From NCBI RefSeq assembly GCF_003353065.1, contig NZ_CP027806.1, positions 2,810,501 to 2,874,500 of the forward strand: 64,000 bases of DNA. The letters are read 5' to 3'. Numbering within the stretch: the first letter of the stretch is position 1; the number at the start of each line of letters is the position of its first letter. Under the pieces are notes generated by a model, which made no database searches, was not told the DNA's origin, and saw only the letters and a list, made by a program, of their open reading frames with translations. Shown here piece after piece: positions 1 through 64,000 of the stretch. The stretch is from Cyclonatronum proteinivorum (GTDB taxonomy: Bacteria > Bacteroidota > Rhodothermia > Balneolales > Cyclonatronaceae). Both the position numbers and the translations under genes were made by a program.

Positions 1-66
1 TAGGGCACCTTTCAGTACGTATACCTACGGAATCCAAGCAGGTAATACTTCATGCTCTTCCCTTTT

Positions 67-3000
67 TCACTTTAAGAGCGTCATTTTCCGTACGATTGAC
101 GCTTCTTGCGTTCGCATTTCGTAGAAATATAGTCCTGACGATAAATTTCCCGAATTAAATATAACAGCGTGCACACCTGCAGATTTGGTGCCGTCTGCGA
201 GTAACGCAACCCTCCTGCCCAAGCTGTCATACACCGTTAAACGAACGTCAGCGGTTTCAGGAAGTGCAAACCGAATAACCGTTTGTGGGTTAAACGGATT
301 GGGGTAGTTTGGGAAGAGCTTTATCGTTGCGGGCATTTCCGCCAACGGTTCAGCAGAAGTTGCAGGTTCCGGCTCGATGATGAGAGAAAATACAGGCTGC
401 GTAAACAGCTGAGCAGGCCCGGAGGCTGCTGTAAAAGGTTCCTGACTTCGACTCATCCCTTCCGATGTATGAAATAAATAGCTTGATTCTTCACGGAGGT
501 TAATGTGTATACCTGTTTCGTGATGAATGAGTGTAAGCCCCCACTCTCCGGGTAACTGATCATCAATTACCCAGCGCATTTCAGATAAACCGGTAAAAGG
601 CTCTGCATTGATAACTGCATACGGATACATGCCAACTTCAATCCTTTCAGTCAACCCCACCGGCTGTGACATCAGCATGTAGGGTTTAGGGTGCGATTCC
701 GAGATTAACGCGAGATAGGCGAAATTATGGGAGAGCGGCCACAAAGCGGGTGCGTCGTAAGCAGATGGTTCTGTACCGCTTTCAAAGCGATCCCCGAAGC
801 GCACTGCAGCTGCACTTTCATATCTGTCTGCTTCAAAAATAAACCTTACAAACGGTTCCGTTTCACCTGTTTCAGGTCTGAAGAAAGTTTCAGCGTTTTT
901 TTCCCGGGTAATGGCCTCAGGCAGGATGGAAAGTGCCGGATTTTCATCAGAAGCACGAACCCAAAACGCCTGAAAAGGCGCGATATACGGAGCCGTCGTA
1001 ACATCGGGTATCGGTACACCGCCCCCCATCTCCATGAGCCGGTACTGCTGTGCGGCAGGCTCCCAAACCCATGCAAAAATATCCATATCAGCAGCCTGCC
1101 ATCCTTCAGTCTTACCCCAGTCGAGCCATGCTGCAAACGGGTTACCAAGCAGATTCCAACCATTCGTTTGGCCGTCAAAAGCGGTATGCAGGTTTTCAAA
1201 AGCATAAGGCACCATACCATTTTCAAACCAGGGAACCTGCCCGGAAACCCGAAGGGGTTGTGAGAAATCAACCGGAGCGTTTGTATCATCGGGCGGATTG
1301 TTTTCAAGCACATAAACAAGTGCGCCTACTCCCGGAGAAATGGCATTTTCTGCAGGCGGCGTATACGCTGTATCTTCTGACTCTGCCGTGAAAAACAATA
1401 CGGAGGAATCCGATCCCGGAATGTTTTCATTAGCCCCCGGAAATCCTTGCGTCCACAACGGCTCGAGTAAACCGCCTGTTCCTGCAATTGCGACTGGAAC
1501 CGGACTCGCAAGGTTAATCCAATGCCCCTGATTGCCACCACTACTCTGAGGCGAAGTAATGAGACGCTCAAAATTCAGCTGTGGCTGCAGTTCGCCTTCA
1601 TCCCATACGCTTGCACCCGAAGCTACTGTGATACTTGTGTCATCCAACAGAGTCAATTCACCGGATTCCAGCGACAGCAGCCCAGTAATTCTAATATGAC
1701 TGCCCTCCGTAAGCTGCACCTTACCCGCAACTTTAGCGATCACCAGTTCATCAGCTGACCACACCGGTTGCAGGTTTAATGTCTGATCCGCGGAACCTTC
1801 TATTACAAAGCGCCATCCGTCGGTATGCTGTAAGGCTGCTTCAGTATGAATCAGCGAAAGGTCGCCCCGAATGGATACTGTTTTGGGGTTATCCAGGGCT
1901 TTGAATGCTGATTCCAGAATAGCCAGCGTCCAAAAGCTGCTTTCTGAAAGCTCAAGATCAGGTACCCCGCTGATGGTTACGGTAGTACCGTCAGCTACAT
2001 GCTCAAAATCGGGTGGCTGCCCCCCCTCGATGTGTATGGATGTGTTTTCATTCATATAAACAGATCCATTGATTTCAGCCTCTGCATGCAGGTGTACGGG
2101 AAAAAGCCCGTCACCCAAAACCACGCGCGCATCAGTACCGCTTACGGGCAGCGGTTCATTCAGGATCAGCGAGTCAGGCGAAACAATGTGCCAGCTGACC
2201 CCATTGAGGGCAAATGATTCAGGTATGCGACCGCTACCGTTTGGATTGCTGGCCCAATTAGATACATCCGACAGCGAGCCCGACCCCCGGTAATAGAATG
2301 CCTGTGGCGCAGGCAGCGACTCGAGATAGCCGGAAAGAAACGGGCTCAGGTCAATTTGGTGAATGCGCTGCGGCACAGTTACGGGAAACGGCGTGGTAGT
2401 ACTCGCAAACTCATTGGTTGCGTAGTAGGTAAGGCCGTCTATAGTCGTAATGGCCTCAAGCTGATGCAGTGCGAAAGAGAAGAGGTTAAAGTTAAGCTTG
2501 CGCTTGTTGCCACCGAAAAAATCATCCCCCTGAAAATCATACAACAGCCAGATAAAAGGCGGCGTCGTGACTTCCGGGAAGTTATAGCCAATCAGCGCAA
2601 TCAGGCGCTCTTCCGGCAAATAAACGGAACCCGTGATCAGGCCCTCTACATCAAATGTTGCAATGTTTTCAGCTACATGCGTTCCCGCCTCATTAGGCAT
2701 GCGGTACACGCTCGTTTGTCTGCTTGTCCACTGCTTGGTAAAAACATAGATAAATTCGTCCGTAACAATAAATGCTTCTGCATCATAATCCGTGATCAGT
2801 GATCCTCCGGGGCTGAAATCTGTCTGATCATCGTAGCTGTAAGCGATCTCCTCCACAACCATTTCTCCCCTCAGCAGCGCCTGCTTCTCAATTTTATAGA
2901 TTTTAAGATTGGTGCGGCTGCCATAGTTGTTACCTATATCTCCCATATAGAGATAGTGCTCATCCTGCGTAAGCTCTTCCCAGTCGTTATTGGTGAGGCC

Positions 3001-3351
3001 GGTCAGCTCTAAAGCCTGTATATCAAGCGGATCATCGAAAGTGAACCCATAAATATTGAGATCATTGCCATCGTTGTGGGACCAAAACAGATTCTGCCAG
3101 ACAATCATCCCGGAAGTCCCTTCCAGAACAGGGGCAAGCTCTTTGCGCTCGGTGAAGGTGATGGTTTGTGATGCATAGGTACAGCTGCCGTCGTTAACTG
3201 TAGCCTCTGAATTGTAGTTTTGTGCAAGCGGATCCGTACATCCCGGGATTTCGGTTGCAGCAGCTGCAAAAGACAAACCCGAAGTTGGCAGTGCTACAAA
3301 TAAACATAAAACTGCGAAGACTTTATATAAATGATTTACCCGTGCTTTCAT
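67..3351 (-). CDS. Secreted beta-propeller-like protein with T9SS type A sorting domain
   Basis: Large exported protein, probably carried across the outer membrane by the type IX secretion system. I chose the ATG at 3351 over the GTG at 3360 because AAGGTGG lies 5 bases upstream of it. The product starts MKARVNHLYK with a hydrophobic signal segment, followed by a Cys-rich GCTDPLAQNYN...DGSCTY motif. The next ~320 residues (for example DWEELTQDEHYLYMGDIGNN) resemble a repeat-bladed extracellular domain shared with the gene at 3786-5141. The middle contains a GWNLLGNPF motif common in T9SS cargo. The last ~80 residues, from NYPNPFNPQTVIRFALPE to IVRKMTLLK, form a textbook type A sorting domain. 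Substrate and role are unknown; surface attachment or secretion is inferred from the sorting domain. Confidence 0.85.
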   Translation of the reverse strand: MKARVNHLYKVFAVLCLFVALPTSGLSFAAAATEIPGCTDPLAQNYNSEATVNDGSCTYASQTITFTERKELAPVLEGTSGMIVWQNLFWSHNDGNDLNIYGFTFDDPLDIQALELTGLTNNDWEELTQDEHYLYMGDIGNNYGSRTNLKIYKIEKQALLRGEMVVEEIAYSYDDQTDFSPGGSLITDYDAEAFIVTDEFIYVFTKQWTSRQTSVYRMPNEAGTHVAENIATFDVEGLITGSVYLPEERLIALIGYNFPEVTTPPFIWLLYDFQGDDFFGGNKRKLNFNLFSFALHQLEAITTIDGLTYYATNEFASTTTPFPVTVPQRIHQIDLSPFLSGYLESLPAPQAFYYRGSGSLSDVSNWASNPNGSGRIPESFALNGVSWHIVSPDSLILNEPLPVSGTDARVVLGDGLFPVHLHAEAEINGSVYMNENTSIHIEGGQPPDFEHVADGTTVTISGVPDLELSESSFWTLAILESAFKALDNPKTVSIRGDLSLIHTEAALQHTDGWRFVIEGSADQTLNLQPVWSADELVIAKVAGKVQLTEGSHIRITGLLSLESGELTLLDDTSITVASGASVWDEGELQPQLNFERLITSPQSSGGNQGHWINLASPVPVAIAGTGGLLEPLWTQGFPGANENIPGSDSSVLFFTAESEDTAYTPPAENAISPGVGALVYVLENNPPDDTNAPVDFSQPLRVSGQVPWFENGMVPYAFENLHTAFDGQTNGWNLLGNPFAAWLDWGKTEGWQAADMDIFAWVWEPAAQQYRLMEMGGGVPIPDVTTAPYIAPFQAFWVRASDENPALSILPEAITREKNAETFFRPETGETEPFVRFIFEADRYESAAAVRFGDRFESGTEPSAYDAPALWPLSHNFAYLALISESHPKPYMLMSQPVGLTERIEVGMYPYAVINAEPFTGLSEMRWVIDDQLPGEWGLTLIHHETGIHINLREESSYLFHTSEGMSRSQEPFTAASGPAQLFTQPVFSLIIEPEPATSAEPLAEMPATIKLFPNYPNPFNPQTVIRFALPETADVRLTVYDSLGRRVALLADGTKSAGVHAVIFNSGNLSSGLYFYEMRTQEASIVRKMTLLK

Positions 3352-3447
3352 GAGATCCACCTTGTTTGCTGTTATAAAAAATAAATTTGCAAAGTGTCTG
3401 TATAAACTGCCAATGAGCAGACTGAGTTATTAACTTTATTTGCTTTG

Positions 3448-3729
3448 TTATGGCTGCGAGCGATTCTTCAAGACTGAAGTCAAACCAGGCACACTATGTA
3501 AGTTAATTATTATATTTTGAGTAAGCCTAAAACAAATGTAAGCCAAACCAGATTGAGCCCGCATTTTCCACCAATCTAAATTTAAACTTTCATTCAGCTG
3601 ATAAAACCCTTCTAAGTATAAATAATGCGGGTTGATGTTTTCGCAAATCATCTTTACCTGATTCCTTACATATACCGTAGCAGACACAACGCTTTTTAAT
3701 AAAAAAATCCAAGTCAAAACCGTCTTCAT
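3448..3729 (-). CDS. Small hypothetical protein, possibly a degenerate Cys-motif family member
   Basis: Short AT-rich open frame between two related surface-protein genes. It begins MKTVLTWIFLLKSVVSA, which looks like a signal or membrane segment. The following stretch NQVKMICENINPHYLYLEG then FYQL is reminiscent of small Bacteroidota proteins carrying a CENKDKPEL-CNGKCYL motif, but most of the cysteines are replaced by Tyr or Phe. It could be a decayed copy of such a gene or a chance reading frame. The alternative start at 3741 adds only four residues. Function unknown. Confidence 0.3.
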   Translation of the reverse strand: MKTVLTWIFLLKSVVSATVYVRNQVKMICENINPHYLYLEGFYQLNESLNLDWWKMRAQSGLAYICFRLTQNIIINLHSVPGLTSVLKNRSQP

Positions 3730-3785
3730 CAAGATGAGCATAAAACCACGCCTCCGACAACAACTTCTAACTTAACAGAGTGGGG

Positions 3786-5141
3786 CTAATCTACTAATAT
3801 GCTTACATTTTGACGGGTAATGACCGTGTCAGCTTCAATTGCGGGAAGCTGCAGCTGAACCGGATGAATCCCGTCTCCAATAATAAGCTGACTCCCATTT
3901 CCCTCCAGGATCAGCGGCTTGTTACTTTGATGCTCGCCCTGAGTGGTCAGCACCCAGCTGATATTTTCTCCGCTGAAATCTGCCGGACTTCTTCCTGAGC
4001 CGTTGGGATTTGTGAACCAGTTTGTGGGGTCGGTCAGCTCCCCAAAGCCACGGTAGTAATAGCGGTCCGGGGGCGGTAAGCGGCTCAGGTAATCTTCCAG
4101 AAAGGGACTCAGATCGAGTTCATGGATCATCTGAACAGATCCGAAGCGGAAGGGTCTTCTTAAACCGGCTTGTTCATTGGTAAGATACCAGCTTAGCCCG
4201 TCAATGGTCGTAATGGCTTCAACCTGCATGGGCATGAACTGAAGATAATTCAGGCCGATTCGCCGTTTGTTTCCCCCGAAAAAATCATCCCCTTCAAAAT
4301 CATAAAACAGCCAGATAAACGGAGCTGAGATAAAGGGGAAATTATATCCGACAAGCGCGAGCAGTCTTTCTTCCTGCAAATACATGGCACCGGTAATCAT
4401 CCCTTTTGCATTGAAGGCATTTACCCGCTCAGCTACATGCGCTCCCGCCCTGTTGGGTATGCGGTACACAGTTGTGGAGAGCGTATTGATTTCTTTCGTG
4501 AAAATGTAAATGTATCCGTTCTTCAGGATAAATGCTTCACTGTCGTAGCCGAAGCCCGGCTGTCGCCTCGAATAGAAGTGTTGCTGATCTTCATACCTGT
4601 AATGGATGATTTCATAGCGCAGGTCTCCGTTGCGGAGATGCAGTTTATCGACTTTGTAGATCAGCAAGTCCCTTCTGTTACTGTAGTTGTTGCCGATATC
4701 TCCTACATAAATGTAATTATCGTCCTGAGCAATTTCCTCCCAATCCACATTTCGCAAGCCGTTCAGCGTAATGGTTTCGAATGACATAGGGGCTTCAAAC
4801 GTAAATCCGTAAAGGTTCAGGTCACGGTGATCGTTTTGGGTCCAGAATTTGTCGTTCCAGTAAATCAGGCCGGAAGACTCATACGCGCGGCTTGTTATGC
4901 GGCTACGCCGTTCGTATGAAATGACGGTACGCGGATAAAAACAATTTCCGCTTGGGTAGGTTGCATCCGCGTCGAAATTGAGCGCAAGCGGATCGTTGCA
5001 GCCGGGTAAATCTAAATCGCGACCAGCGTAGTTCACATAGTAAAAGAAACCTGCAATGACGGAAATCCCAATCAGTAAGACAGCGCCCACAATACCTGCA
5101 ATAATGCGAAATATCTTCGCCCGGGTTAAACGAGCAGTCAT
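3786..5141 (-). CDS. Membrane-anchored beta-propeller-like protein, paralog of the 67-3351 product
   Basis: The 451-residue product has a single N-terminal transmembrane helix (about residues 10-35, IIAGIVGAVLLIGISVIAGF). It then has the same Cys-rich GCNDPLALNFDADAT motif and propeller-like region as the 1095-residue protein at 67-3351. Shared landmarks include GDIGNNYSNRRDLLIYK, DYDAEAF/GYDSEAF and FYDFEGDDFFGGNKRR. It stops after the homologous region and lacks the T9SS sorting domain, so it probably stays anchored in the inner membrane facing the periplasm. It begins 29 bases after the stop of the regulator gene at 5171-6667 and may be cotranscribed with it. Function unknown. Confidence 0.75.
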   Translation of the reverse strand: MTARLTRAKIFRIIAGIVGAVLLIGISVIAGFFYYVNYAGRDLDLPGCNDPLALNFDADATYPSGNCFYPRTVISYERRSRITSRAYESSGLIYWNDKFWTQNDHRDLNLYGFTFEAPMSFETITLNGLRNVDWEEIAQDDNYIYVGDIGNNYSNRRDLLIYKVDKLHLRNGDLRYEIIHYRYEDQQHFYSRRQPGFGYDSEAFILKNGYIYIFTKEINTLSTTVYRIPNRAGAHVAERVNAFNAKGMITGAMYLQEERLLALVGYNFPFISAPFIWLFYDFEGDDFFGGNKRRIGLNYLQFMPMQVEAITTIDGLSWYLTNEQAGLRRPFRFGSVQMIHELDLSPFLEDYLSRLPPPDRYYYRGFGELTDPTNWFTNPNGSGRSPADFSGENISWVLTTQGEHQSNKPLILEGNGSQLIIGDGIHPVQLQLPAIEADTVITRQNVSILVD

Positions 5142-5170
5142 GTCTTACATTAACTTTTTAAGCAGTTTTC

Positions 5171-6667
5171 TTACTGATACTCTTTGATCATGCACTGCAG
5201 CGTATCTTCCATTTTTTGCTGGTGCTGTAGGCGGTCATAAATTGTTGGCGGTGCAACACGTTCTTTGCAGTCGGTAATTCCGCACCGTTCGCAGGTCTTG
5301 TTAACCGTGAGCAGTTTGATACGCTCGTCATTCCAGAAACGAACCCGTCGTTTGAACTTTTCGGTCATTACAAAGCCGAGCGTCACGCAGGAACCGACCT
5401 CAGGGTTTAACACCAGTGGTCGCGCCATAGACACGCAGAAGTACTCATTTTCGGTATTGTGAAAACGGGACTTCTGAACGCCGACTATAGGCGTTTTACT
5501 GCCATTTGTCTTCCCTTTTGCAGCGGCAAGTTCTTTTAGCAGGATGAGAGTAATCCAGCGGCGGCAGTAGTGCTCATTCAAACCTATCCCGTGCGGCTGA
5601 TGCAATCGGGAAAAATGCAGCTCCTTAGTGAGCGTGTAGAAATCGGTAGGCATGTGATGGTTAAACCGCAGGAAATAGAGCTGATCAATCTCAAAATAGT
5701 GGGGCAGCAGCTGAGAAAGCCGGTGAAAATACATTTCCGGTGTTGCGTCAAAACGCTGCATGATACCGAGGAAGGCTTTACCGTCCCACTGTGGCTTTTT
5801 GAAGAATTCACGCAGCTCAGCCAGAATTTCGGTACGGGGAATCAGGAGTGCCCCCGCAAAATAGGAAGTCTTAAAATTGTTGAGCAGTTTATCAAAGGTA
5901 TCCACATTATTCCAGACAGAGTAATGTGCGCGTTCTTTGAGCTTAAGCTCTTTAAAACCGATTTCTTTGGCGATCAGGAATTTTTTTTGCGCTTCAATAA
6001 GCTTGTCGTTGAGCAGTAGCTTTGGCTTTTTGCCCGGCACATGGATGGCCCGAATGCCGTCTATGGCGTCTTCCCGCTTAAAAGGTTGCACCTTTACTTC
6101 AATGCCGTAGTTCTGATGCAAAAGTTCCCCTAAAGCTGCCGCATTTTTATTCCTGAAATCAAAGCGCGAGTATTTGCGGATATAGCTGTCAACCTTGGTT
6201 TCTATGTCCTCAAAATAGTTGTTGTTCATCTCCTGATAGGAACGCATGGCTGCAAAAAGCAGATGCTCGACCCGCATATCATAGTTTCGGGCAATTTTGG
6301 AGAAGGTATCGAGCAATGCAGAAAACTTCATGGGCGAGTTGCTCATCAGCTCCATGATATCGGAGGTTTCCAGGCCGAACAGCTCAAACGGTATATCCTG
6401 CAGGGTACCGTCGCGCAGAATATCGCTGAGAGGATTAAGTTCTGCCTCAAGCTTAAGGGATACAAGATCATCGTAAGAAATGTCAAGAGCTTCAGCAAGC
6501 GCAACTATTTTGTCGGCCTTGGGATACTTTTTTCCTTTTTCTATCTCATTCAGATAAGAAGCTGAAACACCGGACGCGGCAGACAACTCTTTTAAAGACA
6601 GATTCTTTTTACTTCGAAGCTGATTCAGTTTCAGTCCGAAAATGAATTTCAGGTTTTGCTCGTCCAT
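5171..6667 (-). CDS. XRE-family regulator of ScfR/RamB type
   Basis: Cytosolic DNA-binding regulator, probably controlling the divergent glyoxylate-shunt genes. I chose the ATG at 6667 (MDEQNLKFIFGLKLNQLRSKK). The longer GTG start at 6742 adds 25 residues unlike the family and would run into the intergenic operators. Residues ~8-65 are an HTH_3 domain (LSLKELSAASGVSASYLNEI). The middle resembles an IrrE/M78 peptidase fold, but where HExxH is expected it reads LIAKEIGFKEL, so it is probably catalytically dead. The C-terminal part matches the short-chain-fatty-acyl regulator layout and ends with a CERCGITDC motif. Homologues (RamB in actinobacteria, ScfR/PrpR types) control acetate or propionate metabolism. 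The position beside aceB-aceA supports that role here; the ligand is inferred. Confidence 0.8.
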   Translation of the reverse strand: MDEQNLKFIFGLKLNQLRSKKNLSLKELSAASGVSASYLNEIEKGKKYPKADKIVALAEALDISYDDLVSLKLEAELNPLSDILRDGTLQDIPFELFGLETSDIMELMSNSPMKFSALLDTFSKIARNYDMRVEHLLFAAMRSYQEMNNNYFEDIETKVDSYIRKYSRFDFRNKNAAALGELLHQNYGIEVKVQPFKREDAIDGIRAIHVPGKKPKLLLNDKLIEAQKKFLIAKEIGFKELKLKERAHYSVWNNVDTFDKLLNNFKTSYFAGALLIPRTEILAELREFFKKPQWDGKAFLGIMQRFDATPEMYFHRLSQLLPHYFEIDQLYFLRFNHHMPTDFYTLTKELHFSRLHQPHGIGLNEHYCRRWITLILLKELAAAKGKTNGSKTPIVGVQKSRFHNTENEYFCVSMARPLVLNPEVGSCVTLGFVMTEKFKRRVRFWNDERIKLLTVNKTCERCGITDCKERVAPPTIYDRLQHQQKMEDTLQCMIKEYQ

Positions 6668-6786
6668 AGTATGTGCAAAATTATGATTTGAATGATGCGA
6701 TGAACAGTCCGAACAGGCTTGGTAGAGAGTGCGTGAAAACACAACATAAAAACGGTATTCAGTTCAGGCGAATAATCATTTTTAGA

Positions 6787-6892
6787 AAATTTTCGCTATT
6801 AGCGAATTTAAGGGTTTCGAAATGATCGTGCAACAAGCAGCAAAAAAATTAATTTTAGCGAATATCTATTTTTAGCGAATTTTCGCTTGACA
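6787..6892. promoter_or_regulatory. Palindromic operator cluster between regulator and aceB
   Basis: A perfect 7-1-7 palindrome, TTCGCTA T TAGCGAA, lies at 6792-6806. Two more TAGCGAA half-sites sit at 6856-6862 and 6873-6879, and an inverted near-match TTCGCTT at 6882-6888 overlaps the likely -33 box of aceB. The sites lie between the divergent regulator and aceB. They are the natural candidate binding sites for the ScfR-type regulator, both for autoregulation and for control of the shunt genes. Confidence 0.6.
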
Positions 6893-6917
6893 ATATAAAT
6901 TCGTTAGCTTACCTTAA
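6887..6917 (+). promoter_or_regulatory. Probable aceB promoter (TTG-N20-TAccTTa)
   Basis: TTG at 6887-6889 is followed after 20 bases by TACCTTA at 6910-6916. This fits the Bacteroidota-type -33/-7 arrangement and lies about 46 bases upstream of the aceB ATG. The operator half-site at 6882-6888 overlaps the upstream box, suggesting repression by occlusion. Confidence 0.45.
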
Positions 6918-6962
6918 TTACGTGATACAGCATTAAGCCTTCAGTCAACCAAAATTTGTCTT

Positions 6963-8606
6963 ATGAATACATCAACCGAAATAGAACTGAAGATTCCCGA
7001 AGGAGTCGTTGTTACGGATAGAGCCCTTACGCCAAAAGCGAAACAAATCTTTACCACAGAAAACCTTGAGGTGCTTGCAGCACTTCACCGTAAGTTTCAG
7101 TCTGATAGAAAAGCGCTTTTAGCAGAACGCAATAAGCGTCAGGCTGCCTTTGATAATGGCGCATTGCCCGAGTACGAAGACACAAATACAGAAGCGGCCT
7201 CCGGCAACTGGATTGTGAATCCCATCCCCGAAGATCTCCGCCGCCGCCGGGTTGAAATTACCGGGCCGGTTAACTCTGCGAAAATGGTTATCAACATGCT
7301 TTCCCGGAACAGCGACGGCTACCGGGCGGATATGGCCATGCTGGATTTCGAAGATTCTATGAAACCCAGCTGGGAAAATGTGCTGGACGGCGTGCTGAAC
7401 GTGCAGGGCGCAAGTCAGGGTAACCTGAGCTGGACCGACCCTTCAAACCCTGCCAAGCATTACGAACTCGACCCCAAAGATATGGCCGGGGTGATGGTTC
7501 GTGTACGCGGCCTGCACCTCGATGAAGTGAATGTAACGATTGACGGCGAACCGGTTTCCGGCGGAATTTTTGACCTTTGGATGACCGCCTGTACCATGGT
7601 CGAAAATCAGATGAAGCGCGGCAAAACGCCCAAGTACTACGTTCCCAAATGCGAACACTACCTCGAAGCCCGCTGGTGGAACAACGTGTTCTCCGAAATT
7701 GAAGAGATACTCGACGTTTCTCCCGGCACCATCAAAACCACTTTCCTGATCGAAACCCTGACCGGCGCTTTTCAGATTGAAGAAATTCTGTTCGAATTAC
7801 GCGAACGGGCAGCCGGTCTGAATGTAGGGCGCTGGGATAAAATCTTCAGCGATATCAAAGTGCTGAAAACCCACAGGGGCCGCATTATGGAAGACCGTGC
7901 GACCATTAACATGCACAAATACTGGATGGATAATTACGCCAAACGCCTGATCAAAATCTGTCACTCGCGCGGTGCTTTTGCCATCGGCGGCATGTCGGCC
8001 TTTACTCCGGGTAAAACCGAAGAAGCCCGTGCCGAACAAACAGCCAAAGTTGTAGCCGATAAAGGATACGAAGCAGCCATCGGTCACGACGGGTGCTGGG
8101 TTTCCCACCCTTACTTCATTGGCTATGCGCTCAACGAGTTCAAGCACGACAATCAGCTGAGTCGCACCCTCGATGACTTTGATAAATACCCCGACATCTT
8201 GCCCAACTCCAAAGGCGACTGCACTATGAAAGGCCTTCGCACCAATGTTCGCGTTGGTATTGGCTACATGCAGGGCTGGAATCAGGATATCGGCTGCGTA
8301 GCCTGGGATGGCCTGATGGAAGACCTTGCTACCCTTGAGATTTCCAGGGCGCAAACCTGGCAGTGGCTGCACCACAACACCACGCTTTCCTGCGGTACGA
8401 AAGTGACCAAAGAACTCATCCACACTGTTTTCGAAGAAGAGCTGGAAAAAATTCTGGCCGAAGTTGACGAAAGCCTTTCCGGGAAAAATGACGCTCTTGC
8501 AAATAAACTCAAAAAAGAGTTTACGCAGGCGGCAGCTGACGCGGAAGCAGCTTTTGTGAAAGACGAGCTTGACGACTTCCTGTCCATGGCCTCAGATCCG
8601 GCCTGA
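6963..8606 (+). CDS. aceB: Malate synthase A
   Basis: Condenses glyoxylate with acetyl-CoA to malate, the second step of the glyoxylate shunt, in the cytosol. The 547-residue product matches the usual length of the A isoform (about 530-550). Family hallmarks include GPVNSAKMVINMLSRN, ADMAMLDFEDSMKPSWENV, KTTFLIETLTGAFQIEEI, RGRIMEDRATINMHKYWMDN and the conserved end TLEISRAQTWQWLHHN. It is followed 148 bases later by isocitrate lyase on the same strand, and a divergent ScfR-type regulator lies upstream. Together these make a self-contained regulated shunt operon for growth on acetate or fatty acids. Confidence 0.97.
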   Translation: MNTSTEIELKIPEGVVVTDRALTPKAKQIFTTENLEVLAALHRKFQSDRKALLAERNKRQAAFDNGALPEYEDTNTEAASGNWIVNPIPEDLRRRRVEITGPVNSAKMVINMLSRNSDGYRADMAMLDFEDSMKPSWENVLDGVLNVQGASQGNLSWTDPSNPAKHYELDPKDMAGVMVRVRGLHLDEVNVTIDGEPVSGGIFDLWMTACTMVENQMKRGKTPKYYVPKCEHYLEARWWNNVFSEIEEILDVSPGTIKTTFLIETLTGAFQIEEILFELRERAAGLNVGRWDKIFSDIKVLKTHRGRIMEDRATINMHKYWMDNYAKRLIKICHSRGAFAIGGMSAFTPGKTEEARAEQTAKVVADKGYEAAIGHDGCWVSHPYFIGYALNEFKHDNQLSRTLDDFDKYPDILPNSKGDCTMKGLRTNVRVGIGYMQGWNQDIGCVAWDGLMEDLATLEISRAQTWQWLHHNTTLSCGTKVTKELIHTVFEEELEKILAEVDESLSGKNDALANKLKKEFTQAAADAEAAFVKDELDDFLSMASDPA

Positions 8607-8645
8607 TCGTACGGGAACATGCTGTAATTAAGCTTTTGTATGTGC

Positions 8646-8668
8646 GCGGGGCGATAGATTAGCCCCGC
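8646..8668 (+). other. Intercistronic hairpin between aceB and aceA
   Basis: GCGGGGC at 8646-8652 pairs perfectly with GCCCCGC at 8662-8668 across a 9-base loop. No T-run follows, so it is more likely an mRNA processing or stabilising hairpin, or a weak attenuator, than a terminator. Confidence 0.5.
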
Positions 8669-8754
8669 ATCCTTCAATCTATACCAACCTTTTTGATTCA
8701 ACCGCAACATCTGTCCTTCATTCACCACAATCAACCTCACGGGTTATTATACTT

Positions 8755-10020
8755 ATGAAAAACGCAAACGAACTCGAACAATACTGGAACACCGATCCCC
8801 GCTGGAATGGCATCAAGCGTGCTTATACCGCTGAAGACGTCGTAAAACTCCGCGGCAGCGTACAAATCAAATACACCCTGGCAGAAAACGGCGCCCACAA
8901 ACTCTGGAAAGCGCTTCATACCGAGCCCTACATCAATGCCCTGGGCGCTCTCACCGGCAATCAGGCCATGCAGCAGGTTAAAGCCGGCCTCAAAGCCATC
9001 TACCTGAGCGGCTGGCAGGTTGCAGCCGACGCCAACAATGCGGGTCAGATGTACCCCGATCAGAGCCTCTACCCTGCGAGCAGCGTACCCGATGTGGTTC
9101 GCCGTATCAATCACGCCCTGCAGCGCGCAGATCAGATCCATCACTCTGAAGGCGACGACAGCGTTGACTGGTTTGCCCCTATCGTAGCCGACGCCGAAGC
9201 CGGTTTTGGTGGTCCCCTGAATGTGTTTGAACTCATGAAAGGCATGATCGACGCGGGTGCAGCCGGTGTGCACTACGAAGATCAGCTGGCTTCCGAGAAA
9301 AAATGCGGTCACATGGGCGGCAAAGTTCTTGTCCCGACTGCGCAGTTCATCCGCACGCTCACAGCAGCCCGTCTGGCCTCTGATGTTTGTGATGTGCCTA
9401 CCGTACTCGTTGCCCGTACTGACGCCAACGGCGCCTTCCTGCAAACCTCCGACATTGATCCTTACGACGAGCCGTTCATCACCGGCGAGCGTACCGCGGA
9501 AGGCTTCTTCCGGATTCGCGGTGGTATAGAATCTGCGATCTCCCGCGGACTTGCCTATGCCCCGTATGCAGATCTCGTATGGTGCGAAACCGCCAAACCC
9601 GATGTAGGCGAAGCCCGTGAATTTGCACAAGCCATTCACGAGAAGTATCCCGGCAAATTACTGGCCTACAATTGCTCCCCTTCCTTCAACTGGAAAAAGC
9701 ACCTCGACGAAGCAACCATTGCAAGCTTCCAGAAAGACCTGGGCGAAATGGGCTACAAGTTCCAGTTTATCACCCTCGCAGGTTTCCATGCCCTCAACTA
9801 CAGCATGTTTACCCTCGCGAAGGCGTATAAGGAAGCCGGCATGTCTGCCTACTCCAAACTGCAGCAGCAGGAATTCGACACCGAGAAAGACGGCTATACC
9901 GCTACCCGCCATCAGCGCGAAGTGGGAACCGGCTATTTCGATATGGTGAGTAACACCATCACCGCAGGCGAATCCTCAACGCTGGCGCTGAAAGGCTCTA
10001 CCGAAGAAGAGCAGTTCTGA
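8755..10020 (+). CDS. aceA: Isocitrate lyase
   Basis: Cleaves isocitrate to succinate and glyoxylate, the committing step of the glyoxylate shunt. The 421-residue protein is the short bacterial form (E. coli enzyme about 434). The catalytic signature [11 protein letters not shown] is intact, with the catalytic Cys at residue 184. Other conserved blocks are [27 protein letters not shown] (broken here into family-typical pieces), [25 protein letters not shown] and [11 protein letters not shown]. It is the second gene of the aceB-aceA unit and is followed by a good terminator at 10178-10216. Confidence 0.98.
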
Positions 10021-10177
10021 TAAGGCAATGCCAACAAAAGAAACACGCTATTATTAGTGAATCACAACGCAAACATTTGTATTGGTTAGTTCATAGCAGT
10101 CCGTAAGGCTGAAAACCTGCCGGACCAACTTAACACTCTTTCTAAACGAAAGGTCATATTTCTATCCCAAAACACTC

Positions 10178-10216
10178 AAAAAGGGCGCTCTGAACGGGCG
10201 TCCTTTTGTTTTTTTT
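10178..10216 (+). terminator. Rho-independent terminator downstream of aceA
   Basis: An A/T-closed stem pairs AAAAGGGCGCTC with GGGCGTCCTTTT (two G-U pairs, five-base loop). It is followed by GTTTTTTTT. It ends the plus-strand shunt operon about 160 bases after aceA. Confidence 0.75.
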
Positions 10217-10458
10217 ACAGACCTTTCGGGTTCGGTGAAGATAAACCGGCGCTACCCGCAAAAAAGCATGGGACGTGCTGCAGGATTGAAGGTACAAATT
10301 TGCCACGAAACCGCTGATGTTAACGGTATTCCCCCTCCTATAAAAATAAATCAGACCGAAACGGCAGCGCAGCAGACACTCAGGCCCCGGGCACAGTCTA
10401 AGAACCCACACCTACCTCTGCATGACGACCAAAGCGCAGCAGATCTCAATCCCGGACG
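10217..10458. other. Intergenic stretch between two terminators, no gene seen
   Basis: Lies between the aceA terminator and the ychF-operon terminator. The only open frames have no protein-like composition or recognisable start. I see no further structure. Confidence 0.5.
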
Positions 10459-10501
10459 AAAAAACCCACCCTCCGGGAAGTGCGTCTGCCCCGAAGGATG
10501 G
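10459..10501 (-). terminator. Rho-independent terminator of the nusB-phosphatase-ychF operon
   Basis: On the minus strand, CCATCCTTCGGG pairs with CCCGGAGGGTGG (12 bp including two wobble pairs) and is followed by a run of six T (the A-run at 10459-10464 on the plus strand). It lies 44 bases after the ychF stop. Confidence 0.75.
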
Positions 10502-10544
10502 ATTTTAAGAATTAATTCAAACGTGCGCGGTTCCGAACTGCAAC

Positions 10545-11648
10545 CTACACGTTAAAGCGGAAGTGCAGCACGTCGCCGTCTTTCACAAGGTATTCTTTGC
10601 CTTCGCTGCGGAGCTTACCGGCATCGCGGGCGGCGGATTCTGAACCGTGTATCACGAAATCGGCAAAGGCGATGGTTTCCGCACGAATGAAGCCCCGCTC
10701 GAAATCGGAATGTATTACGCCGGCGGCCTGCGGGGCTTTGAAGCCTTCGCGAATGGTCCAGGCGCGGACCTCTTTCTCGCCAGCCGTAAAGTAGGTAATC
10801 AGTCCGAGCCGGGCGTATGCAGCACGGATCAGCAGGTCAAGCCCCGCACTCTCGAGACCCAGATCCTGCAGAAATTCAAGCTTGGCTTCCTCATCAAGCT
10901 CGGCGATTTCCGCTTCAATACTTGCACAAACCACAACGGTCTGCGAACCACGGCTTTCAGCAAGTTCCCGAACCTGTTGCACATAGGGATTGTCGGCCCC
11001 GCTGTTGGCGATGTCGTCTTCCGAAACATTGCACACAAAGAGCACAGGCTTCTCAGTGAGCAGGAAAACATCTTTGTAGGCTTCCCGCTGTTCCTCCCCG
11101 ATTTCAAAGGTACGCACCGGCTCCCCGTTCTCAAGGTGCTGTTGCAGCCGCTCTGCAACCTCAAGCTGCGCCTTCATCACCTTATCCCCGCTTTTGGATT
11201 GCTTTTTCAGGCGGTCGATACGCTTTTCTACGCTCTCCAGATCTTTGAACAGCAGCTCCGAATCGATAATGTGAATATCCCGAACCGGATCAACGCTGCC
11301 CTCTACATGGATAACATCGTCGTTTTCAAAGCAGCGCACCACGTGCACGATAATATCTACCTCGCGGATATGCGACAAAAAAGCATTGCCTTTCCCCTTT
11401 CCTTCCGAAGCCCCTTTCACAAGGCCTGCGATATCCACAAACTCAATATTGGTGGGAATGGTCTTCTTAGGCTTCACCAGTTCCGTAAGCTTGGTCAGAC
11501 GGGGATCCGGTACCGGCACAATGCCCACATTGGGGTCAATCGTACAAAACGGAAAGTTCGCGGCTTCAGCGCCGGCGTTTGAAAGTGCATTAAACAGGCT
11601 TGACTTTCCGACGTTCGGAAGGCCTACAATGCCACAGCGTAAACTCAT
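10545..11648 (-). CDS. ychF: Redox-responsive ribosome-associated ATPase YchF
   Basis: Universally conserved Obg-family P-loop protein (OLA1/YchF) that binds ribosomes and hydrolyses ATP; linked in other bacteria to stress and translation control. The 367-residue length is typical. G1 is GLPNVGKSS at residues ~9-17, and switch II is [12 protein letters not shown]. The specificity loop is NVSE instead of NKxD, the known hallmark of ATP rather than GTP preference. A coiled-coil insertion (residues ~130-200) and a C-terminal TGS domain ([16 protein letters not shown] ... [15 protein letters not shown]) are present. It starts three bases after the stop of the phosphatase gene upstream, so the two are almost certainly cotranscribed. 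Confidence 0.97.
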
Positions 11649-11651
11649 AAA

Positions 11652-12329
11652 TCAGAGATTAGTATCGATATAAGGTTGTTGGATAAAAATGCGGTCGGGC
11701 AGCACAACAGCGGTCAGCTTTCCATAATGGCGGTGATAGGCATAGCAGCATCCTGTGTCTATCCCTATTTTCAGTGGTTCATTCATGGGTACCCGCATGG
11801 GCGTATGGCCAAACACCACGGGCTTTTCCCACTCAATCTCTTTTTCGCGCACGTGACTCCTTTCCCAGAGAAAATTATCAACATTATCCCACTCGAAGTT
11901 GGTCTGAATGCTGACATGCGGATTCATGCCCGCGTGCACAAACATGAACGCCTCGGTATCATAGTACATCAGCGTTTCATTGATGAAAGGGTAGTAGTGA
12001 GACGCCAGAAAGTCCTCCGGCCACCTTCGGAAGCCGAATGATTTCAGGGTGCGGTCGCCGCCATTTACGGTCCACATTTTCGAATCACCATCAATAGCGG
12101 CCTGCAGCATCATTTCCTCATGATTGCCCCGCAGAAACACGCACTTCTCTTTGGTTTGGAAAGCCATCAGCAAATCGATCACGCCTTTGCTGTCCGGTCC
12201 GCGATCGATGTAATCACCCAGAAAAACATAGGTCGCACCGGAGTATGCTGAGAGCTTGCCCAGCAGCGCGGCCAGGCTTTTAGGGCAGCCGTGAATATCT
12301 CCTATTGCAATAATTTTTTCAGAACGCAA
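11652..12329 (-). CDS. PPP-family metallophosphatase (bacterial PrpA/ApaH-like)
   Basis: Cytosolic metal-dependent phosphatase of 225 residues. All signature motifs of the PPP family are in order: [10 protein letters not shown] at residues ~10-19, [10 protein letters not shown] at ~38-47, RGNHEEM at ~71-77, then HAGMNPH and GHTPM supplying the later metal-binding histidines. Length and spacing fit small bacterial Ser/Thr phosphatases (PrpA/PrpB, lambda type) better than the larger diadenosine tetraphosphatase ApaH, although both share the fold. It lies 26 bases after nusB and 3 bases before ychF on the same strand. The substrate cannot be read from sequence. Confidence 0.88.
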
Positions 12330-12355
12330 TGACTTGTTAGTTTTGGGGTTAGCTT

Positions 12356-12826
12356 TCAGCCCCGCGGCAACGTTTTGGTGATGAGTCCGGAGCCGGTTTT
12401 GACAATTTTTCCTTGCTCACCCAGCTTTTTAGAAGCCGCATCCAAAATACCATTGATAAATTTACCTGATTTTGCCGTCGAATACTTTTTTACGATTTCA
12501 ATCGCCTCATTAATCGTAACCTTGGTCGGGATCTCTTCGAAAGCCATCATTTCGGTAATAGCAAGGCGAAGCACACAGCGATCAATAGTCGCAATTCGTT
12601 TAATATCCCAATTGGTCACAAACTCACCTACAATCGCATCGAGCTCCTCCCGGTCGCGGATGGTTTTCAGAAAAAGAGCCGTCGAAAATTCATTCAGTTC
12701 TTCATCTGCCTTCATTTTCGGATGAATGACAGTTTCCAGAATGTGCTCAAGGCTGTCGTTGCTCAACTCTGCAGCATAGAGCGCCATCATGGCTGTTTCA
12801 CGGGCCTTTCTTCGGTTAAGGGTCAT
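12356..12826 (-). CDS. nusB: Transcription antitermination factor NusB
   Basis: RNA-binding partner of NusE (S10) in rRNA antitermination complexes. The 156-residue all-helical protein begins with the family pattern RRKARETAMMALYAAEL. It ends with WDIKRIATIDRCVLRLAITEM and VTINEAIEIVKKYSTAKSGKFINGILD, the most conserved NusB blocks. It is the first gene of a compact minus-strand unit with the phosphatase and ychF. Confidence 0.95.
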   Translation of the reverse strand: MTLNRRKARETAMMALYAAELSNDSLEHILETVIHPKMKADEELNEFSTALFLKTIRDREELDAIVGEFVTNWDIKRIATIDRCVLRLAITEMMAFEEIPTKVTINEAIEIVKKYSTAKSGKFINGILDAASKKLGEQGKIVKTGSGLITKTLPRG

Positions 12827-12920
12827 ACAAAAAAAGTATCGGGATGTACTGAAAAATAAACTCCATAAAATAGAGAAAACAGCCGCGATAAACTACCTTC
12901 AATTCAATGGGCTTTATTGC

Positions 12921-12958
12921 AAAAAAAGCCGGCAACTGCCAGAAACAGTCCACCGGCT
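12921..12958 (-). terminator. Probable terminator after the EVE-domain gene
   Basis: On the minus strand AGCCGG and ACTG segments pair with CAGT and CCGGCT, with a small internal bulge, followed by a run of seven T. It lies 30 bases past the stop at 12988 and upstream of nusB. Confidence 0.6.
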
Positions 12959-12987
12959 CCGTCCTTTCATAACCAAATTACGGCAGC

Positions 12988-13467
12988 TTACGGCTTCTCC
13001 CCTGCCATCTCATGCACCTTAAGCCACTCCTGTTCGGTAACCGGCTGAATCGACAGCCGGCTGCCCTTTTTAATCAGCATCATATCTGCCAGCTCCGGCT
13101 CCTCCTTAATGGCATCACGCAGCACCGGACGCTCAAATTTCTTTATCAGCTTCACATCAATCAGAATCCAGCGGGGCTTGTCCTCGGTCGATTTCGCATC
13201 AAAATACTTCGACTCCGGATCAAACTGACTCGGATCCGGGTACGGCTCACTTGCCACCTCCATCGTGCCCACAATCGCAAGGGGATTGGCGCGCGAGTGA
13301 TAAAAAAAGATTTTATCGCCCACCTTCATATCGTCACGCATAAAATTGCGGGCCTGATAATTCCGTATGCCTTCCCACCAGGTTGTCTGATCTTCGCGGC
13401 TTGCAAGATCATCAATGCTGAATTCGTCGGGCTCAGATTTCATGAGCCAGTATCTTTTATCGGACAT
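12988..13467 (-). CDS. EVE-domain protein (THYN1-like)
   Basis: The 159-residue protein is essentially a single EVE domain, a PUA-related fold that recognises modified bases in DNA or RNA. Recognisable blocks are YWLMKSEPDEFSIDDL, TTWWEGIRNYQARNFMRDDM, VGDKIFFYHS and ANPLAIVGTMEVASEPYPDP. The aromatic-rich WWEGIRNYQARN segment forms part of the binding pocket in THYN1-type proteins. Bacterial members are often single genes near housekeeping loci, and some act with restriction systems. Here it stands alone between nusB and a repeat copy. The ligand is not deducible. Confidence 0.93.
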   Translation of the reverse strand: MSDKRYWLMKSEPDEFSIDDLASREDQTTWWEGIRNYQARNFMRDDMKVGDKIFFYHSRANPLAIVGTMEVASEPYPDPSQFDPESKYFDAKSTEDKPRWILIDVKLIKKFERPVLRDAIKEEPELADMMLIKKGSRLSIQPVTEQEWLKVHEMAGEKP

Positions 13468-13611
13468 GCTTTGCGCTCTTTTTGATGAAAATTTTAAGGT
13501 CGGCGGAATTTAGCCCCAAACCTGCATTTTCCCAAGGCAAAGAAAGCTGCGCGTTCGGCGCGTGTGCTGTTCAGCCCGCCACCCCTGCCACGGGCATTGC
13601 GCTAAGCCGAT

Positions 13612-13705
13612 GTTTTTATTTTTTGGGGGAAACTCAGAGAACATCACGGTCTTTCGTGGCAAATTCTGAGACCCCAAGTCAAAGATGAATGCGTTGCTTT
13701 TTTTC
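13612..13705 (+). repeat. Dispersed ~95-bp element R1, copy 1
   Basis: Starts with a T-run and GGGGGAAACTC, has the shared cores ACATCACGGTCTTTCGTG and ACCCCAAGTCAAAGATGA, and ends TTGCTTTTTTT. It is nearly identical to the copy at 35931-36026 and related to the copies at 24961, 49257, 61031 and 63928. It lies between the EVE-domain gene and the TauE-like gene. Confidence 0.8.
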
Positions 13706-13747
13706 TGCAGCACCGCGGTATGCAGACAGGCGTTCAGCTTCCGCACC

Positions 13748-14458
13748 TTAATGACACATCATCTCACCCGCATTACTCATATCGCCGCTCAACACCGGAC
13801 TAATAAACGGGATTCCCAGGGCAAGTCCGCGCAGGATCAGCAGCGTGCCCAGACCAATGGCCACATAAGGCACGGCTTTCTGCATCTTCAGCCGAACATC
13901 AAGGCTGACCAGCTTATTCGAAGCCGAAACCAGAAACATAACCGGGAAGGTACCGAGTCCGAAAGCGAACATATAAATCATACCATCGAGTGCTGAGCCG
14001 CTCACCAGCGCGCCCGCGAGTGCCACATACACAAAGCCGCAGGGCAGAAAGCCGTTGAGCACTCCCACGCCCAAGAGTCCGCCGGGACTGTTGATTCTGA
14101 GCATGCGACCCATCCCCTTTTTGAGCGACTCCACTGGCAGCCACAGCGGCTTCAGGTGCATCCAGTTCACCTTACCGGAAGCAATGGAAATAACCGCGAC
14201 GGCAATGATAAGGCCGCCCGCCACAATGGAAATGAGCTCCTGATAGCCGGCCAGAAAAACGCCGAAGCCAAGTAGCCCGAGCACGCCTCCCATCAGCATA
14301 TAGGTGAAGCTGCGTCCGATATTGTAGTTTATGCGACCTATCCAAAAGGCAGTTTTGTTGTCATTGCCCGGCAGCGCAAGGGCGATCGGCCCACACATGC
14401 CCACACAGTGCATGCTGCCGAAAAGGCCGAATAAAAATCCTGCGAAATAGAGTTCCAT
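13748..14458 (-). CDS. TauE/SafE- and UreH-like membrane protein
   Basis: Polytopic inner-membrane protein (about 236 residues, six to seven helices) of the sulfite-exporter TauE/SafE superfamily, UreH/DsbD-like branch. I start it at the ATG at 14458 (MELYFAGFLFGLFGSMHCVG) rather than the upstream frame extension, which lacks family similarity. The N-terminal GSMHCVGMCGP motif with paired Cys and Met, the central FLPCGFVYVALAGA and the C-terminal CH are typical of the subfamily found beside cytochrome oxidase and copper-handling genes. Metal export or delivery is an inference; no such neighbours occur here. A TIGR02757 gene is divergent. Confidence 0.82.
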   Translation of the reverse strand: MELYFAGFLFGLFGSMHCVGMCGPIALALPGNDNKTAFWIGRINYNIGRSFTYMLMGGVLGLLGFGVFLAGYQELISIVAGGLIIAVAVISIASGKVNWMHLKPLWLPVESLKKGMGRMLRINSPGGLLGVGVLNGFLPCGFVYVALAGALVSGSALDGMIYMFAFGLGTFPVMFLVSASNKLVSLDVRLKMQKAVPYVAIGLGTLLILRGLALGIPFISPVLSGDMSNAGEMMCH

Positions 14459-14621
14459 CTTGTTCAGTTCTGTGTAAATAAAATACAAGTCCAATATATG
14501 AATATTGAAAACTTAATTCTATCAAAAAAACCACACCCCTACCCTTTTCTCTTTTTCCGTATTTTAGCCCGTCCTATTCGGAAACCGCCCTGAACTGACC
14601 TCACCCACTCGCCCGCATTTC

Positions 14622-15464
14622 ATGCCCAAAGCCTCCCGGCACCGTACCATCGCCCTCAAAAGAATTCCCGACCTGAAACCCTTCCTTGATGAAATCATCA
14701 CCAGAGTGGAAGTCCCGGCTTATATCGATAAAGATCCCGTTCTTTTTCTGCACGCGTACGATGATGTGACGGACAAGCAGCTTGCCGGTTTCTTTGCAGC
14801 CATCATGGCCTGGGGACGGCGCGATGTTGTGATTGCGAAGGTTAGCGAGCTCATGGAACGCATGGGGCATCGCCCGGCAGTTTTCATCGGCAGCTATACC
14901 GAAGCCGACCGCGATGCCCTTGCCGGATTCAAACACCGAACCTTCACCGAAGAAGATGTGCATCACCTCGTGCTCATTCTGAACCGCATCCTGCACGAAT
15001 ACGGCGATTTCGAAGCCTTCTGGAAATCCGTGCGGCAACAGGCGCTCACGCAGCAGCGCGAACTCATCGCTACCTTCCATGAGCGGTTCATGGCCTATCA
15101 CACCGGTCCGCAGCGTACGCGGAAGCACATTGCAAGCAGTGAAAAAGGCAGCAGCTGCAAGCGGCTCTATCTGTACCTGCGCTGGACCGTCCGCAAGAAC
15201 AGCATAGTCGATACCGGCATTTACACCTTCATGCCGGCCTCAGAGCTGATGATCCCCCTCGATGTGCACGTTGCGCGACACGCCCGCCGCCTGGGCCTTT
15301 TGGGCCGGAAGCAAAATGACTGGGCAGCCGTGCAGGAACTTACCAAAAAACTGCGCTTGCTCCGCCCCGACGACCCCGCCGTTTACGACTACGCCCTCTT
15401 CGGACTGGGCATAGCCGATATAACGGTACCTGAAGAAATCATCATCAACAAACGCATTCCATAG
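14622..15464 (+). CDS. TIGR02757 (DUF2400) family protein
   Basis: The 280-residue protein matches the widespread Bacteroidota family TIGR02757. Characteristic blocks are DPVLFLHAYDDVTDKQLAGFFAAIMAWGRRD (shown as a family region), KGSSCKRLYLYLRWTVRKN, and MIPLDVHVARHARRLGLLGRKQNDW followed by PDDPAVYDYALFGLGI. The helix-rich architecture recalls HhH-GPD DNA glycosylase folds, and the Lys-Arg-Leu and Asp-Val-His positions resemble the glycosylase active-site region, but no enzymatic activity is established. It is a single gene, divergent from the TauE-like gene. Confidence 0.85.
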   Translation: MPKASRHRTIALKRIPDLKPFLDEIITRVEVPAYIDKDPVLFLHAYDDVTDKQLAGFFAAIMAWGRRDVVIAKVSELMERMGHRPAVFIGSYTEADRDALAGFKHRTFTEEDVHHLVLILNRILHEYGDFEAFWKSVRQQALTQQRELIATFHERFMAYHTGPQRTRKHIASSEKGSSCKRLYLYLRWTVRKNSIVDTGIYTFMPASELMIPLDVHVARHARRLGLLGRKQNDWAAVQELTKKLRLLRPDDPAVYDYALFGLGIADITVPEEIIINKRIP

Positions 15465-15487
15465 CACTTGCAACTATCTTGCATTTG

Positions 15488-15517
15488 TTGCCGGAATCAC
15501 GGGAAAACCCTACCTTA
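15488..15517 (+). promoter_or_regulatory. Candidate promoter of the M3 peptidase gene
   Basis: TTG at 15488-15490, then 20 bases, then TACCTTA at 15511-15517. The geometry and -7 sequence are the same as in the proposed aceB promoter. It lies about 100 bases upstream of the chosen start at 15620. Confidence 0.35.
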
Positions 15518-15619
15518 TATAGCTGTACCGCACTTCGGCTGCGCCGCTCAGCAGCACCCTGCACGAACCATACAACGCGAAATGCGGGTCCTGAAAAACC
15601 TCACGATCAAAAAACCTTT

Positions 15620-17818
15620 ATGAACGCTAAACCACTGCAATTCCTTAAACGGGCAAGCCTGATAGCGGGCTGTGCGGCAGGCATGCTGATTTCCGGATCA
15701 GCCGCTCAGGCCGGCACTGCCGCATCCGAAACCAAAACCGTTCAGACCACGAACATGACCGAATCCGAAAATCCGTTTTTCGCGCCCAGCACCCTGCCCT
15801 TCCAGGCACCTGACTTCGCGGCCATCCGCCTCGAGCACTACAAACCGGCCTTCCTGCGCGGCATGGAAGAACAGCTTCGCGAGATAGAAGCCATCGCGAA
15901 CAATCCGGAACCGCCTACCTTCGAAAACACCGTTGAAGCCCGTGAGTACACCGGCGCCCTTTTGCTGCGCACCTCCCGCGTGTTCTCCAACATGAGCTCT
16001 GCCAACACTAGCCCCGAGCTGCAAGCCATTCAAAGCGAAATGGCCCCTTTACTCGCCGCGCATTCCGACAACATTCAGCTCAACAACCGGCTTTTTGAGC
16101 GCGTCCGCACCCTCATGTACAGTGATAGTGTAGATGAGCTCGACGAAGAATCCCGCCACCTTCTCACGCGTCAGTACCGCAACCACGTACGCGCAGGAGC
16201 CAACCTAAGTGCGGAGCAGCAAACGCGTATGCGCGAAATCAACGCACGTCTCTCCACCCTCGCCACGCAGTTTTCCGAAAGCGTGCTCAATACCACCCGC
16301 GAGCGCGCCGTCCTGATCGAAACCCGCGAAGAACTCGACGGCATGAGCGAAGGCCGCATTCGCGCAGCTGCCGAAGCCGCAGCCGACCGCGGCCATGAAG
16401 GCAAGTATCTGATCACCCTCACCAACACCACAAGGCAGCCGGTTACCGCGAGCATGACCAACCGCGAAACCCGCCGCAAGGTTTGGGAAGCCTCCGCCTT
16501 CCGCGGCCTTGGCCATGACGGACACATTGACAACCGCGGCATCATTCTCGAAATCGCGGCCCTGCGCGCCGAGCGTGCCGAAATGCTGGGTTTCAGCAAC
16601 TTTGCCGAATTCCAGCTCGAAAACGAGATGGCAGGTCACCCCGACGCAGCCTATCAGTTCATGCTCGACATGCTGCCCGCTGTAAAAGCCAACACCCGCG
16701 CCGAAGCCGACGCCATCATCGCCCTCATGCGCGCCGACGGCATCGATGACGACCTCCAGCCCTGGGATTGGGAATACTACGCCGAACGCGTGCGCGCCGA
16801 TCAGTTCAATGTGGATGAAAACGAAATCCGCCCCTACTTCGAACTCGAGCGCGTACTGCAGGACGGCGTTTTCTATGTGATGGAGCGTCAGTACGGCGTC
16901 ACTTTTGAAGAGCGCTTCGACCTGCCGGTGTACCATCCTGATGTGCGTGTGTTTACCGTGCTCGACGAAGACGGCGGCGAAATCGGCCTGTTTTACGGCG
17001 ATTTCTTTGCCCGCGAAGGCAAACGCGGCGGCGCATGGATGAGCTCCTACGTGGTGCAAAACCACCTCAAAGGCGATCTCCCTGTTGTAGTGAACGTGCT
17101 CAACATCGCCAAAGCCCCCGAAGGCGAGCCGCAGTTTGTAACCCTCAGCAATGTCGTCACCCTCTTCCACGAAATGGGTCACGGCGTGCACGGCCTCTTT
17201 TCGGATGTCCGCTTCCCTTCCCTCGCCGGTACCGCTACCCCGCGCGACTTCGTAGAGTTTCCGTCCACCTACGAAGAAGACTGGGCCATCGATCCCGAAG
17301 TGCTGCGCAACTACGCCCTCCACTACGAAACCGGCGAGCCCATCCCCCTCGATTTGCTCGACCGTTTCCTTGAAGCGCGTCAGTTCAATCAGGGTTTCGA
17401 CACCTTTGAATACATCGCCGCGGCCTTGCTCGATCTCGACTGGCACACCCTCACAAGTCAAGAAATCCCGACCGATGTGGAAGCCTTCGAGCGCGCCTCC
17501 CTTGCGCGTCACGGCGTGGACTGGCCTTTCGTACCCCCGCGCTACACCAGCGGCACCTTCAATCACGTATGGCCGGGCGGCTACGCGGCAAGCTACTACG
17601 CCTACCTCTGGAGCGAAGTGCTCGCAGCCGACGCCTTCGAGTACGTGCAGCAAAGCGGCGGACTTGGTTCCGAGATCATCCGTCACTACCAAAACACCGT
17701 GCTCTCCAGCGGTGGCAGCCGTGACCCGATGGAACTCTACCGCGATTTCCGCGGGCAGGATCCCACCGTTGACGCCCTGCTGCGTCGCCGCGGTCTTGAC
17801 CCCACGCCGGTAAACTAA
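15620..17818 (+). CDS. dcp: M3-family peptidyl-dipeptidase (Dcp-like), exported
   Basis: Zinc metallopeptidase of the thimet oligopeptidase family, most like peptidyl-dipeptidase Dcp, which removes C-terminal dipeptides. I start at the ATG at 15620 (MNAKPLQFLKRASLIAGC), which gives a signal sequence; the upstream 47-codon extension is not protein-like. Either signal peptidase I cleavage after AQA, or lipidation at the Cys in LIAGC, is possible. The typical Dcp opening NPFFAPSTLPFQAPDFAAIR follows. The zinc site HEMGHGVHGLF has ligands His517 and His521, catalytic Glu518, and the third ligand Glu546 in DFVEFPS. The substrate-binding segment GTFNHVWPGGYAASYYAYLW is intact. Periplasmic peptide degradation is likely, in keeping with the exported S9 peptidase that follows. 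Confidence 0.93.
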   Translation: MNAKPLQFLKRASLIAGCAAGMLISGSAAQAGTAASETKTVQTTNMTESENPFFAPSTLPFQAPDFAAIRLEHYKPAFLRGMEEQLREIEAIANNPEPPTFENTVEAREYTGALLLRTSRVFSNMSSANTSPELQAIQSEMAPLLAAHSDNIQLNNRLFERVRTLMYSDSVDELDEESRHLLTRQYRNHVRAGANLSAEQQTRMREINARLSTLATQFSESVLNTTRERAVLIETREELDGMSEGRIRAAAEAAADRGHEGKYLITLTNTTRQPVTASMTNRETRRKVWEASAFRGLGHDGHIDNRGIILEIAALRAERAEMLGFSNFAEFQLENEMAGHPDAAYQFMLDMLPAVKANTRAEADAIIALMRADGIDDDLQPWDWEYYAERVRADQFNVDENEIRPYFELERVLQDGVFYVMERQYGVTFEERFDLPVYHPDVRVFTVLDEDGGEIGLFYGDFFAREGKRGGAWMSSYVVQNHLKGDLPVVVNVLNIAKAPEGEPQFVTLSNVVTLFHEMGHGVHGLFSDVRFPSLAGTATPRDFVEFPSTYEEDWAIDPEVLRNYALHYETGEPIPLDLLDRFLEARQFNQGFDTFEYIAAALLDLDWHTLTSQEIPTDVEAFERASLARHGVDWPFVPPRYTSGTFNHVWPGGYAASYYAYLWSEVLAADAFEYVQQSGGLGSEIIRHYQNTVLSSGGSRDPMELYRDFRGQDPTVDALLRRRGLDPTPVN

Positions 17819-17879
17819 GCGCCGTTTTTTTTTCTGGGGATGTCGTCCTGCGGGGCGGCCCCTCGTGCTCATCCCTAAC

Positions 17880-17919
17880 AACCATCAGCAGCCGCAAAGG
17901 TGCTGATGGTTGTTTTTTT
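17880..17919 (+). terminator. Rho-independent terminator after the M3 peptidase
   Basis: Perfect 11-bp stem (AACCATCAGCA with TGCTGATGGTT, 10-base loop) followed by GTTTTTTT, 62 bases after the stop codon. Confidence 0.92.
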
Positions 17920-17978
17920 GATGGATGACTCCCCCACACAACATCACATCCAAAACCTTCATCAAACCCTATGCATCC

Positions 17979-20081
17979 ATGAAACGCTACTTTGTGTCCA
18001 TGATCTTGTTTGCGTTGCTCCCCCTTGGCCTGGGGTGCAGCAGCACTGCGCAGCTTGAAGCGCACCCACCCGCCTGGCAGGCCGACGACTCCCGCGCCCT
18101 CACCGTAGAGCGCCTCTGGGAATTGAAGCGCATCGGCAACCCGGTCATCTCCCCGGATGGCCGCTGGATCGTTGCCCCGGTGACCCGCTACACCGTCTCC
18201 GACGACCTCGCCCATACCGACCTATGGCTCTTTTCCGCTGACGGTAGCATCGAGCGTCCCCTCACCCGACACGGCTCCGCCGACGGACAGCCCACCTTCA
18301 GCCCCGATGGCAGTCATCTTGCCTTCGTAAGCCGCCGCGATGGCGACGAAGCCGCACAGATTTACGTGCTCCCCATTACCGAGCCCGGCGAAGCCATACG
18401 CCTCACCGAAATCCCGACCGGCGTTACCGGCATCAAATGGGTTGGCGAGCATCTTTACTTCATCTCCAGCATTTTCCCCGACAAAAGCTGGGAAGAAATG
18501 GCGGAGCGTCTCAAACAGGACAATGCCTCCCACATGAGCGGCCTCACCTGGAACCGCCTCCCCTTCGCCTCCTTCGACCGCTTCCTCGATGAAGAACGTC
18601 AGTCGCACCTGTTCCGGATTCACCACACCGGCGGCGAAACCCTCAACATCACCCTGCCCACGGGTCGCGAACTGCCCCGCTCCTCAGCAGGTGCCGGCAG
18701 CTATGATGTGAACCCGGACGAGTCCCTCGTTGTCTTTATGAGCGACGCCAACCGCGACGACCTCAATCCCAAAATCGACCTGTTCCGCGTCGCACCCGGC
18801 AGCATCGAAGCCGTCAACATCACCCCGGATAACATCGGCGTTGACGGAAACCCCCGCTTCAGCCGCAGCGGCCGGCTCCTCGCCTTCACCCGCAACCGCA
18901 TCCCCGGCTTCTACGCGGACACCAATGATCTGATGATCTACACCGTTGAAACCGGTAATGTGCGTAACCAAACCGAAAACTGGGACCGCTCTGTTGGCTC
19001 CGTTGTCTGGGATGAAAACGACGAAAGCCTGTTCGGCTCGGTTTCTGACGCCGGCACACGCCGCATTTTCCGCTTTCACATCATTCCCGGCGTTGAGCCG
19101 CTGCCCGTAACCGGCGCAACGGATTACCCCGCCCTTGATGTAGCTGAAAACGGTACCATTGCAGCGCTCAACCACAGCTTCCTCTACCCGCCGCAGCTGC
19201 ACATTCTCGACATCCCGGAGCGCAGCAGCACCCGCATCGACACCATCAACGACGACATTATGGCCGAAGTCGATCTCGGCACCTATGAATCCGTCATCTA
19301 CACCGGCGCCGACGGACAGGACATTCAGATGTGGGTACACTACCCGCCCGGCTTTGATTCAAGCCAGAAATACCCGCTCTTCCTCCTTATTCACGGCGGG
19401 CCGCACAGCGCCATCACGGACGGCTTCCACTTCCGCTGGAACGCGCAGACCTTTGCGTCATGGGGCTACGTCACCGCCTGGCACAACTTCCACGGCTCCG
19501 ACGGCTTCGGTCAGGACTTCACCGACGCCATCAACCCCGACTGGATCAGCAAGCCCTACGAAGACACCATCCGTGCCGCAGAGTGGTTCATGGAAAAAGA
19601 CTGGATTGATACCGACCGCATGTTTGCCGGCGGCGCGAGCTACGGCGGCTACCTCTCGAGCATACTGTTAGGAAAAGAACATCCTTTCAACGCCCTCCTC
19701 ATTCATGCACCGGTGTACAACCTCTACTCACAGATGGCCGCCGACTTTGCCGTGCACACCGTACGCTTCGGCAACTACTGGGAAGATGACGGCTCACACT
19801 TCGATGGCCGCACCATTTACGAAGCCATCTCCCCGCACTACTTCGCCGGCAACTTCAACACCCCGGCCCTCCTGACGCACGGTCAGGACGACCTCCGCGT
19901 ACCGGTCGGGCAGATCTTCGAATTATTCCGCACCCTCCAAAGCCGCGGCGTCGATTCCCGCCTGATCTACTTCCCCAACGAAAACCACTGGATCCTGCGA
20001 CCCAACAACTCCATTTACTGGTACCATCAGGTCCGCGAATGGGCCGAAAAATACGCCCCACCCGGCCCCCGCCCCCGCTAA
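17979..20081 (+). CDS. S9-family prolyl-oligopeptidase-like peptidase, lipoprotein
   Basis: Exported serine peptidase of about 700 residues, dipeptidyl-peptidase/acylaminoacyl-peptidase type. I start at the ATG at 17979 because it gives a clean lipoprotein signal, MKRYFVSMILFALLPLGLGC, with lipobox LGLGC. A seven-bladed WD40/PD40 propeller (VISPDGRWIVAPVTRY, SPDGSHLAFVSRRDGD, RFSRSGRLLAFTRNR) occupies residues ~40-430. An alpha/beta-hydrolase domain follows with LIHGGPHS, nucleophile Ser554 in GGASYGGYLSS, Asp637 in HGQDDLRVP and His670 in NENHWI. All catalytic residues are present. It has its own terminator and follows the M3 peptidase, suggesting shared peptide catabolism in the periplasm. 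Confidence 0.94.
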   Translation: MKRYFVSMILFALLPLGLGCSSTAQLEAHPPAWQADDSRALTVERLWELKRIGNPVISPDGRWIVAPVTRYTVSDDLAHTDLWLFSADGSIERPLTRHGSADGQPTFSPDGSHLAFVSRRDGDEAAQIYVLPITEPGEAIRLTEIPTGVTGIKWVGEHLYFISSIFPDKSWEEMAERLKQDNASHMSGLTWNRLPFASFDRFLDEERQSHLFRIHHTGGETLNITLPTGRELPRSSAGAGSYDVNPDESLVVFMSDANRDDLNPKIDLFRVAPGSIEAVNITPDNIGVDGNPRFSRSGRLLAFTRNRIPGFYADTNDLMIYTVETGNVRNQTENWDRSVGSVVWDENDESLFGSVSDAGTRRIFRFHIIPGVEPLPVTGATDYPALDVAENGTIAALNHSFLYPPQLHILDIPERSSTRIDTINDDIMAEVDLGTYESVIYTGADGQDIQMWVHYPPGFDSSQKYPLFLLIHGGPHSAITDGFHFRWNAQTFASWGYVTAWHNFHGSDGFGQDFTDAINPDWISKPYEDTIRAAEWFMEKDWIDTDRMFAGGASYGGYLSSILLGKEHPFNALLIHAPVYNLYSQMAADFAVHTVRFGNYWEDDGSHFDGRTIYEAISPHYFAGNFNTPALLTHGQDDLRVPVGQIFELFRTLQSRGVDSRLIYFPNENHWILRPNNSIYWYHQVREWAEKYAPPGPRPR

Positions 20082-20099
20082 ACAATCACCATCCACTTT

Positions 20100-20155
20100 A
20101 AAGGGTGATGTGCCCCCGGTCAAAACCAAACACCGCGGCACATCACCCTTTTTTT
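20100..20155 (+). terminator. Rho-independent terminator after the S9 peptidase
   Basis: Perfect 15-bp stem (AAAGGGTGATGTGCC with GGCACATCACCCTTT) across a 22-base loop, continuing into a T-rich tail. It begins 18 bases after the stop. Confidence 0.92.
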
Positions 20156-20178
20156 ATTGCGTACCCGAAGTTGGGACA

Positions 20179-20316
<138 letters not shown>

Positions 20317-21359
20317 ACCTGAGTTCGATTAATAATTAGGCTAAAGTTGATCGACAAATTGTTGAAAAAGCACAATTTATATGTCGGATAAGTCACAACA
20401 AATTGCTGTATTAAGTCTACCAATAACAACAACATAGCAAAATAAGTCATGACATTATCCGACAATAAAATTACCGAAATATACTGCCTGGTTGACAACT
20501 TCTGCATCGGCTTTCATCGCTCAATGGCCAAGCATATGCTTGGAAATACCCCCAAGCGAAAGCCAAATCTGTCTACCAGCGAGGTGATCACAATTATGAT
20601 TCTGTTTCATCACAGTGGATATCGCACCATCAAGTGCTTCTATACTCAATATGTCAAGGTACACATGTGTCATCTTTTCCCCAAGACCGTTTCATATAAT
20701 CGCTTCGTTGAGCTTATGGCTGGTGCCAATTTGCCGCTGGCATTATTTGTCAAAGAGTGCTGTATGGGAAAGTGCACCGGTATCTCATTCATAGATTCCA
20801 CTCCGCTGCGTGTGTGCAAAAACAAGCGTATATCCAACCATAAAGTCTTCAAGGGCATTGGCCAGTTGGGTAAATCTTCAATAGGATTTTTCTTCGGATT
20901 TAAACTTCATCTGGCTGTCAATGATAAGGGAGAATTGCTCAACTTCCTGATTAGTCCGGGAAATATGGACGACCGTGATCCCCTTAAAAATCCTAACTTT
21001 ATCAAAGCTTTTACAGGAAAAATGTATGCAGATAAAGGCTATATCTCAGCGGCACTGTCCAGGATTTTGTTTGATGACGGCATTCATCTGATTACCCAAA
21101 TACGCAAGAATATGAAAAATTGCCTGATGAGTCTTAATGACAAAATCCTGTTGCGAAAGAGATCTGTTATTGAGACCATAAATGATGAACTCAAAAACAT
21201 GTGTCAAATTGAACATTCCCGTCATCGCTCTTTCGCTAACTTTTTGTCTAACCTGCTGTCGGGATTAGCTGCCTATTCCTTCTTTCCCAAAAAGCCCGCC
21301 ATAAAGTATGAATCCGTTCATACTAACCAATTAAGCATGATTTAAAATCGAACTCAGGT
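20317..21359 (+). mobile_element. Intact IS982-family insertion sequence, 1043 bp
   Basis: Bounded by perfect 14-bp terminal inverted repeats, ACCTGAGTTCGATT at 20317-20330 and AATCGAACTCAGGT at 21346-21359, and encodes one full-length transposase. Flanks are A-rich, so the target duplication is ambiguous; five A on each side would fit. It is inserted inside composite repeat R2, so it arrived after that repeat. Its codon and base usage (AT-richer) differs from the neighbouring genes. Confidence 0.93.
20449..21345 (+). CDS. IS982-family transposase
   Basis: The 298-residue DDE transposase of the surrounding insertion sequence. The N-terminal part KRKPNLSTSEVITIMILFHHSGYRTIK is the family's conserved helical region. 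Catalytic acidic residues are visible in SFIDSTPLRVC (first Asp), MYADKGYIS (second Asp) and KRSVIETINDELKN (Glu). The frame is uninterrupted and stops one base before the right terminal repeat, so the element is probably competent or recently active. Confidence 0.95.
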   Translation: MTLSDNKITEIYCLVDNFCIGFHRSMAKHMLGNTPKRKPNLSTSEVITIMILFHHSGYRTIKCFYTQYVKVHMCHLFPKTVSYNRFVELMAGANLPLALFVKECCMGKCTGISFIDSTPLRVCKNKRISNHKVFKGIGQLGKSSIGFFFGFKLHLAVNDKGELLNFLISPGNMDDRDPLKNPNFIKAFTGKMYADKGYISAALSRILFDDGIHLITQIRKNMKNCLMSLNDKILLRKRSVIETINDELKNMCQIEHSRHRSFANFLSNLLSGLAAYSFFPKKPAIKYESVHTNQLSMI

Positions 21360-21669
21360 AAAAAACAAGTCATCTCGAACAGCGGGGCATGGCAACGCCA
21401 CAATAAAAGCCACGGGAACTCGACCTGCACCGACAGCCCACCGAAGTCTCATGTGAGAGATCCCCTGCGGCTGTCCGGCCCCGATATGGATCAACGCTGC
21501 GGAGCCCTACGATGCGAGATCCTTCGACTCCGCTGCGCTTCGCTCAGGATGACAGGCTGCGTGTCGCGTCATACGGCGCGGCAAGCCGCGCCGGGGTTTT
21601 GGAAAATGCCCCTGTCATCCTGAGCGGAGCCGGAGCGCAGCGAAGGCGGAGTCGAAGGATCTGGTGATG
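21360..21669. repeat. Composite repeat R2, right part (copy 1)
   Basis: Continues R2 after the insertion sequence. From GTCATCTCGAAC at 21369 it runs parallel to 36186-36485. It contains a long imperfect inverted repeat (21516-21555 with 21612-21661, built on CCTTCGACTCCGCTGCG/CGGAGTCGAAGG). Between the arms is the palindrome CGGCGCGGC-AA-GCCGCGCCG at 21574-21593. No gene is present. Confidence 0.75.
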
Positions 21670-21878
21670 GGGTTTGGGCAGCTGATACATCCTGAGCACC
21701 TAACAGCAAAAATGCCGAATAAAAACCCGCGCAAATTTCGCTCAAACCATTAATCCGCATTCCTTCGACTCCGCTGCGGGGCATAAAGCCTCCATTTTAT
21801 ATTTCGGTCTGAACTAAGTACTTTCATTTCAGCATACATTTTTTTCTATTCGACCATCAGGCTTAATTCCGAAACAGC
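21670..21878. other. Intergenic leader of the acetate-sensor operon
   Basis: No gene. A stray fragment of the CCTTCGACTCCGCTGCG motif occurs at 21762-21778, followed by an AT-rich stretch that probably carries the promoter of the downstream operon. I could not define its boxes. Confidence 0.4.
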
Positions 21879-22097
21879 ATGTCACCGAAACCGGCTGCGG
21901 CTTTGCTTTTCCTTTTTATTTGCGGCATGCTGCTGTTCAATGCCCCCTTGCTGTCGGCTTTCACCCTTCCCGATAACCCGCCCGCGCTGCTGCCGCTGTT
22001 TCTGATGTTTGCCTGGCTCGCGCTGATTGCGGCTTCTGCGCTGATCCTTCGCAAGACCGGCGCGGATGATGACGAGCAACCGGAGGCCGACCCGTGA
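21879..22097 (+). CDS. Small two-helix membrane protein preceding transporter-kinase
   Basis: The 72-residue protein has two hydrophobic helices (about residues 5-27 and 36-59) joined by a Pro-rich loop, and an acidic tail. Its stop overlaps the start of the transporter-kinase by four bases (GTGA), a sign of translational coupling. Small two-helix proteins often accompany SLC5-type transporters or transporter-kinases as accessory subunits; that role is inferred from position and topology only. Confidence 0.7.
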   Translation: MSPKPAAALLFLFICGMLLFNAPLLSAFTLPDNPPALLPLFLMFAWLALIAASALILRKTGADDDEQPEADP

Positions 22098-24808
22098 TAC
22101 AGCCTGCGATAATCCTGACGGCATCTCTGCTTTACCTGCTGGTATTATTCGGGATTGCCTACTACGCCGACCGCCGCAAGGAACAGGGCCGAAGCCTGAT
22201 CGCCAATCCATACATCTACGCGCTTTCGCTCGGCGTGTACTGCACGGCCTGGACCTTCTTCGGAAGCGTGGGGCGCGCCGCGGAGTCCGGGGTTGGCTTC
22301 CTGCCGATTTACATCGGTCCGACCCTGATGGCGCTGCTGTGGTGGGTCGTGCTCCGCAAGATGGTGCGTATCGCGAAACAACAGCGCATTACTTCGATTG
22401 CCGATTTTGTGGCTTCCCGCTACGGCAAGAGTACGCGCCTGAGCGTGGCCATGACCCTGATCACAGTAGTCGGCATCATTCCGTACATCGCGCTGCAACT
22501 CAAAGCGATTTCGGGCACCTACCTCGTGCTCAGCGGGGGCGACACCGCGACGACCGCCCTTTTTACCGATACGGCCCTGTACGCGACCCTCATCCTCGCG
22601 GCTTTCACCATTTTATTTGGAGCGCGCGAACTCGACGCGACCGAGCGGCATGAAGGCCTCGTGGCCGCCATTGCGTTTGAGTCCGTCGTGAAGCTCGTCG
22701 CCTTTCTCGCGGTCGGCATTTTTGTGGTCTGGTTCGTGTTCGACGGCCCGACCGATTTGTGGGCGCAGGCCATGGTGCAGCCGGGTTTGCAGCAACTCTT
22801 TTCCTTCGGGGAAGACACCATTCCCCTCAGCGAGTGGTTCTGGCTCACTCTCATTTCAATGTTCGCGATTTTGTTCCTGCCCCGGCAGTTTCAGGTGTCG
22901 GTGGTCGAGAACGTATCCGAAAAGCACATCCTCAAAGCCATTTGGCTGTTCCCGCTCTACCTGTTCGCGATCAACATTTTCGTGATTCCGATTGCGCTTG
23001 CCGGACTCATCCTCTTTCCCGGCGGCAGCGTGGATGCCGATACTTTCGTCATCACCATCCCGCTTTTTGAGGGCAGCAGTCTGCTGGCGCTGTTCGCGTT
23101 CATCGGCGGACTTTCCGCGGCTACCGGCATGGTGATTGTGGCGGTTGTGGCCCTGAGCACCATGGTCAGCAACGACCTGCTCGTGCCCGCGCTTGTCCGC
23201 TCGGGCCGCCTCGACATCGCCGCCCGCGCCGACGCGACCGGCTTCCTGTTGCTCATCCGCCGCGTGAGCATTATTGTTATTCTGTTGCTCGCCTACTCCT
23301 TCGTGCGCTTTCTCGATCAGGGCTACTCGCTGGTTTCCATAGGGCTGATTTCCTTTGTGGCGGTTGCGCAGTTTGCCCCGGCTATACTCGGGGGACTTTT
23401 CTGGAAGGGCGCCTCCCGCGACGGCGCACTCGCAGGTCTGCTGACCGGCTTCGGGATCTGGCTGTTCACCCTCGTGCTGCCCACGCTGGAAACCGCGGAG
23501 GTTTTGAGCAGCAGCATCACCGAAAACGGCCTCTTTGGCCTGCCCCTGCTCCAGCCTTATGCGCTGTTCGGGGTATCGCAGCTTGACCCGATTTCACACG
23601 CGGCCTTTTGGTCGCTCAGCCTGAACAGCCTGCTCTTTTTCGGGGTATCGCTGCTGAGCCGGCCGGGGCTTTCGGAGCTGTCGCAGGCGAGTCTGTTTGT
23701 GGACGCCCTCGATCCGGGACGGCAGCAACTGCGGGGCAGCCTGAGTCAGCGTACCGCTTCGCGCGAAGACGTCATCCACATCATGCAGCGATTCCTCGGG
23801 CCGGAACGCACGGCCAAAGCGCTTGAAGAATACGAACAGCTTTATCCCGCCGATCCGCTGAAGGCGCAGCGGGGTATAGACGGGGACAGCTTCATCAACT
23901 ATGCCGAAACCCTGCTCGGCGGGGTCATCGGATCGGCTTCGGCGCGGACCGTCGTTTCATCGGTCGCACAGGAAGAGCCGCTTGGTATGGAGCAAATCAT
24001 GACCATGCTGGATGAGACACGTCAGGCGCTGGCCTACAGCCGCGAGCTCGAAGAAAAATCAGCCGCACTCGAGCTCACAACCGCCGAGCTGAAGGAAGCC
24101 AACACCCGCCTGCGGGAGCTCGATGAAATGAAAGACGAATTCATGTTCACCGTCACGCATGAGCTCAAAACGCCGCTCACCTCCATCCGCGCCTTCACCG
24201 AAATCCTGCGCGACAACCCCGGAATTCCGGCGGAAAAGGCCGGGGAGTTTCTCGACATCATCACCCGGGAGACGGAGCGGCTTTCGCGCCTCATCACGCA
24301 GATTCTGGACATGCAGCGGTTCGAAAAAGGCGCGATGAATGCAGCCTTTGAACAGGATGATCTTCGCCGTATCGCAAATAACGCCGTGCAGGCTACCGAA
24401 CATAAGTTCCGTGAGAAGCAACAGGAATTCCGGCACAATCTCGATAGTTGCGGTGACCTGCCCATGCAGGCCGACGCCGATCAGCTCGAACAGGTCATCG
24501 TAAACCTGCTCGCCAACGCGTCCAAGTTCACGCCTGCCGGCGGGCGCATCAGCCTGGACCTCAGCAAAACGCCGGATCATTACCTGATGGAAGTCACCGA
24601 TAACGGTCCCGGCGTACCAGAGGACGAGCGCGAGCTGATTTTCGAGAAATTCTCCCGCGCCCGTCATGCTACCGAAGCGAGCATCCCCGGAACCGGACTG
24701 GGGCTGAGTATCGTGAAATCCATCGTCGCCCTGCACCGCGGCACCGTTGCTGTGACCGACGCTCCGGATGGGGGCGCCTGTTTCCGGATTACGCTGCCTT
24801 TTGATTGA
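22094..24808 (+). CDS. SLC5 (sodium/solute symporter)-histidine kinase fusion, CbrA/CrbS-like
   Basis: Inner-membrane sensor of 904 residues. Residues 1-~480 form a many-helix sodium:solute symporter domain (ALSLGVYCTAWTFFGSVGRA, ITSIADFVASRYGKS, IPYIALQLKAI). A linker and coiled coil (~600-680) lead to HisKA with phospho-accepting His689 in FTVTHELKTPLTS. The ATPase domain has NLLANASKFTP, DNGPGVPEDE and GTGLGLSIVKS. Homologues CbrA and CrbS sense histidine or acetate and control acetyl-CoA synthetase and carbon use. No receiver is fused, and a lone receiver follows at 25193. The start is GTG, overlapping the small membrane-protein gene. Acetate as the signal is inferred from family and from the shunt genes in the window. 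Confidence 0.93.
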   Translation: MIQPAIILTASLLYLLVLFGIAYYADRRKEQGRSLIANPYIYALSLGVYCTAWTFFGSVGRAAESGVGFLPIYIGPTLMALLWWVVLRKMVRIAKQQRITSIADFVASRYGKSTRLSVAMTLITVVGIIPYIALQLKAISGTYLVLSGGDTATTALFTDTALYATLILAAFTILFGARELDATERHEGLVAAIAFESVVKLVAFLAVGIFVVWFVFDGPTDLWAQAMVQPGLQQLFSFGEDTIPLSEWFWLTLISMFAILFLPRQFQVSVVENVSEKHILKAIWLFPLYLFAINIFVIPIALAGLILFPGGSVDADTFVITIPLFEGSSLLALFAFIGGLSAATGMVIVAVVALSTMVSNDLLVPALVRSGRLDIAARADATGFLLLIRRVSIIVILLLAYSFVRFLDQGYSLVSIGLISFVAVAQFAPAILGGLFWKGASRDGALAGLLTGFGIWLFTLVLPTLETAEVLSSSITENGLFGLPLLQPYALFGVSQLDPISHAAFWSLSLNSLLFFGVSLLSRPGLSELSQASLFVDALDPGRQQLRGSLSQRTASREDVIHIMQRFLGPERTAKALEEYEQLYPADPLKAQRGIDGDSFINYAETLLGGVIGSASARTVVSSVAQEEPLGMEQIMTMLDETRQALAYSRELEEKSAALELTTAELKEANTRLRELDEMKDEFMFTVTHELKTPLTSIRAFTEILRDNPGIPAEKAGEFLDIITRETERLSRLITQILDMQRFEKGAMNAAFEQDDLRRIANNAVQATEHKFREKQQEFRHNLDSCGDLPMQADADQLEQVIVNLLANASKFTPAGGRISLDLSKTPDHYLMEVTDNGPGVPEDERELIFEKFSRARHATEASIPGTGLGLSIVKSIVALHRGTVAVTDAPDGGACFRITLPFD

Positions 24809-24960
24809 TGATCGTCTGTCGTTTATGGGACGCGGATATTTTTGGGATTGAGCGGGGATTTGTGTGGATTTGGGCAGATTTTGGATTACGATGGACCCGG
24901 CTGAGAATCTGGATTAACCCAATTCCATTTGCCCGATTTGCGTCCTGCCATCGTGTACCA

Positions 24961-25049
24961 TGCAAAAAAGCAAGGGACCCGTGCCGATTTGGGGTGACCG
25001 AGCCAGCGCCAAGGGCCTTGATGTTCACGGCGTTCTACCCAAAAAAAAC
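24961..25049 (-). repeat. Dispersed element R1, copy 5 (reverse orientation)
   Basis: Read on the minus strand it runs TTTTTTTTGGGTAGAACGCC ... ACCCCAAATCGG ... CCCTTGCTTTTTTGC, matching the R1 plan. It sits between the transporter-kinase and the receiver gene, opposite to their transcription, in a 384-base gap that otherwise holds no gene. A TACTTTG box at 25141-25147 is a possible -7 element for the receiver gene. Confidence 0.75.
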
Positions 25050-25192
25050 ATAGCTGGTTAAAACAGGCAGCGGGTGTGGGGCCTGGTCTTTTATTGCGGG
25101 TTGCAATCGCTTTTCCTACGTATCAAAGCGGATTTTTTTTTACTTTGGGTTCATAGTTATAAATCCGACCCTAACCTTAGTTTTCCTTCAAT

Positions 25193-25567
25193 ATGCCTGT
25201 GAACGTCCTGATTGTTGACGATGAACCGAACATTGTGATTTCCCTGGAATTTCTGATGGCGCAGAACGGACTCACGCCTTTTATTGCGCGCTCCGGAGAA
25301 CAGGCTATTGATTTTTTGGAAGATAAGGTGCCTGATGTGGTGCTGCTCGATGTGATGCTGCCGAACCGTTCGGGCTTCGATATTTTGCAGTACATCCGGA
25401 GGAACGAGCGGCTGAAGAACATTAAGGTGATCATGCTGACCGCGCGCGGGCGTGAACAGGATGTTTCGAAGGGGATGGATTTGGGCGCGGATGCGTATGT
25501 CACCAAGCCGTTTTCGACCCGTGAGCTCGTGAATAAAGTGAAGGAGTTTGCGCGCCATGAACCGTAA
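25193..25567 (+). CDS. Single-domain response regulator
   Basis: The 124-residue protein is a stand-alone CheY-like receiver with no output domain. The acidic pocket is DDE at residues 9-11, the phospho-acceptor is Asp53 ([13 protein letters not shown]), with Thr83 and Lys105 (YVTKPF) conserved. It is presumably phosphorylated by the transporter-kinase encoded upstream. With no DNA-binding domain, it must act by protein contact, perhaps on the next gene product, whose start overlaps its end by 11 bases. Confidence 0.95.
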
Positions 25568-27707
25568 TGAACAGCGCCTTTTTTCGATTTATTTTTTCTC
25601 CGGCTTCGCGGTCATTCTGGTGAGTGTGAGCCTTTTTGCGGTTTTACTGTGGAAGTTTGAGCTGGTGCGTGCGGAAGGCGGTAGTCTGATCTGGACGATG
25701 CTGCTGCTGGTTGCGCTGCTTTCGGGGGCGCATTTCGCGGGACTTAAGCTGTTCTTTACGAACATGCTCGAGCCGCTGAACCGGCTCAACGATGCGCTTC
25801 AGGCCTTTGAAGCGGGCAGGGAGCTGGAGCTGCGCGGAAGCACGTTCACCCGAAATCTGATTACGTCTATCAACCGTCTGAACCGGGCTTACCGCGAGCT
25901 GAAGCAAACAACCGATGCCCGCATTGCCGATGCCAACGAGAAGTTGGAGCGGGAAAAGCGTACGCTTGCGACCCTGATTTCCGAGCTGCATTCGGGCGTG
26001 ATTTTGTGTTCGGGGGAAGGCCGTATCATCCTGTATAACCCTGTGATTGAAGAAATGGCCGCCGATGCGCAGGTGCGGGCGCGGCTGGGGCTTGGTAAGG
26101 ATATCCGCGGGCTGTTCGATGCGGGTTTGGTTGACTATCTTTTTGAAGAGTCGCGCGGACTGCTGGCGTCGGGCAGCAAAGCGCTGTCAGCGGCGGTGAG
26201 CTATGCGCCCTCGGGCGATCTCGTGCGGCTCAGCCTGATTCCGGTGAGCACGACCGATGCGGACGGCGGGGAAGCCTGGCTGCTGATTATGCGCAATATC
26301 GCGCCGGAAATGCGGCAGGCTGCGGGGCGTGACACCTTGCTCAAACAGCTTTCGGAACAGGTGCGGGCTTCCGTTGCGAGCATTCGGGCCGCCGGGGAAA
26401 ATTTATCCGAATATCCCGATATGCCTGCGGCAATGCGGCAGAATTTTGTTAGCGTCATTGAAGATGAAGCCGGACGCCTGGGGTCGCGGGTCGGCGAAGT
26501 GTTGGGCGAGTATGAAGAAACCTACCGCTCGTACTGGCCCAAAGAGCCGGTGCTGCTGCGCGCGTTTCTGGAAAACTTTGCACAGCGGGCCGCCAAGCTG
26601 ACCGGACTGGATGTCCGCCTGCCGGATCAGATGCAGACAGGTATGATTCGCGTGGATACCTACGCGCTGCTGCTCACCCTGCTCGACCTGCAAACTCGGG
26701 TTAGCGAAGCGCTGTCTGCCAAAGAAGTGCAGCTTCAGATTACCGACCGCGACAAGCTGACCGAACTGCGGCTGCTCACGCCGGGCGTGCTGAAGGAGCG
26801 CAACGAGCAACTTCTCGAATCCTGGCTCGAAGCAAAGCCCAGCCTTGCGGGCAGTGCGCACCCGGTGAGTTCGGGTGAGATTCTCGACCGGCACGATGCC
26901 GAGATCTGGATCAAAACCAACCGCGAACTGAGCGACGCCCCGCAGACCGAGCTCTGCCTCGTGCTTCCTTTCGAGCACAGCGCGGCTCCCGAAACCAGCG
27001 CGCCGTCAGAAGCCGCTGCAGCTGATGCGAAAATGGCCGCGGGTTCGCGTCCGGTGTATTATGATTTCGAACTTTTTTTGCAGTCCAAAACATCTCCCGA
27101 GCTGGCCGATGCCAAACTCTCGGAACTCAGCTTCACCGTATTCGATCTTGAAACGACGGGGCTGAATCCATCCGTCGGGGATGAAATCATTTCCTTTGGC
27201 GGTATCCGGATTCTCAACAATAAGCTTCTCACGCACGACACCTTTGACGCCCTGTGCAAGCCTGCGCGCCCGGTGAGTCCTGAATCGACCGCGATTCACG
27301 GCATTACCAATGAAATGCTTGCCGGCAAGCCGCCCGTCACGGAGATTCTGCCGGCCTTCCATGCGTGGTGCGAAAACAGCGTGCTTGTGGGGCACAACAT
27401 CGCCTTCGACCTCCGCTTCCTCAAGCTGCTCGAAAAGCGCAGCGGACTCGTGTTCAATCAGCCCGCCCTCGACACCCTGCTGCTTTCCTCCGTGCTCTTC
27501 CCCGATGCCGAAGCGCACGGCCTCGAAACCCTTTGTGCCAAATTCGGAATCACTGTCAAGGGCCGGCACTCCGCCCTTGGCGACGCCATCGCGACGGCGG
27601 AAGTTTTTGCCTACCTCATTCCCCTGCTCGCCGACCGCGGCATTACGACGCTCGCACAAGCCCGGGACCTCAGCAAAGATTCACACTTTACCATGCTGAA
27701 ATACTGA
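25557..27707 (+). CDS. Membrane sensor with degenerate kinase region fused to DnaQ-type 3'-5' exonuclease
   Basis: Unusual 716-residue fusion. I start at the ATG at 25557, which has AAGGAG ten bases upstream. Two N-terminal helices (~12-35 and 45-65) are followed by a HAMP-like linker and coiled coil (~70-130), then a PAS-like segment ([22 protein letters not shown]). A helical region follows that looks like a dimerisation/kinase core without a recognisable phospho-His. The last ~190 residues are a DEDDh exonuclease: Asp530 and Glu532 in [19 protein letters not shown], and HSALGDA. Conserved neighbourhoods around acetyl-CoA synthetase in other phyla include such exonuclease genes next to SLC5-kinases. 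The nucleic-acid substrate and the link to signalling are unknown. Confidence 0.88.
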
Positions 27708-27752
27708 TTGATGTGCGGGCAGCGCGGCGGTTCAGAAGAAGGTTGCATAGGG

Positions 27753-28322
27753 TTAATTGGATCGGATTCGAAAACCAACGCTCACGCCAAACTGTGAAAT
27801 GATCAAACCCTGCCCGATGGAAGGTGTGAAGCCTGCGCGAAGTACACCAAAGTTTTTTCCGTCAATCCGGATCCCAAAATTGAAGCTTAAGAAGCCGCGT
27901 AAATCAGCGTCAACAAGATAAAAAGAAGGACCTGCCCCAAATTCATACGCCCACCTTCGGTTGTTCTGAATTAAGAAAGGCTGACTGAAGGCATATCCCA
28001 TGTGGAGTACCGGCGTGCAGATTCCTTCTGTCCGGTTTCCGTCATTGTTTAGAAAGAAAATCTCAATGCTTTCACAGTCGCGAAAATTATCGTCAATCAT
28101 AGCCGACTCTAAAAGGGGAAAGCCAACGCCAAACCGAACGGCATGTCCCTCTCTGTTACTTCGCTCATAATTAACAGAAAAACCGGAGCTGTAACCGAGA
28201 ATCTCCAGGAAAACGGCTTCCTGAATGTCATCGGCTCCCAACCGCTGCGCAGAAACCGGATCAAATGAACCTAAAAACACGACCAAGAGTCCGACAGAAA
28301 AAATGTTGCGCAAAAAAGACAT
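27753..28322 (-). CDS. Hypothetical outer-membrane beta-barrel-like protein
   Basis: The 189-residue protein has a Sec signal peptide (MSFLRNIFSVGLLVVFLGSF... cleavage near SAQ). It then shows alternating aromatic/glycine strands (GFSVNYERSN, AVRFGVGFPL, YEFGAGPSFYLVDADLRGFLSFNFGIRIDG, FGVLRAGFTP) and ends in an aromatic-position strand, FGVSVGFRIRSN. This pattern fits a small eight-stranded outer-membrane barrel. Two Cys (about positions 83 and 97) could form a disulfide. It is convergent with the exonuclease gene, 45 bases apart. No specific function is recognised. Confidence 0.65.
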   Translation of the reverse strand: MSFLRNIFSVGLLVVFLGSFDPVSAQRLGADDIQEAVFLEILGYSSGFSVNYERSNREGHAVRFGVGFPLLESAMIDDNFRDCESIEIFFLNNDGNRTEGICTPVLHMGYAFSQPFLIQNNRRWAYEFGAGPSFYLVDADLRGFLSFNFGIRIDGKNFGVLRAGFTPSIGQGLIISQFGVSVGFRIRSN

Positions 28323-28412
28323 GCAGCGTACCTCGGTGAAATAAAATTAATAGTTTGTGTTGGCCATTATCTGACGCGCACAGGGTACAACGGATACCCC
28401 AATTCAAAAAAG

Positions 28413-28544
28413 ATGTACCGCCGGAAATGGCTGTCACCCGGATTGACCGTCTATGTACCTGTTGCGATTGCTTTGGTTCCCTTTATAGTGATTAACTTTG
28501 GTTTTTTGAAGCGCTTTAGCAAAGTGGTTGAGTATAAGATTTAG
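28413..28544 (+). CDS. Possible 43-residue single-helix membrane protein
   Basis: Short frame starting MYRRKWLSPG, with one hydrophobic helix (about residues 11-31) flanked by basic residues, ending VVEYKI. It lies in a 334-base gap, upstream of the duplicated palindrome and the ATPase gene. The positive-inside pattern is protein-like, but no start signal or homologue can be confirmed by eye, and it may be a remnant of a longer gene since the frame stays open upstream. Confidence 0.35.
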   Translation: MYRRKWLSPGLTVYVPVAIALVPFIVINFGFLKRFSKVVEYKI

Positions 28545-28571
28545 CTACTGATGACTCTGTTATTGTTTTTT

Positions 28572-28627
28572 TTGCTTAGTAGAATAAGCAATTTGTGCGT
28601 ATTTTTGCTTAATAGAATAAGCAAAAA
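28572..28627 (+). promoter_or_regulatory. Twin palindromic operator upstream of the DUF4143 ATPase gene
   Basis: Two copies of the same palindrome, TTGCTTA-GTAGAA-TAAGCAA at 28572-28591 and TTTTTGCTTA-ATAGAA-TAAGCAAAAA at 28602-28627. The TTGCTTA starts are 33 bases apart, about three helical turns. They end 29 bases before the ATG at 28657, the position of an operator or promoter-linked site. Confidence 0.55.
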
Positions 28628-28656
28628 CACAGGTTTTAGGTTAATCTCTTTCCGTA

Positions 28657-29847
28657 ATGCAACAGCTGTTTGAAAAATCCATCCAAAAAATCCGGCGGAC
28701 CAGTCTTCAATTCAAGCGCAGCCTGATTGATGAAATCGACTGGTCAGCACGGCTTATAGGAATCAAAGGGCCGCGCGGTGTCGGAAAAACGACGCTGATG
28801 TTGCAGTATATGCGCGAGAATCTTCCGCTAAATGATCAATGCCTGTATGTAAGTCTGGATTCGGCCTGGTTTGCACGGCATGAACTCAGCGGATTCATTG
28901 ATGATTTTGTGAAGGCCGGGGGACGCTACCTTTTCCTCGATGAAGTTCACAAATACCCCGGCTGGTCTACAGCCCTGAAAAATGCCTGGGATGATTATCC
29001 GGATTTAAAAATAGTTTTTTCCGGATCTTCCCTGTTGGAAATTGTAAATGCCCGGGCCGATCTCTCCCGCAGAGCTCTGGTTTACACCTTACCCGGTCTT
29101 AGCTTCCGGGAATATCTTGCGCTTAAATCAGGCATTACGTTACCAGCACACGATCTCTCTGACATCCTTGAAAACCATGTTGCGCTTTCGTCAGAAATCA
29201 CCGCTGAAGTTCGTCCGCTGCCGCTGTTCCGGGCGTATCTGAAGCAAAGGTTTTATCCCTTCTTTTTAGAATCACCGGACACCTACCTGTGGCGGCTTGA
29301 AGAAGTCGTAAACTATATTTTGGAAGCGGAACTCCCTGCACTTCGTAACATTGACATAACTTATGTGCCCCGAATAAAAAAACTCATGCAGATCATTGCA
29401 GAATCCGTGCCTTTCACCCCCAATGTTACGCAACTGAGCGGCCGTATTGGCATTAACCGAAACACCCTCATTTCATACTTTCACTATCTGGAAGAAGCTT
29501 CGATCATTCAAAATTTGTACAAAGATTCCGCCGGCCTTACGAAAATGCAGAAGCCCGTTAAAATCCTGATGGAGAATACCAATCTCATGCATGCGATAGC
29601 GCCTCACAAAGTAAACGCGGGCGCTGAGCGCGAAACATTCTTCGTAAATCAGCTAAAAATGAATCACACGGTGGAATACAGTGATATTGGTGATTTTCGA
29701 ATTGATCAGCATTATTATTTTGAGATAGGCGGCAAAAATAAAACAGGAAAACAACTTCAGGGACAAGCCGGCTGGGTCGCTGCCGATACCATCGAGACCG
29801 GTTTCAAAAACATCATCCCCCTCTGGCTTCTGGGGTTTTTGAAGTAG
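28657..29847 (+). CDS. AAA ATPase with DUF4143 domain
   Basis: Cytosolic P-loop ATPase of 396 residues. Walker A is GPRGVGKTT at residues ~38-46, Walker B is YLFLDEVHKY at ~93-102, and FSGSSLLEI carries the sensor position. The C-terminal ~150 residues form the DUF4143 winged-helix/nuclease-like region (RIGINRNTLISYFHYLEEA, ending in the FEIGGKNKTGKQL segment with a possible E-x-K-type core). The family is common in archaea and Bacteroidota, often strain-variable and suspected of mobile-element or toxin-like roles, but its function is not established. It is a lone gene under the twin palindromes and followed by a strong hairpin. Confidence 0.85.
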   Translation: MQQLFEKSIQKIRRTSLQFKRSLIDEIDWSARLIGIKGPRGVGKTTLMLQYMRENLPLNDQCLYVSLDSAWFARHELSGFIDDFVKAGGRYLFLDEVHKYPGWSTALKNAWDDYPDLKIVFSGSSLLEIVNARADLSRRALVYTLPGLSFREYLALKSGITLPAHDLSDILENHVALSSEITAEVRPLPLFRAYLKQRFYPFFLESPDTYLWRLEEVVNYILEAELPALRNIDITYVPRIKKLMQIIAESVPFTPNVTQLSGRIGINRNTLISYFHYLEEASIIQNLYKDSAGLTKMQKPVKILMENTNLMHAIAPHKVNAGAERETFFVNQLKMNHTVEYSDIGDFRIDQHYYFEIGGKNKTGKQLQGQAGWVAADTIETGFKNIIPLWLLGFLK

Positions 29848-29862
29848 CCCGCATTATTCACC

Positions 29863-29966
29863 AAGAAATTTTCTTGCTGGCAAGGCGAAGATGAAAACTC
29901 AGCGGAAGGGTACCTAAGTACCCTGAGCATGAGTTTTCATCTTCAACGCCGCCAGCGGGGAAATTT
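29863..29966. repeat. Large nested hairpin downstream of the ATPase gene
   Basis: Perfect 15-bp arms GAAGATGAAAACTCA (29887-29901) and TGAGTTTTCATCTTC (29930-29944). An inner perfect stem GGGTAC-CTAA-GTACCC lies at the tip. Outer segments GCTGGC/GCCAGC and AAATTT on each side extend the fold. It begins shortly after the ATPase stop. No T-run follows, so it is not a standard terminator; a transcript-end structure or a repeat-family member are possibilities. Confidence 0.6.
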
Positions 29967-30159
29967 CGCAGTCTTTACACCACACTCAAATTTGGGCTAC
30001 CGGTGTATTTAGCTAAGCCAATTTTAAACTGATACTTATAAAATAAATTCTTTTAATAGTGAATAATGCGGGGTAGATAAATTCTGCCGCACCTTTTTCC
30101 CGTTTGTCCTATATTCCTGCAAACAAACCCGTCATTTGAATACCTATCATCAAGTAAAT

Positions 30160-31491
30160 ATGCCCATAACCTACGTAAAGCTAAACGACTTTGTAAGCCT
30201 GCTCGACCCGGCAGCCAACATCATCCTGAACATGAGCGCGGAAGAAGCGGAAGAGATTGTCCGCAGCGGCAATCCCGCGAAGGTGCGCTCGATTGAAGGC
30301 TCATTTGCGATTGTCACCAAAAATGGCATGGAAGTCACGATGGCGCGGTCCATCAGCCGGCCCATGCGGTATTTCATGGCCAAACAGGTCGACGGGCCGC
30401 TCCTCATTGTGGCCGAGCGCATTGACGAAATCTACGAATACCTGAAAAGCCTCGGGCTACATCATCAGTTTAATCCGGCCTACACGCGCATGGTGCCGGC
30501 GCACTATGTGGTGAAGCTTCAGGTTGTGGGCTGTCCCGACCCGAATCCGGATTACACCCGTTATTTTGTACCTGAACGCGAAACCCTGCCCGCGGACCTC
30601 GACGAAATCGGGCGGGCCTATGTCGGGGCGATGGCCAACGAGTGTCAGAAATGGCTGCAATCCATTGATGAAAAAGAGCCAATCGGCGTGCTGTTTTCCG
30701 GCGGCATTGACAGCGGCTCCGTCTTTCTGGTGCTGTATCACACCATGCTGAAGCTCGGCATGTCACCGGCCCGGCTCAAGGCCTTCACGCTTTCTGTGGA
30801 AAACGGTCCGGACGCGCGGCAGGCCCGCTCTTTCCTGAAGGCGCTCGATCTCGAACTCTTCCACGAAGTGCTGGAAGGCACCCTTGCCGACCTCGACTAT
30901 AAGGCGGCCATCCGCGTGATTGAAGACTACAAGCTGCGCGATGTTGAAGCGGCGACGACAACGCTCGCGCTCTGCAAACTCCTGCGTGCGCGCTACCCCG
31001 ACTGGAAATACCTTGCCGACGGCGACGGGGGCGATGAAAATCTCAAAGCCTACCCGATTGAAGAAAATCCGGAGCTCACCATTCGCAGCGTGCTCGGCAA
31101 TACCGTGTTGTACCATGAAGGCTGGGGCGTGGATAAAATCAAGCACTCGCTCACCTACTCCGGCGGACAAAGCCGCGGCGCGGTCCGCACCTGGGCGCCG
31201 GCACGGCATTTCGGATTCACCGGTTTCAGCCCGTATGCGCTGCCCGATGTGATTCAGGTCTCGGAAGGGATCCCCTTCATCGCGCTTACCAACTGGGAGC
31301 ACGACCGCTTGTATCAGCTCAAGGGCGAAATCGTGCGCCGTGGCGTGAAGGAAATTACAGGAATCGACATGCCGGTCAATCCCAAGCGGCGCATGCAGGA
31401 AGGCACAGTGGGCAGCGATAAGTTCGCGGATGTTTTCGCGGACAACGAGATGACCTACCGCCTCTACTTTCAGTCGCTTTATGCCAAATAA
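30160..31491 (+). CDS. Asparagine-synthase-like ATP-pyrophosphatase lacking the glutaminase nucleophile
   Basis: Cytosolic 443-residue protein of the asparagine synthase B superfamily. I start at the ATG at 30160 (MPITYVKLNDF) rather than the in-frame TTG at 30136. The N-terminal ~160 residues resemble a class II glutamine amidotransferase fold (SIEGSFAIVTKNGMEV, ISRPMRYFM) but have no Cys at position 2, so glutamine hydrolysis is unlikely. The PP-loop SGGIDS is at residues 180-185, with YLADGDGGDENLKAYP downstream as in AsnB. Relatives without the nucleophile include beta-lactam synthetase and lasso-peptide cyclase McjC, which adenylate a carboxylate to make an amide. It overlaps the radical SAM gene by 11 bases, so the pair is probably one pathway. 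Confidence 0.85.
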   Translation: MPITYVKLNDFVSLLDPAANIILNMSAEEAEEIVRSGNPAKVRSIEGSFAIVTKNGMEVTMARSISRPMRYFMAKQVDGPLLIVAERIDEIYEYLKSLGLHHQFNPAYTRMVPAHYVVKLQVVGCPDPNPDYTRYFVPERETLPADLDEIGRAYVGAMANECQKWLQSIDEKEPIGVLFSGGIDSGSVFLVLYHTMLKLGMSPARLKAFTLSVENGPDARQARSFLKALDLELFHEVLEGTLADLDYKAAIRVIEDYKLRDVEAATTTLALCKLLRARYPDWKYLADGDGGDENLKAYPIEENPELTIRSVLGNTVLYHEGWGVDKIKHSLTYSGGQSRGAVRTWAPARHFGFTGFSPYALPDVIQVSEGIPFIALTNWEHDRLYQLKGEIVRRGVKEITGIDMPVNPKRRMQEGTVGSDKFADVFADNEMTYRLYFQSLYAK

Positions 31492-32401
31492 CCGCGAAAT
31501 TGTAGCGGCACGGCCGGAAAAGGTCAGCGGACTCGACCCTTTCCGGCCGTATCATTTTCTGCACGAGCAAGAGCCCGGTCCCGACGGGAAGCTGCGTCGG
31601 GTCAACACCATTTTCCTGACCAACCGGGAGTGCCCGTTCAAGTGCGTTTTTTGCGACCTTTGGAAGCACACCCTCGACAGTCCGACGCCCGTTGGCGCCA
31701 TCCCCGCACAAATCCGGTACGCGCTTGAACGCCTGCCGCAGGCGGATGTCCTGAAGCTGTACAACAACGGCAATTTTTTCGACCTCAAAGCCATCCCCCG
31801 AAAAGACTACCCCGAAATCGCGCAGCTTTGCGAAGGCTACGAGCGGGTCATCACCGAGAACCATCCCAAAATTGGCGGGCCGCAGGTTGAGGAATTCCGG
31901 GATATGATCAGCGGTGAGCTTGAGATCGCGATTGGGATTGAGAGCATACATCCCGAAGTACTGCCGCGGCTGAATAAGCAAATCACGATGCAAGACCTCG
32001 CGCAGACGGCAGCTCGTTTCCGGGAAGCCGGCATTGCGTTACGCGGCTTCATCCTCCTGAATCCGCCCTACCTCACCAATCCGGATGAAATCCGGCGATC
32101 CTGTCTCGATACCATCCACTTTGCATTCGACAGCGGATTTGAGACCGTCAGTATCATCCCCGTGCGCACAGGCAACGGCTACATGGAGCGGCTGCAGGAC
32201 GCCGGCGATTACGTGCCGCCGGATTTGCGCATGCTGGAAGACGTCATGACCGAAGCTCTCAGCTGGAAGCGCGGTCGGGTATTCGCGGATTTGTGGGATG
32301 TGGAACTCTTCTGGAAAGAGAAGGAGGAAGGCTTTAAAGACTGGCAGGCCCGAATGGAAGAGCTAAACCTCACGCAGCATGTCGGTGCGCAGAAGGGTTG
32401 A
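31481..32401 (+). CDS. Radical SAM enzyme (RaSEA/MiaB-like clade)
   Basis: The 306-residue radical SAM protein carries a CX3CX2C cluster motif, Cys51-Cys55-Cys58 in RECPFKCVFCDLW. KLYNNGNFFDLKAIP, VITENHPKIGG and ELEIAIGIESIHPEVL follow the strand order of the core barrel. The CDLW motif and the N(N/S)GNFFD block resemble the archaeosine-synthase radical SAM (RaSEA) and related bacterial enzymes. No TRAM or SPASM domain is visible, so the substrate is open. Its ATG lies inside the last codons of the asparagine-synthase-like gene, indicating translational coupling. Confidence 0.85.
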   Translation: MPNNREIVAARPEKVSGLDPFRPYHFLHEQEPGPDGKLRRVNTIFLTNRECPFKCVFCDLWKHTLDSPTPVGAIPAQIRYALERLPQADVLKLYNNGNFFDLKAIPRKDYPEIAQLCEGYERVITENHPKIGGPQVEEFRDMISGELEIAIGIESIHPEVLPRLNKQITMQDLAQTAARFREAGIALRGFILLNPPYLTNPDEIRRSCLDTIHFAFDSGFETVSIIPVRTGNGYMERLQDAGDYVPPDLRMLEDVMTEALSWKRGRVFADLWDVELFWKEKEEGFKDWQARMEELNLTQHVGAQKG

Positions 32402-32558
32402 ATAATGAAAAGAAAGTGCCCGAATAAATAACAGCTATCATTTCAGGAATAAATTTAACAAATCCGCATACCGGCTTTCACCATATTCCGTCATCAAAAT
32501 AAACAATAACAAGATGGCATTAGCCTACTGATTTCATACAGTTTGCACAACGAGACGG

Positions 32559-34097
32559 ATGAGAAGAAAAAAACAGCTATTCGAAAACATTCCGGCACAT
32601 GCCGGCATTGTGGTGGCGGGCGCCGGGTTTGGCGGATCGCTTCTTTCCATTATTCTTAAACAACAGGGTCACGATGTACTGTTGCTTGAGCGAAGCACAC
32701 ATCCCCGTTTTACCATTGGCGAGAGTTCAACGCCCATAGCCGATATGATTCTGCGCGATCTGGCGCAGACCTATGGACTTGAATGGCTTACGCCCCTGAG
32801 CCGCTACGGAAGCTGGAAAGAAAGCTATCCGGAACTCAGGGTTGGGTTGAAACGCGGATTCAGCTACTATTTTCATGAACCGGATAAACCCTTTTCGGAC
32901 GACACGCGCCATGCGCGAAGCTTGCTCGTTGCCGCAAGCAACAGCGATGAATCTTCAGACACACAGTGGTACCGCCCCGATTTCGACGCCTTTCTGGTAC
33001 AAAAGGCCGTAGAAGAAGGTGTCGCCTATTACGATCAGACCGAAATTACGCGGGTGCTCGACAACGGCCCCGGTCACCCGTGGTATCTCAGCCTCCGGAG
33101 CGGAAAACGCACGCACGAGCTGTCGGCAGATTTTATCATTGACGCCACCGGCGCCGATCAGCTTTCACGCTTGCTGGGCGTGAAGCCCGCTGACTATGCC
33201 TTCCATACAAGCTCAGCGGCGGTATTTTCGCACGTCACCAATGTCCCCGAGTGGCACAGCTACCTGCAGGAACAGGGCATATCCGGAACGGACACCTACC
33301 CCTTTCACCCTGACCATGCCGCGCTTCATCACCTGATTGATGAAGGCTGGCTGTGGATGTTGCGCTTTTCCGACGGCCTCCTCAGCGCCGGATTTATGCT
33401 CAGCTGGGAAGATCAGAAACAGCTCGTCCGGAAATCAAACCACAAGCTGGTACAGCACCTGTTCCAGCAATACCCCTCCCTGAACGCCCTGTTTGATGGG
33501 GCGGAAATTGCACAGCTGCCCGGAAAATGGCTCAAAACCAAACCCCTGCAGCGCATGTCCCAAAACGCCGCAGGGTCCGGATTTGCCCTGTTGCCGCACT
33601 CGGCAGGCTTTGTTGACCCCATGCACAGTACCGGCATTGCCATCACGCTGTGTGCCATTGAAAAGCTTGCCCTTCTGTTCCGGGAAGCAAAGCCGGGAGA
33701 AACCGTTAACAGCTACGCCCTCGACGCCTACAGTATCAGCATTATGCGTGAGCTGCAGCTGATTGATGTGCTGGTTGCCGGTTGCTACAAAACCCGGCGG
33801 AATCCGGATCTGTTTGAAGCCTGGCTCAGCTGTTACTTCACCTGTTCCATCAGCTACGAACAAGCACGGCTGAAAGGCGAGCGGCCGGCCTCCTTCCTCA
33901 ACGCGATGGAACAGCCGGTCAGCAGTATGATTTATGAAGCCTGGGAACATTTGCTGCAGCTGGAAAAAGAAGGCTTTCCCGACGCCGCTTGTCACGCCTT
34001 TATTGAAGCCATGCGCCGCCGGATTCAACCCTGGAACATCGCCGGACTCCTCACGCCCAATCAAAAAATGTACGCCCATACGGCGGTCGATTTATAA
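32559..34097 (+). CDS. Flavoprotein related to tryptophan halogenases, motif altered
   Basis: FAD-dependent enzyme of 512 residues. The Rossmann motif VVAGAGFGGSLLSIILKQ begins at residue ~18, and GESSTPIADMILRDL and PHSAGFVDPMHSTGIA correspond to conserved blocks of flavin halogenases and related monooxygenases. The diagnostic WxWxIP motif is replaced by GWLWMLRFSDG. A basic residue sits in LKRGFSYYFHEP near where the catalytic Lys is expected. It is therefore better described as a halogenase-like oxidoreductase than a proven halogenase. It lies 157 bases after the radical SAM gene on the same strand and may belong to the same biosynthetic cluster. Confidence 0.8.
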   Translation: MRRKKQLFENIPAHAGIVVAGAGFGGSLLSIILKQQGHDVLLLERSTHPRFTIGESSTPIADMILRDLAQTYGLEWLTPLSRYGSWKESYPELRVGLKRGFSYYFHEPDKPFSDDTRHARSLLVAASNSDESSDTQWYRPDFDAFLVQKAVEEGVAYYDQTEITRVLDNGPGHPWYLSLRSGKRTHELSADFIIDATGADQLSRLLGVKPADYAFHTSSAAVFSHVTNVPEWHSYLQEQGISGTDTYPFHPDHAALHHLIDEGWLWMLRFSDGLLSAGFMLSWEDQKQLVRKSNHKLVQHLFQQYPSLNALFDGAEIAQLPGKWLKTKPLQRMSQNAAGSGFALLPHSAGFVDPMHSTGIAITLCAIEKLALLFREAKPGETVNSYALDAYSISIMRELQLIDVLVAGCYKTRRNPDLFEAWLSCYFTCSISYEQARLKGERPASFLNAMEQPVSSMIYEAWEHLLQLEKEGFPDAACHAFIEAMRRRIQPWNIAGLLTPNQKMYAHTAVDL

Positions 34098-34228
34098 GTT
34101 ACGGGTGCAGCCAAAGCGCAGCATTGCCTAAAATTACTGATTCAATCTTTCGGAAATCGGACTTGCAATTTTAGTACTTTAACTCCACAAAATCCGGCAT
34201 ACCCCCTCATCCTCACAGAAACAGGCAG

Positions 34229-35887
34229 ATGAAAAAAACGGCTCTCTTCCTCACCGCTTTATGGATGGCTGCGCTCATTCCCGCCGCGGGCGCACAGCAC
34301 CTCAGCGAAGCCCTTGAAACCCACATCACCCGCATGATGTCGTACGAACAAATTCCCGGTCTCGCCCTCGCCGTCCACGAAGCCGACGGTTCGGTTTGGT
34401 TCCAGAATTTCGGGCAAATGGGCCTTGATGATGAGCGCCCCGTTACCGAGCACAGCCTGTTCGAAATCGGCTCCGTCACCAAAACCTTTACCGGCTCGCT
34501 GTTTTTGCTCCTCATGGAAGCGCACGGCTTCGACGGGGAAACCTCCGTCAACAGCTTGCTCGAAGGAAGCGGACTTCAGCTGCCCGATCAGGAAAGCGCG
34601 CCCATCACCCTGAATCACCTGATGACCCACACCAGCGGTCTGCCGCGTCTGCCCGGCAACATGACGCCCGCCGACGACCGCGATCCCTACAAAGATTACA
34701 GCACCGAACAGCTCAAAGCCTACGCCGCGGCCGTTCAGCCGCAGCGCGCCCCCGGAGAAGACTGGGAGTACTCCAACTTCACATTCATGGTCCTTGGCTT
34801 TCTTGCCGCTTACCTCGAAAACCGCGATTTCGATCAGCTCATCCGTGAGCACCTCACAGAACCGCTGGGCATGACCCGCACGCTGCGGGAAGTACCCGAA
34901 GCCCTTCAGCCCGATGTGGCAGGCGGCAGCATGTTCGGGGCCTATGCGCCAGCCTGGCACTTCGACGAACTCCGCGGACTCGGCGAGCTCCGCAGCACAA
35001 GCGCCGATCTCATCCGCTATCTCGAAGCCCATCTCGGCACAGACAGCTTCGCCCGAAGTGCCGCCCTGCAGGCCGGACATCAGCCCCGCTACAGCCTGTC
35101 CGACGAGCTGCACATGGGCTTCAGCTGGTTCATTCGCGATCTTAATGAAAACGCCGGTCGCCTCATCTATCACGGCGGCGGAACCGGCGGATTTCGCTCA
35201 GCCATAGCTTTCGACCCTGCAAGCGGTCGCGCGGCAGTTGCCCTCACCAACTCAAATTCCGATGTGCAAGACCTGGCCCTGCACCTTGCCAACCCCGCCG
35301 CACCGCTTCGCGAACTCCCCGAAGACGGCGCCCTTCCCGAAGCCCTGATCGCACAGCTCTCCGGCCTCTACCAAAACCCAAACCTGCCCGTCTTTGAGCT
35401 CTTCGGTCAAAACGGCCGCCTCATGGGGCAGATGGACGGTCAGCCGGCCCTGCCGCTCGAACAGGTCGAAGGCCTCAGCTTCCGGAATCAAGCCGTCGGC
35501 GCCCGCATGGAATTCGAAGCCTCCGGTCAGGAGCCCGCCACCGGCTTTGTGCTGCATCAGGGCGGCATGCAATTCCCTTTTGAACGCATCACCGAGCGCC
35601 CCACCGGACCCGTAGCGATAGCGCTAAGCCCCGAAGTCCTCGCCGAATACGCCGGCACCTACCACGCCGGCGGCGGCCTCAGCTTTCAGATCGAAGCCGC
35701 GGAAGGCCACCTCTCCGCACGCCTCACCGGACAGCCCGCCGCCAAAGTACTCCCCGAAGGCAACGACCGCTTCTTCTACGAAGTCGTACCCGCCGCGCTG
35801 CAGTTCGAACGAAACGACGAAGGCCGCATCACAGCCGTAACCCTCCTGCAGCACGGTCAGGAAATCCGCTTCCAACGCGAACCCTGA
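34229..35887 (+). CDS. Exported serine beta-lactamase-like hydrolase (S12 family)
   Basis: Periplasmic 552-residue serine hydrolase of the class C beta-lactamase/DD-peptidase superfamily. A Sec signal peptide MKKTALFLTALWMAALIPAAGA is followed by the catalytic domain, residues ~30-350. It carries SVTK (Ser-x-x-Lys nucleophile and base), the YSN tyrosine motif in WEYSNFTFMVLG, and HGGGTGGF in place of the KTG box. The C-terminal ~200 residues form two small beta domains with APYAGTY-like repeats (EVLAEYAGTYHAGG). Relatives include esterases and D-aminopeptidases, so antibiotic resistance should not be assumed. It stands alone and is followed by repeats. Confidence 0.88.
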   Translation: MKKTALFLTALWMAALIPAAGAQHLSEALETHITRMMSYEQIPGLALAVHEADGSVWFQNFGQMGLDDERPVTEHSLFEIGSVTKTFTGSLFLLLMEAHGFDGETSVNSLLEGSGLQLPDQESAPITLNHLMTHTSGLPRLPGNMTPADDRDPYKDYSTEQLKAYAAAVQPQRAPGEDWEYSNFTFMVLGFLAAYLENRDFDQLIREHLTEPLGMTRTLREVPEALQPDVAGGSMFGAYAPAWHFDELRGLGELRSTSADLIRYLEAHLGTDSFARSAALQAGHQPRYSLSDELHMGFSWFIRDLNENAGRLIYHGGGTGGFRSAIAFDPASGRAAVALTNSNSDVQDLALHLANPAAPLRELPEDGALPEALIAQLSGLYQNPNLPVFELFGQNGRLMGQMDGQPALPLEQVEGLSFRNQAVGARMEFEASGQEPATGFVLHQGGMQFPFERITERPTGPVAIALSPEVLAEYAGTYHAGGGLSFQIEAAEGHLSARLTGQPAAKVLPEGNDRFFYEVVPAALQFERNDEGRITAVTLLQHGQEIRFQREP

Positions 35888-35930
35888 CACAAGCCCACAA
35901 GCCCTACCACAAACCTGACAGGCATAACCG

Positions 35931-36026
35931 GCTTTTTTTTTTTGGGGGGAAAACTCAGAGAACATCACGGTCTTTCGTGATAGATTGGGTGATCCCAAAT
36001 CAAAGATGAAGGAGTTGCTTTTTTTT
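35931..36026 (+). repeat. Dispersed element R1, copy 2
   Basis: T-run, GGGGGGAAAACTCAGAGAAC, CATCACGGTCTTTCGTG, ATCCCAAATCAAAGATGA and a TTGCTTTTTTTT end. It is very close to copy 1 and starts 43 bases past the hydrolase stop in the same direction. Confidence 0.8.
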
Positions 36027-36050
36027 GAACCGCAGACGGCAATGGAGACG

Positions 36051-36485
36051 GCGGACGGCAGACCGCGGACCGCAGACAGGGGAATGGCATAAGACGGAAG
36101 TCAGATGTCAGAAGACGGGTGACGGGTGACGGGTGACGGGTGACGGGTGACGGGTGACGGGTGACAGAAGATCATCTAAAAAAAAGTCATCTCGAACACC
36201 GGGACATAGCAACACCGCAATCAAAGCCCCGGCAACCCGAACTGCCCCAAAAGCCCACCGAAGCATCATGTGAGAGATCCCCTGAGGCTGTTCGCCCCCA
36301 ATATGAATCAAAGCCCCGAAGCCCTGCACCACGAGATCCTTCGACTCCGCTGCGCTTCGCTCAGGATGACAGGGCCGCCTTGGGTCAAGCGGCGCGGCCT
36401 GCCGCGCCGGGCTTGTTGGAAGTGCCGCTGTCCTCCTGAGCGCAGCCGTAGCGAAGCGAAGGCGGAGTCGAAGGATCCGGTGATG
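36051..36485. repeat. Composite repeat R2, copy 2 (uninterrupted)
   Basis: Same order of parts as 20179-20316 plus 21360-21669: the 27-bp GC-rich block, a heptamer array, an A-run, GTCATCTCGAAC, then the long imperfect inverted repeat with a CGGCGCGGC-type palindrome at its tip. It shows what the first copy looked like before the IS element landed. No gene is present. Confidence 0.75.
36117..36165. repeat. Heptamer tandem repeat (GGGTGAC)7
   Basis: Seven perfect copies of GGGTGAC, occupying the position held by (GAAGACA)7 in the other R2 copy. Confidence 0.95.
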
Positions 36486-36570
36486 CGGGCTCGGCGGCCT
36501 GTACCGGAAGGACCCCCATCCGTGTAGTAAACCTTCTGTTTCAATTTCCCTGAAATATGTATCCTCTTTA

Positions 36571-36735
36571 AAGCCCAAGCTCATTTATGTGATTCGGATT
36601 AATGACGAGGCGCACAAGGGTTATTTGAAAATCGGGGAGGCAACGACACGGGAAAGCTACTGCGGCTGTAGAGGAGGGCCGTATTCCCCAGCGAGGCGTC
36701 AAACAATGGGCAACAAAAACACGCTCATTTTGTGA
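36571..36735 (+). pseudogene. Remnant of a T5orf172/GIY-YIG-type domain gene
   Basis: An open frame without a start codon reads KPKLIYVIRINDEAHKGYLK followed by IGEATT, which looks like the beginning of a T5orf172 (GIY-YIG-related) domain found at the front of restriction-associated helicases and nucleases. After about 26 residues the similarity is lost, and the frame stops at 36733-36735. The 5' end runs into repeat R2. It is probably a decayed or truncated gene left from rearrangement next to the restriction-modification pair. Confidence 0.5.
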
Positions 36736-36858
36736 TTTTTTATAGAAACTAACCTCTGAATTTGAGGTGCCTAAAAGCTATATTGATAATCTGAAGTAAT
36801 AATTAAAGTCAGTTTTGGCTTAATCTGTACTCTCCCACAAACTTGCAAATTATCAGGA

Positions 36859-38532
36859 ATGCCAACACTTAACTGGATCGGTAAAGAGAAAGTAATTAAT
36901 CATCACCGGGATGTGCCGTTTCGGGTTTTAAATCATAAATACGGCTTTACTGCAGAAAAAGGCGAAACTAATAAGCCGACCAATAGTGGCAATAAAATTA
37001 TTCACGGGGATAATCTTGAGGCACTAAAATCCCTTTTGCCAGAGTACGAAGGCCAAGTGAAGTGTATCTATATTGACCCACCATACAATACAGGTAATGA
37101 AGGTTGGGTATATAATGATAATGTCAGTCACCCTAAACTCAAAAAATGGCTTGGGGAAGTTGTCGGTAAAGAAGGTGATGACCTAAGCAGACATGACAAA
37201 TGGCTTTGCATGATGTATCCAAGACTTCAGATCCTAAAAAGATTACTTTCTATAGATGGTTTGATTTTTATATCAATTGATGACAATGAATACCAAAGTT
37301 TGAAATTTCTATGTGACGAAATATTCGGAAGACAAAATTTTATCACAAACTTTTCTTGGCGGACAGATGGGAACTTTGATAATCAAGCGAAAATCAAGAT
37401 AAACCATGAATATATTTTGTGCTTTGCAAAAAAAATAAGTCAATTTGAACACCCTCGTATCGTAGATCCAAATATTGACCCATCGAGCAAACTTTTTAGG
37501 AGAGTAATTAGGAATACGATCGTCAAAAATGGACCCAAAAACCCTGTTAGCTCTATAAACTTACCCATAGGGTTTCCCGCTGAATTTGAATCAGGTGTTC
37601 TTGAACCCCGGAATGATGCTTGGCCCAAATTTGATGAACCGTTAAAAATTTCTGGATATAAATTAGAAGAGCCAGTATCAGTCTCAAGCGGATGGAGTTC
37701 GAAGAAACTTTTAGAGTCTTTTATTCATGCTAAGTTCAAGCCAGTTTTAGATACAAAGCAACAACTTACACGTTTTGTGATTACTAATTCCGGTGCCATT
37801 GAAGCATTAAAAGACAGGGAGCAGCCAAGCCATGTGGTAAGCTCTTTAAAAAATATGGGTAGCACACAAAATATGAGCTCCGATTTAAAAAAAATGGGTA
37901 TTAATTTTGATTACCCTAAGCCTAACTCGCTGTTAGAATACCTCTTAAGCATTCATCACACTAAAGATCACTATGTACTTGACTCGTTCGCAGGATCAGG
38001 TACAACTGCCCACGCAGTACTAAATCTTAACAAAAAGGATGGTGGTAACCGAAAGTTTATACTTATCGAAATGGAGGATTATGCAGAAAAAATAACGGCC
38101 AAAAGAATAAAAAAAGTTATTATAGGGTATGGAGACGGTAAAAATGAAGTCGAAGGCACAGGCGGAAGCTTTGATTATTACGAATTAGGCGAGCCTCTTT
38201 TTATTGGAGAAAATGCTGAATATCTGAATGAAAAAGTAGGCGCAGAAAAAATACGGTCATATATCTGGTTTAGTGAAACGCGCACTCCTTATCAGGCTCA
38301 TAACCAACAGTCTGAAACCGATTATTTCCTTGGGGCGCATGAGCAAACAGCCTACTACTTTTATTATCTTCCTCAGGAGATCACGACGCTTGACCATGAT
38401 TTCCTTGCTTCCGTTAAAACCAAGGCAGAACAATATGTCATTTATGCTGACAACTGTTTGCTCTCGAAAGAATACTTGAGTTCGAACAATATCATTTTCA
38501 AAAAAATCCCGCGTGATATAAACCGATTCTGA
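36859..38532 (+). CDS. mod: Type III restriction-modification system methyltransferase (Mod)
   Basis: Site-specific DNA adenine methyltransferase of the beta class, 557 residues. The catalytic motif DPPYNTG is at residues 73-79, and the SAM-binding motif FAGSGTTAHAV at ~377-387, in the order expected for type III Mod subunits. The opening KIIHGDNLEALKSLLPEYEG and the HDKWLCMMYPRLQ block are typical. The central ~200 residues should be the target-recognition region. The gene is AT-rich compared with the chromosome around it, suggesting acquisition. It ends one base before the Res gene, forming a tight two-gene operon. Confidence 0.95.
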   Translation: MPTLNWIGKEKVINHHRDVPFRVLNHKYGFTAEKGETNKPTNSGNKIIHGDNLEALKSLLPEYEGQVKCIYIDPPYNTGNEGWVYNDNVSHPKLKKWLGEVVGKEGDDLSRHDKWLCMMYPRLQILKRLLSIDGLIFISIDDNEYQSLKFLCDEIFGRQNFITNFSWRTDGNFDNQAKIKINHEYILCFAKKISQFEHPRIVDPNIDPSSKLFRRVIRNTIVKNGPKNPVSSINLPIGFPAEFESGVLEPRNDAWPKFDEPLKISGYKLEEPVSVSSGWSSKKLLESFIHAKFKPVLDTKQQLTRFVITNSGAIEALKDREQPSHVVSSLKNMGSTQNMSSDLKKMGINFDYPKPNSLLEYLLSIHHTKDHYVLDSFAGSGTTAHAVLNLNKKDGGNRKFILIEMEDYAEKITAKRIKKVIIGYGDGKNEVEGTGGSFDYYELGEPLFIGENAEYLNEKVGAEKIRSYIWFSETRTPYQAHNQQSETDYFLGAHEQTAYYFYYLPQEITTLDHDFLASVKTKAEQYVIYADNCLLSKEYLSSNNIIFKKIPRDINRF

Positions 38533-38533
38533 T

Positions 38534-41167
38534 ATGGAACTGAAAAATTACCAGCATAAAGTAATTGAAGACCTTGAAGATTTTTTAGAATATCTCCGGG
38601 AGTATCAAACTCCTGAAACGGCTTTCAATCAATATTGGGAAGACCGGATTGGTCCGTACAACCCCATTGCTGGTATCGGGATGGAACCCTATAAGCAAAC
38701 CATTCCTAAAGCCGCTCATGTTTGTATTAAAGTCCCCACCGCAGGCGGCAAGACTTTTATTGCCTGCCATGCGCTTCATTCAATATTTAATGCTACCGGA
38801 GACAGCCTGCCCAAAGCTGTTATTTGGCTTGTGCCATGGAGCAACCTGCTTGACCAAACAGTTCACAGCCTGAGCAATCCCGATCATCCTTACAGGAAAA
38901 AGCTGAACGCGCTGTTTAATCACAGGGTAGAGGTTTATACTAAAGAAGATCTCTTGCAGGGCAGCAACTTTAATCCGACCGTTGTTCAGGATCAGCTCTC
39001 AATCATCGTAATGAGCTTTGCCAGCCTTCGGGCCAGAAAAAAAGAGGATCGGAAAGTATATCAGGAGAATGGGCAGTTAGCTGCATTCGCGAATCAGTAT
39101 TCAGACGCTAAACATCTGCTTCACGAAACGGACGAAACGGCACTCATAAATGTCATTCGAAGTCTTAACCCTGTTTTAGTTGTAGATGAAAGTCACAATG
39201 CGGAGAGTACGCTAAGTGTTGATATGCTTGGTAATCTGAATCCATCTTTTATACTCGATCTTACGGCTACGCCCAAAATAAACAGCAACATTGTTAGTCT
39301 TGTCCCTGCCATTGAGCTCAAAAAAGAGCACATGGTTAAATTGCCCGTAATTGTTTACAACCATCAGGATAAAACAGATGTGATTAACAGCGCATTGCAC
39401 CTGCAGCGTAAACTTGAGCTTTTAGCCATTGAAGAGCGCAAAAAAGGAGGCAAATACATTCGACCAATTGTTCTGTTTCAGGCGCAGCCTAAAACCAAAG
39501 ACGATAACACAACTTTTGAAAAGCTCAAGCGGCAACTGTTAAACGTAGGGATTCCTGAAGAGCAGATTAAAATAAAAACAGCAAATATTGATGAGCTAAA
39601 GGACGTCAGTTTGTCGGATGAATCTTGCCCTGTAAGATATATCATAACGATCAACGCACTTAAGGAAGGCTGGGATTGCCCCTTTGCCTATGTGCTGGCT
39701 TCGTTAGCCGACAAATCATCCGCTGTTGATGTAGAGCAAATCCTTGGTCGTGTTTTAAGGCAGCCTTATGTAATGAGACATTCAGCTTCATTGCTCAATG
39801 TCTCATACGTATTGACCGCTTCGGCCAAATTTAATGATACGCTGCAAAACATTGTTGAAGGACTTCAAGCCTCTGGTTTCAGTGAAAAGGATTACAGAAA
39901 AAAAGATGTGATGTCCGAAGCGTCCAAAAAGGAGGCTATTGTTGATCCTATGACCATAGAGCTTTTCCCTGAACAAGTACAGGAACATGAGGAGGAAGAA
40001 ATTGACAGTGAACGGATTTCGTATAATGAAACCGAACACGAAATCGGTGCAGAAGACCCTGCTATAGCAGACATTACCAGCCTTGCTGAACAGCAAAGCA
40101 AGGAAATGGAATCGGAAATCGAGCGGCAGAAAAGCAAACCAATTGATGAACACCAATTTATGGAAATGGGTGATAAGGTGAAGCGCTATAAATTAATTGA
40201 AGCATACAGTACCATAGCCAAAGAAATTGAACTGCCTCAGTTTTTTATTGAAACCCCAAAAGGTGATATTTTCGGTGCAGGAGAAGCCTTTTTAAATCAA
40301 GAGCTTCTCTTAAAAGGTTTTAAACTTGCAAGTGAAGATACGAAGATCGATTTCGAAGAAAACGCCAAAGACCTGTACAAAGTTGACATTCATAAGCAGG
40401 GTGATGAAGACTATTCACCCCGCTTTGAGAAAATCGCAAATTATTCTGTAAAGGATGACATCGTAGAATATATTCTTGCTAAGCCCAAAGAAAGTCAGAT
40501 AAAAGACATAGCTTACCGTTTAGTAAATGCTGTTGGGAATATGTACCCCATATCCGATCATGAAATCAGACTATATATTGAAAGAATTATTGCAAGTTTT
40601 AGTGCTGAGCAGTTTAGAAGTATATTAACGAGCTACTTCAGGTACGCAACCAAAATAAAAGAGAAGGTAAAATCGCTTGCAGACGCATACGCCGAACAGC
40701 AGTTTAATGAGCTGTTAACCATTGGCAAAGTATCAGCCAAACCGACCTGGAAATTCCCGGAAGCTATAGTACCAGGTCCGGTAGGCTCATCGATTAGTAA
40801 GTCCCTTTATGAACGTGAAGGGATAATGAATGACTTCGAAACTTCAGTTATCTCAGATATTTCGAGCTTACCTAATATAACTTTCTGGCACAGAAACCTT
40901 GGTAGAGGAAAAGGATTTTCAATAAACGGATTTAAATCCAGGCATTACCCTGATTTCATATTGCACACCAGGAATGGAAACATCATCATACTTGAAACCA
41001 AAGGAGATGACAGAGACAACCCTGACAGCGCCTCAAAAAGAAGGCTTGGAGAAAAATGGGCTAATCTCTCAGGTGTAAACTACTACTACTTTATGGTCTA
41101 TAATAAAATCTCCCCCGAAGGTGCATTTAACCGGGTAAAAGCAAGAGAACTGATTTCGAGATTGTAA
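38534..41167 (+). CDS. res: Type III restriction-modification system restriction subunit (Res)
   Basis: The 877-residue ATP-dependent endonuclease subunit. Superfamily 2 helicase motifs are visible: Walker A TAGGKT at residues 69-74, DESHN at 218-222, DLTATPK, and the late motif EQILGRVLRQPY. The C-terminal nuclease is PD-(D/E)XK type: HYPDFI with Asp807, then IILETKG with Glu821 and Lys823. All key residues are present, so the system looks functional. It acts with Mod, whose gene ends immediately upstream, to cut unmodified DNA carrying two oppositely oriented sites. A charged insertion (~residues 470-545) is rich in Glu. Confidence 0.95.
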   Translation: MELKNYQHKVIEDLEDFLEYLREYQTPETAFNQYWEDRIGPYNPIAGIGMEPYKQTIPKAAHVCIKVPTAGGKTFIACHALHSIFNATGDSLPKAVIWLVPWSNLLDQTVHSLSNPDHPYRKKLNALFNHRVEVYTKEDLLQGSNFNPTVVQDQLSIIVMSFASLRARKKEDRKVYQENGQLAAFANQYSDAKHLLHETDETALINVIRSLNPVLVVDESHNAESTLSVDMLGNLNPSFILDLTATPKINSNIVSLVPAIELKKEHMVKLPVIVYNHQDKTDVINSALHLQRKLELLAIEERKKGGKYIRPIVLFQAQPKTKDDNTTFEKLKRQLLNVGIPEEQIKIKTANIDELKDVSLSDESCPVRYIITINALKEGWDCPFAYVLASLADKSSAVDVEQILGRVLRQPYVMRHSASLLNVSYVLTASAKFNDTLQNIVEGLQASGFSEKDYRKKDVMSEASKKEAIVDPMTIELFPEQVQEHEEEEIDSERISYNETEHEIGAEDPAIADITSLAEQQSKEMESEIERQKSKPIDEHQFMEMGDKVKRYKLIEAYSTIAKEIELPQFFIETPKGDIFGAGEAFLNQELLLKGFKLASEDTKIDFEENAKDLYKVDIHKQGDEDYSPRFEKIANYSVKDDIVEYILAKPKESQIKDIAYRLVNAVGNMYPISDHEIRLYIERIIASFSAEQFRSILTSYFRYATKIKEKVKSLADAYAEQQFNELLTIGKVSAKPTWKFPEAIVPGPVGSSISKSLYEREGIMNDFETSVISDISSLPNITFWHRNLGRGKGFSINGFKSRHYPDFILHTRNGNIIILETKGDDRDNPDSASKRRLGEKWANLSGVNYYYFMVYNKISPEGAFNRVKARELISRL

Positions 41168-41199
41168 AGTGAAGCTGAATTGAAAAAAAGGGGATTAAC

Positions 41200-41319
41200 A
41201 TGCGCCGGAATATGCAGAGTGCATCCATTCGGGAAACAGATCGGCAACTATACCATAAATTCGGCCTCAATCCGGAAGAGATTACGGTTATTGAGGGTAT
41301 GATAAAGCGGATGGGGTAG
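41200..41319 (+). pseudogene. C-terminal remnant of a DNA methyltransferase-type gene
   Basis: A 39-codon frame reads MRRNMQSASIRETDRQLYHK then FGLNPEEITVIEG. The pattern TD-x-x-(L/I)Y-x-x-(F/Y)GL-x-x-EE is the usual tail of Eco57I/TaqI-like and other N6-adenine methyltransferases of restriction systems. No body of such a gene is present, so it is probably a leftover of a replaced restriction-modification gene just past Res. Confidence 0.5.
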
Positions 41320-41434
41320 GGGGGGCGAGCTGCCGGGTGGGTTGGGTTTTTAGTAGTTTTGTTTGTTGAGTTACTGTTTGGTATTGTGGGTGTTTTAGAA
41401 GTATGTTTTGGCGTCAAACTGGGCTATAGCTGTT

Positions 41435-41526
41435 ACATAACGGATTGGCGTTTGTGCTGCCGGGGTGACCGTCTAAGAATATAAGCAAAAATTGCTTACC
41501 CATCCGCACGAAATGCTTTGTTAGGC
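41435..41526 (-). other. attC-like recombination site A
   Basis: Read on the minus strand the site starts GCCTAAC, overlapping the stop codon of the 41521-42567 gene, and ends GTTATGT. In between it folds as an imperfect hairpin with arms GCATTTCGTGCGG and GCAGCACAAACGCC and a tip TAAGCAA-TTT-TTGCTTA. Length (92 bp), RYYYAAC start, GTT end and stop-codon overlap match integron attC sites. Confidence 0.7.
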
Positions 41527-42567
41527 GCATTTCTTTGATTCTAAATATGTTAAAAAGGACTCCGGAGAACTGATAAATTCCGTTGTATTTGATAAAGTAA
41601 GTTCTGAGTATTTGTTCAAAATATGTCTAATGTTTCTATCTTCAGTAACAAATACGTCTCCATATGTAAGAGGAACTATCATCATTTCAGTATCGTGAAA
41701 ATCATTAATTGTGAACTTCTTATTTTCATTCAAACCTGTATATATCATAACTTCACAAAATGTGTTTAGTGCTGGAAGTAGAGGGAAAATATGATTATAG
41801 CTACTTTCATCGGGGTCTTTCGGAATACTGTTAAAATAGTTAGTTACCTTTAGCAATGAGGCTGGGGATAAAATTCTATTTAATTTAAATATCCGCGGAA
41901 GTATTGTTTGCTTTGCAATGTGTGTCCTTTCAATTGTTCTAATTCTTGGAACTGACCTTTTTGCATACTCATTTCTTTTAATTAATTGTTCTGTCATTTG
42001 ATTCTCAAATGGAATTTTATTCATCGGAAGTCGATCTTTGAGCATTGTGACAAAATCATTAATCGATAAACTAGAGATTGCTTTTGGAAAAGTACAACTT
42101 GAAAACTCCCTAATTTTTCTATCTAACTCTGTATTTCTTGGATTGGGATTAAATTTCAATTGAAACTTTGAAGAGATAAATCCAGATATTGGTAAGTAAA
42201 TATGAGAGTTGTTCAATTGATATTCTTGGTCATCTATTACACCAGCAATTAGTAGTTCTATTTCTTTATCAAATATTTCATTCGGAGACCGAAAACATAA
42301 ACTAAAGCTTATTGAATCCATAAATTCAAATACTTGTTTTGCAGAGTCATAATTCTGCTTAAGAAGCTCTCGGAAAGTATCCTTTGAAAGTGGGCAAAAT
42401 ATTTTACCACACTCAAATAATCGTTTTAAGTGTAACTTTATACTTTTGAATTGATCATTTTCTTCTCGAGATATCTTGTTCCACATATTGGTGTCTAAAA
42501 AAAAAGCTTCTCGTTTTGTGATACGAGAGAGAATTTCGTGATTATATATTTCTGAGAATTGATACAT
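41521..42567 (-). CDS. PIN-like protein in an attC-flanked cassette
   Basis: The 348-residue AT-rich protein has no clear named family. The pattern of acidic residues suggests a PIN-type ribonuclease fold: Asp25 in FFLDTNMWN near the start, and HDTEMMIVPLTYGDVFVTED near residue 290, with TED before a helix as in VapC-like proteins. The long middle is helical and unassigned. The gene fills one cassette exactly, starting 12 bases after site B and with its stop inside site A. Single-gene cassettes of this kind often encode toxins, antiphage or stress proteins. RNA cleavage is an inference from four acidic positions only. Confidence 0.65.
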   Translation of the reverse strand: MYQFSEIYNHEILSRITKREAFFLDTNMWNKISREENDQFKSIKLHLKRLFECGKIFCPLSKDTFRELLKQNYDSAKQVFEFMDSISFSLCFRSPNEIFDKEIELLIAGVIDDQEYQLNNSHIYLPISGFISSKFQLKFNPNPRNTELDRKIREFSSCTFPKAISSLSINDFVTMLKDRLPMNKIPFENQMTEQLIKRNEYAKRSVPRIRTIERTHIAKQTILPRIFKLNRILSPASLLKVTNYFNSIPKDPDESSYNHIFPLLPALNTFCEVMIYTGLNENKKFTINDFHDTEMMIVPLTYGDVFVTEDRNIRHILNKYSELTLSNTTEFISSPESFLTYLESKKCA

Positions 42568-42579
42568 GTTTGAGAAAGC

Positions 42580-42669
42580 GCCTAACGGCTTGGCGTTTGT
42601 GCTGCGGGGTGACCATGCCTGAAGATAAGCAACAATGGCTTACACGGCAGCAGGAAATGCTTGTTATAG
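42580..42669 (-). other. attC-like recombination site B
   Basis: Minus-strand reading begins CTATAAC, ends with a perfect GTTAGGC (GTTRRRY), and carries arms GCATTTCCTGCTGCC/CGCAGCACAAACGCC around the tip TAAGCCATTGTTGCTTA. It separates the nuclease-like gene from the PIN-like gene. Confidence 0.75.
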
Positions 42670-42673
42670 CAAA

Positions 42674-43795
42674 CTAAAGTTTGATTCTGTATAACTTGTT
42701 TCCCTTTTGACTAAAACGTTCTTCAATAATTCCTTGACGCAACATGTTTTCAAGATGATGTCTAATCTGCGATGTGGGAATAAATGATAATTTATTGAAA
42801 CCTTGTTGTTTGCCCCCCCATTTTTGTATCCTAAGCGGTGAGAAGGCCCACTTTGAATATTTACTGAGAAATCTTCGCAACAGAGATTCAATGTCATCAA
42901 TATCAGTATTATCTATCTTATTTAGCTCATATTCAGAGTATGTTGCTTTTAAATTATGAAACTTTGTATCAATAGAATTAAATTTGACAATTGGAATACC
43001 TTTATAAAAGTTTAGATCAATAATATCGTCTGGAACGAGAATTAACGGTTGAATAGCAACTCGAACATTTCTCTCAGATAGATAGCTTTCGTATTCTTCT
43101 TTGTGATAATTAATCTGATGTGCTGCATTTTCTAATATGGAAGGGCGAGTTATATATTTAATTTCTAATAGATAATGAACAGTTGGTGTCTCTATGATTG
43201 CATCAATTATTAAGCTTCTGCTACCAGAGACAAGACGTACTTCTTTTCTAATATTTTTATAAGGAAACGGAATCTTATTTTTCACCAAAGACTCTAATAC
43301 TGATTTTTCAAAATTTAATGCAGTACTAACCATTTGATTTTTATCTCTTACAGTTGAATCCTCAATATCTGTTATACCAGCAGGTGGATCTACGATGTCT
43401 TCTATCGATTCTACATCATCTGCCCCAGTATTCTCTTCCTTTTCGATTTCCGCAGATATTTCTTGTTCAGTTTTAGCCTTTACCTCTTCATTGCTAGCAT
43501 TCCCTGACAGGTATGCCCAAAATTCTTTTCTATTCCATATCAAGGCAGCAAGTTTTTCTAAAAAAAGTATTTCTGTGACTAACGTAGCAACAACAAAAAC
43601 AGAAACAACATATACAACATGCAGATTAGCAGCTAGTGCTAGAGATACTACTAAAATGGAGCCAAGTAATTGAGTTATAACTTTTTTATCACTAACTAGC
43701 ATCACACAAATAGCAATGATTAACCCAACAACTGCTAAAATTGACGCTATAGTTTCAAAAATTGTTGAATTGGTAACTAAATCCATAAATATCAT
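42674..43795 (-). CDS. Membrane-anchored PD-(D/E)XK nuclease-like protein with C-terminal winged helix
   Basis: The 373-residue cassette gene product. Three N-terminal helices (about 12-34, 41-58 and 59-78) are followed by an acidic linker (100-150). A restriction-endonuclease-like domain has Asp198 in LIIDAII and Glu211-x-Lys213 in LLEIKY, with an upstream helix acid near Glu163, fitting the PD-(D/E)XK core. Residues ~305-373 look like a winged helix (PTSQIRHHLENMLRQGIIEE). The gene fills the cassette between sites C and B. A membrane-tethered nuclease with a DNA-binding tail suggests defence against incoming DNA, but no such family is recognised by eye. An alternative start is Met4. Confidence 0.75.
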   Translation of the reverse strand: MIFMDLVTNSTIFETIASILAVVGLIIAICVMLVSDKKVITQLLGSILVVSLALAANLHVVYVVSVFVVATLVTEILFLEKLAALIWNRKEFWAYLSGNASNEEVKAKTEQEISAEIEKEENTGADDVESIEDIVDPPAGITDIEDSTVRDKNQMVSTALNFEKSVLESLVKNKIPFPYKNIRKEVRLVSGSRSLIIDAIIETPTVHYLLEIKYITRPSILENAAHQINYHKEEYESYLSERNVRVAIQPLILVPDDIIDLNFYKGIPIVKFNSIDTKFHNLKATYSEYELNKIDNTDIDDIESLLRRFLSKYSKWAFSPLRIQKWGGKQQGFNKLSFIPTSQIRHHLENMLRQGIIEERFSQKGNKLYRIKL

Positions 43796-43816
43796 CGAGC
43801 ATTGTTAGTAAATTTG

Positions 43817-43906
43817 CTATAACGGCTTGGCATTTGTGCGGCGGGGCAAACATTTAAGAGTATAAGCAACAAGAGCTTACCCGTCCGCACGAAATGCTTG
43901 TTATTT
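43817..43906 (-). other. attC-like recombination site C
   Basis: Minus-strand reading ends CCGTTATAG and has arms GCATTTCGTGCGGAC/CGCCGCACAAATGCC around the tip TAAGC-TCTTGTT-GCTTA. It starts just after the stop of the small acidic gene at 43908. It is nearly identical to site A over the first 25 bases. Confidence 0.75.
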
Positions 43907-43907
43907 T

Positions 43908-44117
43908 TCAGAACCCCAAAAAATCAAAATCACCATCGGCATCCCAATCATCTTCGCCCTCTCCTTCTTCATCCTCATTGTCCAATCCATCACCCTCTAC
44001 ATTTGGAGCCGTCACATAATCCCAGTATCCAGTAGGATCTACAAGTTCATCTGGGTCTTCTACATCAGAAGCTTTTATCCAAGTTCCGAATATTGTTAAA
44101 AATTTATCCTCTTTCAT
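43908..44117 (-). CDS. Small acidic protein, partner of the TPR protein
   Basis: The 69-residue protein begins MKEDKFLTIFGTWIKASDVE and ends in a very acidic tail (NEDEEGEGEDDWDADGDFDF). Its start lies 17 bases after the stop of the TPR gene, and its stop abuts attC-like site C, so both genes belong to one cassette. Such acidic tails resemble DNA mimics or chaperone-like antitoxins, but nothing more specific can be said. Confidence 0.6.
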   Translation of the reverse strand: MKEDKFLTIFGTWIKASDVEDPDELVDPTGYWDYVTAPNVEGDGLDNEDEEGEGEDDWDADGDFDFLGF

Positions 44118-44134
44118 ATTTTTATAACTTTTAC

Positions 44135-44743
44135 TTAGTCAAAAAATTCACTAGTTATTTGGCCTGTTAAAGCAAAGATTACACCGCCCGCAGCATATTT
44201 ACCAACTCTTGAAACCCATTTGTTAAAATCATTTGGCCCTGATTGGGAAGACTTATTTGTATGATTGCTCTGCGATTCTTTCCTTTTCAATAAAGACTTA
44301 GCTTCATCATGCCCCATTTGTGCAGCTATTTCCATGTTCTGCCAACCATCATCAAACTTTGATTGCTTCAATTGGCTCATAGCTATTAAATAGACTTTAT
44401 CAGCATTCAATCCAAATGGCTCATCAACTATACTTAGTATAAGATCTTCAGCTTCATAAAAACCACCTTCATTATAGTTATCAACAGCTGCATTGTAGAA
44501 AATGTAATCTATAGCTTCAATTGATGGATCATATTTAGATTGGTAAACTAAATCCCGCCAAATATCAAAGGCCTCATTATGATTTCCTGTCTCAAACAAA
44601 CAACATGCTAATAAGTGCCAATATTCAGCTTCATTTTTCTTATTAATGGCCATTTTAAGCCAATCAATAGCAGAACCTAAATTATTAGATTCAATATCTG
44701 ATAAAGCTTTCTTGTAACATTGATTCGCTGTTTTATAAAACAT
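44135..44743 (-). CDS. TPR/Sel1-like repeat protein with C-terminal membrane segment
   Basis: The 202-residue protein, started at the ATG at 44743 (MFYKTANQCYKKALSDIES). The upstream TTG frame would run into the inverted repeat at 44805. Three to four helical repeat units are visible (AIDWLKMAINKKNEAEYWHLLACCLFETGNHNEAF as two consecutive units; FYEAEDLIL; GWQNMEIAAQMGHDEAKSLL, the last Sel1-like). A Ser/Asn linker and a C-terminal hydrophobic segment (YAAGGVIFALTGQITSEFF) follow. It is probably a scaffold working with the acidic protein encoded downstream; the pair occupies the first visible cassette position. Confidence 0.65.
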   Translation of the reverse strand: MFYKTANQCYKKALSDIESNNLGSAIDWLKMAINKKNEAEYWHLLACCLFETGNHNEAFDIWRDLVYQSKYDPSIEAIDYIFYNAAVDNYNEGGFYEAEDLILSIVDEPFGLNADKVYLIAMSQLKQSKFDDGWQNMEIAAQMGHDEAKSLLKRKESQSNHTNKSSQSGPNDFNKWVSRVGKYAAGGVIFALTGQITSEFFD

Positions 44744-44804
44744 GATTTTTGTTATTATGAGTTTTAAAAAATAACTACTTATTGAGCGACTGACAATATA
44801 CACC

Positions 44805-44939
44805 CCCAAGTCGTATAAGTAAAGAATTATCTACTTATGCGACGCACGGGTACGCATTAAGCACCAAAAAGGCGTTTAATAGCGTGTTCGTTTTCGGGGT
44901 TGTGCTTCGTCGTATAAGGAAATACTTATACAACTTGGG
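44805..44939. repeat. Inverted repeat bordering the cassette region
   Basis: CCCAAGTCGTATAAGTA at 44805-44821 faces TACTTATACAACTTGGG at 44923-44939 (17-bp arms, one mismatch). The enclosed ~100 bases carry no gene. It lies just upstream of the first cassette gene and may mark an element end or a regulatory structure. Confidence 0.6.
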
Positions 44940-45456
44940 TGAAATGCATTCAAATCTTGCTGCTGTTGCGATGCATGCCAAAACGATCCCATAAGCTCCC
45001 TTTATCTTGGCACTGCCTCAAGCCTCGGGTTGGACTCCTTTCATCTATCTTGCAAATCTTTGTCCGTTAGGTATATCGACTCTGTTTCCGGGTTTTCATC
45101 ATAATGCCTGATTGCAAACCCGTGTATAGCTTGTGCCGGAATGAAGGCTTGCCCGGTAAATCCGCGATTTTTTTCTCCATCCGTTGGGCCAACCGAATGG
45201 TGTTTTCCTTTTCTGTTCCCGGTTCAGGTTCAGGTTCAGGTGCAACGGGCAGGGTACGCGCCCGACCGTTGGGATGCTGTTTCGTGCTAATTGAATTTGC
45301 TAAGGCCGTTTTACAATGATCGTATTGGTATGGTTTGTTTAGAATGGAGGATGAAGCAGGGCTGTCGTTATTGATATGAATTTTGTTTCTGAAACTTTCG
45401 GATGCTATTACAAACAAGGCCGTCTGCGCGTGCCGGCATGCTCGGGTTTGCGTTTG
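44940..45456. other. Intergenic stretch without a convincing gene
   Basis: The only frame of size (45067-45417, minus) has no family features and contains a low-complexity EPEPEPG run arising from GGTTCA triplication at 45222-45240. I see no other structure. Confidence 0.4.
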
Positions 45457-45533
45457 ATCAAAGACATATCAAAGACAGGTCAAAGACGTATCAAAGACGT
45501 ATCAAAGACGTATCAAAGACGTATCAAAGACGT
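45457..45533. repeat. 11-mer tandem repeat (ATCAAAGACGT)7
   Basis: Seven head-to-tail units, the first three slightly divergent and the last four identical. It is followed at 45543 by an inverted partial unit, GTCTTTGATATGAC, that could fold back on the array. Confidence 0.9.
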
Positions 45534-45850
45534 ATTTTACTTGTCTTTGATATGACTTAGTCCTGTTTTTGTCTCATTTTTGTTACAGCTTTGGTATAGC
45601 CTAAACCCGGGCAATTCTGATCTTTGGAAAGGCGGGATGTTCGTGGGCGTTCCTGCTTAGGAGTGGGACAGCACAGAGGCGGGAAACCAAAGTTAACCGC
45701 GACCACCGTCAACCCGGAAACGCCTTGAAGTACGCCCGGCGCGGCAAGCCGCGCCGCTTGCTCAGCCCCCAATCATTACCCCCAACCCGTCTTCCCGGAA
45801 ACCGTGCGGTTCACGGGTTTTGGGAGGTGGCCCTGCACGCTGTCGCACGG

Positions 45851-46045
45851 TTATCCGGGATCTGCCAAAGTGGACCTGCCGCTATGCAATAGCCGGTTTG
45901 GGATGCCTGTACTGCAAAATGCTTGATACAATTTAGGGTGCCTGTCACGAACATTGTCGCATGGCGAAGCTGGCAGATCCCGGATAAGGCCGCAGGCAAG
46001 CGGGGCATTTAAGTAGCATTGGTGCGGGCCTTTCCGGGATGTCGG
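45851..46045. repeat. Solitary copy of the ~342-bp repeat family (R4)
   Basis: Bounded by perfect 17-bp inverted arms, TTATCCGGGATCTGCCA at 45851-45867 and TGGCAGATCCCGGATAA at 45971-45987. It continues through GGGGCATTTA-like and TTTCCGGGATG sequence, as in the tandem units at 62239-63590. No gene is present. Confidence 0.65.
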
Positions 46046-46064
46046 GGTGTGGTTTTGTAAACAA

Positions 46065-46231
46065 CAGCCCTGCAAGGGCTACATACCAAAGCCCGGGGTG
46101 ACAACCCCGGGTTGGCGGACCCAACACACATTGAGCCCTGAAAGGGCGGCATACCTCGGGGGCGTGGCGCAGAACGGAGTGTGCCGTTCCAAAATGGTTT
46201 CTTCTGATGACCTGAAATTGAGGTTGGCGAA
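46065..46231. repeat. Repeat R5, copy 1
   Basis: Built from short palindromes AGCCCTGCAAGGGCT, CCCGGGGTGACAACCCCGGG and AGCCCTGAAAGGGCGGCATA, then GTTCCAAAATGGTTTCTTCTG. A matching copy is at 63699-63860. Confidence 0.75.
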
Positions 46232-46368
46232 CAAGTAGTTGCGGAATTTTTCCAAACGCTTCTAAACCATCTTATTCATCTTTCAAGCCTATAAATCCTG
46301 TTCAAAAAAGGGGCCTGACCTGACATCAGGAGCAAATGCGTTTCGTGGTATGCCGAACCGCCGTGCCC

Positions 46369-48950
46369 GTCACACCCCGCCCGTTCGCTGCGCTCACCCG
46401 GGCACCCCTCTCGCAGAGGGGAAATTTAGCTCCGTGGCGTTTCAGGGTTTCCAGACTCAAAACAAAATGTTGTTATTCAGGCATCGAAGTCGTTATTAAA
46501 ACGGCACTTGCCAACTCCCCTCTCGAGAGGGGTGGCCCTTTTTCAGTGTGTCACGAAACAGTATGTCGGTGTGTCAGTGTGTCTTTTGCAGGTTATGATG
46601 TTGATATTATTTGGGATACAAAATTCCCCTCTCGAGAGGGGTGGCCCCTGTAGATGGGCGTAAAGGGCCATTGAAGCCCGAACCGCACCCAGTCCCTTTC
46701 AACGCCCAAATGCTGACGGGCCGGGGTGTGGAGAGGCCGACCGAAGGCTACGAACCAAATTACCGGCACTAATGCAATGGATGGGACAGCCTGCGGGTAG
46801 AAGCTCCTTGGCGTAAGCTGCTGGAATTCCGGCATCGCGGCGGTCACACCCCGCCCGTTCGCTTCGCTCACCCGGGCCCCCCTCTCGCAGAGGGGAATTT
46901 TAGCTCCGTGGCTTTTCAGGGTTTCCAGACTCAAAACAAAATGTTGTAATTCAGGCATCGAAGTCGTTATTAACACGGCACTTGCCAACTCCCCTCTTGA
47001 GTGGGGTGGTCCTTTTTCAGTGTGTCACAAAACAGTATGTCGGTGTGTCAGTGTGTCTTTTGCAGGTTATAACGTTGATATTATTTGGGATACAAAATTC
47101 CCCTCTCGAGAGGGGTGGCCCCTGTAGGTGGGCGTGAAGGGCCATGTGGCCCGAACCGCACCCAGTCCCTTTCAACGCCCAAATGCTGACGGGCCGGGGT
47201 GTGGAGAGGCCGACCGAAGGCTACGAACCAAATTACCGGCACTAATGCAATGGATGAGACAGCCTGTGAGTAGAAGCTCCTTGGCGTAAGCTGCTGGAAT
47301 CCCGGCACCGAGGCGGTCACACCCCGCCCGTTCGCTTCGCTCACCCGGGCACCCCTCTCGCAGAGGGGAATTTTAGCTCCGTGGCGTTTCAGGATTTCCA
47401 GACTCAAAACAAAATGTTGTTATTAAGGCATCGAAGTCATTATTAATACGGCACTTGCCAACTCCCATCTCGAGAGGGGTGGCCCCGGTAGATGTCGTGA
47501 AGGGCCATGTGGCCCGAACCGCACCCAGTCCCTTTCAACGCCCAAATGCTGACGGGCCGGGGTGTGGAGAGGCCGACCGAAGGCTACGAACCAAATTACC
47601 GGCACTAATGCAATGGATGGGACAGCCTGCGGGTAGAAGCTCCTTGGCGTAAGCTGCTGGAATTCCGGCATCGCGGCGGTCACACCCCGCCCGTTCGCTT
47701 CGCTCACCCGGGCACCCCTCTCGCAGAGGGGAATTTTAGCTCCGTGGCGTTTCAGGATTTCCAGACTCAAAACAAAATGTTGTTATTCAGGCATCGAAGT
47801 CGTTATTAACACGGCACTTGCCAACTCCCCTCTCGCAGAGGGGAATTTTAGCTCCGTGGCGTTTCAGGATTTCCAGACTCAAAACAAAATGTTGTTATTA
47901 AGGCATCGAAGTCATTATTAATACGGCACTTGCCAACTCCCCTCTCGAGAGGGGTGGCCCCGGTAGATGTCGTGAAGGGCCATGTGGCCCGAACCGCACC
48001 CAGTCCCTTTCAACGCCCAAATGCTGACGGGCCGGGGTGTGGTGAGGCTGACCGAAGGCAACGAACCAAATTACAGGCACTAATGCAATGGATGAGACAG
48101 CCTGCGGGTAGAAGCTCCTTGGCGTAAGCTGCTGGAATTCCGGCATCGTGCCCGTCACACCCCGCCCGTTCGCTGCGCTCACCCGGGCACCCCTCTCGCA
48201 GAGGGGAAATTTAGCTCCGTGGCGTTTCAGGGTTTCCAGACTCAAAACAAAATGTTGTAATTCAGGCATCGAAGTCGTTATTAATACGGCACTTGCAAAC
48301 TCCCCTCTTGAGAGGGGTGGCCCTTTTTCAGTGTGTCACGAAACAGTATGTCGGTGTGTCAGTGTGTCTTTTGCAGGTTATGATGTTGATATTATTTGGG
48401 ATACAAAATTCCCCTCTCGAGAGGGGTGGCCCAGTTAGAGGTGTGTGAAGGGCCATTGTAGCCTGAACCGCACCCAATCCCTTTCAACGCCCAAATGCTG
48501 ACGGGCCGGGGTGTGGAGAGGCCGACCGAAGGCTACGAACCAAATTACAGGCACTAATGCAATGGATGGGACAGCCTGCGGGTAGAAGCTCCTTGGCGTA
48601 AGCTGCTGGAATTCCGGCATCGAGGCGGTCACACCCCGCCCGTTCGCTGCGCTCACCCGGGCAAACCTCTCGCAGAGGTGTGTTTTAGCTCCGTGGCTTT
48701 TCAGGGTTTCCAGACTCAAAACAAAATGTTGTTATTCAGGCATCGAAGTCGTTATTAACACGGCACTTGCCAACTCCCATCTTGAGAGGGGTGGCCCCGG
48801 TAGATGTCGTGAAGGGCCATGTAGCCCGAACCGCACCCATTCCCTTTCAACGCCCAAATGCTGACGGGCCGGGGTGTGGAGAGGCCGACCGAAGGCTACG
48901 AACCAAATTACAGGCACTAATGCAATGGATGAGACAGCCTGCGGGTAAGA
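46369..48950. repeat. Tandem array of six ~474-bp non-coding units (R3)
   Basis: Unit landmarks GTCACACCCCGCCCGTTCGC begin at 46369, 46843, 47316, 47679, 48154 and 48628, so periods are 474, 473, 363, 475 and 474. The short unit lacks a ~110-base module beginning CCTTTTTCAGTGTGTCAC. Each unit carries the palindromes CCCCTCTCGCAGAGGGG and CCCCTCTCGAGAGGGG. Reading frames stay open on both strands in most units but have no plausible protein features. Copies differ by scattered substitutions. Confidence 0.9.
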
Positions 48951-49256
48951 AACATTTAGTTACCCCCGAACCCGCGCGCAGGGACGCGTCTCTACGGGGG
49001 TGAATTTTGGTTACCGGGTAGTACTGCTTTGGGAGATCCCTCACATGAGGTTTCGAATGGTTTTTGAGGTTTTCCTGCTGCTGTGGCTTCTGGTGCTTCC
49101 CTGATGGCTCCCGATGTTCGGGATGACGGGTTGTTTTTATTTGAGTTAAAGAAAGATGTATGCCTGGATCTCCTGTGCCGGACATGCCCGGCAGCAAAAA
49201 TTGGATGGCTAAGGGTGTCTTTGTGCAAATTCCGCGTTTTCTTCAGCGGGTAACGT
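48951..49256. other. Gap between array and R1 copy, no gene seen
   Basis: Contains a partial inverted match to repeat R2 (GGGAGATCCCTCACATGAGG at 49030-49049) and otherwise unassigned sequence. Confidence 0.4.
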
Positions 49257-49349
49257 GCAAAAAATAGCACGGCGCAATGAGACCGATTTGGGGTGCCGGG
49301 AATCAGCATTGCAGACCGTGATGCTCTCGGGGTTTCCCCCAAAAAAAAG
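49257..49349 (-). repeat. Dispersed element R1, copy 4
   Basis: On the minus strand: TTTTTTTTGGGGGAAACCCC (a GGGG-GAAA-CCCC mini-hairpin), GAGAGCATCACGGTC, ACCCCAAATCGGTCTCA, then a T-run. It follows the terminator of the 2129-residue gene, in the same direction as that gene. Confidence 0.8.
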
Positions 49350-49377
49350 AACCGGAATCAGCGGGGCTGTCCGGTTC
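49341..49377 (-). terminator. Terminator of the large T9SS gene
   Basis: On the minus strand GAACCGGA pairs with TCCGGTTC around a 13-base loop and is followed by eight T, which are also the first bases of R1 copy 4. A second hairpin, AGTCCCGGGG with CCCCGGGACT at 49408-49445, lies between it and the gene. Confidence 0.75.
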
Positions 49378-49464
49378 AGGGTGGGGTGCGGGGTTTTGTG
49401 CCGCGGGAGTCCCGGGGGATGGTGGGATGGCCTTGCCCCGGGACTTTTGGTCTTGCTGGGATGC

Positions 49465-52400
49465 TTATTTCACGAGCGTCATTTTGCGGGTTTGGGTGAA
49501 GGTTCGGTTGTCGCTAACGGCATGCAGGCGGTACACATATACGCCGCTTGCGAGGCGGGAGGCATCGAATGCCGCGGTGTGGAAGCCGGCGGTTTGCAGC
49601 CCGTTTTGCAGCAACGCTACCCGCTGACCCAGCAGGTTGAACACTTCAAGCCTGACCTCAGCCGCTTCGGGCAGGGCGTAGCGGATGCTTGTGCCGGGGT
49701 TAAACGGGTTGGGGTAGTTCTGATTGAGTTCAAATGTGAGGGGTATTTCTGAGGCGGTGTCGCCGCCTTCGTGCGTGGGGGTGCCGTAATGGATTTCGAG
49801 CAGGAAGCGGGCCTCGGCCTCTCCGTGCAGGCTTCCCCCGTGGAGTTCTTCCGAAAGCAGGGAGACCGGCAGTGCGCGCGGGGCCTGCATGCGGGTGGGC
49901 GCGGGGGCAGCGGAGAAGGCGTCAGGGATGGCGGCGCGTGTGTTTTCGGGGATGTAAGCTGTTTGCTGCCGTCTAGCGCGGCGGCTTCCTTCCCGATTGC
50001 TTTCTACTGCGGTGAGTCCGCCGGTTTGGGGCAGGCTCCGGCTGAGGGCTGTTTCGAGCTGCACCTCAATCGCGCTGCCCGCATGCCATTCGTACTGCTC
50101 TCCGGTGTGCTGATCGGTCAGGTACACGCGGATGTCATCGGCGGCTTCGTGTGCGAGCCAGGTTTCAGAGAGGGTGAGGCGGTGCAGTCCGCTGCGGCTG
50201 CTGCGGATGTGAAGCGGAATCTGAAGCACGCTGCCGTAGGCCGGGGCATGGTACTGCTTGAGGGCCGGGAAGCCGTCCTCATCCCACAGCTCAACGGTGA
50301 GGCGGTGCTGCGTGAGGCCTGCCGGGCGGTAAACCGGCATCAGCGCTGAAGCGTTGTCCTCAAAGAGGGAGACGAGCGCCACATCTTCACGGCCGGAAAC
50401 GGGGTGTTCGGCCCGGATGGCCATGAGCAGGCTTTCTGCGGCGGCCAAAGGTGCGGCTCCGGCCTCCGCAGTAGCGGAGAAGGGCTCTCCGGATGCGCCG
50501 GCGCGGTGCAGGTTTCCGCCAGTTGCCGCATGTGCCGGGGTGATGGTGATGGCGGAGGTTTGGCCGTGTGCGGCATTGGCCTGCACCCAAAAGCCCTGAA
50601 AGGGCGGGATGATGCCATCATGCGCGGTTTCGCCGAGGAGGCCGCCTGTGCCGGGGGTAAACAGGCGGTATCCGCCTTCGTTGCTGAAGAGGGTGTTGTC
50701 GAAGACAAAGATGCCCGGGCTTACCCCCGAAAGGCCGTTTGCCGCAACGGCTTCCCAGCTGACGGGGAAGGGGTAGGGGTTGGAAACCAGGTGCCAGCCG
50801 GCGGATCCGGGAAGGTTGTCGGGGTTGGTGTTGGTGAGTGAAATTTCGGCATCTGTGAGGAGCGGGAAGCCCGTGTGCCGGACTTGCAGGGCGTTGTCAT
50901 CTTCATCTTCATACATAAAAATGAGGGCCGCTTTTCCGCTTGCCTGTGTTTCGGCGCTGCGGGTTCCGAAAATATGGCTGCTGTGCAGGGGGATTTGCCA
51001 GATCCGGCTGATTTCGTTGTAGAGGTACACGTTGGAGTCGCCGTCTTCGGAATTGCCTGCACCGGGGTAGCCTTGTGTCCAGATATCGGCGAGCACTTCG
51101 GCATAGGTTGCCAGCGGACCCGGTGCGCCGATGATGCGCCAGCCGGAGCGGTTGGGGGTTACCGGCACAATGGTATCGATCACGAGGGCGGTGCTGTATT
51201 CCCCGGCTACGACAGGGCCCGTGCGGGTAAAGGTTTGATCCTGCGCGTTTTGGGTCCAGTCGGTTTGGATCTGCCATTGCGATTCGGGCGTTTCCCGGTA
51301 CAGGACGCGCTCGACCAGTCCCTGCGTGTAGCTGCCGGTATCGGATAATCCGGTTTGTTCGCTTGTATGGTTGTAGCTGAGGGTGATGCTGCCCTGTACG
51401 TTTGTGTTTTCGGGGATGAAGTTCCAGCTCACGCCCCGCCGCCGGGCTTCAAGACCGCCGGGGAAGTGCTCGCCGGCATCGGAACTTCTGCGGTCGCGGA
51501 GGTCAATTGTTGCGGAAACGAACATGCTGAGGCCGCCGCCGCTCAGGTTCTGAATGCTAACTTCGGCCCCCTGCGGACCTGCAGAAGCCGTTTGACCCGG
51601 AATCAAGGTGTTGCCGAACTGCCCGATGGGTGCGCTGCTTTGGGTTACCCATTGCGGACTACCCTGAAAGCTGCCGGTAGCGGTGCCCCGCAGGTCGGCT
51701 GCAGAAGTGCCGCTACGGTCGTCAAACCGCAGGTAAACGGTGAGGTCCTGGAAACGCGGGGAGGAGATTCCCACAACTTCATGCATATGCTGCTGAATTT
51801 CAGCCTGCGAGAGGGCCCGGTTCCAGATCCGGAATTCGTCGAGGGTGCCGTCCAGGAAATTGTTTTCTACAAACCGGCCGATATGCAGTTCGGCTGTGCC
51901 GGTGAGCGGCGGCTTTTCGGCACCAGTACCGTCAAGCTGACCATTCAGATAAATGCGCTGTTCCTGCGTGGCAAGGTCGTACACGAAGGCCGCATGGTAC
52001 CAAACGCCGGTTTGCAGCTGTGTACCGGCGGTTGTGTCGTTACCCCAAAAGCCCATGTGCAGGCGCTGATTACGTGCCAGCAGGTGCAGGCTGTTGCTCT
52101 CCGTACCACCGGTGGGCGCGCCGGCAATGGGGGCATCGCCACCGGGAAGGGTATTGAACCTAACCCATGTTTCGATGGTGAAACTGGCTTCTGTAAGTCC
52201 CAGCTCTGTTGCATTCTTACCGGTTGGCAAAAAGCTGCCACCGGAAAAAGAAAGCGCGCCTTCAGCTCCGAACGCTTCCGGAATAGCAATACCGGAGGCA
52301 TTCAGCACGCTGCCTGCTTCCGATTCAAAGTTTGAAGCAGCGATGCTCAGGGAAACCTCGCCCAAATAGGCAGTAAGTTCACCTGAGATGTGGAGCTGTG

Positions 52401-55400
52401 TCTGTTCGCCGCCTTTCAGGGCGGGGATGGTCCAGGTGCTGCCGCTCAGGGCGTCGTTAGGGCTGCTCAGGTTTTCGATGTTTTGCCCGGTGATTTGCAC
52501 CTCGACAGCGGCAAGGTCTGACAAGCCGGTATTGCTGACCTCAAGGGTGAGCAGCACATTGCCGGAGGCATCATTTCCGGTGTACATTACGCGCGACTGC
52601 AGGGTCGTTACCGGGCGGGTGAGGGCAAGCTGTTGTTCTTGTACCGATCCGGTAAAGGTATAGGTTTTTTGTACCGGATCATGCGTCCAGCCGGTTGCCC
52701 GTATCCATTTGCTGCCTTCGCCGCTTCGGGTGAGCAGTTGCAGGGCGCCATCCTCATAAAAGTCATAGTTGAGGGTGAGGGTGGCAGTTGTACTGTTGCT
52801 TGTCGGAAAAACACCGAATACGGCATCGGTCCGGTTAATGAAAGGAGTGCTTTCGTCAAACTCAGCTGCGACCGGATCAGAAGTATTCAGGGCGATGAAA
52901 CCGCTGCTGTTGTTTCCGTAGCGATATAAGGAGAGCGAACCGAGGCCCAGCTGTGCCTGTATGCTCAGGTTGGCGTCTGAAAGCGATTCGGAAATAGTAT
53001 TGGGCGGTAAAAAAATGCTGTGCTGACCCAAAGGCATCACGGGCGCAAACCACGATGGATTGTTGACGATATCCGCAATTGTAACCGGCGCGTTTTGCGT
53101 GACTTCAAAAATACGATTACCGCTATGGTCGGGGTTGAAGTAGCCATCGGTTTGGGCTTCGTTGAAGGTGTAGTTGGCCAGCAGTCCCGGCGTGTTTCGG
53201 GGGAGGGTGCGATTCATCCCGGCCTGAATTTCGGCTGTAGTGCGGGCACCCTGCCAGATGCGGAGTTCGTTCATGCTGCCGTTGAAATATTCATTGATCC
53301 AGCGGCCAATCAGCAGCGGTGCGTTAATACCGTCCGGGTGAGCATCGAAAGCATAGGTTTCCCTGAGTCCGGAAAAAATGCCGTCCACATAAATGCGTTG
53401 TTCGCCCGCATTATTATCAAATACAAAGGCGACATGATACCAGCGGTTGGCCTGCAGGCTCCGGGCAGCGGTGAGGTCATTACCAAAAAAGCCCATATTT
53501 AGCTGAGCATTACGCACAATCAGGTGCAGGCTTGCGTTGTTAGCAACCATACTGGGATGACCTAAAATGGGATTGTCGCCTGAAGTATTGTTGAGACGAA
53601 TCCACGCTTCAACCGTAAAGCTGTCTTGGGGGATGCCCAGCATGGTATCGCTCATGCGGGTATTGATGTAATCGCTTGTGCCGTTGAAAGCCATCGCGGT
53701 ACCGGCGCCCAAGGGTTCTTCGGTCAGGTTTTCGAGCTTAAGCCGCAGGGCCGGAATCGGAAATTGAGGGTTGATGTCGCCCGGCTCGTTATACCGGTGA
53801 ACCTGCAAATAGGGATAGGATTCATAATCACCTTCCTGTATTTCCCAAATGGTATCGAAATCGAAACCTGCATTTTCAAATACTGATTTGGTTCGCATTT
53901 GTGCACTGTTTAGAGCTTGTCCGCCGCCGGGTAAAGGCAATAAGTTTAATTGTTTGGTAATAGCCAAACCACCTGTAACCGATTCATCCCAGAAAAGGCC
54001 TTCTATGTTTTGGGGTACAACTGTGTTGCCAAACCTACCCGTAAGCGCTCCGATCCAGTCACGCCGATGGATTTCATCAAAGTTGCAGCTTATATGAACA
54101 TTTGAAATGTTCATCGTGCCGCCATCATAAGCCCCACTCCCAAAAAGCCCCCCTCCATGAGCCCCTCTTAACCGAACGGCGGTATGAACATCATATACAC
54201 TACCGTTGTTTGAGAATCTTCCAATCAGCCCTCCTGCCGAACCTCTGGCCCCGCCAAAGGAGTCGTGTCCGGCTGTTTTTACAAAACCAGTAGTAAATAC
54301 TTTATATACAACAAAATTAGCATCACCTACGCCCGCAACGGGGCCCCCAGCCATTCTGCCGGTAAAATCGACGTCAAGCAGCATCAGATCACGCACTGTT
54401 CCACCCCTAAGGATGCTGAATAGGCCCATATCATTCCAATCCGGACGGTTTATAAATAAATTGGAGATGGCATAGCCGTCCCCGCTAAAAGTACCCGTAA
54501 ACGTACCAAGGGGCATCCAACCGGCACCGCCATCAGCCTGTGGTGAAGCCAGTTCTTCATAGGCCAATGTGTTGCTGTCAAGATGATTCGTAAGTTTGTG
54601 GTGCGAACCCAAGCGGTGCCGCACATTATTCAGATGAAACCAGTTTGAAATGAGATAGGGCGTATCACCACTGCCGTTCCCGCCGGCAAAGAGCTGCAGA
54701 CCCGGAAGTGGGTTAGGGCCGTTTGAAACAAGGGGAGAGTCGTAGGTAAATCCCTGCAAATACGGAAAACTTCCTGATAATTCGGTTCCGATCTGCCATA
54801 CGCCTGTTGATGGAGTGAAGTCAAAGCCCGAAAAGCTGTTTTGACTGAGCATTTGTGCTTCTGTAAGCCCGGTTGCTGTAGAGGGTTCACTGAGCGTGGC
54901 CGGCCCGTCTGTATTATAATAGACATTGGCACGGGTACAACTGTTGCAAATACCGGTTACCGGACGGATCTGCCCATCGTTGGAACCGGCTGAAACCCAT
55001 GAATTGCTAATGTGACCGTAATCTACTGCTACCAGTCCACCTGAGTTGGTTGCACCCTGAAGGATAACAGTAGAATATGAATTTGAAATGGTACCGTTGT
55101 TTTCAGCAGCTATGCCGCCCAGCTGATTACTACCATTGAGCGTGCCACGTGCAATGGCTTTAGTGATGCTCGCGTCTTCTTCCACAATACCGGCGATTGC
55201 GCTGAGATTATAGGCCCCGGTAATGTTTACATCGGCCATTATTTCTGTAAGAGTGCTGTTGCCCCCTGCCCTTAAGGTTATTCCGCTCGCATAGCAGCAG
55301 TTGGCATCTGTGGGAACGGTGATATTTCCCGAAACAGAAACCCGCTCCATAACTGAGTTATCGAAAGCTCCGGCAACTCCCGCAGCAATACCGGTTCCGC

Positions 55401-55854
55401 TAATGTTTACGTTGCGTAAATGAAGATCTTTCAGGCTGGCATTAAAGGCAATACCTATAAATGCCGCAACGAACGGGTTAGGGGAATTAATGATATGCAG
55501 ATCTGCTACAGTGAAACCTCCGCCATCCAGAGAACCCTCAAACGGTGCAAAGAAAATACCAATCGGTATCCAGCCAAGACCATTATTGGCGCTAGGAGAA
55601 GCCACAGTATGGTAGCCTTCAGTGCTGCTGTTAAGATCATTAAGCAAAACAAAATGAGAGGTCATATGGGACTTGATATTGTTCAGATGATACCAGTTGC
55701 TGATCTGAAACGCGGTTTCGGCGCTTTGTCCGTCGCCGCCGGCAAAATCCTGCCCTTTTGCTTCTGAGATCCCGAATGCCGGAATCAGCAAAGAAATCAG
55801 CAAAGTCAATGCTATGCTTACCAATAAAGAAGAAATAGAATTCATGTTGAACAT
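49465..55854 (-). CDS. Giant T9SS-exported adhesin-like protein with two LamG domains
   Basis: The 2129-residue secreted protein. After an N-terminal signal segment (SLLVSIALTLLISLLIPAFG), residues ~35-700 consist of repeated GLUG-like units (GTLNGSNQLGGIAAENNGTI and a second round starting FAGGNGSGDTPYLISNW). Two LamG/concanavalin-like domains follow at ~720-880 (DSFTVEAWIRLNN, RWYHVAFVFDNNAGEQRIYV) and ~1200-1350. Then come beta-sandwich stretches with GWHLVSNPYPFPVSW. The last ~85 residues are the T9SS type A sorting domain (NYPNPFNPGTSIRYALPEAA to TRKMTLVK). Carbohydrate or surface binding is typical of LamG/GLUG proteins. It lies downstream of a PID-CTERM-like gene on the same strand and has its own terminator. 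ATG at 55845 is an alternative start. Confidence 0.92.
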   Translation of the reverse strand: MFNMNSISSLLVSIALTLLISLLIPAFGISEAKGQDFAGGDGQSAETAFQISNWYHLNNIKSHMTSHFVLLNDLNSSTEGYHTVASPSANNGLGWIPIGIFFAPFEGSLDGGGFTVADLHIINSPNPFVAAFIGIAFNASLKDLHLRNVNISGTGIAAGVAGAFDNSVMERVSVSGNITVPTDANCCYASGITLRAGGNSTLTEIMADVNITGAYNLSAIAGIVEEDASITKAIARGTLNGSNQLGGIAAENNGTISNSYSTVILQGATNSGGLVAVDYGHISNSWVSAGSNDGQIRPVTGICNSCTRANVYYNTDGPATLSEPSTATGLTEAQMLSQNSFSGFDFTPSTGVWQIGTELSGSFPYLQGFTYDSPLVSNGPNPLPGLQLFAGGNGSGDTPYLISNWFHLNNVRHRLGSHHKLTNHLDSNTLAYEELASPQADGGAGWMPLGTFTGTFSGDGYAISNLFINRPDWNDMGLFSILRGGTVRDLMLLDVDFTGRMAGGPVAGVGDANFVVYKVFTTGFVKTAGHDSFGGARGSAGGLIGRFSNNGSVYDVHTAVRLRGAHGGGLFGSGAYDGGTMNISNVHISCNFDEIHRRDWIGALTGRFGNTVVPQNIEGLFWDESVTGGLAITKQLNLLPLPGGGQALNSAQMRTKSVFENAGFDFDTIWEIQEGDYESYPYLQVHRYNEPGDINPQFPIPALRLKLENLTEEPLGAGTAMAFNGTSDYINTRMSDTMLGIPQDSFTVEAWIRLNNTSGDNPILGHPSMVANNASLHLIVRNAQLNMGFFGNDLTAARSLQANRWYHVAFVFDNNAGEQRIYVDGIFSGLRETYAFDAHPDGINAPLLIGRWINEYFNGSMNELRIWQGARTTAEIQAGMNRTLPRNTPGLLANYTFNEAQTDGYFNPDHSGNRIFEVTQNAPVTIADIVNNPSWFAPVMPLGQHSIFLPPNTISESLSDANLSIQAQLGLGSLSLYRYGNNSSGFIALNTSDPVAAEFDESTPFINRTDAVFGVFPTSNSTTATLTLNYDFYEDGALQLLTRSGEGSKWIRATGWTHDPVQKTYTFTGSVQEQQLALTRPVTTLQSRVMYTGNDASGNVLLTLEVSNTGLSDLAAVEVQITGQNIENLSSPNDALSGSTWTIPALKGGEQTQLHISGELTAYLGEVSLSIAASNFESEAGSVLNASGIAIPEAFGAEGALSFSGGSFLPTGKNATELGLTEASFTIETWVRFNTLPGGDAPIAGAPTGGTESNSLHLLARNQRLHMGFWGNDTTAGTQLQTGVWYHAAFVYDLATQEQRIYLNGQLDGTGAEKPPLTGTAELHIGRFVENNFLDGTLDEFRIWNRALSQAEIQQHMHEVVGISSPRFQDLTVYLRFDDRSGTSAADLRGTATGSFQGSPQWVTQSSAPIGQFGNTLIPGQTASAGPQGAEVSIQNLSGGGLSMFVSATIDLRDRRSSDAGEHFPGGLEARRRGVSWNFIPENTNVQGSITLSYNHTSEQTGLSDTGSYTQGLVERVLYRETPESQWQIQTDWTQNAQDQTFTRTGPVVAGEYSTALVIDTIVPVTPNRSGWRIIGAPGPLATYAEVLADIWTQGYPGAGNSEDGDSNVYLYNEISRIWQIPLHSSHIFGTRSAETQASGKAALIFMYEDEDDNALQVRHTGFPLLTDAEISLTNTNPDNLPGSAGWHLVSNPYPFPVSWEAVAANGLSGVSPGIFVFDNTLFSNEGGYRLFTPGTGGLLGETAHDGIIPPFQGFWVQANAAHGQTSAITITPAHAATGGNLHRAGASGEPFSATAEAGAAPLAAAESLLMAIRAEHPVSGREDVALVSLFEDNASALMPVYRPAGLTQHRLTVELWDEDGFPALKQYHAPAYGSVLQIPLHIRSSRSGLHRLTLSETWLAHEAADDIRVYLTDQHTGEQYEWHAGSAIEVQLETALSRSLPQTGGLTAVESNREGSRRARRQQTAYIPENTRAAIPDAFSAAPAPTRMQAPRALPVSLLSEELHGGSLHGEAEARFLLEIHYGTPTHEGGDTASEIPLTFELNQNYPNPFNPGTSIRYALPEAAEVRLEVFNLLGQRVALLQNGLQTAGFHTAAFDASRLASGVYVYRLHAVSDNRTFTQTRKMTLVK

Positions 55855-55980
55855 ATCGCAAAAAATAGGGTGATAAAGGTTGAATCGGCCTGCATCAGGG
55901 CAGGCGCTGCCGGAAAACCAGGGGTCCGGACTGAAGTGATATTTTTCGGGGGGGGAGGCCTGTTCGATTTACAGGCTGAA

Positions 55981-56436
55981 TTACAGGTCTAAGGTTTGGT
56001 TCGGCTTCACGGCCTGATTCGCTTTGAGCTTTTTCAGGCCGTATCCGAATCCGGCTGCAACGAGCCACCATGCGGGTCCCAAGGGTACTTTTGGCGGCTC
56101 ATTCGGGAATTGCGGGGCGCCCGGTCCGGAAGCCGGGGGCGCCGGTGGAGCCGTAGCCCAGGGGTCCGGGTTGCGAACCTGCCGGGCACTTGCTACGGCA
56201 GGGCCGAACATCTGCGCAAGCGGTGCCAAAAAAGAAATTGGCTGGGTCAGGGCATGGGCGTTGTCATATCCTAAATCCGGCTTCTGCAATTCCGGCTGCA
56301 GGACGAACACCGAAACGGAGGCGGCCACATAGAGCAGCAACAGCAGACCGGCGCGCCGGATCACCGCCGGGTAATCCGGGGTTTCAGATGCCTGTTTACA
56401 GTTGTTGGAATAATTGCGGGGGGAATTGACAGTCAT
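55981..56436 (-). CDS. Small PID-CTERM-like protein
   Basis: The 151-residue protein has an N-terminal membrane helix (residues ~29-47), a Pro-rich linker (WATAPPAPPASGPGAPQFP) and a C-terminal hydrophobic segment ending in basic residues, PLGPAWWLVAAGFGYGLKKL. This closely follows the PID-CTERM layout of Bacteroidota (PIDGG...AGAGYGIKKL), a presumed sorting signal for an exosortase-like enzyme, although the PID residues themselves are changed. It is 126 bases upstream of the giant adhesin gene on the same strand, so joint surface assembly is a reasonable guess. Confidence 0.6.
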   Translation of the reverse strand: MTVNSPRNYSNNCKQASETPDYPAVIRRAGLLLLLYVAASVSVFVLQPELQKPDLGYDNAHALTQPISFLAPLAQMFGPAVASARQVRNPDPWATAPPAPPASGPGAPQFPNEPPKVPLGPAWWLVAAGFGYGLKKLKANQAVKPNQTLDL

Positions 56437-56899
56437 GAGGGGGTATCATTTTTAAATTTTGCATTCAAAGGAAATTCCCCGCCGTGTTGACATTAATCAG
56501 ACATATCCGGCCGCTGAAATACCTGTGAATGCAGTTTTAGTGTGGACTAAATCTATTCAAAAAAAGCACGTAGTGGTTAGTACGTATATCCCAATTTGTT
56601 GTACGTATGTGTCAAAAAAGGCTAAAAATCACGGATTTACGGCACTTTACAGCCTTTGCACGGAATAATTGGCATAGGTTTGAAAATTTAGCATCACAGC
56701 CCGGAAGGCTGATTAATCGGGTGTCTGTTTGAGATTAAATCAGGATCGTAGCTGGTTATTTTGGATGCTTTTTAGCTTTAACTACAGCGCTATTTAGAGG
56801 TTGGCGATCCCTAATCTGTAAACTATTTTATATGTACTGAATGTACACAGACTCGATTGCGTTGCGAGAATGCTCCCAAAACCCTGAAATTACTGCCTT
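56437..56899. other. Divergent intergenic region upstream of the hybrid regulator
   Basis: AT-rich, no gene seen. TAGGTTTG at 56675-56682 matches the Bacteroidota -7 consensus TAnnTTTG, but the nearest TTTG (56655-56658) is spaced only 16 bases away, so the promoter call is weak. Confidence 0.35.
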
Positions 56900-59800
56900 G
56901 TGAAATTTTTTTGCTTTCTGATTTTGTCGGCGGTACTGTTTCCGCTGTTTCCATTGCTTCCATCGGGCACTGCTTTTGGGCAGCAGCCGGAAGGCTTTCC
57001 CTTCGTCCGCTTTTTTCAGGCAGGCACCGATTTCACCGGTTCGGATCTGACCTACGCAATTACGCAAGGTCCCGACGGCACGATTCTTTTTGGCAATGAT
57101 GAGGCGGGCATTCAGCAGATAAACGGGACGGATGTACGCCCGATTCGCTTTCCGCGCAGCAATGTGGCGGCTTCCTTCGCCCGCGATCCTTTCGGACGCA
57201 TCTATGCTACCGGGAATGCTGATTTCGGATATTTGGAGGAATCCGGTTTGCATGGTATGCAGTATCACTCGCTCACACATCTTGTACAGGCAGCTGCGGG
57301 GAGCATCCCTTTTATTCATACCTCAGCTTCGGTAGGGGATCAGGGTGCGATGTTTTTTGCCGGTCTGCAAAGCGGCTATTTTTACGATCCGCAACAGGAC
57401 AGCGTACTTGTACTGATGCCGGTCGGGCAGTTTTATGATACCAATCGTGTAGGGAGCACAACCTGGCTCACCGATACAGCGTCCGGCCTGCATACCGTAA
57501 ACCATCAGGGCAGGCTCACATGGGTTGAAACCCCTTTCCCGCCGGGCAACAACCGCATCATCGGGCTGCAGGGGAAGCCTGCTGTGTACACGTTTGATCA
57601 CCGCCTATGGATTCTTGAGGACAGCGGCGACTGGGTTCTGAGCGGTGTTTTTCGGTATTATGAGGATAAAGAAGCCCTTCATGTGCTGCATGCCGGCAGC
57701 CTTGCCGACGGGCGGGTGATGATCGCTTCTATGAGCGGGGTGCAGATCTTTACCCGCGACGGCCGCCTTCAGCACAATTTTAACAGCTCCAATGTGTTGC
57801 CTTTCGATATTTCCGGAATGGCCTATGAAGCGGAAGACGGCAAAATTTGGGTTTCAAGTCCGAACGGTATCGCAGTAATTGACTTCCGTAACCCGCTGCG
57901 TTACTTTCCTGCACCTATGGGATTGCCGGATCGGCGCCTCAATGTGTTCGCGGAGTGGAACGACATGCTGTTTGTAGGGTCAGATTCCGGGCTTTGGGCA
58001 AGTGACGCATCCTCGTTTAGTCAAGTCGTTGGCAATATGGCCATCTTCGACATGCTGGAGACCGCCTTCGGCCTCATGGTAGCAAGCAGCCGCGGTCTCT
58101 TGCTGGTTGAAGAAGACGGAAACATAGAGCAGCTCTCCGGCGATGTTTTCATCCGCAGCATTTTTGCAGATCCGGATCATCCCGAAACCTACTATTTCTA
58201 CGATTCACCGCAGGCCCTTTACCGGATTGTGATGGATGATACCGGTGGCGGGCATCAAGTGAGCCTGCTATATGAAAATACGATTATGCCATTTTCTATT
58301 GTTAAAGTTTCGGGGGAGGAACTGTGGTACAGCACCCGCGATTTTGGCATTTATCAGCTGCAGGCCCGCTCCGATGCGCATGGTATTGCCGAAATAACCG
58401 GCAGTATTTTATGGGATGAGCAGCGCGGACTCCCGGCACCGGAAAACATCAACATCTTCCGCTATCAGGGTGATGTAGCTTTTATGACCGATGATGGGGT
58501 GTACACTCCTGATGCCACACGGCAGGCAGCGGTACCGCACCCGGATTTCAGGGATATTGTATTCGGCACAACCCGCCGCAACATTTGGCCCTTCCTTGCA
58601 CTGCAGTCCGGTGCGTTCGCCGGCCGGGTTAACGCCGCCGTTTTTCCGCTGCTCACTCCGGAAACGCCCTCCGAAACGATGCAGAGCGCTGGTGCGGCCC
58701 CTTCCTATCGTTGGCGTAACCTGCCATTTGGCCGCTCATTTGAACTCGGCGGCATCATCAGGCTTACAGAAAGTCCTTCCGGCAGGCTGTATGCCCTGGC
58801 TGGCAGCGGGCTCTCCTACCTTAACGCGGGATGGGAAAATGAAACCCCAGTCAGCGCCCGCGCGCCCCGCTTGCAGATCACCGGAATCAACATGGCCGCA
58901 GATTCTGTGCTCTTTCACGGCTGGTCGGCTTCCGTGGAAGATATCAACCCTCACGTACCCTTCGGGATGAACAGTCTGCGCTTCAACTGGAGCCTCAATG
59001 CTTTTGAACCTACTGACCTCAACCGCTATCAGTTCCGCCTGCTCGGTGCCGAAACCGACTGGTCGGCCTGGTCCGCCGAAACCTTCGCCGACTATCGCAA
59101 CCTGCGGGAAGGCCGCTACACCTTCGAAGTGCGCGGACGCGACCTCTACAACCGCATTTCGGAGGCGGCCGTCTTTTCCTTCACCGTGCAGCCCCCCTGG
59201 TACCGATCAGTCTTTGCGTACATGTTCTACATCCTTTTTGCCGCCGGCCTGATAGGCGGCAGCTTTCATTGGCGCACTCAAAAGCTGCTGGCACGACAGC
59301 AGGAACTCGAGCGGGAAGTCGCCGCAAGAACCTCAGAAATTGAGCACAAAAAGCAACAGCTTGAAAAGCTTGATAAAGTAAAAAGCACTTTCTTCTCGAA
59401 CGTTAGCCATGAGTTTCGCACGCCCCTAACCCTCATTAAGGGACCTGTGGAGCGCCTCATGTATGAAAGCAGTCTGAGCACGGCTGAGAAAATCGGGGAG
59501 TACGAGCGCATCCTCGAAAACGCCAACCGCCTGCTGTCGCTCATCGATCAGATCCTTAACCTTTCCAAAATGGAAAGCGGCACCTACGTACTGCAGCTCC
59601 GACGCCTTGACCTTAACGCCCTGCTGCAACGTGTTGCCGGCTGGTACCGCGAGCTCGCTGCCCGCAAAGGGCTCCAATTTACGCTTGAAATTCCCGACAC
59701 GCCGTTTTGGATGTATGCCGATGCCGAACAGGCCGAGCTGCTGTTTTCCAACCTGCTCTCCAACGCCGTTAAATACACCGAAACCGGCGGGGTCACACTC

Positions 59801-60994
59801 CGCTGTCTCATCCGCAACGAAACCGCGGAAGTACTCGTGAAAGATACCGGTATCGGCATACCGGAAGGCGAGCAGGGCCGCATCTTCGACCGCTACTACC
59901 GCGCCCAAAGCGGCCTGCTGAGCAGCTCCGGTGCCGGAATCGGCCTCAACTTAGTTAAATACGCCGCCGACCTGCACGGGATAGCCGTGTCGCTGCACTC
60001 CGCCGAAGGGCAGGGAACGGCATTTACCCTGCTGTGCCGGGCGGGTTTGGCGCATTTAAGCACCGAATACAGGGTGCTTGAGGATGATGGCAGCATCCCG
60101 GCGGCAACGCTTCAGGTGCCCGATCAGGTGGCAGCGGGAAGCCCTAAAGAAGAAGAGGCGTCGCATCCCGCTGTTCAGGCGGAAGCCCCTGAGGATGCTG
60201 ATACTGATGCCGACGCCGAGGACATCCCCCTGCTCCTCCTCGCAGACGACAACCGGGATATCCGCGTTTTTATCCGCTCCGTGCTGGGCCCCGGCTACCG
60301 CTACGCCGAGTGCGCCGACGGGCATCAGCTCGTAGCACAGGCCAAAACCCTGCAGCCCGACCTCATCCTCTCCGATGTGATGATGCCCGGTCTCGACGGC
60401 ATTGCCGCAAGCCGGATACTCAAAGAAGATCCCGAGACAGCGCACATCCCCATCATCATGATTACCGCCAAGGGGGGCAATCAAAACGAGCTAACGGGCC
60501 TCAAATCAGGCGCCAACGACTACATCACCAAACCCTTCTCGCCGGCCATCCTGCAGGCACGGGTTTTGGGGCAAATCAACCTGCTGATGCGCCTGCGCCG
60601 CTTCCTGCAGCAGCAGTTCAAAGCAAGCTACCTGCACACGGACGCGGAGTCAGCAACCGGCGCGGAGACTGAAGCCGATGGGGTAAACACCCCCGAATGG
60701 AAGCAGCAGATTGATGCCGCCCTGCATGACCCTGAATTTTCGGTTCAGGATATGGCGAACATGCTCGCGCTGAGCCGTTCAAGCCTCAACCGCTTTTTTA
60801 ACAGTGAAACAGGAAGCAGCCCGCAGGAATACATCCGGCAGCGGCGCATCGAGCTCGCCTGTAAAATGATGGCCCGGAAGGAGGGAAGCCTCAGCGAAAT
60901 CGCCTACGCCGCGGGATTCAGCAGCGTCAGCTACTTCAGCCGGGTATTCAAACAGCTCAAAGGGGTGCCCCCCACACAATACGCCGGCAGCTGA
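56900..60994 (+). CDS. Hybrid two-component system protein (sensor kinase, receiver and AraC regulator in one chain)
   Basis: Inner-membrane one-piece regulator of 1364 residues. A GTG start gives a signal peptide (MKFFCFLILSAVLFPLFPLL). A periplasmic two-lobed propeller sensor (~25-690) is followed by a Y_Y_Y domain (~700-770, RYQFRLLGAETDWSAWSAE) and one membrane helix (~775-795). HisKA has His837 in FSNVSHEFRTPLTLIKG; the ATPase has NLLSNAVKYTETGG, DTGIGIPEGE and GAGIGLNLVKY. The receiver phospho-acceptor is Asp1159 (LILSDVMMPGLDG) and the output is a C-terminal AraC helix-turn-helix (~1275-1364, IAYAAGFSSVSYFSRVFKQ). Such hybrids in Bacteroidota sense glycans and switch on neighbouring catabolic genes. 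No glycan-use genes lie here, so the target is open; the divergent adhesin locus is a candidate. Confidence 0.95.
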   Translation: MKFFCFLILSAVLFPLFPLLPSGTAFGQQPEGFPFVRFFQAGTDFTGSDLTYAITQGPDGTILFGNDEAGIQQINGTDVRPIRFPRSNVAASFARDPFGRIYATGNADFGYLEESGLHGMQYHSLTHLVQAAAGSIPFIHTSASVGDQGAMFFAGLQSGYFYDPQQDSVLVLMPVGQFYDTNRVGSTTWLTDTASGLHTVNHQGRLTWVETPFPPGNNRIIGLQGKPAVYTFDHRLWILEDSGDWVLSGVFRYYEDKEALHVLHAGSLADGRVMIASMSGVQIFTRDGRLQHNFNSSNVLPFDISGMAYEAEDGKIWVSSPNGIAVIDFRNPLRYFPAPMGLPDRRLNVFAEWNDMLFVGSDSGLWASDASSFSQVVGNMAIFDMLETAFGLMVASSRGLLLVEEDGNIEQLSGDVFIRSIFADPDHPETYYFYDSPQALYRIVMDDTGGGHQVSLLYENTIMPFSIVKVSGEELWYSTRDFGIYQLQARSDAHGIAEITGSILWDEQRGLPAPENINIFRYQGDVAFMTDDGVYTPDATRQAAVPHPDFRDIVFGTTRRNIWPFLALQSGAFAGRVNAAVFPLLTPETPSETMQSAGAAPSYRWRNLPFGRSFELGGIIRLTESPSGRLYALAGSGLSYLNAGWENETPVSARAPRLQITGINMAADSVLFHGWSASVEDINPHVPFGMNSLRFNWSLNAFEPTDLNRYQFRLLGAETDWSAWSAETFADYRNLREGRYTFEVRGRDLYNRISEAAVFSFTVQPPWYRSVFAYMFYILFAAGLIGGSFHWRTQKLLARQQELEREVAARTSEIEHKKQQLEKLDKVKSTFFSNVSHEFRTPLTLIKGPVERLMYESSLSTAEKIGEYERILENANRLLSLIDQILNLSKMESGTYVLQLRRLDLNALLQRVAGWYRELAARKGLQFTLEIPDTPFWMYADAEQAELLFSNLLSNAVKYTETGGVTLRCLIRNETAEVLVKDTGIGIPEGEQGRIFDRYYRAQSGLLSSSGAGIGLNLVKYAADLHGIAVSLHSAEGQGTAFTLLCRAGLAHLSTEYRVLEDDGSIPAATLQVPDQVAAGSPKEEEASHPAVQAEAPEDADTDADAEDIPLLLLADDNRDIRVFIRSVLGPGYRYAECADGHQLVAQAKTLQPDLILSDVMMPGLDGIAASRILKEDPETAHIPIIMITAKGGNQNELTGLKSGANDYITKPFSPAILQARVLGQINLLMRLRRFLQQQFKASYLHTDAESATGAETEADGVNTPEWKQQIDAALHDPEFSVQDMANMLALSRSSLNRFFNSETGSSPQEYIRQRRIELACKMMARKEGSLSEIAYAAGFSSVSYFSRVFKQLKGVPPTQYAGS

Positions 60995-61030
60995 GCATTT
61001 TCCGCCAAAAACCAACCTCCGCGATACCCC

Positions 61031-61125
61031 TGTATTTTATTTTTGGGAAAACCCCGAGAGCATCACGGTCAGCAATGCCGGCTCCAGAAATCCCAAATCG
61101 GTCTCATAAGTCCTTGCTTTTTTTG
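61031..61125 (+). repeat. Dispersed element R1, copy 3
   Basis: TATTTTTGGGAAAACCCCGA, GAGCATCACGGTC, ATCCCAAATCGGTCTCATAA and TTGCTTTTTTTGC. It begins 36 bases after the hybrid regulator stop in the same direction. The following ~170 bases hold no gene. Confidence 0.8.
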
Positions 61126-61297
61126 CGCGCTACCCGCTGTTGAAATCCGGATTTTCGGGCTGGTTATGACAAATTAAAACGGACTTGGTGTACGGGTGAA
61201 TCTGCGTGTTTCCCAAACCGGCATGTCCGCCACCTAAAACCCTCCCGCCCAGCCAATCCGGGAAAACACCTTCCTTTAACTCAAATAAAAACAACCC

Positions 61298-61873
61298 GTA
61301 TTTTGTTTTGAGTCTGGAAACCCTGAAACGCCAGGGAGCCAAAATTCCCCTCTGCGAGAGGGGTGCCCGGGTGAGCGAAGCGAACGGGCGGGGTGTGACC
61401 GCCTCGGTGCCGGGATTCCAGCAGCTTACGCCAAGGAGCTTCTGCTCGCAGGCTGTCCCATCCATTACATCAATGCAGGTAATTTGGTTCGTTGCCTTCG
61501 GTCAGCCTCACCACACCCCGGCCCGCCAACATTTGGGCGTTGAAAGGGACTGGGTGCGGTTCAGGCTACATAGCCCTTCACGACATCTACCGGGGCCACC
61601 CCTCTCGAGAGGGGAATTTTGTATCCCAAATAATATCAACATCATAACCTGCAAAAGACACACTGACACACCGACATACTGTTTCGTGACACACTGAAAA
61701 AGGGCCACCCCTCTCGAGAGGGGAGTTAGCAAGTGCCGTGTTAATAACGACTTCGATGCCTGAATTACAACATTTAGTTTTGAGCCTGGAAATCCTGAAA
61801 AGCCACGGAGCTAAAATTCCCCTCTGCGAGAGGGGTGCCCGGGTGAGCGCAGCGAACGGGCGGGGTGTGACGG
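61298..61873. repeat. Inverted copy of the R3 ~474-bp unit (about 1.2 units)
   Basis: Contains, in reverse orientation, the same CCCCTCTGCGAGAGGGG, GCGAACGGGCGGGGTGTGAC, AACATTTGGGCGTTGAAAGG and CCCCTCTCGAGAGGGG landmarks as the array at 46369-48950. It therefore forms the other end of a 12.3-kb segment flanked by inverted repeats. Confidence 0.85.
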
Positions 61874-62238
61874 GGGCGAATGCCCGCATTAGGCCCCGGA
61901 AACCACGGAGCCTAAAAGGTTATATTCTTCGTTTTTGCTCGTCTCCGGCCCAATTTGTTCAAAATTACCTGAAGGGTTCAGGTCTTTATCTCCGCCCGAA
62001 ACCAGCCCCGGCAGGGGCGACCCCTTTGTAGAAAAATGCGATCACCCAAAAAATGAACCGAGTGCCGCAGGCATGAGGCGACCGGCGGAGCCGTCCGAAT
62101 TGTGAAATTCCGACTCCAAAATGGCATGCGCGTTTGGGGTGCTTTGGAAGGCTTTCAACACACATGGTCGCAGGCCGAAGCTGGTAGGTCCCGGATAACG
62201 CCGCGGGCAACCGGGGCATTTATGTAGCGTCGGTGTGG

Positions 62239-63590
62239 GCGTTTCCGGGAGGACGTGTTTGATACTATTAAATATACGGCGCGCATTGCGCGCCGGTTTG
62301 TTACCTGCCTGCCTGCCACGATCACAATTCAACCCCTCAAGCCCGTCATCCCGGAAATGCTGCGGCGCGGGGTTTTGAACCCGCACGAAACCTCGTGCAG
62401 CATTATCCGGGATCTACCAAGCGGGACCTGCCGCCATGTGTTTAGAAGGCCCCAGATGCCTGATTCCGCAAAGTCCGTTTCGAACTTTGGATCTCGAACA
62501 ACCCACATGATCGCAGGCCAAAGCTGGTAGGTCCCGGATAACGCCGCGGGCAACCGGGGCATTTATGTAGCGTCGGTGTGGGCGTTTCCGGGAGGACGTG
62601 TTTGATATTATTAAATATACGGCGCGCATTGCGCGCCGGTTTGTTACCTGCCTGCCTGCCACGATCACAATTCAACCCCTCAAGCCCGTCATCCCGGAAA
62701 TGCTGCGGCGCGGGGTTTTGAACCCGCACAAAACCTCATGCAGCATTATCCGGGATCTGCCAGGCGGGACCTGCCGCCGTGTGTTTAGAAGGCCCCTGAT
62801 GTTTGGTTCCTCAAAGTCCGTTTCGAGCTTTGGAAGGCCTGCAACACACATGGTCGCAGGCCGAACTGGTAGGTCCCGGATAACGCCGTTGGTTTCGGGG
62901 TGGGTATGCTGCGTCGGTGTGGGCGTTTCCGGGATGACGTGTTTGATTTTATTAAATATACGGCGCGCGAGAGCGCGCCGGTCTGGTACCTGCCTGCCCC
63001 GATCACAATTCAACACCACCCAAGGCCGTCATCCCGGAAATGCTGCGGCGCGGGGTTGAATAAGCTGCATGAAACCTCGTGCAGCATTATCCGGGATCTG
63101 CCAGGCGGGACCTGCCGCCATGTGTTTAGAAGGCCCCTGATGTTTGGTTCCGCAAAGTCCGTTTCGATCTTTGGAAGGCCGGCAACACACATGGTCGCAG
63201 GCCGAAGCTGGTAGGTCCCAGATAACGCCGCTGGCAACCGGGGCATTTATGTAGCGTCGGTGTGGGCGTTTCCGGGAGGACGTGTTTGTTTTTATTAAAT
63301 ATACGGCGCGCGAGAGCGCGCCGGTCTGGTACCTGCCTGCCTGCCCCGATCACAATCCCCCCCCCAGGCCGTCATCCCGGAAATGCTGCGGCGCGGGGTT
63401 GAATAAGCTGCACGAAGCCTCGTGCAGCATTATCCGGGATCTGCCAGGCGGGACCTGCCGCCATGTGTTTAGAAGGCCCCTGATGCCTGATTCCGCAAAG
63501 TCCGTTTCGAACTTTGGAAGGCCTGCAACACACATGGTCGCAGGCCGAAGCTTGCAAATCCCGGATAATGCCGTTGGGATTCGGACCTGG
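62239..63590. repeat. Tandem array of four ~342-bp units (R4)
   Basis: The landmark GCGTTTCCGGGA/T recurs at 62239, 62582, 62923 and 63266 (periods 343, 341, 343). Each unit has the palindrome CGGCGCGC...GCGCGCCGG, GTCATCCCGGAAATGCTGCG, and a long imperfect hairpin between TTATCCGGGATCTGCCAG and CTGGTAGGTCCCGGATAA. A partial unit precedes at ~62150-62238. No protein-like frame is present. Confidence 0.9.
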
Positions 63591-63592
63591 CC

Positions 63593-63632
63593 CGTGTTAT
63601 AGGAACGCGATTCATCGCGTCTCTATAACACG
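63593..63632. repeat. Long palindrome at the end of the R4 array
   Basis: CGTGTTATAGGAACGCGAT faces ATCGCGTCTCTATAACACG across two bases: 19-bp arms with two mismatches. It is a strong cruciform or hairpin of a type seen as GCGCGATTCATCGCGC motifs in many genomes. Confidence 0.8.
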
Positions 63633-63698
63633 TAGGGACAACCATCATCTGCGGGGCGTTTCCGGGATGAACAGGTTGTTTTTTGTTTTGGAGCCAAT

Positions 63699-63860
63699 AG
63701 CCCTGAAAGGGCGACATATCAAAGCCCGGGGTGACAACCCCGGTTTGGCGGAGTCCAGTAGTATGGAGCCCTGAAGGGGCGGCATATCTGCGGAGCGCGG
63801 AGAAAAACGGAGGGCGCCGTTCCAAAATGTTTTTTTGTTGGCCTGATATTGAGGTTGGGT
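63699..63860. repeat. Repeat R5, copy 2
   Basis: AGCCCTGAAAGGGCGACATA, CCCGGGGTGACAACCCCGG, AGCCCTGAAGGGGCGGCATA and GTTCCAAAATGTTTTTTTGT in the same order as 46065-46231. Confidence 0.75.
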
Positions 63861-63927
63861 GCCCCTACAGTTAACCCGTTTGAATCCCTCAAAATCCATG
63901 AAATCCGCGTTCCATCCGCGTGTAACG

Positions 63928-64000
63928 TGCAAATAAAGCAAGGCGCTATGAGACCGATTTGGGATGCCGGGAACCAGTACCGCAGCCAGGTACTGTGTCA
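63928..64000 (-). repeat. Dispersed element R1, copy 6 (cut by the window end)
   Basis: Minus-strand CATCCCAAATCGGTCTCATA and GCGCCTTGCTTTATTTGCACG match copy 4, including sequence beyond the usual end (AACGTGCAAA). The rest lies outside the window. Confidence 0.7.

Follow-up and report, generated by a model that had tools for sequence, protein, structure and literature searches.

Three linked genes, for AsnB-like ligase, RaSEA-like radical SAM enzyme and halogenase homologue, that very probably constitute a small undescribed bacterial pathway

The window, a 64,000-nucleotide stretch of Cyclonatronum proteinivorum contig NZ_CP027806.1, carries at positions 30160–34097 three genes that are inherited as a unit in a constant order and have kept their catalytic motifs. 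Given their near-constant joint occurrence across several bacterial phyla, they very probably represent one small undescribed pathway. The order on the plus strand is an AsnB-like ligase gene (30160..31491; 443 aa counted from ATG, N-terminally shortened and without the glutaminase nucleophile), a RaSEA-like radical SAM (rSAM) gene (31481..32401; 306 aa), and a gene for a PltM-like FAD-dependent halogenase homologue, referred to below as the flavoprotein (32559..34097; 512 aa). The ligase stop and the rSAM start overlap by 11 bases (31481..31491, plus strand), as read from the sequence; both this overlap and the three open reading frames were found where the earlier note had placed them. An in-frame TTG is present at 30136, and most ligase homologues align from the ATG at 30160. 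The preferred explanation, with an estimated probability of about 0.4, is an obligate three-enzyme pathway that spread between phyla as a small operon and leads to a small non-peptidic (non-ribosomal) product by ligation, cleavage, and halogenation (or hydroxylation).

Of 394 genomes within the phylum, 23 had an orthologue of the ligase (E of 8.2e-169 or lower; of 38 genomes with a match, the 15 weaker ones, with E of 1.3e-8 or worse, are omitted), and the rSAM orthologue was detected in the same 23 genomes (E at most 8.8e-70, omitting the 59 weaker of 82 matching genomes, with E of 2.5e-11, the value of the next genome, or worse). The flavoprotein orthologue was present in 22 of the 23 ligase genomes and in no other of the 394 at 1e-20; the exception, G332, is an assembly of 390 contigs. 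Neighbourhood conservation, a check proposed in the earlier note, was apparent from the identical order and strand in all 48 loci with all three genes and from the linked inheritance in 22–23 of 23 genomes. Among the 48 loci with 4.5 kb of downstream sequence, the rSAM was found in 41 and the complete triad in 39; ORF clustering alone yielded 39 and 37, respectively, and tblastn recovered the rSAM of L050 and both the rSAM and the flavoprotein of L097. Two loci, L074 and L091, contain the ligase and the rSAM, with the flavoprotein absent from the stretch covered. The pairwise distances among the three families correlate with r values of 0.91, 0.92, and 0.91 (47 members). The triad is distributed patchily over several bacterial phyla, and its carriers include Thermoflavifilum thermophilum, Mucilaginibacter lappiensis, Dyadobacter luticola, and Rhodopirellula rubra.

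A patchy distribution of this kind would also be expected of unrelated genes held together by a mobile cassette. This explanation is very improbable and was largely refuted by the split loci: in 11 genomes with a solitary ligase, the rSAM was located elsewhere in all 11 and the flavoprotein in 10, G397 being the one without it. A failure of the genes to co-occur in other genomes, named in the earlier note as contrary evidence, was not observed, and the co-occurrence of the triad is far beyond chance. No match to the triad was found among annotated plasmid copies, and a defence system was rejected since there was no PADLOC match. The flavoprotein that went undetected in G332, G397, L074, and L091 counts against the three-enzyme pathway.

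The ligase matched the Pfam family Asn_synthase (PF00733, 7.6e-12) and scored 39.3 bits against the NCBIfam equivalog TIGR01536, without reaching the cut-off of 267.1. The PP-loop ATP site (30697..30717, plus strand) reads SGGIDSG; of the 72 family members aligned, 68 share this string, three have SGGVDSG, and one has SAGVDSG; the synthetase site SGGxDS is kept in 71 of 72, with SAGVDS in the remaining one. None of the 72 members has Cys2, with start positions chosen mechanically, and the structural match to the beta-lactam and asparagine synthetase templates starts around their residue 37–40, both of which bear out the earlier description of an AsnB homologue lacking this residue. The structure model (pLDDT 84.3) predicts the two-domain AsnB fold, which is equally common to asparagine synthetases. 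Its best match was beta-lactam synthetase (Z 25.5, rmsd 3.5, 374 aligned residues, 18% identity), followed by human asparagine synthetase (Z 24.9), a tie by which the modelled fold cannot tell the two apart. Beta-lactam and carbapenam synthetases share this fold with the triad ligase and form amides without a working glutaminase; the ligase differs from them in its low identity and missing N-terminal segment, and no beta-lactam pathway family was found among those listed for 100 neighbouring proteins. A ligase with an intact PP-loop yet no nucleophile is consistent with a first step in which it would adenylate a carboxylate using ATP and couple an amine. The donor is probably an amino acid, because the ligase cannot make ammonia from glutamine.

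The rSAM matched the Pfam family Radical_SAM (3.6e-8) and contains the CxxxCxxC [4Fe-4S] motif (31631..31654, plus strand), which is conserved in 60 of 60 family members. Its top NCBIfam profile was RaSEA (TIGR01210, 8.8e-22), with 77.7 bits against a cut-off of 212.15, so that the RaSEA-like label of the earlier note holds for the nearest profile, though below the cut-off. In the genome search with TIGR01210, the rSAM scored 77.1 bits, and 3 of 14 control genomes exceeded the cut-off. No solved homologues were found by sequence search. According to the structure model (pLDDT 94.9), the closest solved fold is queuine lyase (QueL, 6p78; Z 17.5, rmsd 3.5, 218 aligned residues, identity just 16%), ahead of HydE by just 1.1 Z units; absence of a family from the fold-match lists is no evidence, and the radical SAM fold gives nothing firm on which bond breaks. 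The small lead over HydE and the tied ligase fold both weigh against the preferred reading. Queuine lyase acts on queuine and is not known to have a ligase or halogenase partner; no direct paper on this enzyme was found in the open-access literature. In the second step of the preferred pathway, the rSAM would break a C–N bond within or beside the new amide via a 5'-deoxyadenosyl radical. The models for such a ligate-then-cleave pair would be queuine lyase acting on queuine and RaSEA acting on the lysine adduct of archaeosine, in agreement with the nearest relatives of the rSAM by fold and by profile.

Since these relatives act on deazaguanines, the triad could instead serve nucleobase or tRNA modification, with the ligase acting on carboxy-deazaguanine or a tRNA-bound acid and the rSAM cleaving like RaSEA or queuine lyase. 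The strong conservation of the ligase across phyla (57–63% identity of planctomycete members to the window protein in alignment A1, 48 sequences) would suit such a role. It is nevertheless improbable in view of the patchy presence in 23 of 394 genomes, an archaeosine transglycosylase partner below the cut-off, and the flavoprotein, as no halogenase homologue is known to take part in tRNA modification. Archaeosine synthesis in particular was rejected: the rSAM is below the RaSEA cut-off, and the sole archaeosine transglycosylase match in the genome of the window scored 127 bits against a cut-off of 350. The ligase and the rSAM do not, therefore, belong to this known tRNA-modification pathway, an outcome that the earlier note had mentioned as speaking against its proposal. 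In the euryarchaeal route, as described in PMC11298593, ArcS adds lysine, and RaSEA, its complex partner, then converts the lysine adduct. This route resembles the triad in pairing a ligation partner with a RaSEA-family rSAM, whereas the triad is bacterial, has an AsnB-like ligase in place of ArcS, and is nearly always accompanied by the flavoprotein.

The flavoprotein matched Trp_halogenase (PF04820, 6.9e-14, over the gathering score), and its best solved relative is PltM (1.9e-34). Lys98 (32850..32852, plus strand) of the GxKRGF motif, a motif found in 51 of 51 family members, aligns with the catalytic lysine of PltM, whose K87A variant is inactive according to PMC6424973. The listed strings of the flavin site, which cover 50 of 51 members, fit GxGxxG apart from a single one that ends in A. 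The FxxPxxSxG halogenase motif (33609..33635, plus strand) is kept in the window protein and in 49 of 50 family members among the strings listed, with A for P in one. At the position of the halogenase WxWxIP motif, family strings read GWxWxLRF (33345..33368, plus strand): the window protein has WLWMLRF, all 12 commonest strings (43 of 51 members) fit this pattern, and conservation is at least 97% for L and F and at least 85% for R. The altered WxWxIP recognised in the earlier note is thus, as judged from the alignment, a family-wide WxWxLRF signature combined with a retained putative catalytic lysine and FxxPxxSxG. PltM, a phenolic halogenase, and tetracycline 7-halogenase share the family, the aligned lysine, and FxxPxxSxG with the flavoprotein; they differ from it in having WxWxIP, and no polyketide family was found among those listed for the 100 neighbours. 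The retained lysine and FxxPxxSxG agree with a third step in which the flavoprotein, with FADH2, oxygen, and halide, would act through Lys98 and halogenate an electron-rich ring resembling phenol or pyrrole, its position in the route being left free. The family-wide replacement of WxWxIP speaks against halogenation, which may have given way to hydroxylation.

AsnB-fold cyclases without the nucleophile, rSAMs, and peptide halogenases are all found in ribosomal-peptide pathways. The halogenases MibH and ChlH are named in PMC12715798. The triad might accordingly mature a ribosomal peptide: the ligase would close a macrolactam in the manner of a lasso cyclase, the other two enzymes would modify it, and the precursor gene would be unlinked; such a role is quite unlikely. 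The precursor-like small ORF suggested for checking in the earlier note was not found: a comparison of 1865 small ORFs from the surroundings of 48 triad loci (a set excluding the window's own flanks and including its close relative L087) gave none conserved beside the triad. The 15 small-ORF families listed (6 to 12 loci each) were rejected as precursor candidates because they overlap, in other frames, either the downstream large gene c4 or the upstream FGGY kinase gene. Moreover, no peptidase or peptide-recognition family was found among the 25 families listed for the 100 neighbouring proteins. The lack of a conserved small ORF agrees with a small product. It counts against the preferred pathway that no substrate gene is conserved beside the triad, which would leave a common metabolite as the substrate. 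The ammosamide pathway, as described in PMC12715798, likewise contains an AsnB-like putative amidating enzyme (Amm20) and an FAD halogenase (Amm3), but is peptide-derived and encoded in a long gene cluster, and its rSAM-like Amm10 has no cysteine motif. According to the Pfam families of the 100 neighbours, the surroundings of the triad are no classical biosynthetic cluster. Of the candidate cluster proposed earlier, the grouping of amide-forming, radical, and flavin enzymes into one conserved functional unit stands, and the cluster surroundings do not. No paper on the triad (asparagine synthase/synthetase with rSAM and halogenase; RaSEA) was found in the open-access literature, most subscription papers being outside the scope.

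The most frequent Pfam families among the 100 neighbouring proteins were FG-GAP (12/100) and UnbV_ASPIC (9/100). UnbU and UnbV are members of enediyne clusters; an open-access literature search on UnbU/UnbV and iodinated enediynes found nothing usable. An RnfD-like envelope gene was present in 15 of 23 triad genomes and 4 of 371 others in the phylum (Fisher 3.5e-18; 4 weak of 23 matches, E 6.5e-26 to 3.3e-11 and none in a triad genome, are omitted), and at the genus level in 8 of 11 versus 2 of 159 (Fisher 4.9e-10), both values being overstated owing to the shared history of relatives. Outside the phylum, a strong copy occurred in 3 of 21 triad genomes; the association is strong within the phylum and weak outside. 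The genome of the window has the same RnfD-like envelope module 206 kb from the triad. On these grounds, it is possible, if doubtful, that the triad serves envelope proteins (the RnfD-like membrane protein and the beta-propeller proteins with FG-GAP/ASPIC) by making or repairing a redox-active aromatic ligand or cofactor for them, in which case the flavoprotein may hydroxylate instead of halogenating. The enrichment on which this rests is inflated by kinship, the RnfD-like gene is missing in 8 of 23 triad genomes as well as rare outside the phylum, and the module of the window's genome adjoins SusC/SusD genes.

A more far-reaching form of the ligate-cleave-halogenate pathway, which we consider unlikely, would yield, in several phyla, a new halogenated aromatic amide or amine as a ligand or cofactor of the FG-GAP/ASPIC and RnfD-like envelope proteins; the ligase and the rSAM would, through ligation followed by radical cleavage of a C–N bond, move amino-acid nitrogen onto a carboxylate outside tRNA modification, and the flavoprotein would represent a WxWxLRF halogenase class. 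Because no large biosynthetic genes adjoin the triad, this type of product may escape cluster-finding programs. The pathway is compact, with three enzymes that keep their catalytic residues and occur in named strains, and would lend itself readily to expression and testing. It would reveal new amide and C–N chemistry, together with a halogenase class whose signature has changed.

The three genes claimed in the earlier note were all found at 30160-34097. They encode an AsnB-like ligase (30160-31491; Pfam/NCBIfam Asn_synthase), a radical SAM enzyme (31481-32401; Radical_SAM, with RaSEA, the radical SAM enzyme of the archaeosine pathway, as the best NCBIfam model, below its cut-off), and a flavoprotein (32559-34097; Trp_halogenase). 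The claimed 11-base overlap is present, with the ligase gene running to 31491 and the radical SAM gene starting at 31481.

Each triad protein was used as a query against 394 genomes of the phylum. At a threshold of 0.001, the ligase matched 38 genomes, in 23 of them through a full-length orthologue (E at most 8.2e-169) and in the other 15 weakly; the radical SAM enzyme matched 82, including 23 with orthologues (E at most 8.8e-70; next genome 2.5e-11). These 23 genomes are the same for both proteins, and all 22 genomes matched by the flavoprotein at 1e-20 are among them. The sole ligase/radical SAM genome without a flavoprotein match at 1e-20 (G332) is assembled into 390 contigs; in G119, the flavoprotein gene lies on a separate contig, close to the contig start. 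A lack of co-occurrence in other genomes had been set beforehand as one refutation of the grouping; the genes were found to co-occur, in 23, 23, and 22 of the 394 genomes.

A scan across named genomes yielded 78 loci, by record name mostly from Bacteroidota (Balneolales included), Planctomycetota, Verrucomicrobiota, and Acidobacteriota, plus one gammaproteobacterial MAG. Where 4.5 kb or more of downstream sequence was available (48 loci), tblastn detected the radical SAM gene in 41 and the whole triad in 39. In the 11 genomes of the split-locus set (the seven loci without the downstream radical SAM gene and four with less room), the radical SAM gene was located elsewhere in all 11 and the flavoprotein gene in 10. 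Wherever all three genes were clustered, order and strand were the same (48/48). Evolutionary distances within the three families were correlated (r = 0.91, 0.92, and 0.91; 47 members), to which shared ancestry contributes. That the triad forms one unit is shown well, with a probability above 0.9.

Clustering of the genes across the 78 loci showed that only the triad families were general (75, 59, and 52 loci), the next family reaching 16-17. For 100 of the 147 neighbouring proteins listed, representing 28 loci, the leading Pfam families were FG-GAP (12) and UnbV_ASPIC (9), followed by TPR and sugar-handling families; no polyketide, peptide synthetase, or RiPP families occurred among the 25 families listed for them. 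RES toxin and Xre antitoxin domains were each observed in three of the 100. The window's flanking genes, an AAA_14/DUF4143 ATPase (28657-29847) and a beta-lactamase-family serine hydrolase with DUF3471 (34229-35887), belong to families not among the conserved neighbour families listed for these 100 proteins. Upstream of the ligase gene, positions 29880-29960 hold a palindromic element, GATGAAAACTCA...GGGTACctaaGTACCC...TGAGTTTTCATC; its left half is single-copy within the window. Two ORFs at 36859-41167 were read from their translations as a putative type III restriction system, made up of Mod and Res subunits.

At several loci, three further genes adjoin the triad: c3 encodes an FG-GAP/ASPIC protein, c4 a large protein of TPR-FG-GAP-ASPIC type, and c8 a membrane protein that is RnfD-like. 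In the window's genome (4.29 Mb, single contig), relatives of c3, c4, and c8 (49%, 28%, and 47% identity) are grouped at about 3.050-3.056 Mb, at a distance of 206 kb and near SusC/SusD genes. The surrounding stretch (L139-L140, about 3.037-3.060 Mb) contains several FG-GAP/ASPIC (UnbV) proteins, an RnfD-like gene, and SusC/SusD, together with putative sugar kinase, symporter, and LacI-type genes. The RnfD-like gene occurred in 15 of the 23 triad genomes versus 4 of the 371 others in the phylum (G167, G215, G223, and G282); in other phyla, a strong copy was present in just three of the 21 triad genomes. It is read as a partner or shared setting in part of the triad's range, not as a fourth core gene.

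The 48 aligned ligase homologues had a mean column identity of 69%; the PP-loop and a GDGGDEN motif are conserved. The ligase model (pLDDT 84.3) gave tied matches to three templates, aligning only from about template residue 37-40: beta-lactam synthetase at Z 25.5, human asparagine synthetase at 24.9, and E. coli AsnB at 24.7. The Cys2 nucleophile was rightly described as lacking, its segment being altogether missing rather than mutated; an amide ligase independent of glutamine is therefore the natural inference. CxxxCxxC was conserved in 60/60 radical SAM members. A profile search ranked RaSEA top (8.8e-22; second family 4e-5), and the fold of the model (pLDDT 94.9) was closest to queuine lyase (Z 17.5), followed by HydE (16.4), biotin synthase (16.3), and Elp3 (16.1). 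A C-terminal CxxC was present in 56/60 members; it is non-essential here, since the window's protein and its relatives L031 and L087, the forms of this genus, are without it, as is the L078 protein.

The best solved relatives of the flavoprotein were PltM, a phenolic halogenase, and tetracycline halogenase. Its K98, within GxKRGF (51/51 members), aligns with the PltM lysine whose replacement by alanine gave an inactive mutant, according to PMC6424973; this lysine is K87 by residue count allowing for a 20-residue tag, and a mutagenesis primer in that paper fits the same stretch. The family keeps FxxPxxSxG, and the alteration of WxWxIP noted earlier extends across it as WxWxLRF. Halogenation is the likely activity; the alternative is that the flavoprotein hydroxylates instead.

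The enzyme families of the triad are already known; no description of the triad itself was found in the open-access literature searched, most subscription journals being outside coverage. According to PMC11298593, RaSEA acts once ArcS has added lysine, and the two form a complex. By analogy, and from family chemistry throughout, the ligase would attach an amine and the radical SAM enzyme would then cut the C-N bond; the flavoprotein would act on an aromatic ring, by halogenation or hydroxylation. Taken as a whole, this mechanism is proposed tentatively, as somewhat less than an even chance.

Follow-up and report, generated by a model that had tools for sequence, protein, structure and literature searches.

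What does the minus-strand gene at positions 42674-43795 of the window (the whole 64,000-nucleotide stretch of the Cyclonatronum proteinivorum genome analysed here) encode, and does its product defend the host against invading DNA? A sequence-only reading had described a membrane-tethered nuclease with a winged helix, of no named family that it recognised, in a mobile cassette beside a type III restriction system, and had put it forward as a candidate antiphage or anti-plasmid effector. Our analysis establishes the 373-residue product as a combination of three known modules in an architecture without a name; the family to which it belongs is very rare. We read it as an inner-membrane-anchored, metal-dependent DNA nuclease carried on an integron cassette and acting most likely on incoming phage or plasmid DNA; the probability that we attach to this reading as a whole is somewhat below one half (about 0.45).

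Domain organization of the protein

The open reading frame had been called exactly, and the layout assigned to its product from sequence held in each of its parts (Table 1). Three hydrophobic peaks correspond to the three predicted transmembrane helices, the linker that follows them is acidic, and the numbering of D198 and E211-x-K213 is right, with E163 as the matching acid in the first helix of the domain. The sole full-length relative that we found, a 371-residue protein of Tenacibaculum sp., is 41% identical; the nuclease domains of the pair are 36% identical, and E163, D198, E211 and K213 are all conserved between them. The distribution of charges would place the N-terminus of the protein outside the membrane and its C-terminus inside. 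The juxtamembrane segment is identical to the homologue at 18 of its 24 positions, and because this is the best-kept stretch of the protein it suggests that the membrane part is perhaps more than an anchor.

Table 1. Features of the locus, in coordinates of the window.
Feature	Position	Strand	Basis
Type III restriction-modification genes mod, res	36859..41167	+	Pfam; PADLOC MTase_III 3.1e-174, REase_III 7.7e-75
Cassette 3: 348-aa gene 41521-42567, PIN-like by eye	41441..42585	-	
attC ending cassette 3 (PIN-like gene)	41437..41524	-	covariance model 85.5 bits (seed member)
Cassette 2, cut at G/TT, carrying the nuclease gene	42586..43822	-	sequence
attC ending cassette 2 (nuclease gene)	42582..42667	-	covariance model 92.6 bits (seed member)
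Membrane-tethered nuclease CDS (putative), 373 aa, ATG start	42674..43795	-	ORF read from sequence
Three predicted TM helices, residues 16-34, 39-57, 60-78	43562..43750	-	hydropathy; helices also in AF2 model
Juxtamembrane segment, residues 75-98	43502..43573	-	alignment to Tenacibaculum homologue
Acidic linker, residues 97-150	43346..43507	-	pI 4.05, net charge about -13.5
PD-(D/E)XK-like nuclease domain (predicted), residues 151-285; E163, D198, E211, K213	42941..43345	-	AF2, Foldseek, weak homologue profile matches
C-terminal winged helix (predicted), residues 300-373	42677..42898	-	pI 10.54; AF2, Foldseek
Cassette 1: TPR-like gene 44135-44743; short, highly acidic ORF 43908-44117	43823..44774	-	
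attC ending cassette 1	43819..43904	-	covariance model 106.6 bits (seed member)
attI-like leader ahead of cassette 1; core to about 44937	44771..45150	-	repeats in genome

Evidence for a PD-(D/E)XK-like fold

Profile searches bear out the earlier impression that the architecture is that of no named family: the protein reached none (0 families) in Pfam, NCBIfam, PADLOC or PHROGs. Its likeness to NERD (PF08378) consists of a weak profile match across the nuclease domain (residues 163-254) at 13.5 bits, under the curated cut-off of 22.1 bits, and the Pfam search gave no match to the Mrr profile. Mrr-type type IV restriction enzymes carry a winged helix first and a PD-(D/E)XK nuclease after it, with no transmembrane helix; the present protein shares both modules with them but has its winged helix at the C-terminus.

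The motif is weak evidence when taken by itself, and we rejected it as sole proof of a PD-(D/E)XK domain, because shuffling the nuclease core produced similar patterns in 137 of 5000 cases and 9 of 104 background open reading frames show them as well, these nine including the protein itself and its homologue. The case instead combines the motif with predicted topology, conservation and weak profile matches. AF2 models were built on an alignment two sequences deep and their confidence is modest, with pLDDT 54 and 61 for the models, the former belonging to the full-length chain (pTM 0.28); the nuclease-only model reached a pTM of 0.59 and a pLDDT of about 75-83 in its core. The order of elements in the nuclease-only model is helix, three strands, helix, strand, strand, in which the expected alpha-beta-beta-beta-alpha-beta order is present, and the low-confidence models place E163 in the first helix, D198 on the second strand and E211 and K213 on the third.

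Structure prediction had been proposed in the sequence-only reading as the check on the fold, and it answered in part: the order of elements and the identity of the best PDB matches, mostly PD-(D/E)XK enzymes, favor the restriction-endonuclease fold, but no Foldseek match of the nuclease model to the PDB stood at E 0.001 or better. The top matches were the small subunit of R.BspD6I (E 3.8e-3, the best value), Nt.BspD6I and the R2 retrotransposon protein, with XisH, NurA and PaqCI also among them; one unnamed viral model matched by structure at E 7.8e-4. Sequence searches of the PDB gave nothing significant. The Tenacibaculum homologue weakly matches two PD-(D/E)XK enzymes, Hjc in Pfam (E 0.0028) and Cas4 in PADLOC (E 4.5e-4), a similarity at the level of the superfamily. 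Taken together, the models and these matches support, but do not prove, a restriction-endonuclease fold for residues 151-285.

Related families and distribution

The protein merges two arrangements described by Kosinski et al. (2005), with three transmembrane helices: COG4741 joins a membrane helix to a nuclease and was speculated to guard against foreign DNA, while COG5482 joins an AHJR-like nuclease to a C-terminal winged helix (PMC1189080). Compared by description, COG4741 (YraN-related) is alike in its N-terminal membrane anchor, its predicted cytosolic nuclease and its motif, E...(V/I)D...E(V/I)K against E163...ID198...EIK213, and differs in having one transmembrane helix, a minimal 120-residue C-terminal nuclease and no winged helix (PMC1189080). 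COG5482, compared in the same way, also carries a winged helix of about 100 residues C-terminal to its nuclease, but it is about 230 residues long with no membrane helices described, and its motif reads E-CD-ELK (PMC1189080).

Relatives were sought in samples of the phylum, of the window's own order, and of the order and family to which the Tenacibaculum genome belongs. In addition, 84,980 species genomes were scanned with a pattern that detects only relatives retaining the chosen peptides, so that distant members, in which these peptides are not intact, may have been missed. The full-length gene appears rare and patchy, occurring in 2 species among those searched, and the phages and viral contigs searched contained no relatives of the protein. 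Three matches on 420-residue frames (L012-L014) were dropped as chance, two of them being glutamyl-tRNA reductase by eye. Genes that by eye are GNAT-like and CPBP-like surround the Tenacibaculum copy, together with a YjgF gene and others that are unknown, and no recognised defence gene adjoins this single full-length homologue at its locus. We also considered whether the Tenacibaculum gene is an integron cassette of the same type and rejected this, as the attC model gave no match there; the model tests one type of attC, and sites of another type may be present.

The non-defence accessory stretch that surrounds the homologue speaks for an explanation in which the protein is a membrane-associated PD-(D/E)XK enzyme of DNA processing (repair, recombination or the handling of DNA that is taken up at the membrane), encoded by an accessory gene and without a part in defence. 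Precedents for such an enzyme exist in COG4741, with its transmembrane helix and nuclease, and in RmuC; the roles proposed there are uptake, toxic or repair ones (PMC1189080). The gene is nevertheless rare and patchy, unlike those of housekeeping repair enzymes, and is borne on a cassette, and we regard this explanation as unlikely.

A winged helix shared with smaller membrane proteins

The C-terminal winged helix of the sequence-only reading is supported by the full-length AF2 model, in which the pLDDT blocks of this region are mostly 71-89, and by Foldseek matches of the modeled domain to Zalpha (target TM 0.83-0.84), Fur and MecI. Two smaller proteins (P0003, P0004), one encoded by a Vibrio aerogenes plasmid and the other by a genome of the window's own genus, carry the same winged helix; each has two transmembrane helices and lacks a nuclease domain. 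These two-helix proteins are encoded at L010:7656-8306 and L024:1495-2214, and the V. aerogenes plasmid copy lies near conjugation genes.

Because nuclease-free transmembrane proteins carry the same winged helix, the membrane part and the winged helix look like the constant unit, which favors a membrane-bound regulator in which the PD-(D/E)XK-like fold is a catalytically idle scaffold and transcription is controlled by the winged helix through its binding to DNA or to a partner. A dead domain, however, need not keep its catalytic residues, and all four are intact in both full-length members; we consider a regulator of this kind quite unlikely.

A cassette in a decayed integron

The mobile cassette of the sequence-only reading proves to be a true integron gene cassette, the second of three. 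It is delimited by attC sites, whose core sites are complementary, and an attI-like leader precedes the first cassette. The start of cassette 2, (G)TTATAGC (GTTATAGC), is complementary to the core of its own attC, GCTATAAC, and the start of cassette 3, GTTAGGCGC, to the core of its own, GCGCCTAAC. The scores of the attC sites in the window (Table 1) are partly so by construction, since these three sites helped to build the covariance model. Across the whole genome the model finds 16 sites, including ones outside the seed, and it matches in 10 of the 11 family genomes searched, that of C. proteinivorum included. Under the proposed attC pairing 87.4% of cells are paired, whereas sliding it leaves no more than 49.4%, and covariation among the seven sequences was not above that in shuffles.

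The core of the leader is present in about 10 copies in the genome, and five aligned copies end at the same G/TTA point. Copies lie, among other places, at 753565 (L026), 936951 (L037), 1361381 (L029) and 4198810 (L028). At L026 the leader copy falls between a truncated intI and a partial PIN-like cassette gene, 91% identical (L026:3727-4235), and a second integrase-like gene nearby is split around transposase-like genes. An intact integron integrase was not found in the C. proteinivorum genome, where fragments occur, and one was detected above cut-off in 6 of the 11 family genomes. The scattered attC arrays, the repeated leader and the integrase fragments constitute a dispersed, decayed integron system; as the integrase persists only as fragments, the three-cassette array is probably no longer mobile, except with help in trans.

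The type III restriction system cited in the sequence-only reading is real, but its adjacency is weak evidence for a role in defence, because mod and res lie outside the attC array and on the other strand. Several further observations concern the surroundings. At 41200-41319 of the window lies a short remnant that resembles a restriction-type gene at its 3' end; it has a counterpart at L028 (67% over 304 bases), which also adjoins an attC site there. Repeats of about 300 nucleotides, spaced 474 and 363 bases, occupy 46362-48963, and an 11-bp tandem array lies at 45457-45546. The protein of another attC cassette of the same genome, at L029:2624-3307, matches the candidate defence family PDC-S11 (E 6.4e-8), a point in favor of the reading that we prefer, and has an ELK nuclease-like motif. 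The small acidic frame of cassette 1 encodes 69 residues and is a possible DNA mimic.

A nuclease toxin that stabilises the array or acts against competitors, kept in check by an antitoxin or immunity partner, is very improbable: that strongly acidic frame, just upstream and reminiscent of DNA mimics, is the only nearby candidate for the partner, but it belongs to a different cassette, the nuclease cassette holds none such, and the protein has no secretion signature.

Proposed function

We return to the reading that we prefer, a nuclease acting on incoming DNA at the inner membrane, and suggest how it might work. The three N-terminal helices would anchor the protein in the inner membrane, from which the chain would run into the cytoplasm as the acidic linker; the PD-(D/E)XK-like domain would then cut DNA that the basic C-terminal winged helix grips. 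Anchored in this way, the enzyme would cut only such DNA as is at the membrane, an incoming phage or plasmid being its most likely source. Before triggering, the basic winged helix could be masked by the acidic linker, a form of autoinhibition.

How much the cassette itself should weigh can be gauged from Vibrio, in which most integron cassettes tested showed no antiphage activity and those that did numbered 16 of 179 in V. cholerae and 9 of 57 tested in V. parahaemolyticus, about 9-16% (PMC12409362). The nuclease and membrane features of the present protein lead us to set its chance of antiphage activity above this prior, and we judge it to be roughly a third to a half; a role against phages or plasmids is thus plausible but unproven. 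The Vibrio antiphage cassettes (Darracq 2025, Kieffer 2025, Getz 2025, as summarised in PMC12409362) are like this one in being single-gene cassettes between attC sites that encode a candidate effector, whereas the Cyclonatronum cassette sits in a host of the Bacteroidota whose integrase has decayed, and its antiphage activity is putative. A broader proposal, that the protein represents an undescribed family of defence effectors, three-helix PD-(D/E)XK nucleases with a winged helix that destroy DNA at the membrane and are spread by integrons, the winged helix being reused on membrane proteins that are perhaps sensors, seems to us doubtful.

Should the protein have no part in defence, it would still be an unnamed combination of its three modules, and a very rare one. 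If the defence role is true, a membrane-tethered DNA-cutting effector would join the recently recognised antiphage integron cassettes and would extend them beyond the Vibrio hosts whose chromosomal cassettes have been tested, and the gene would offer a compact, single-gene subject for testing.
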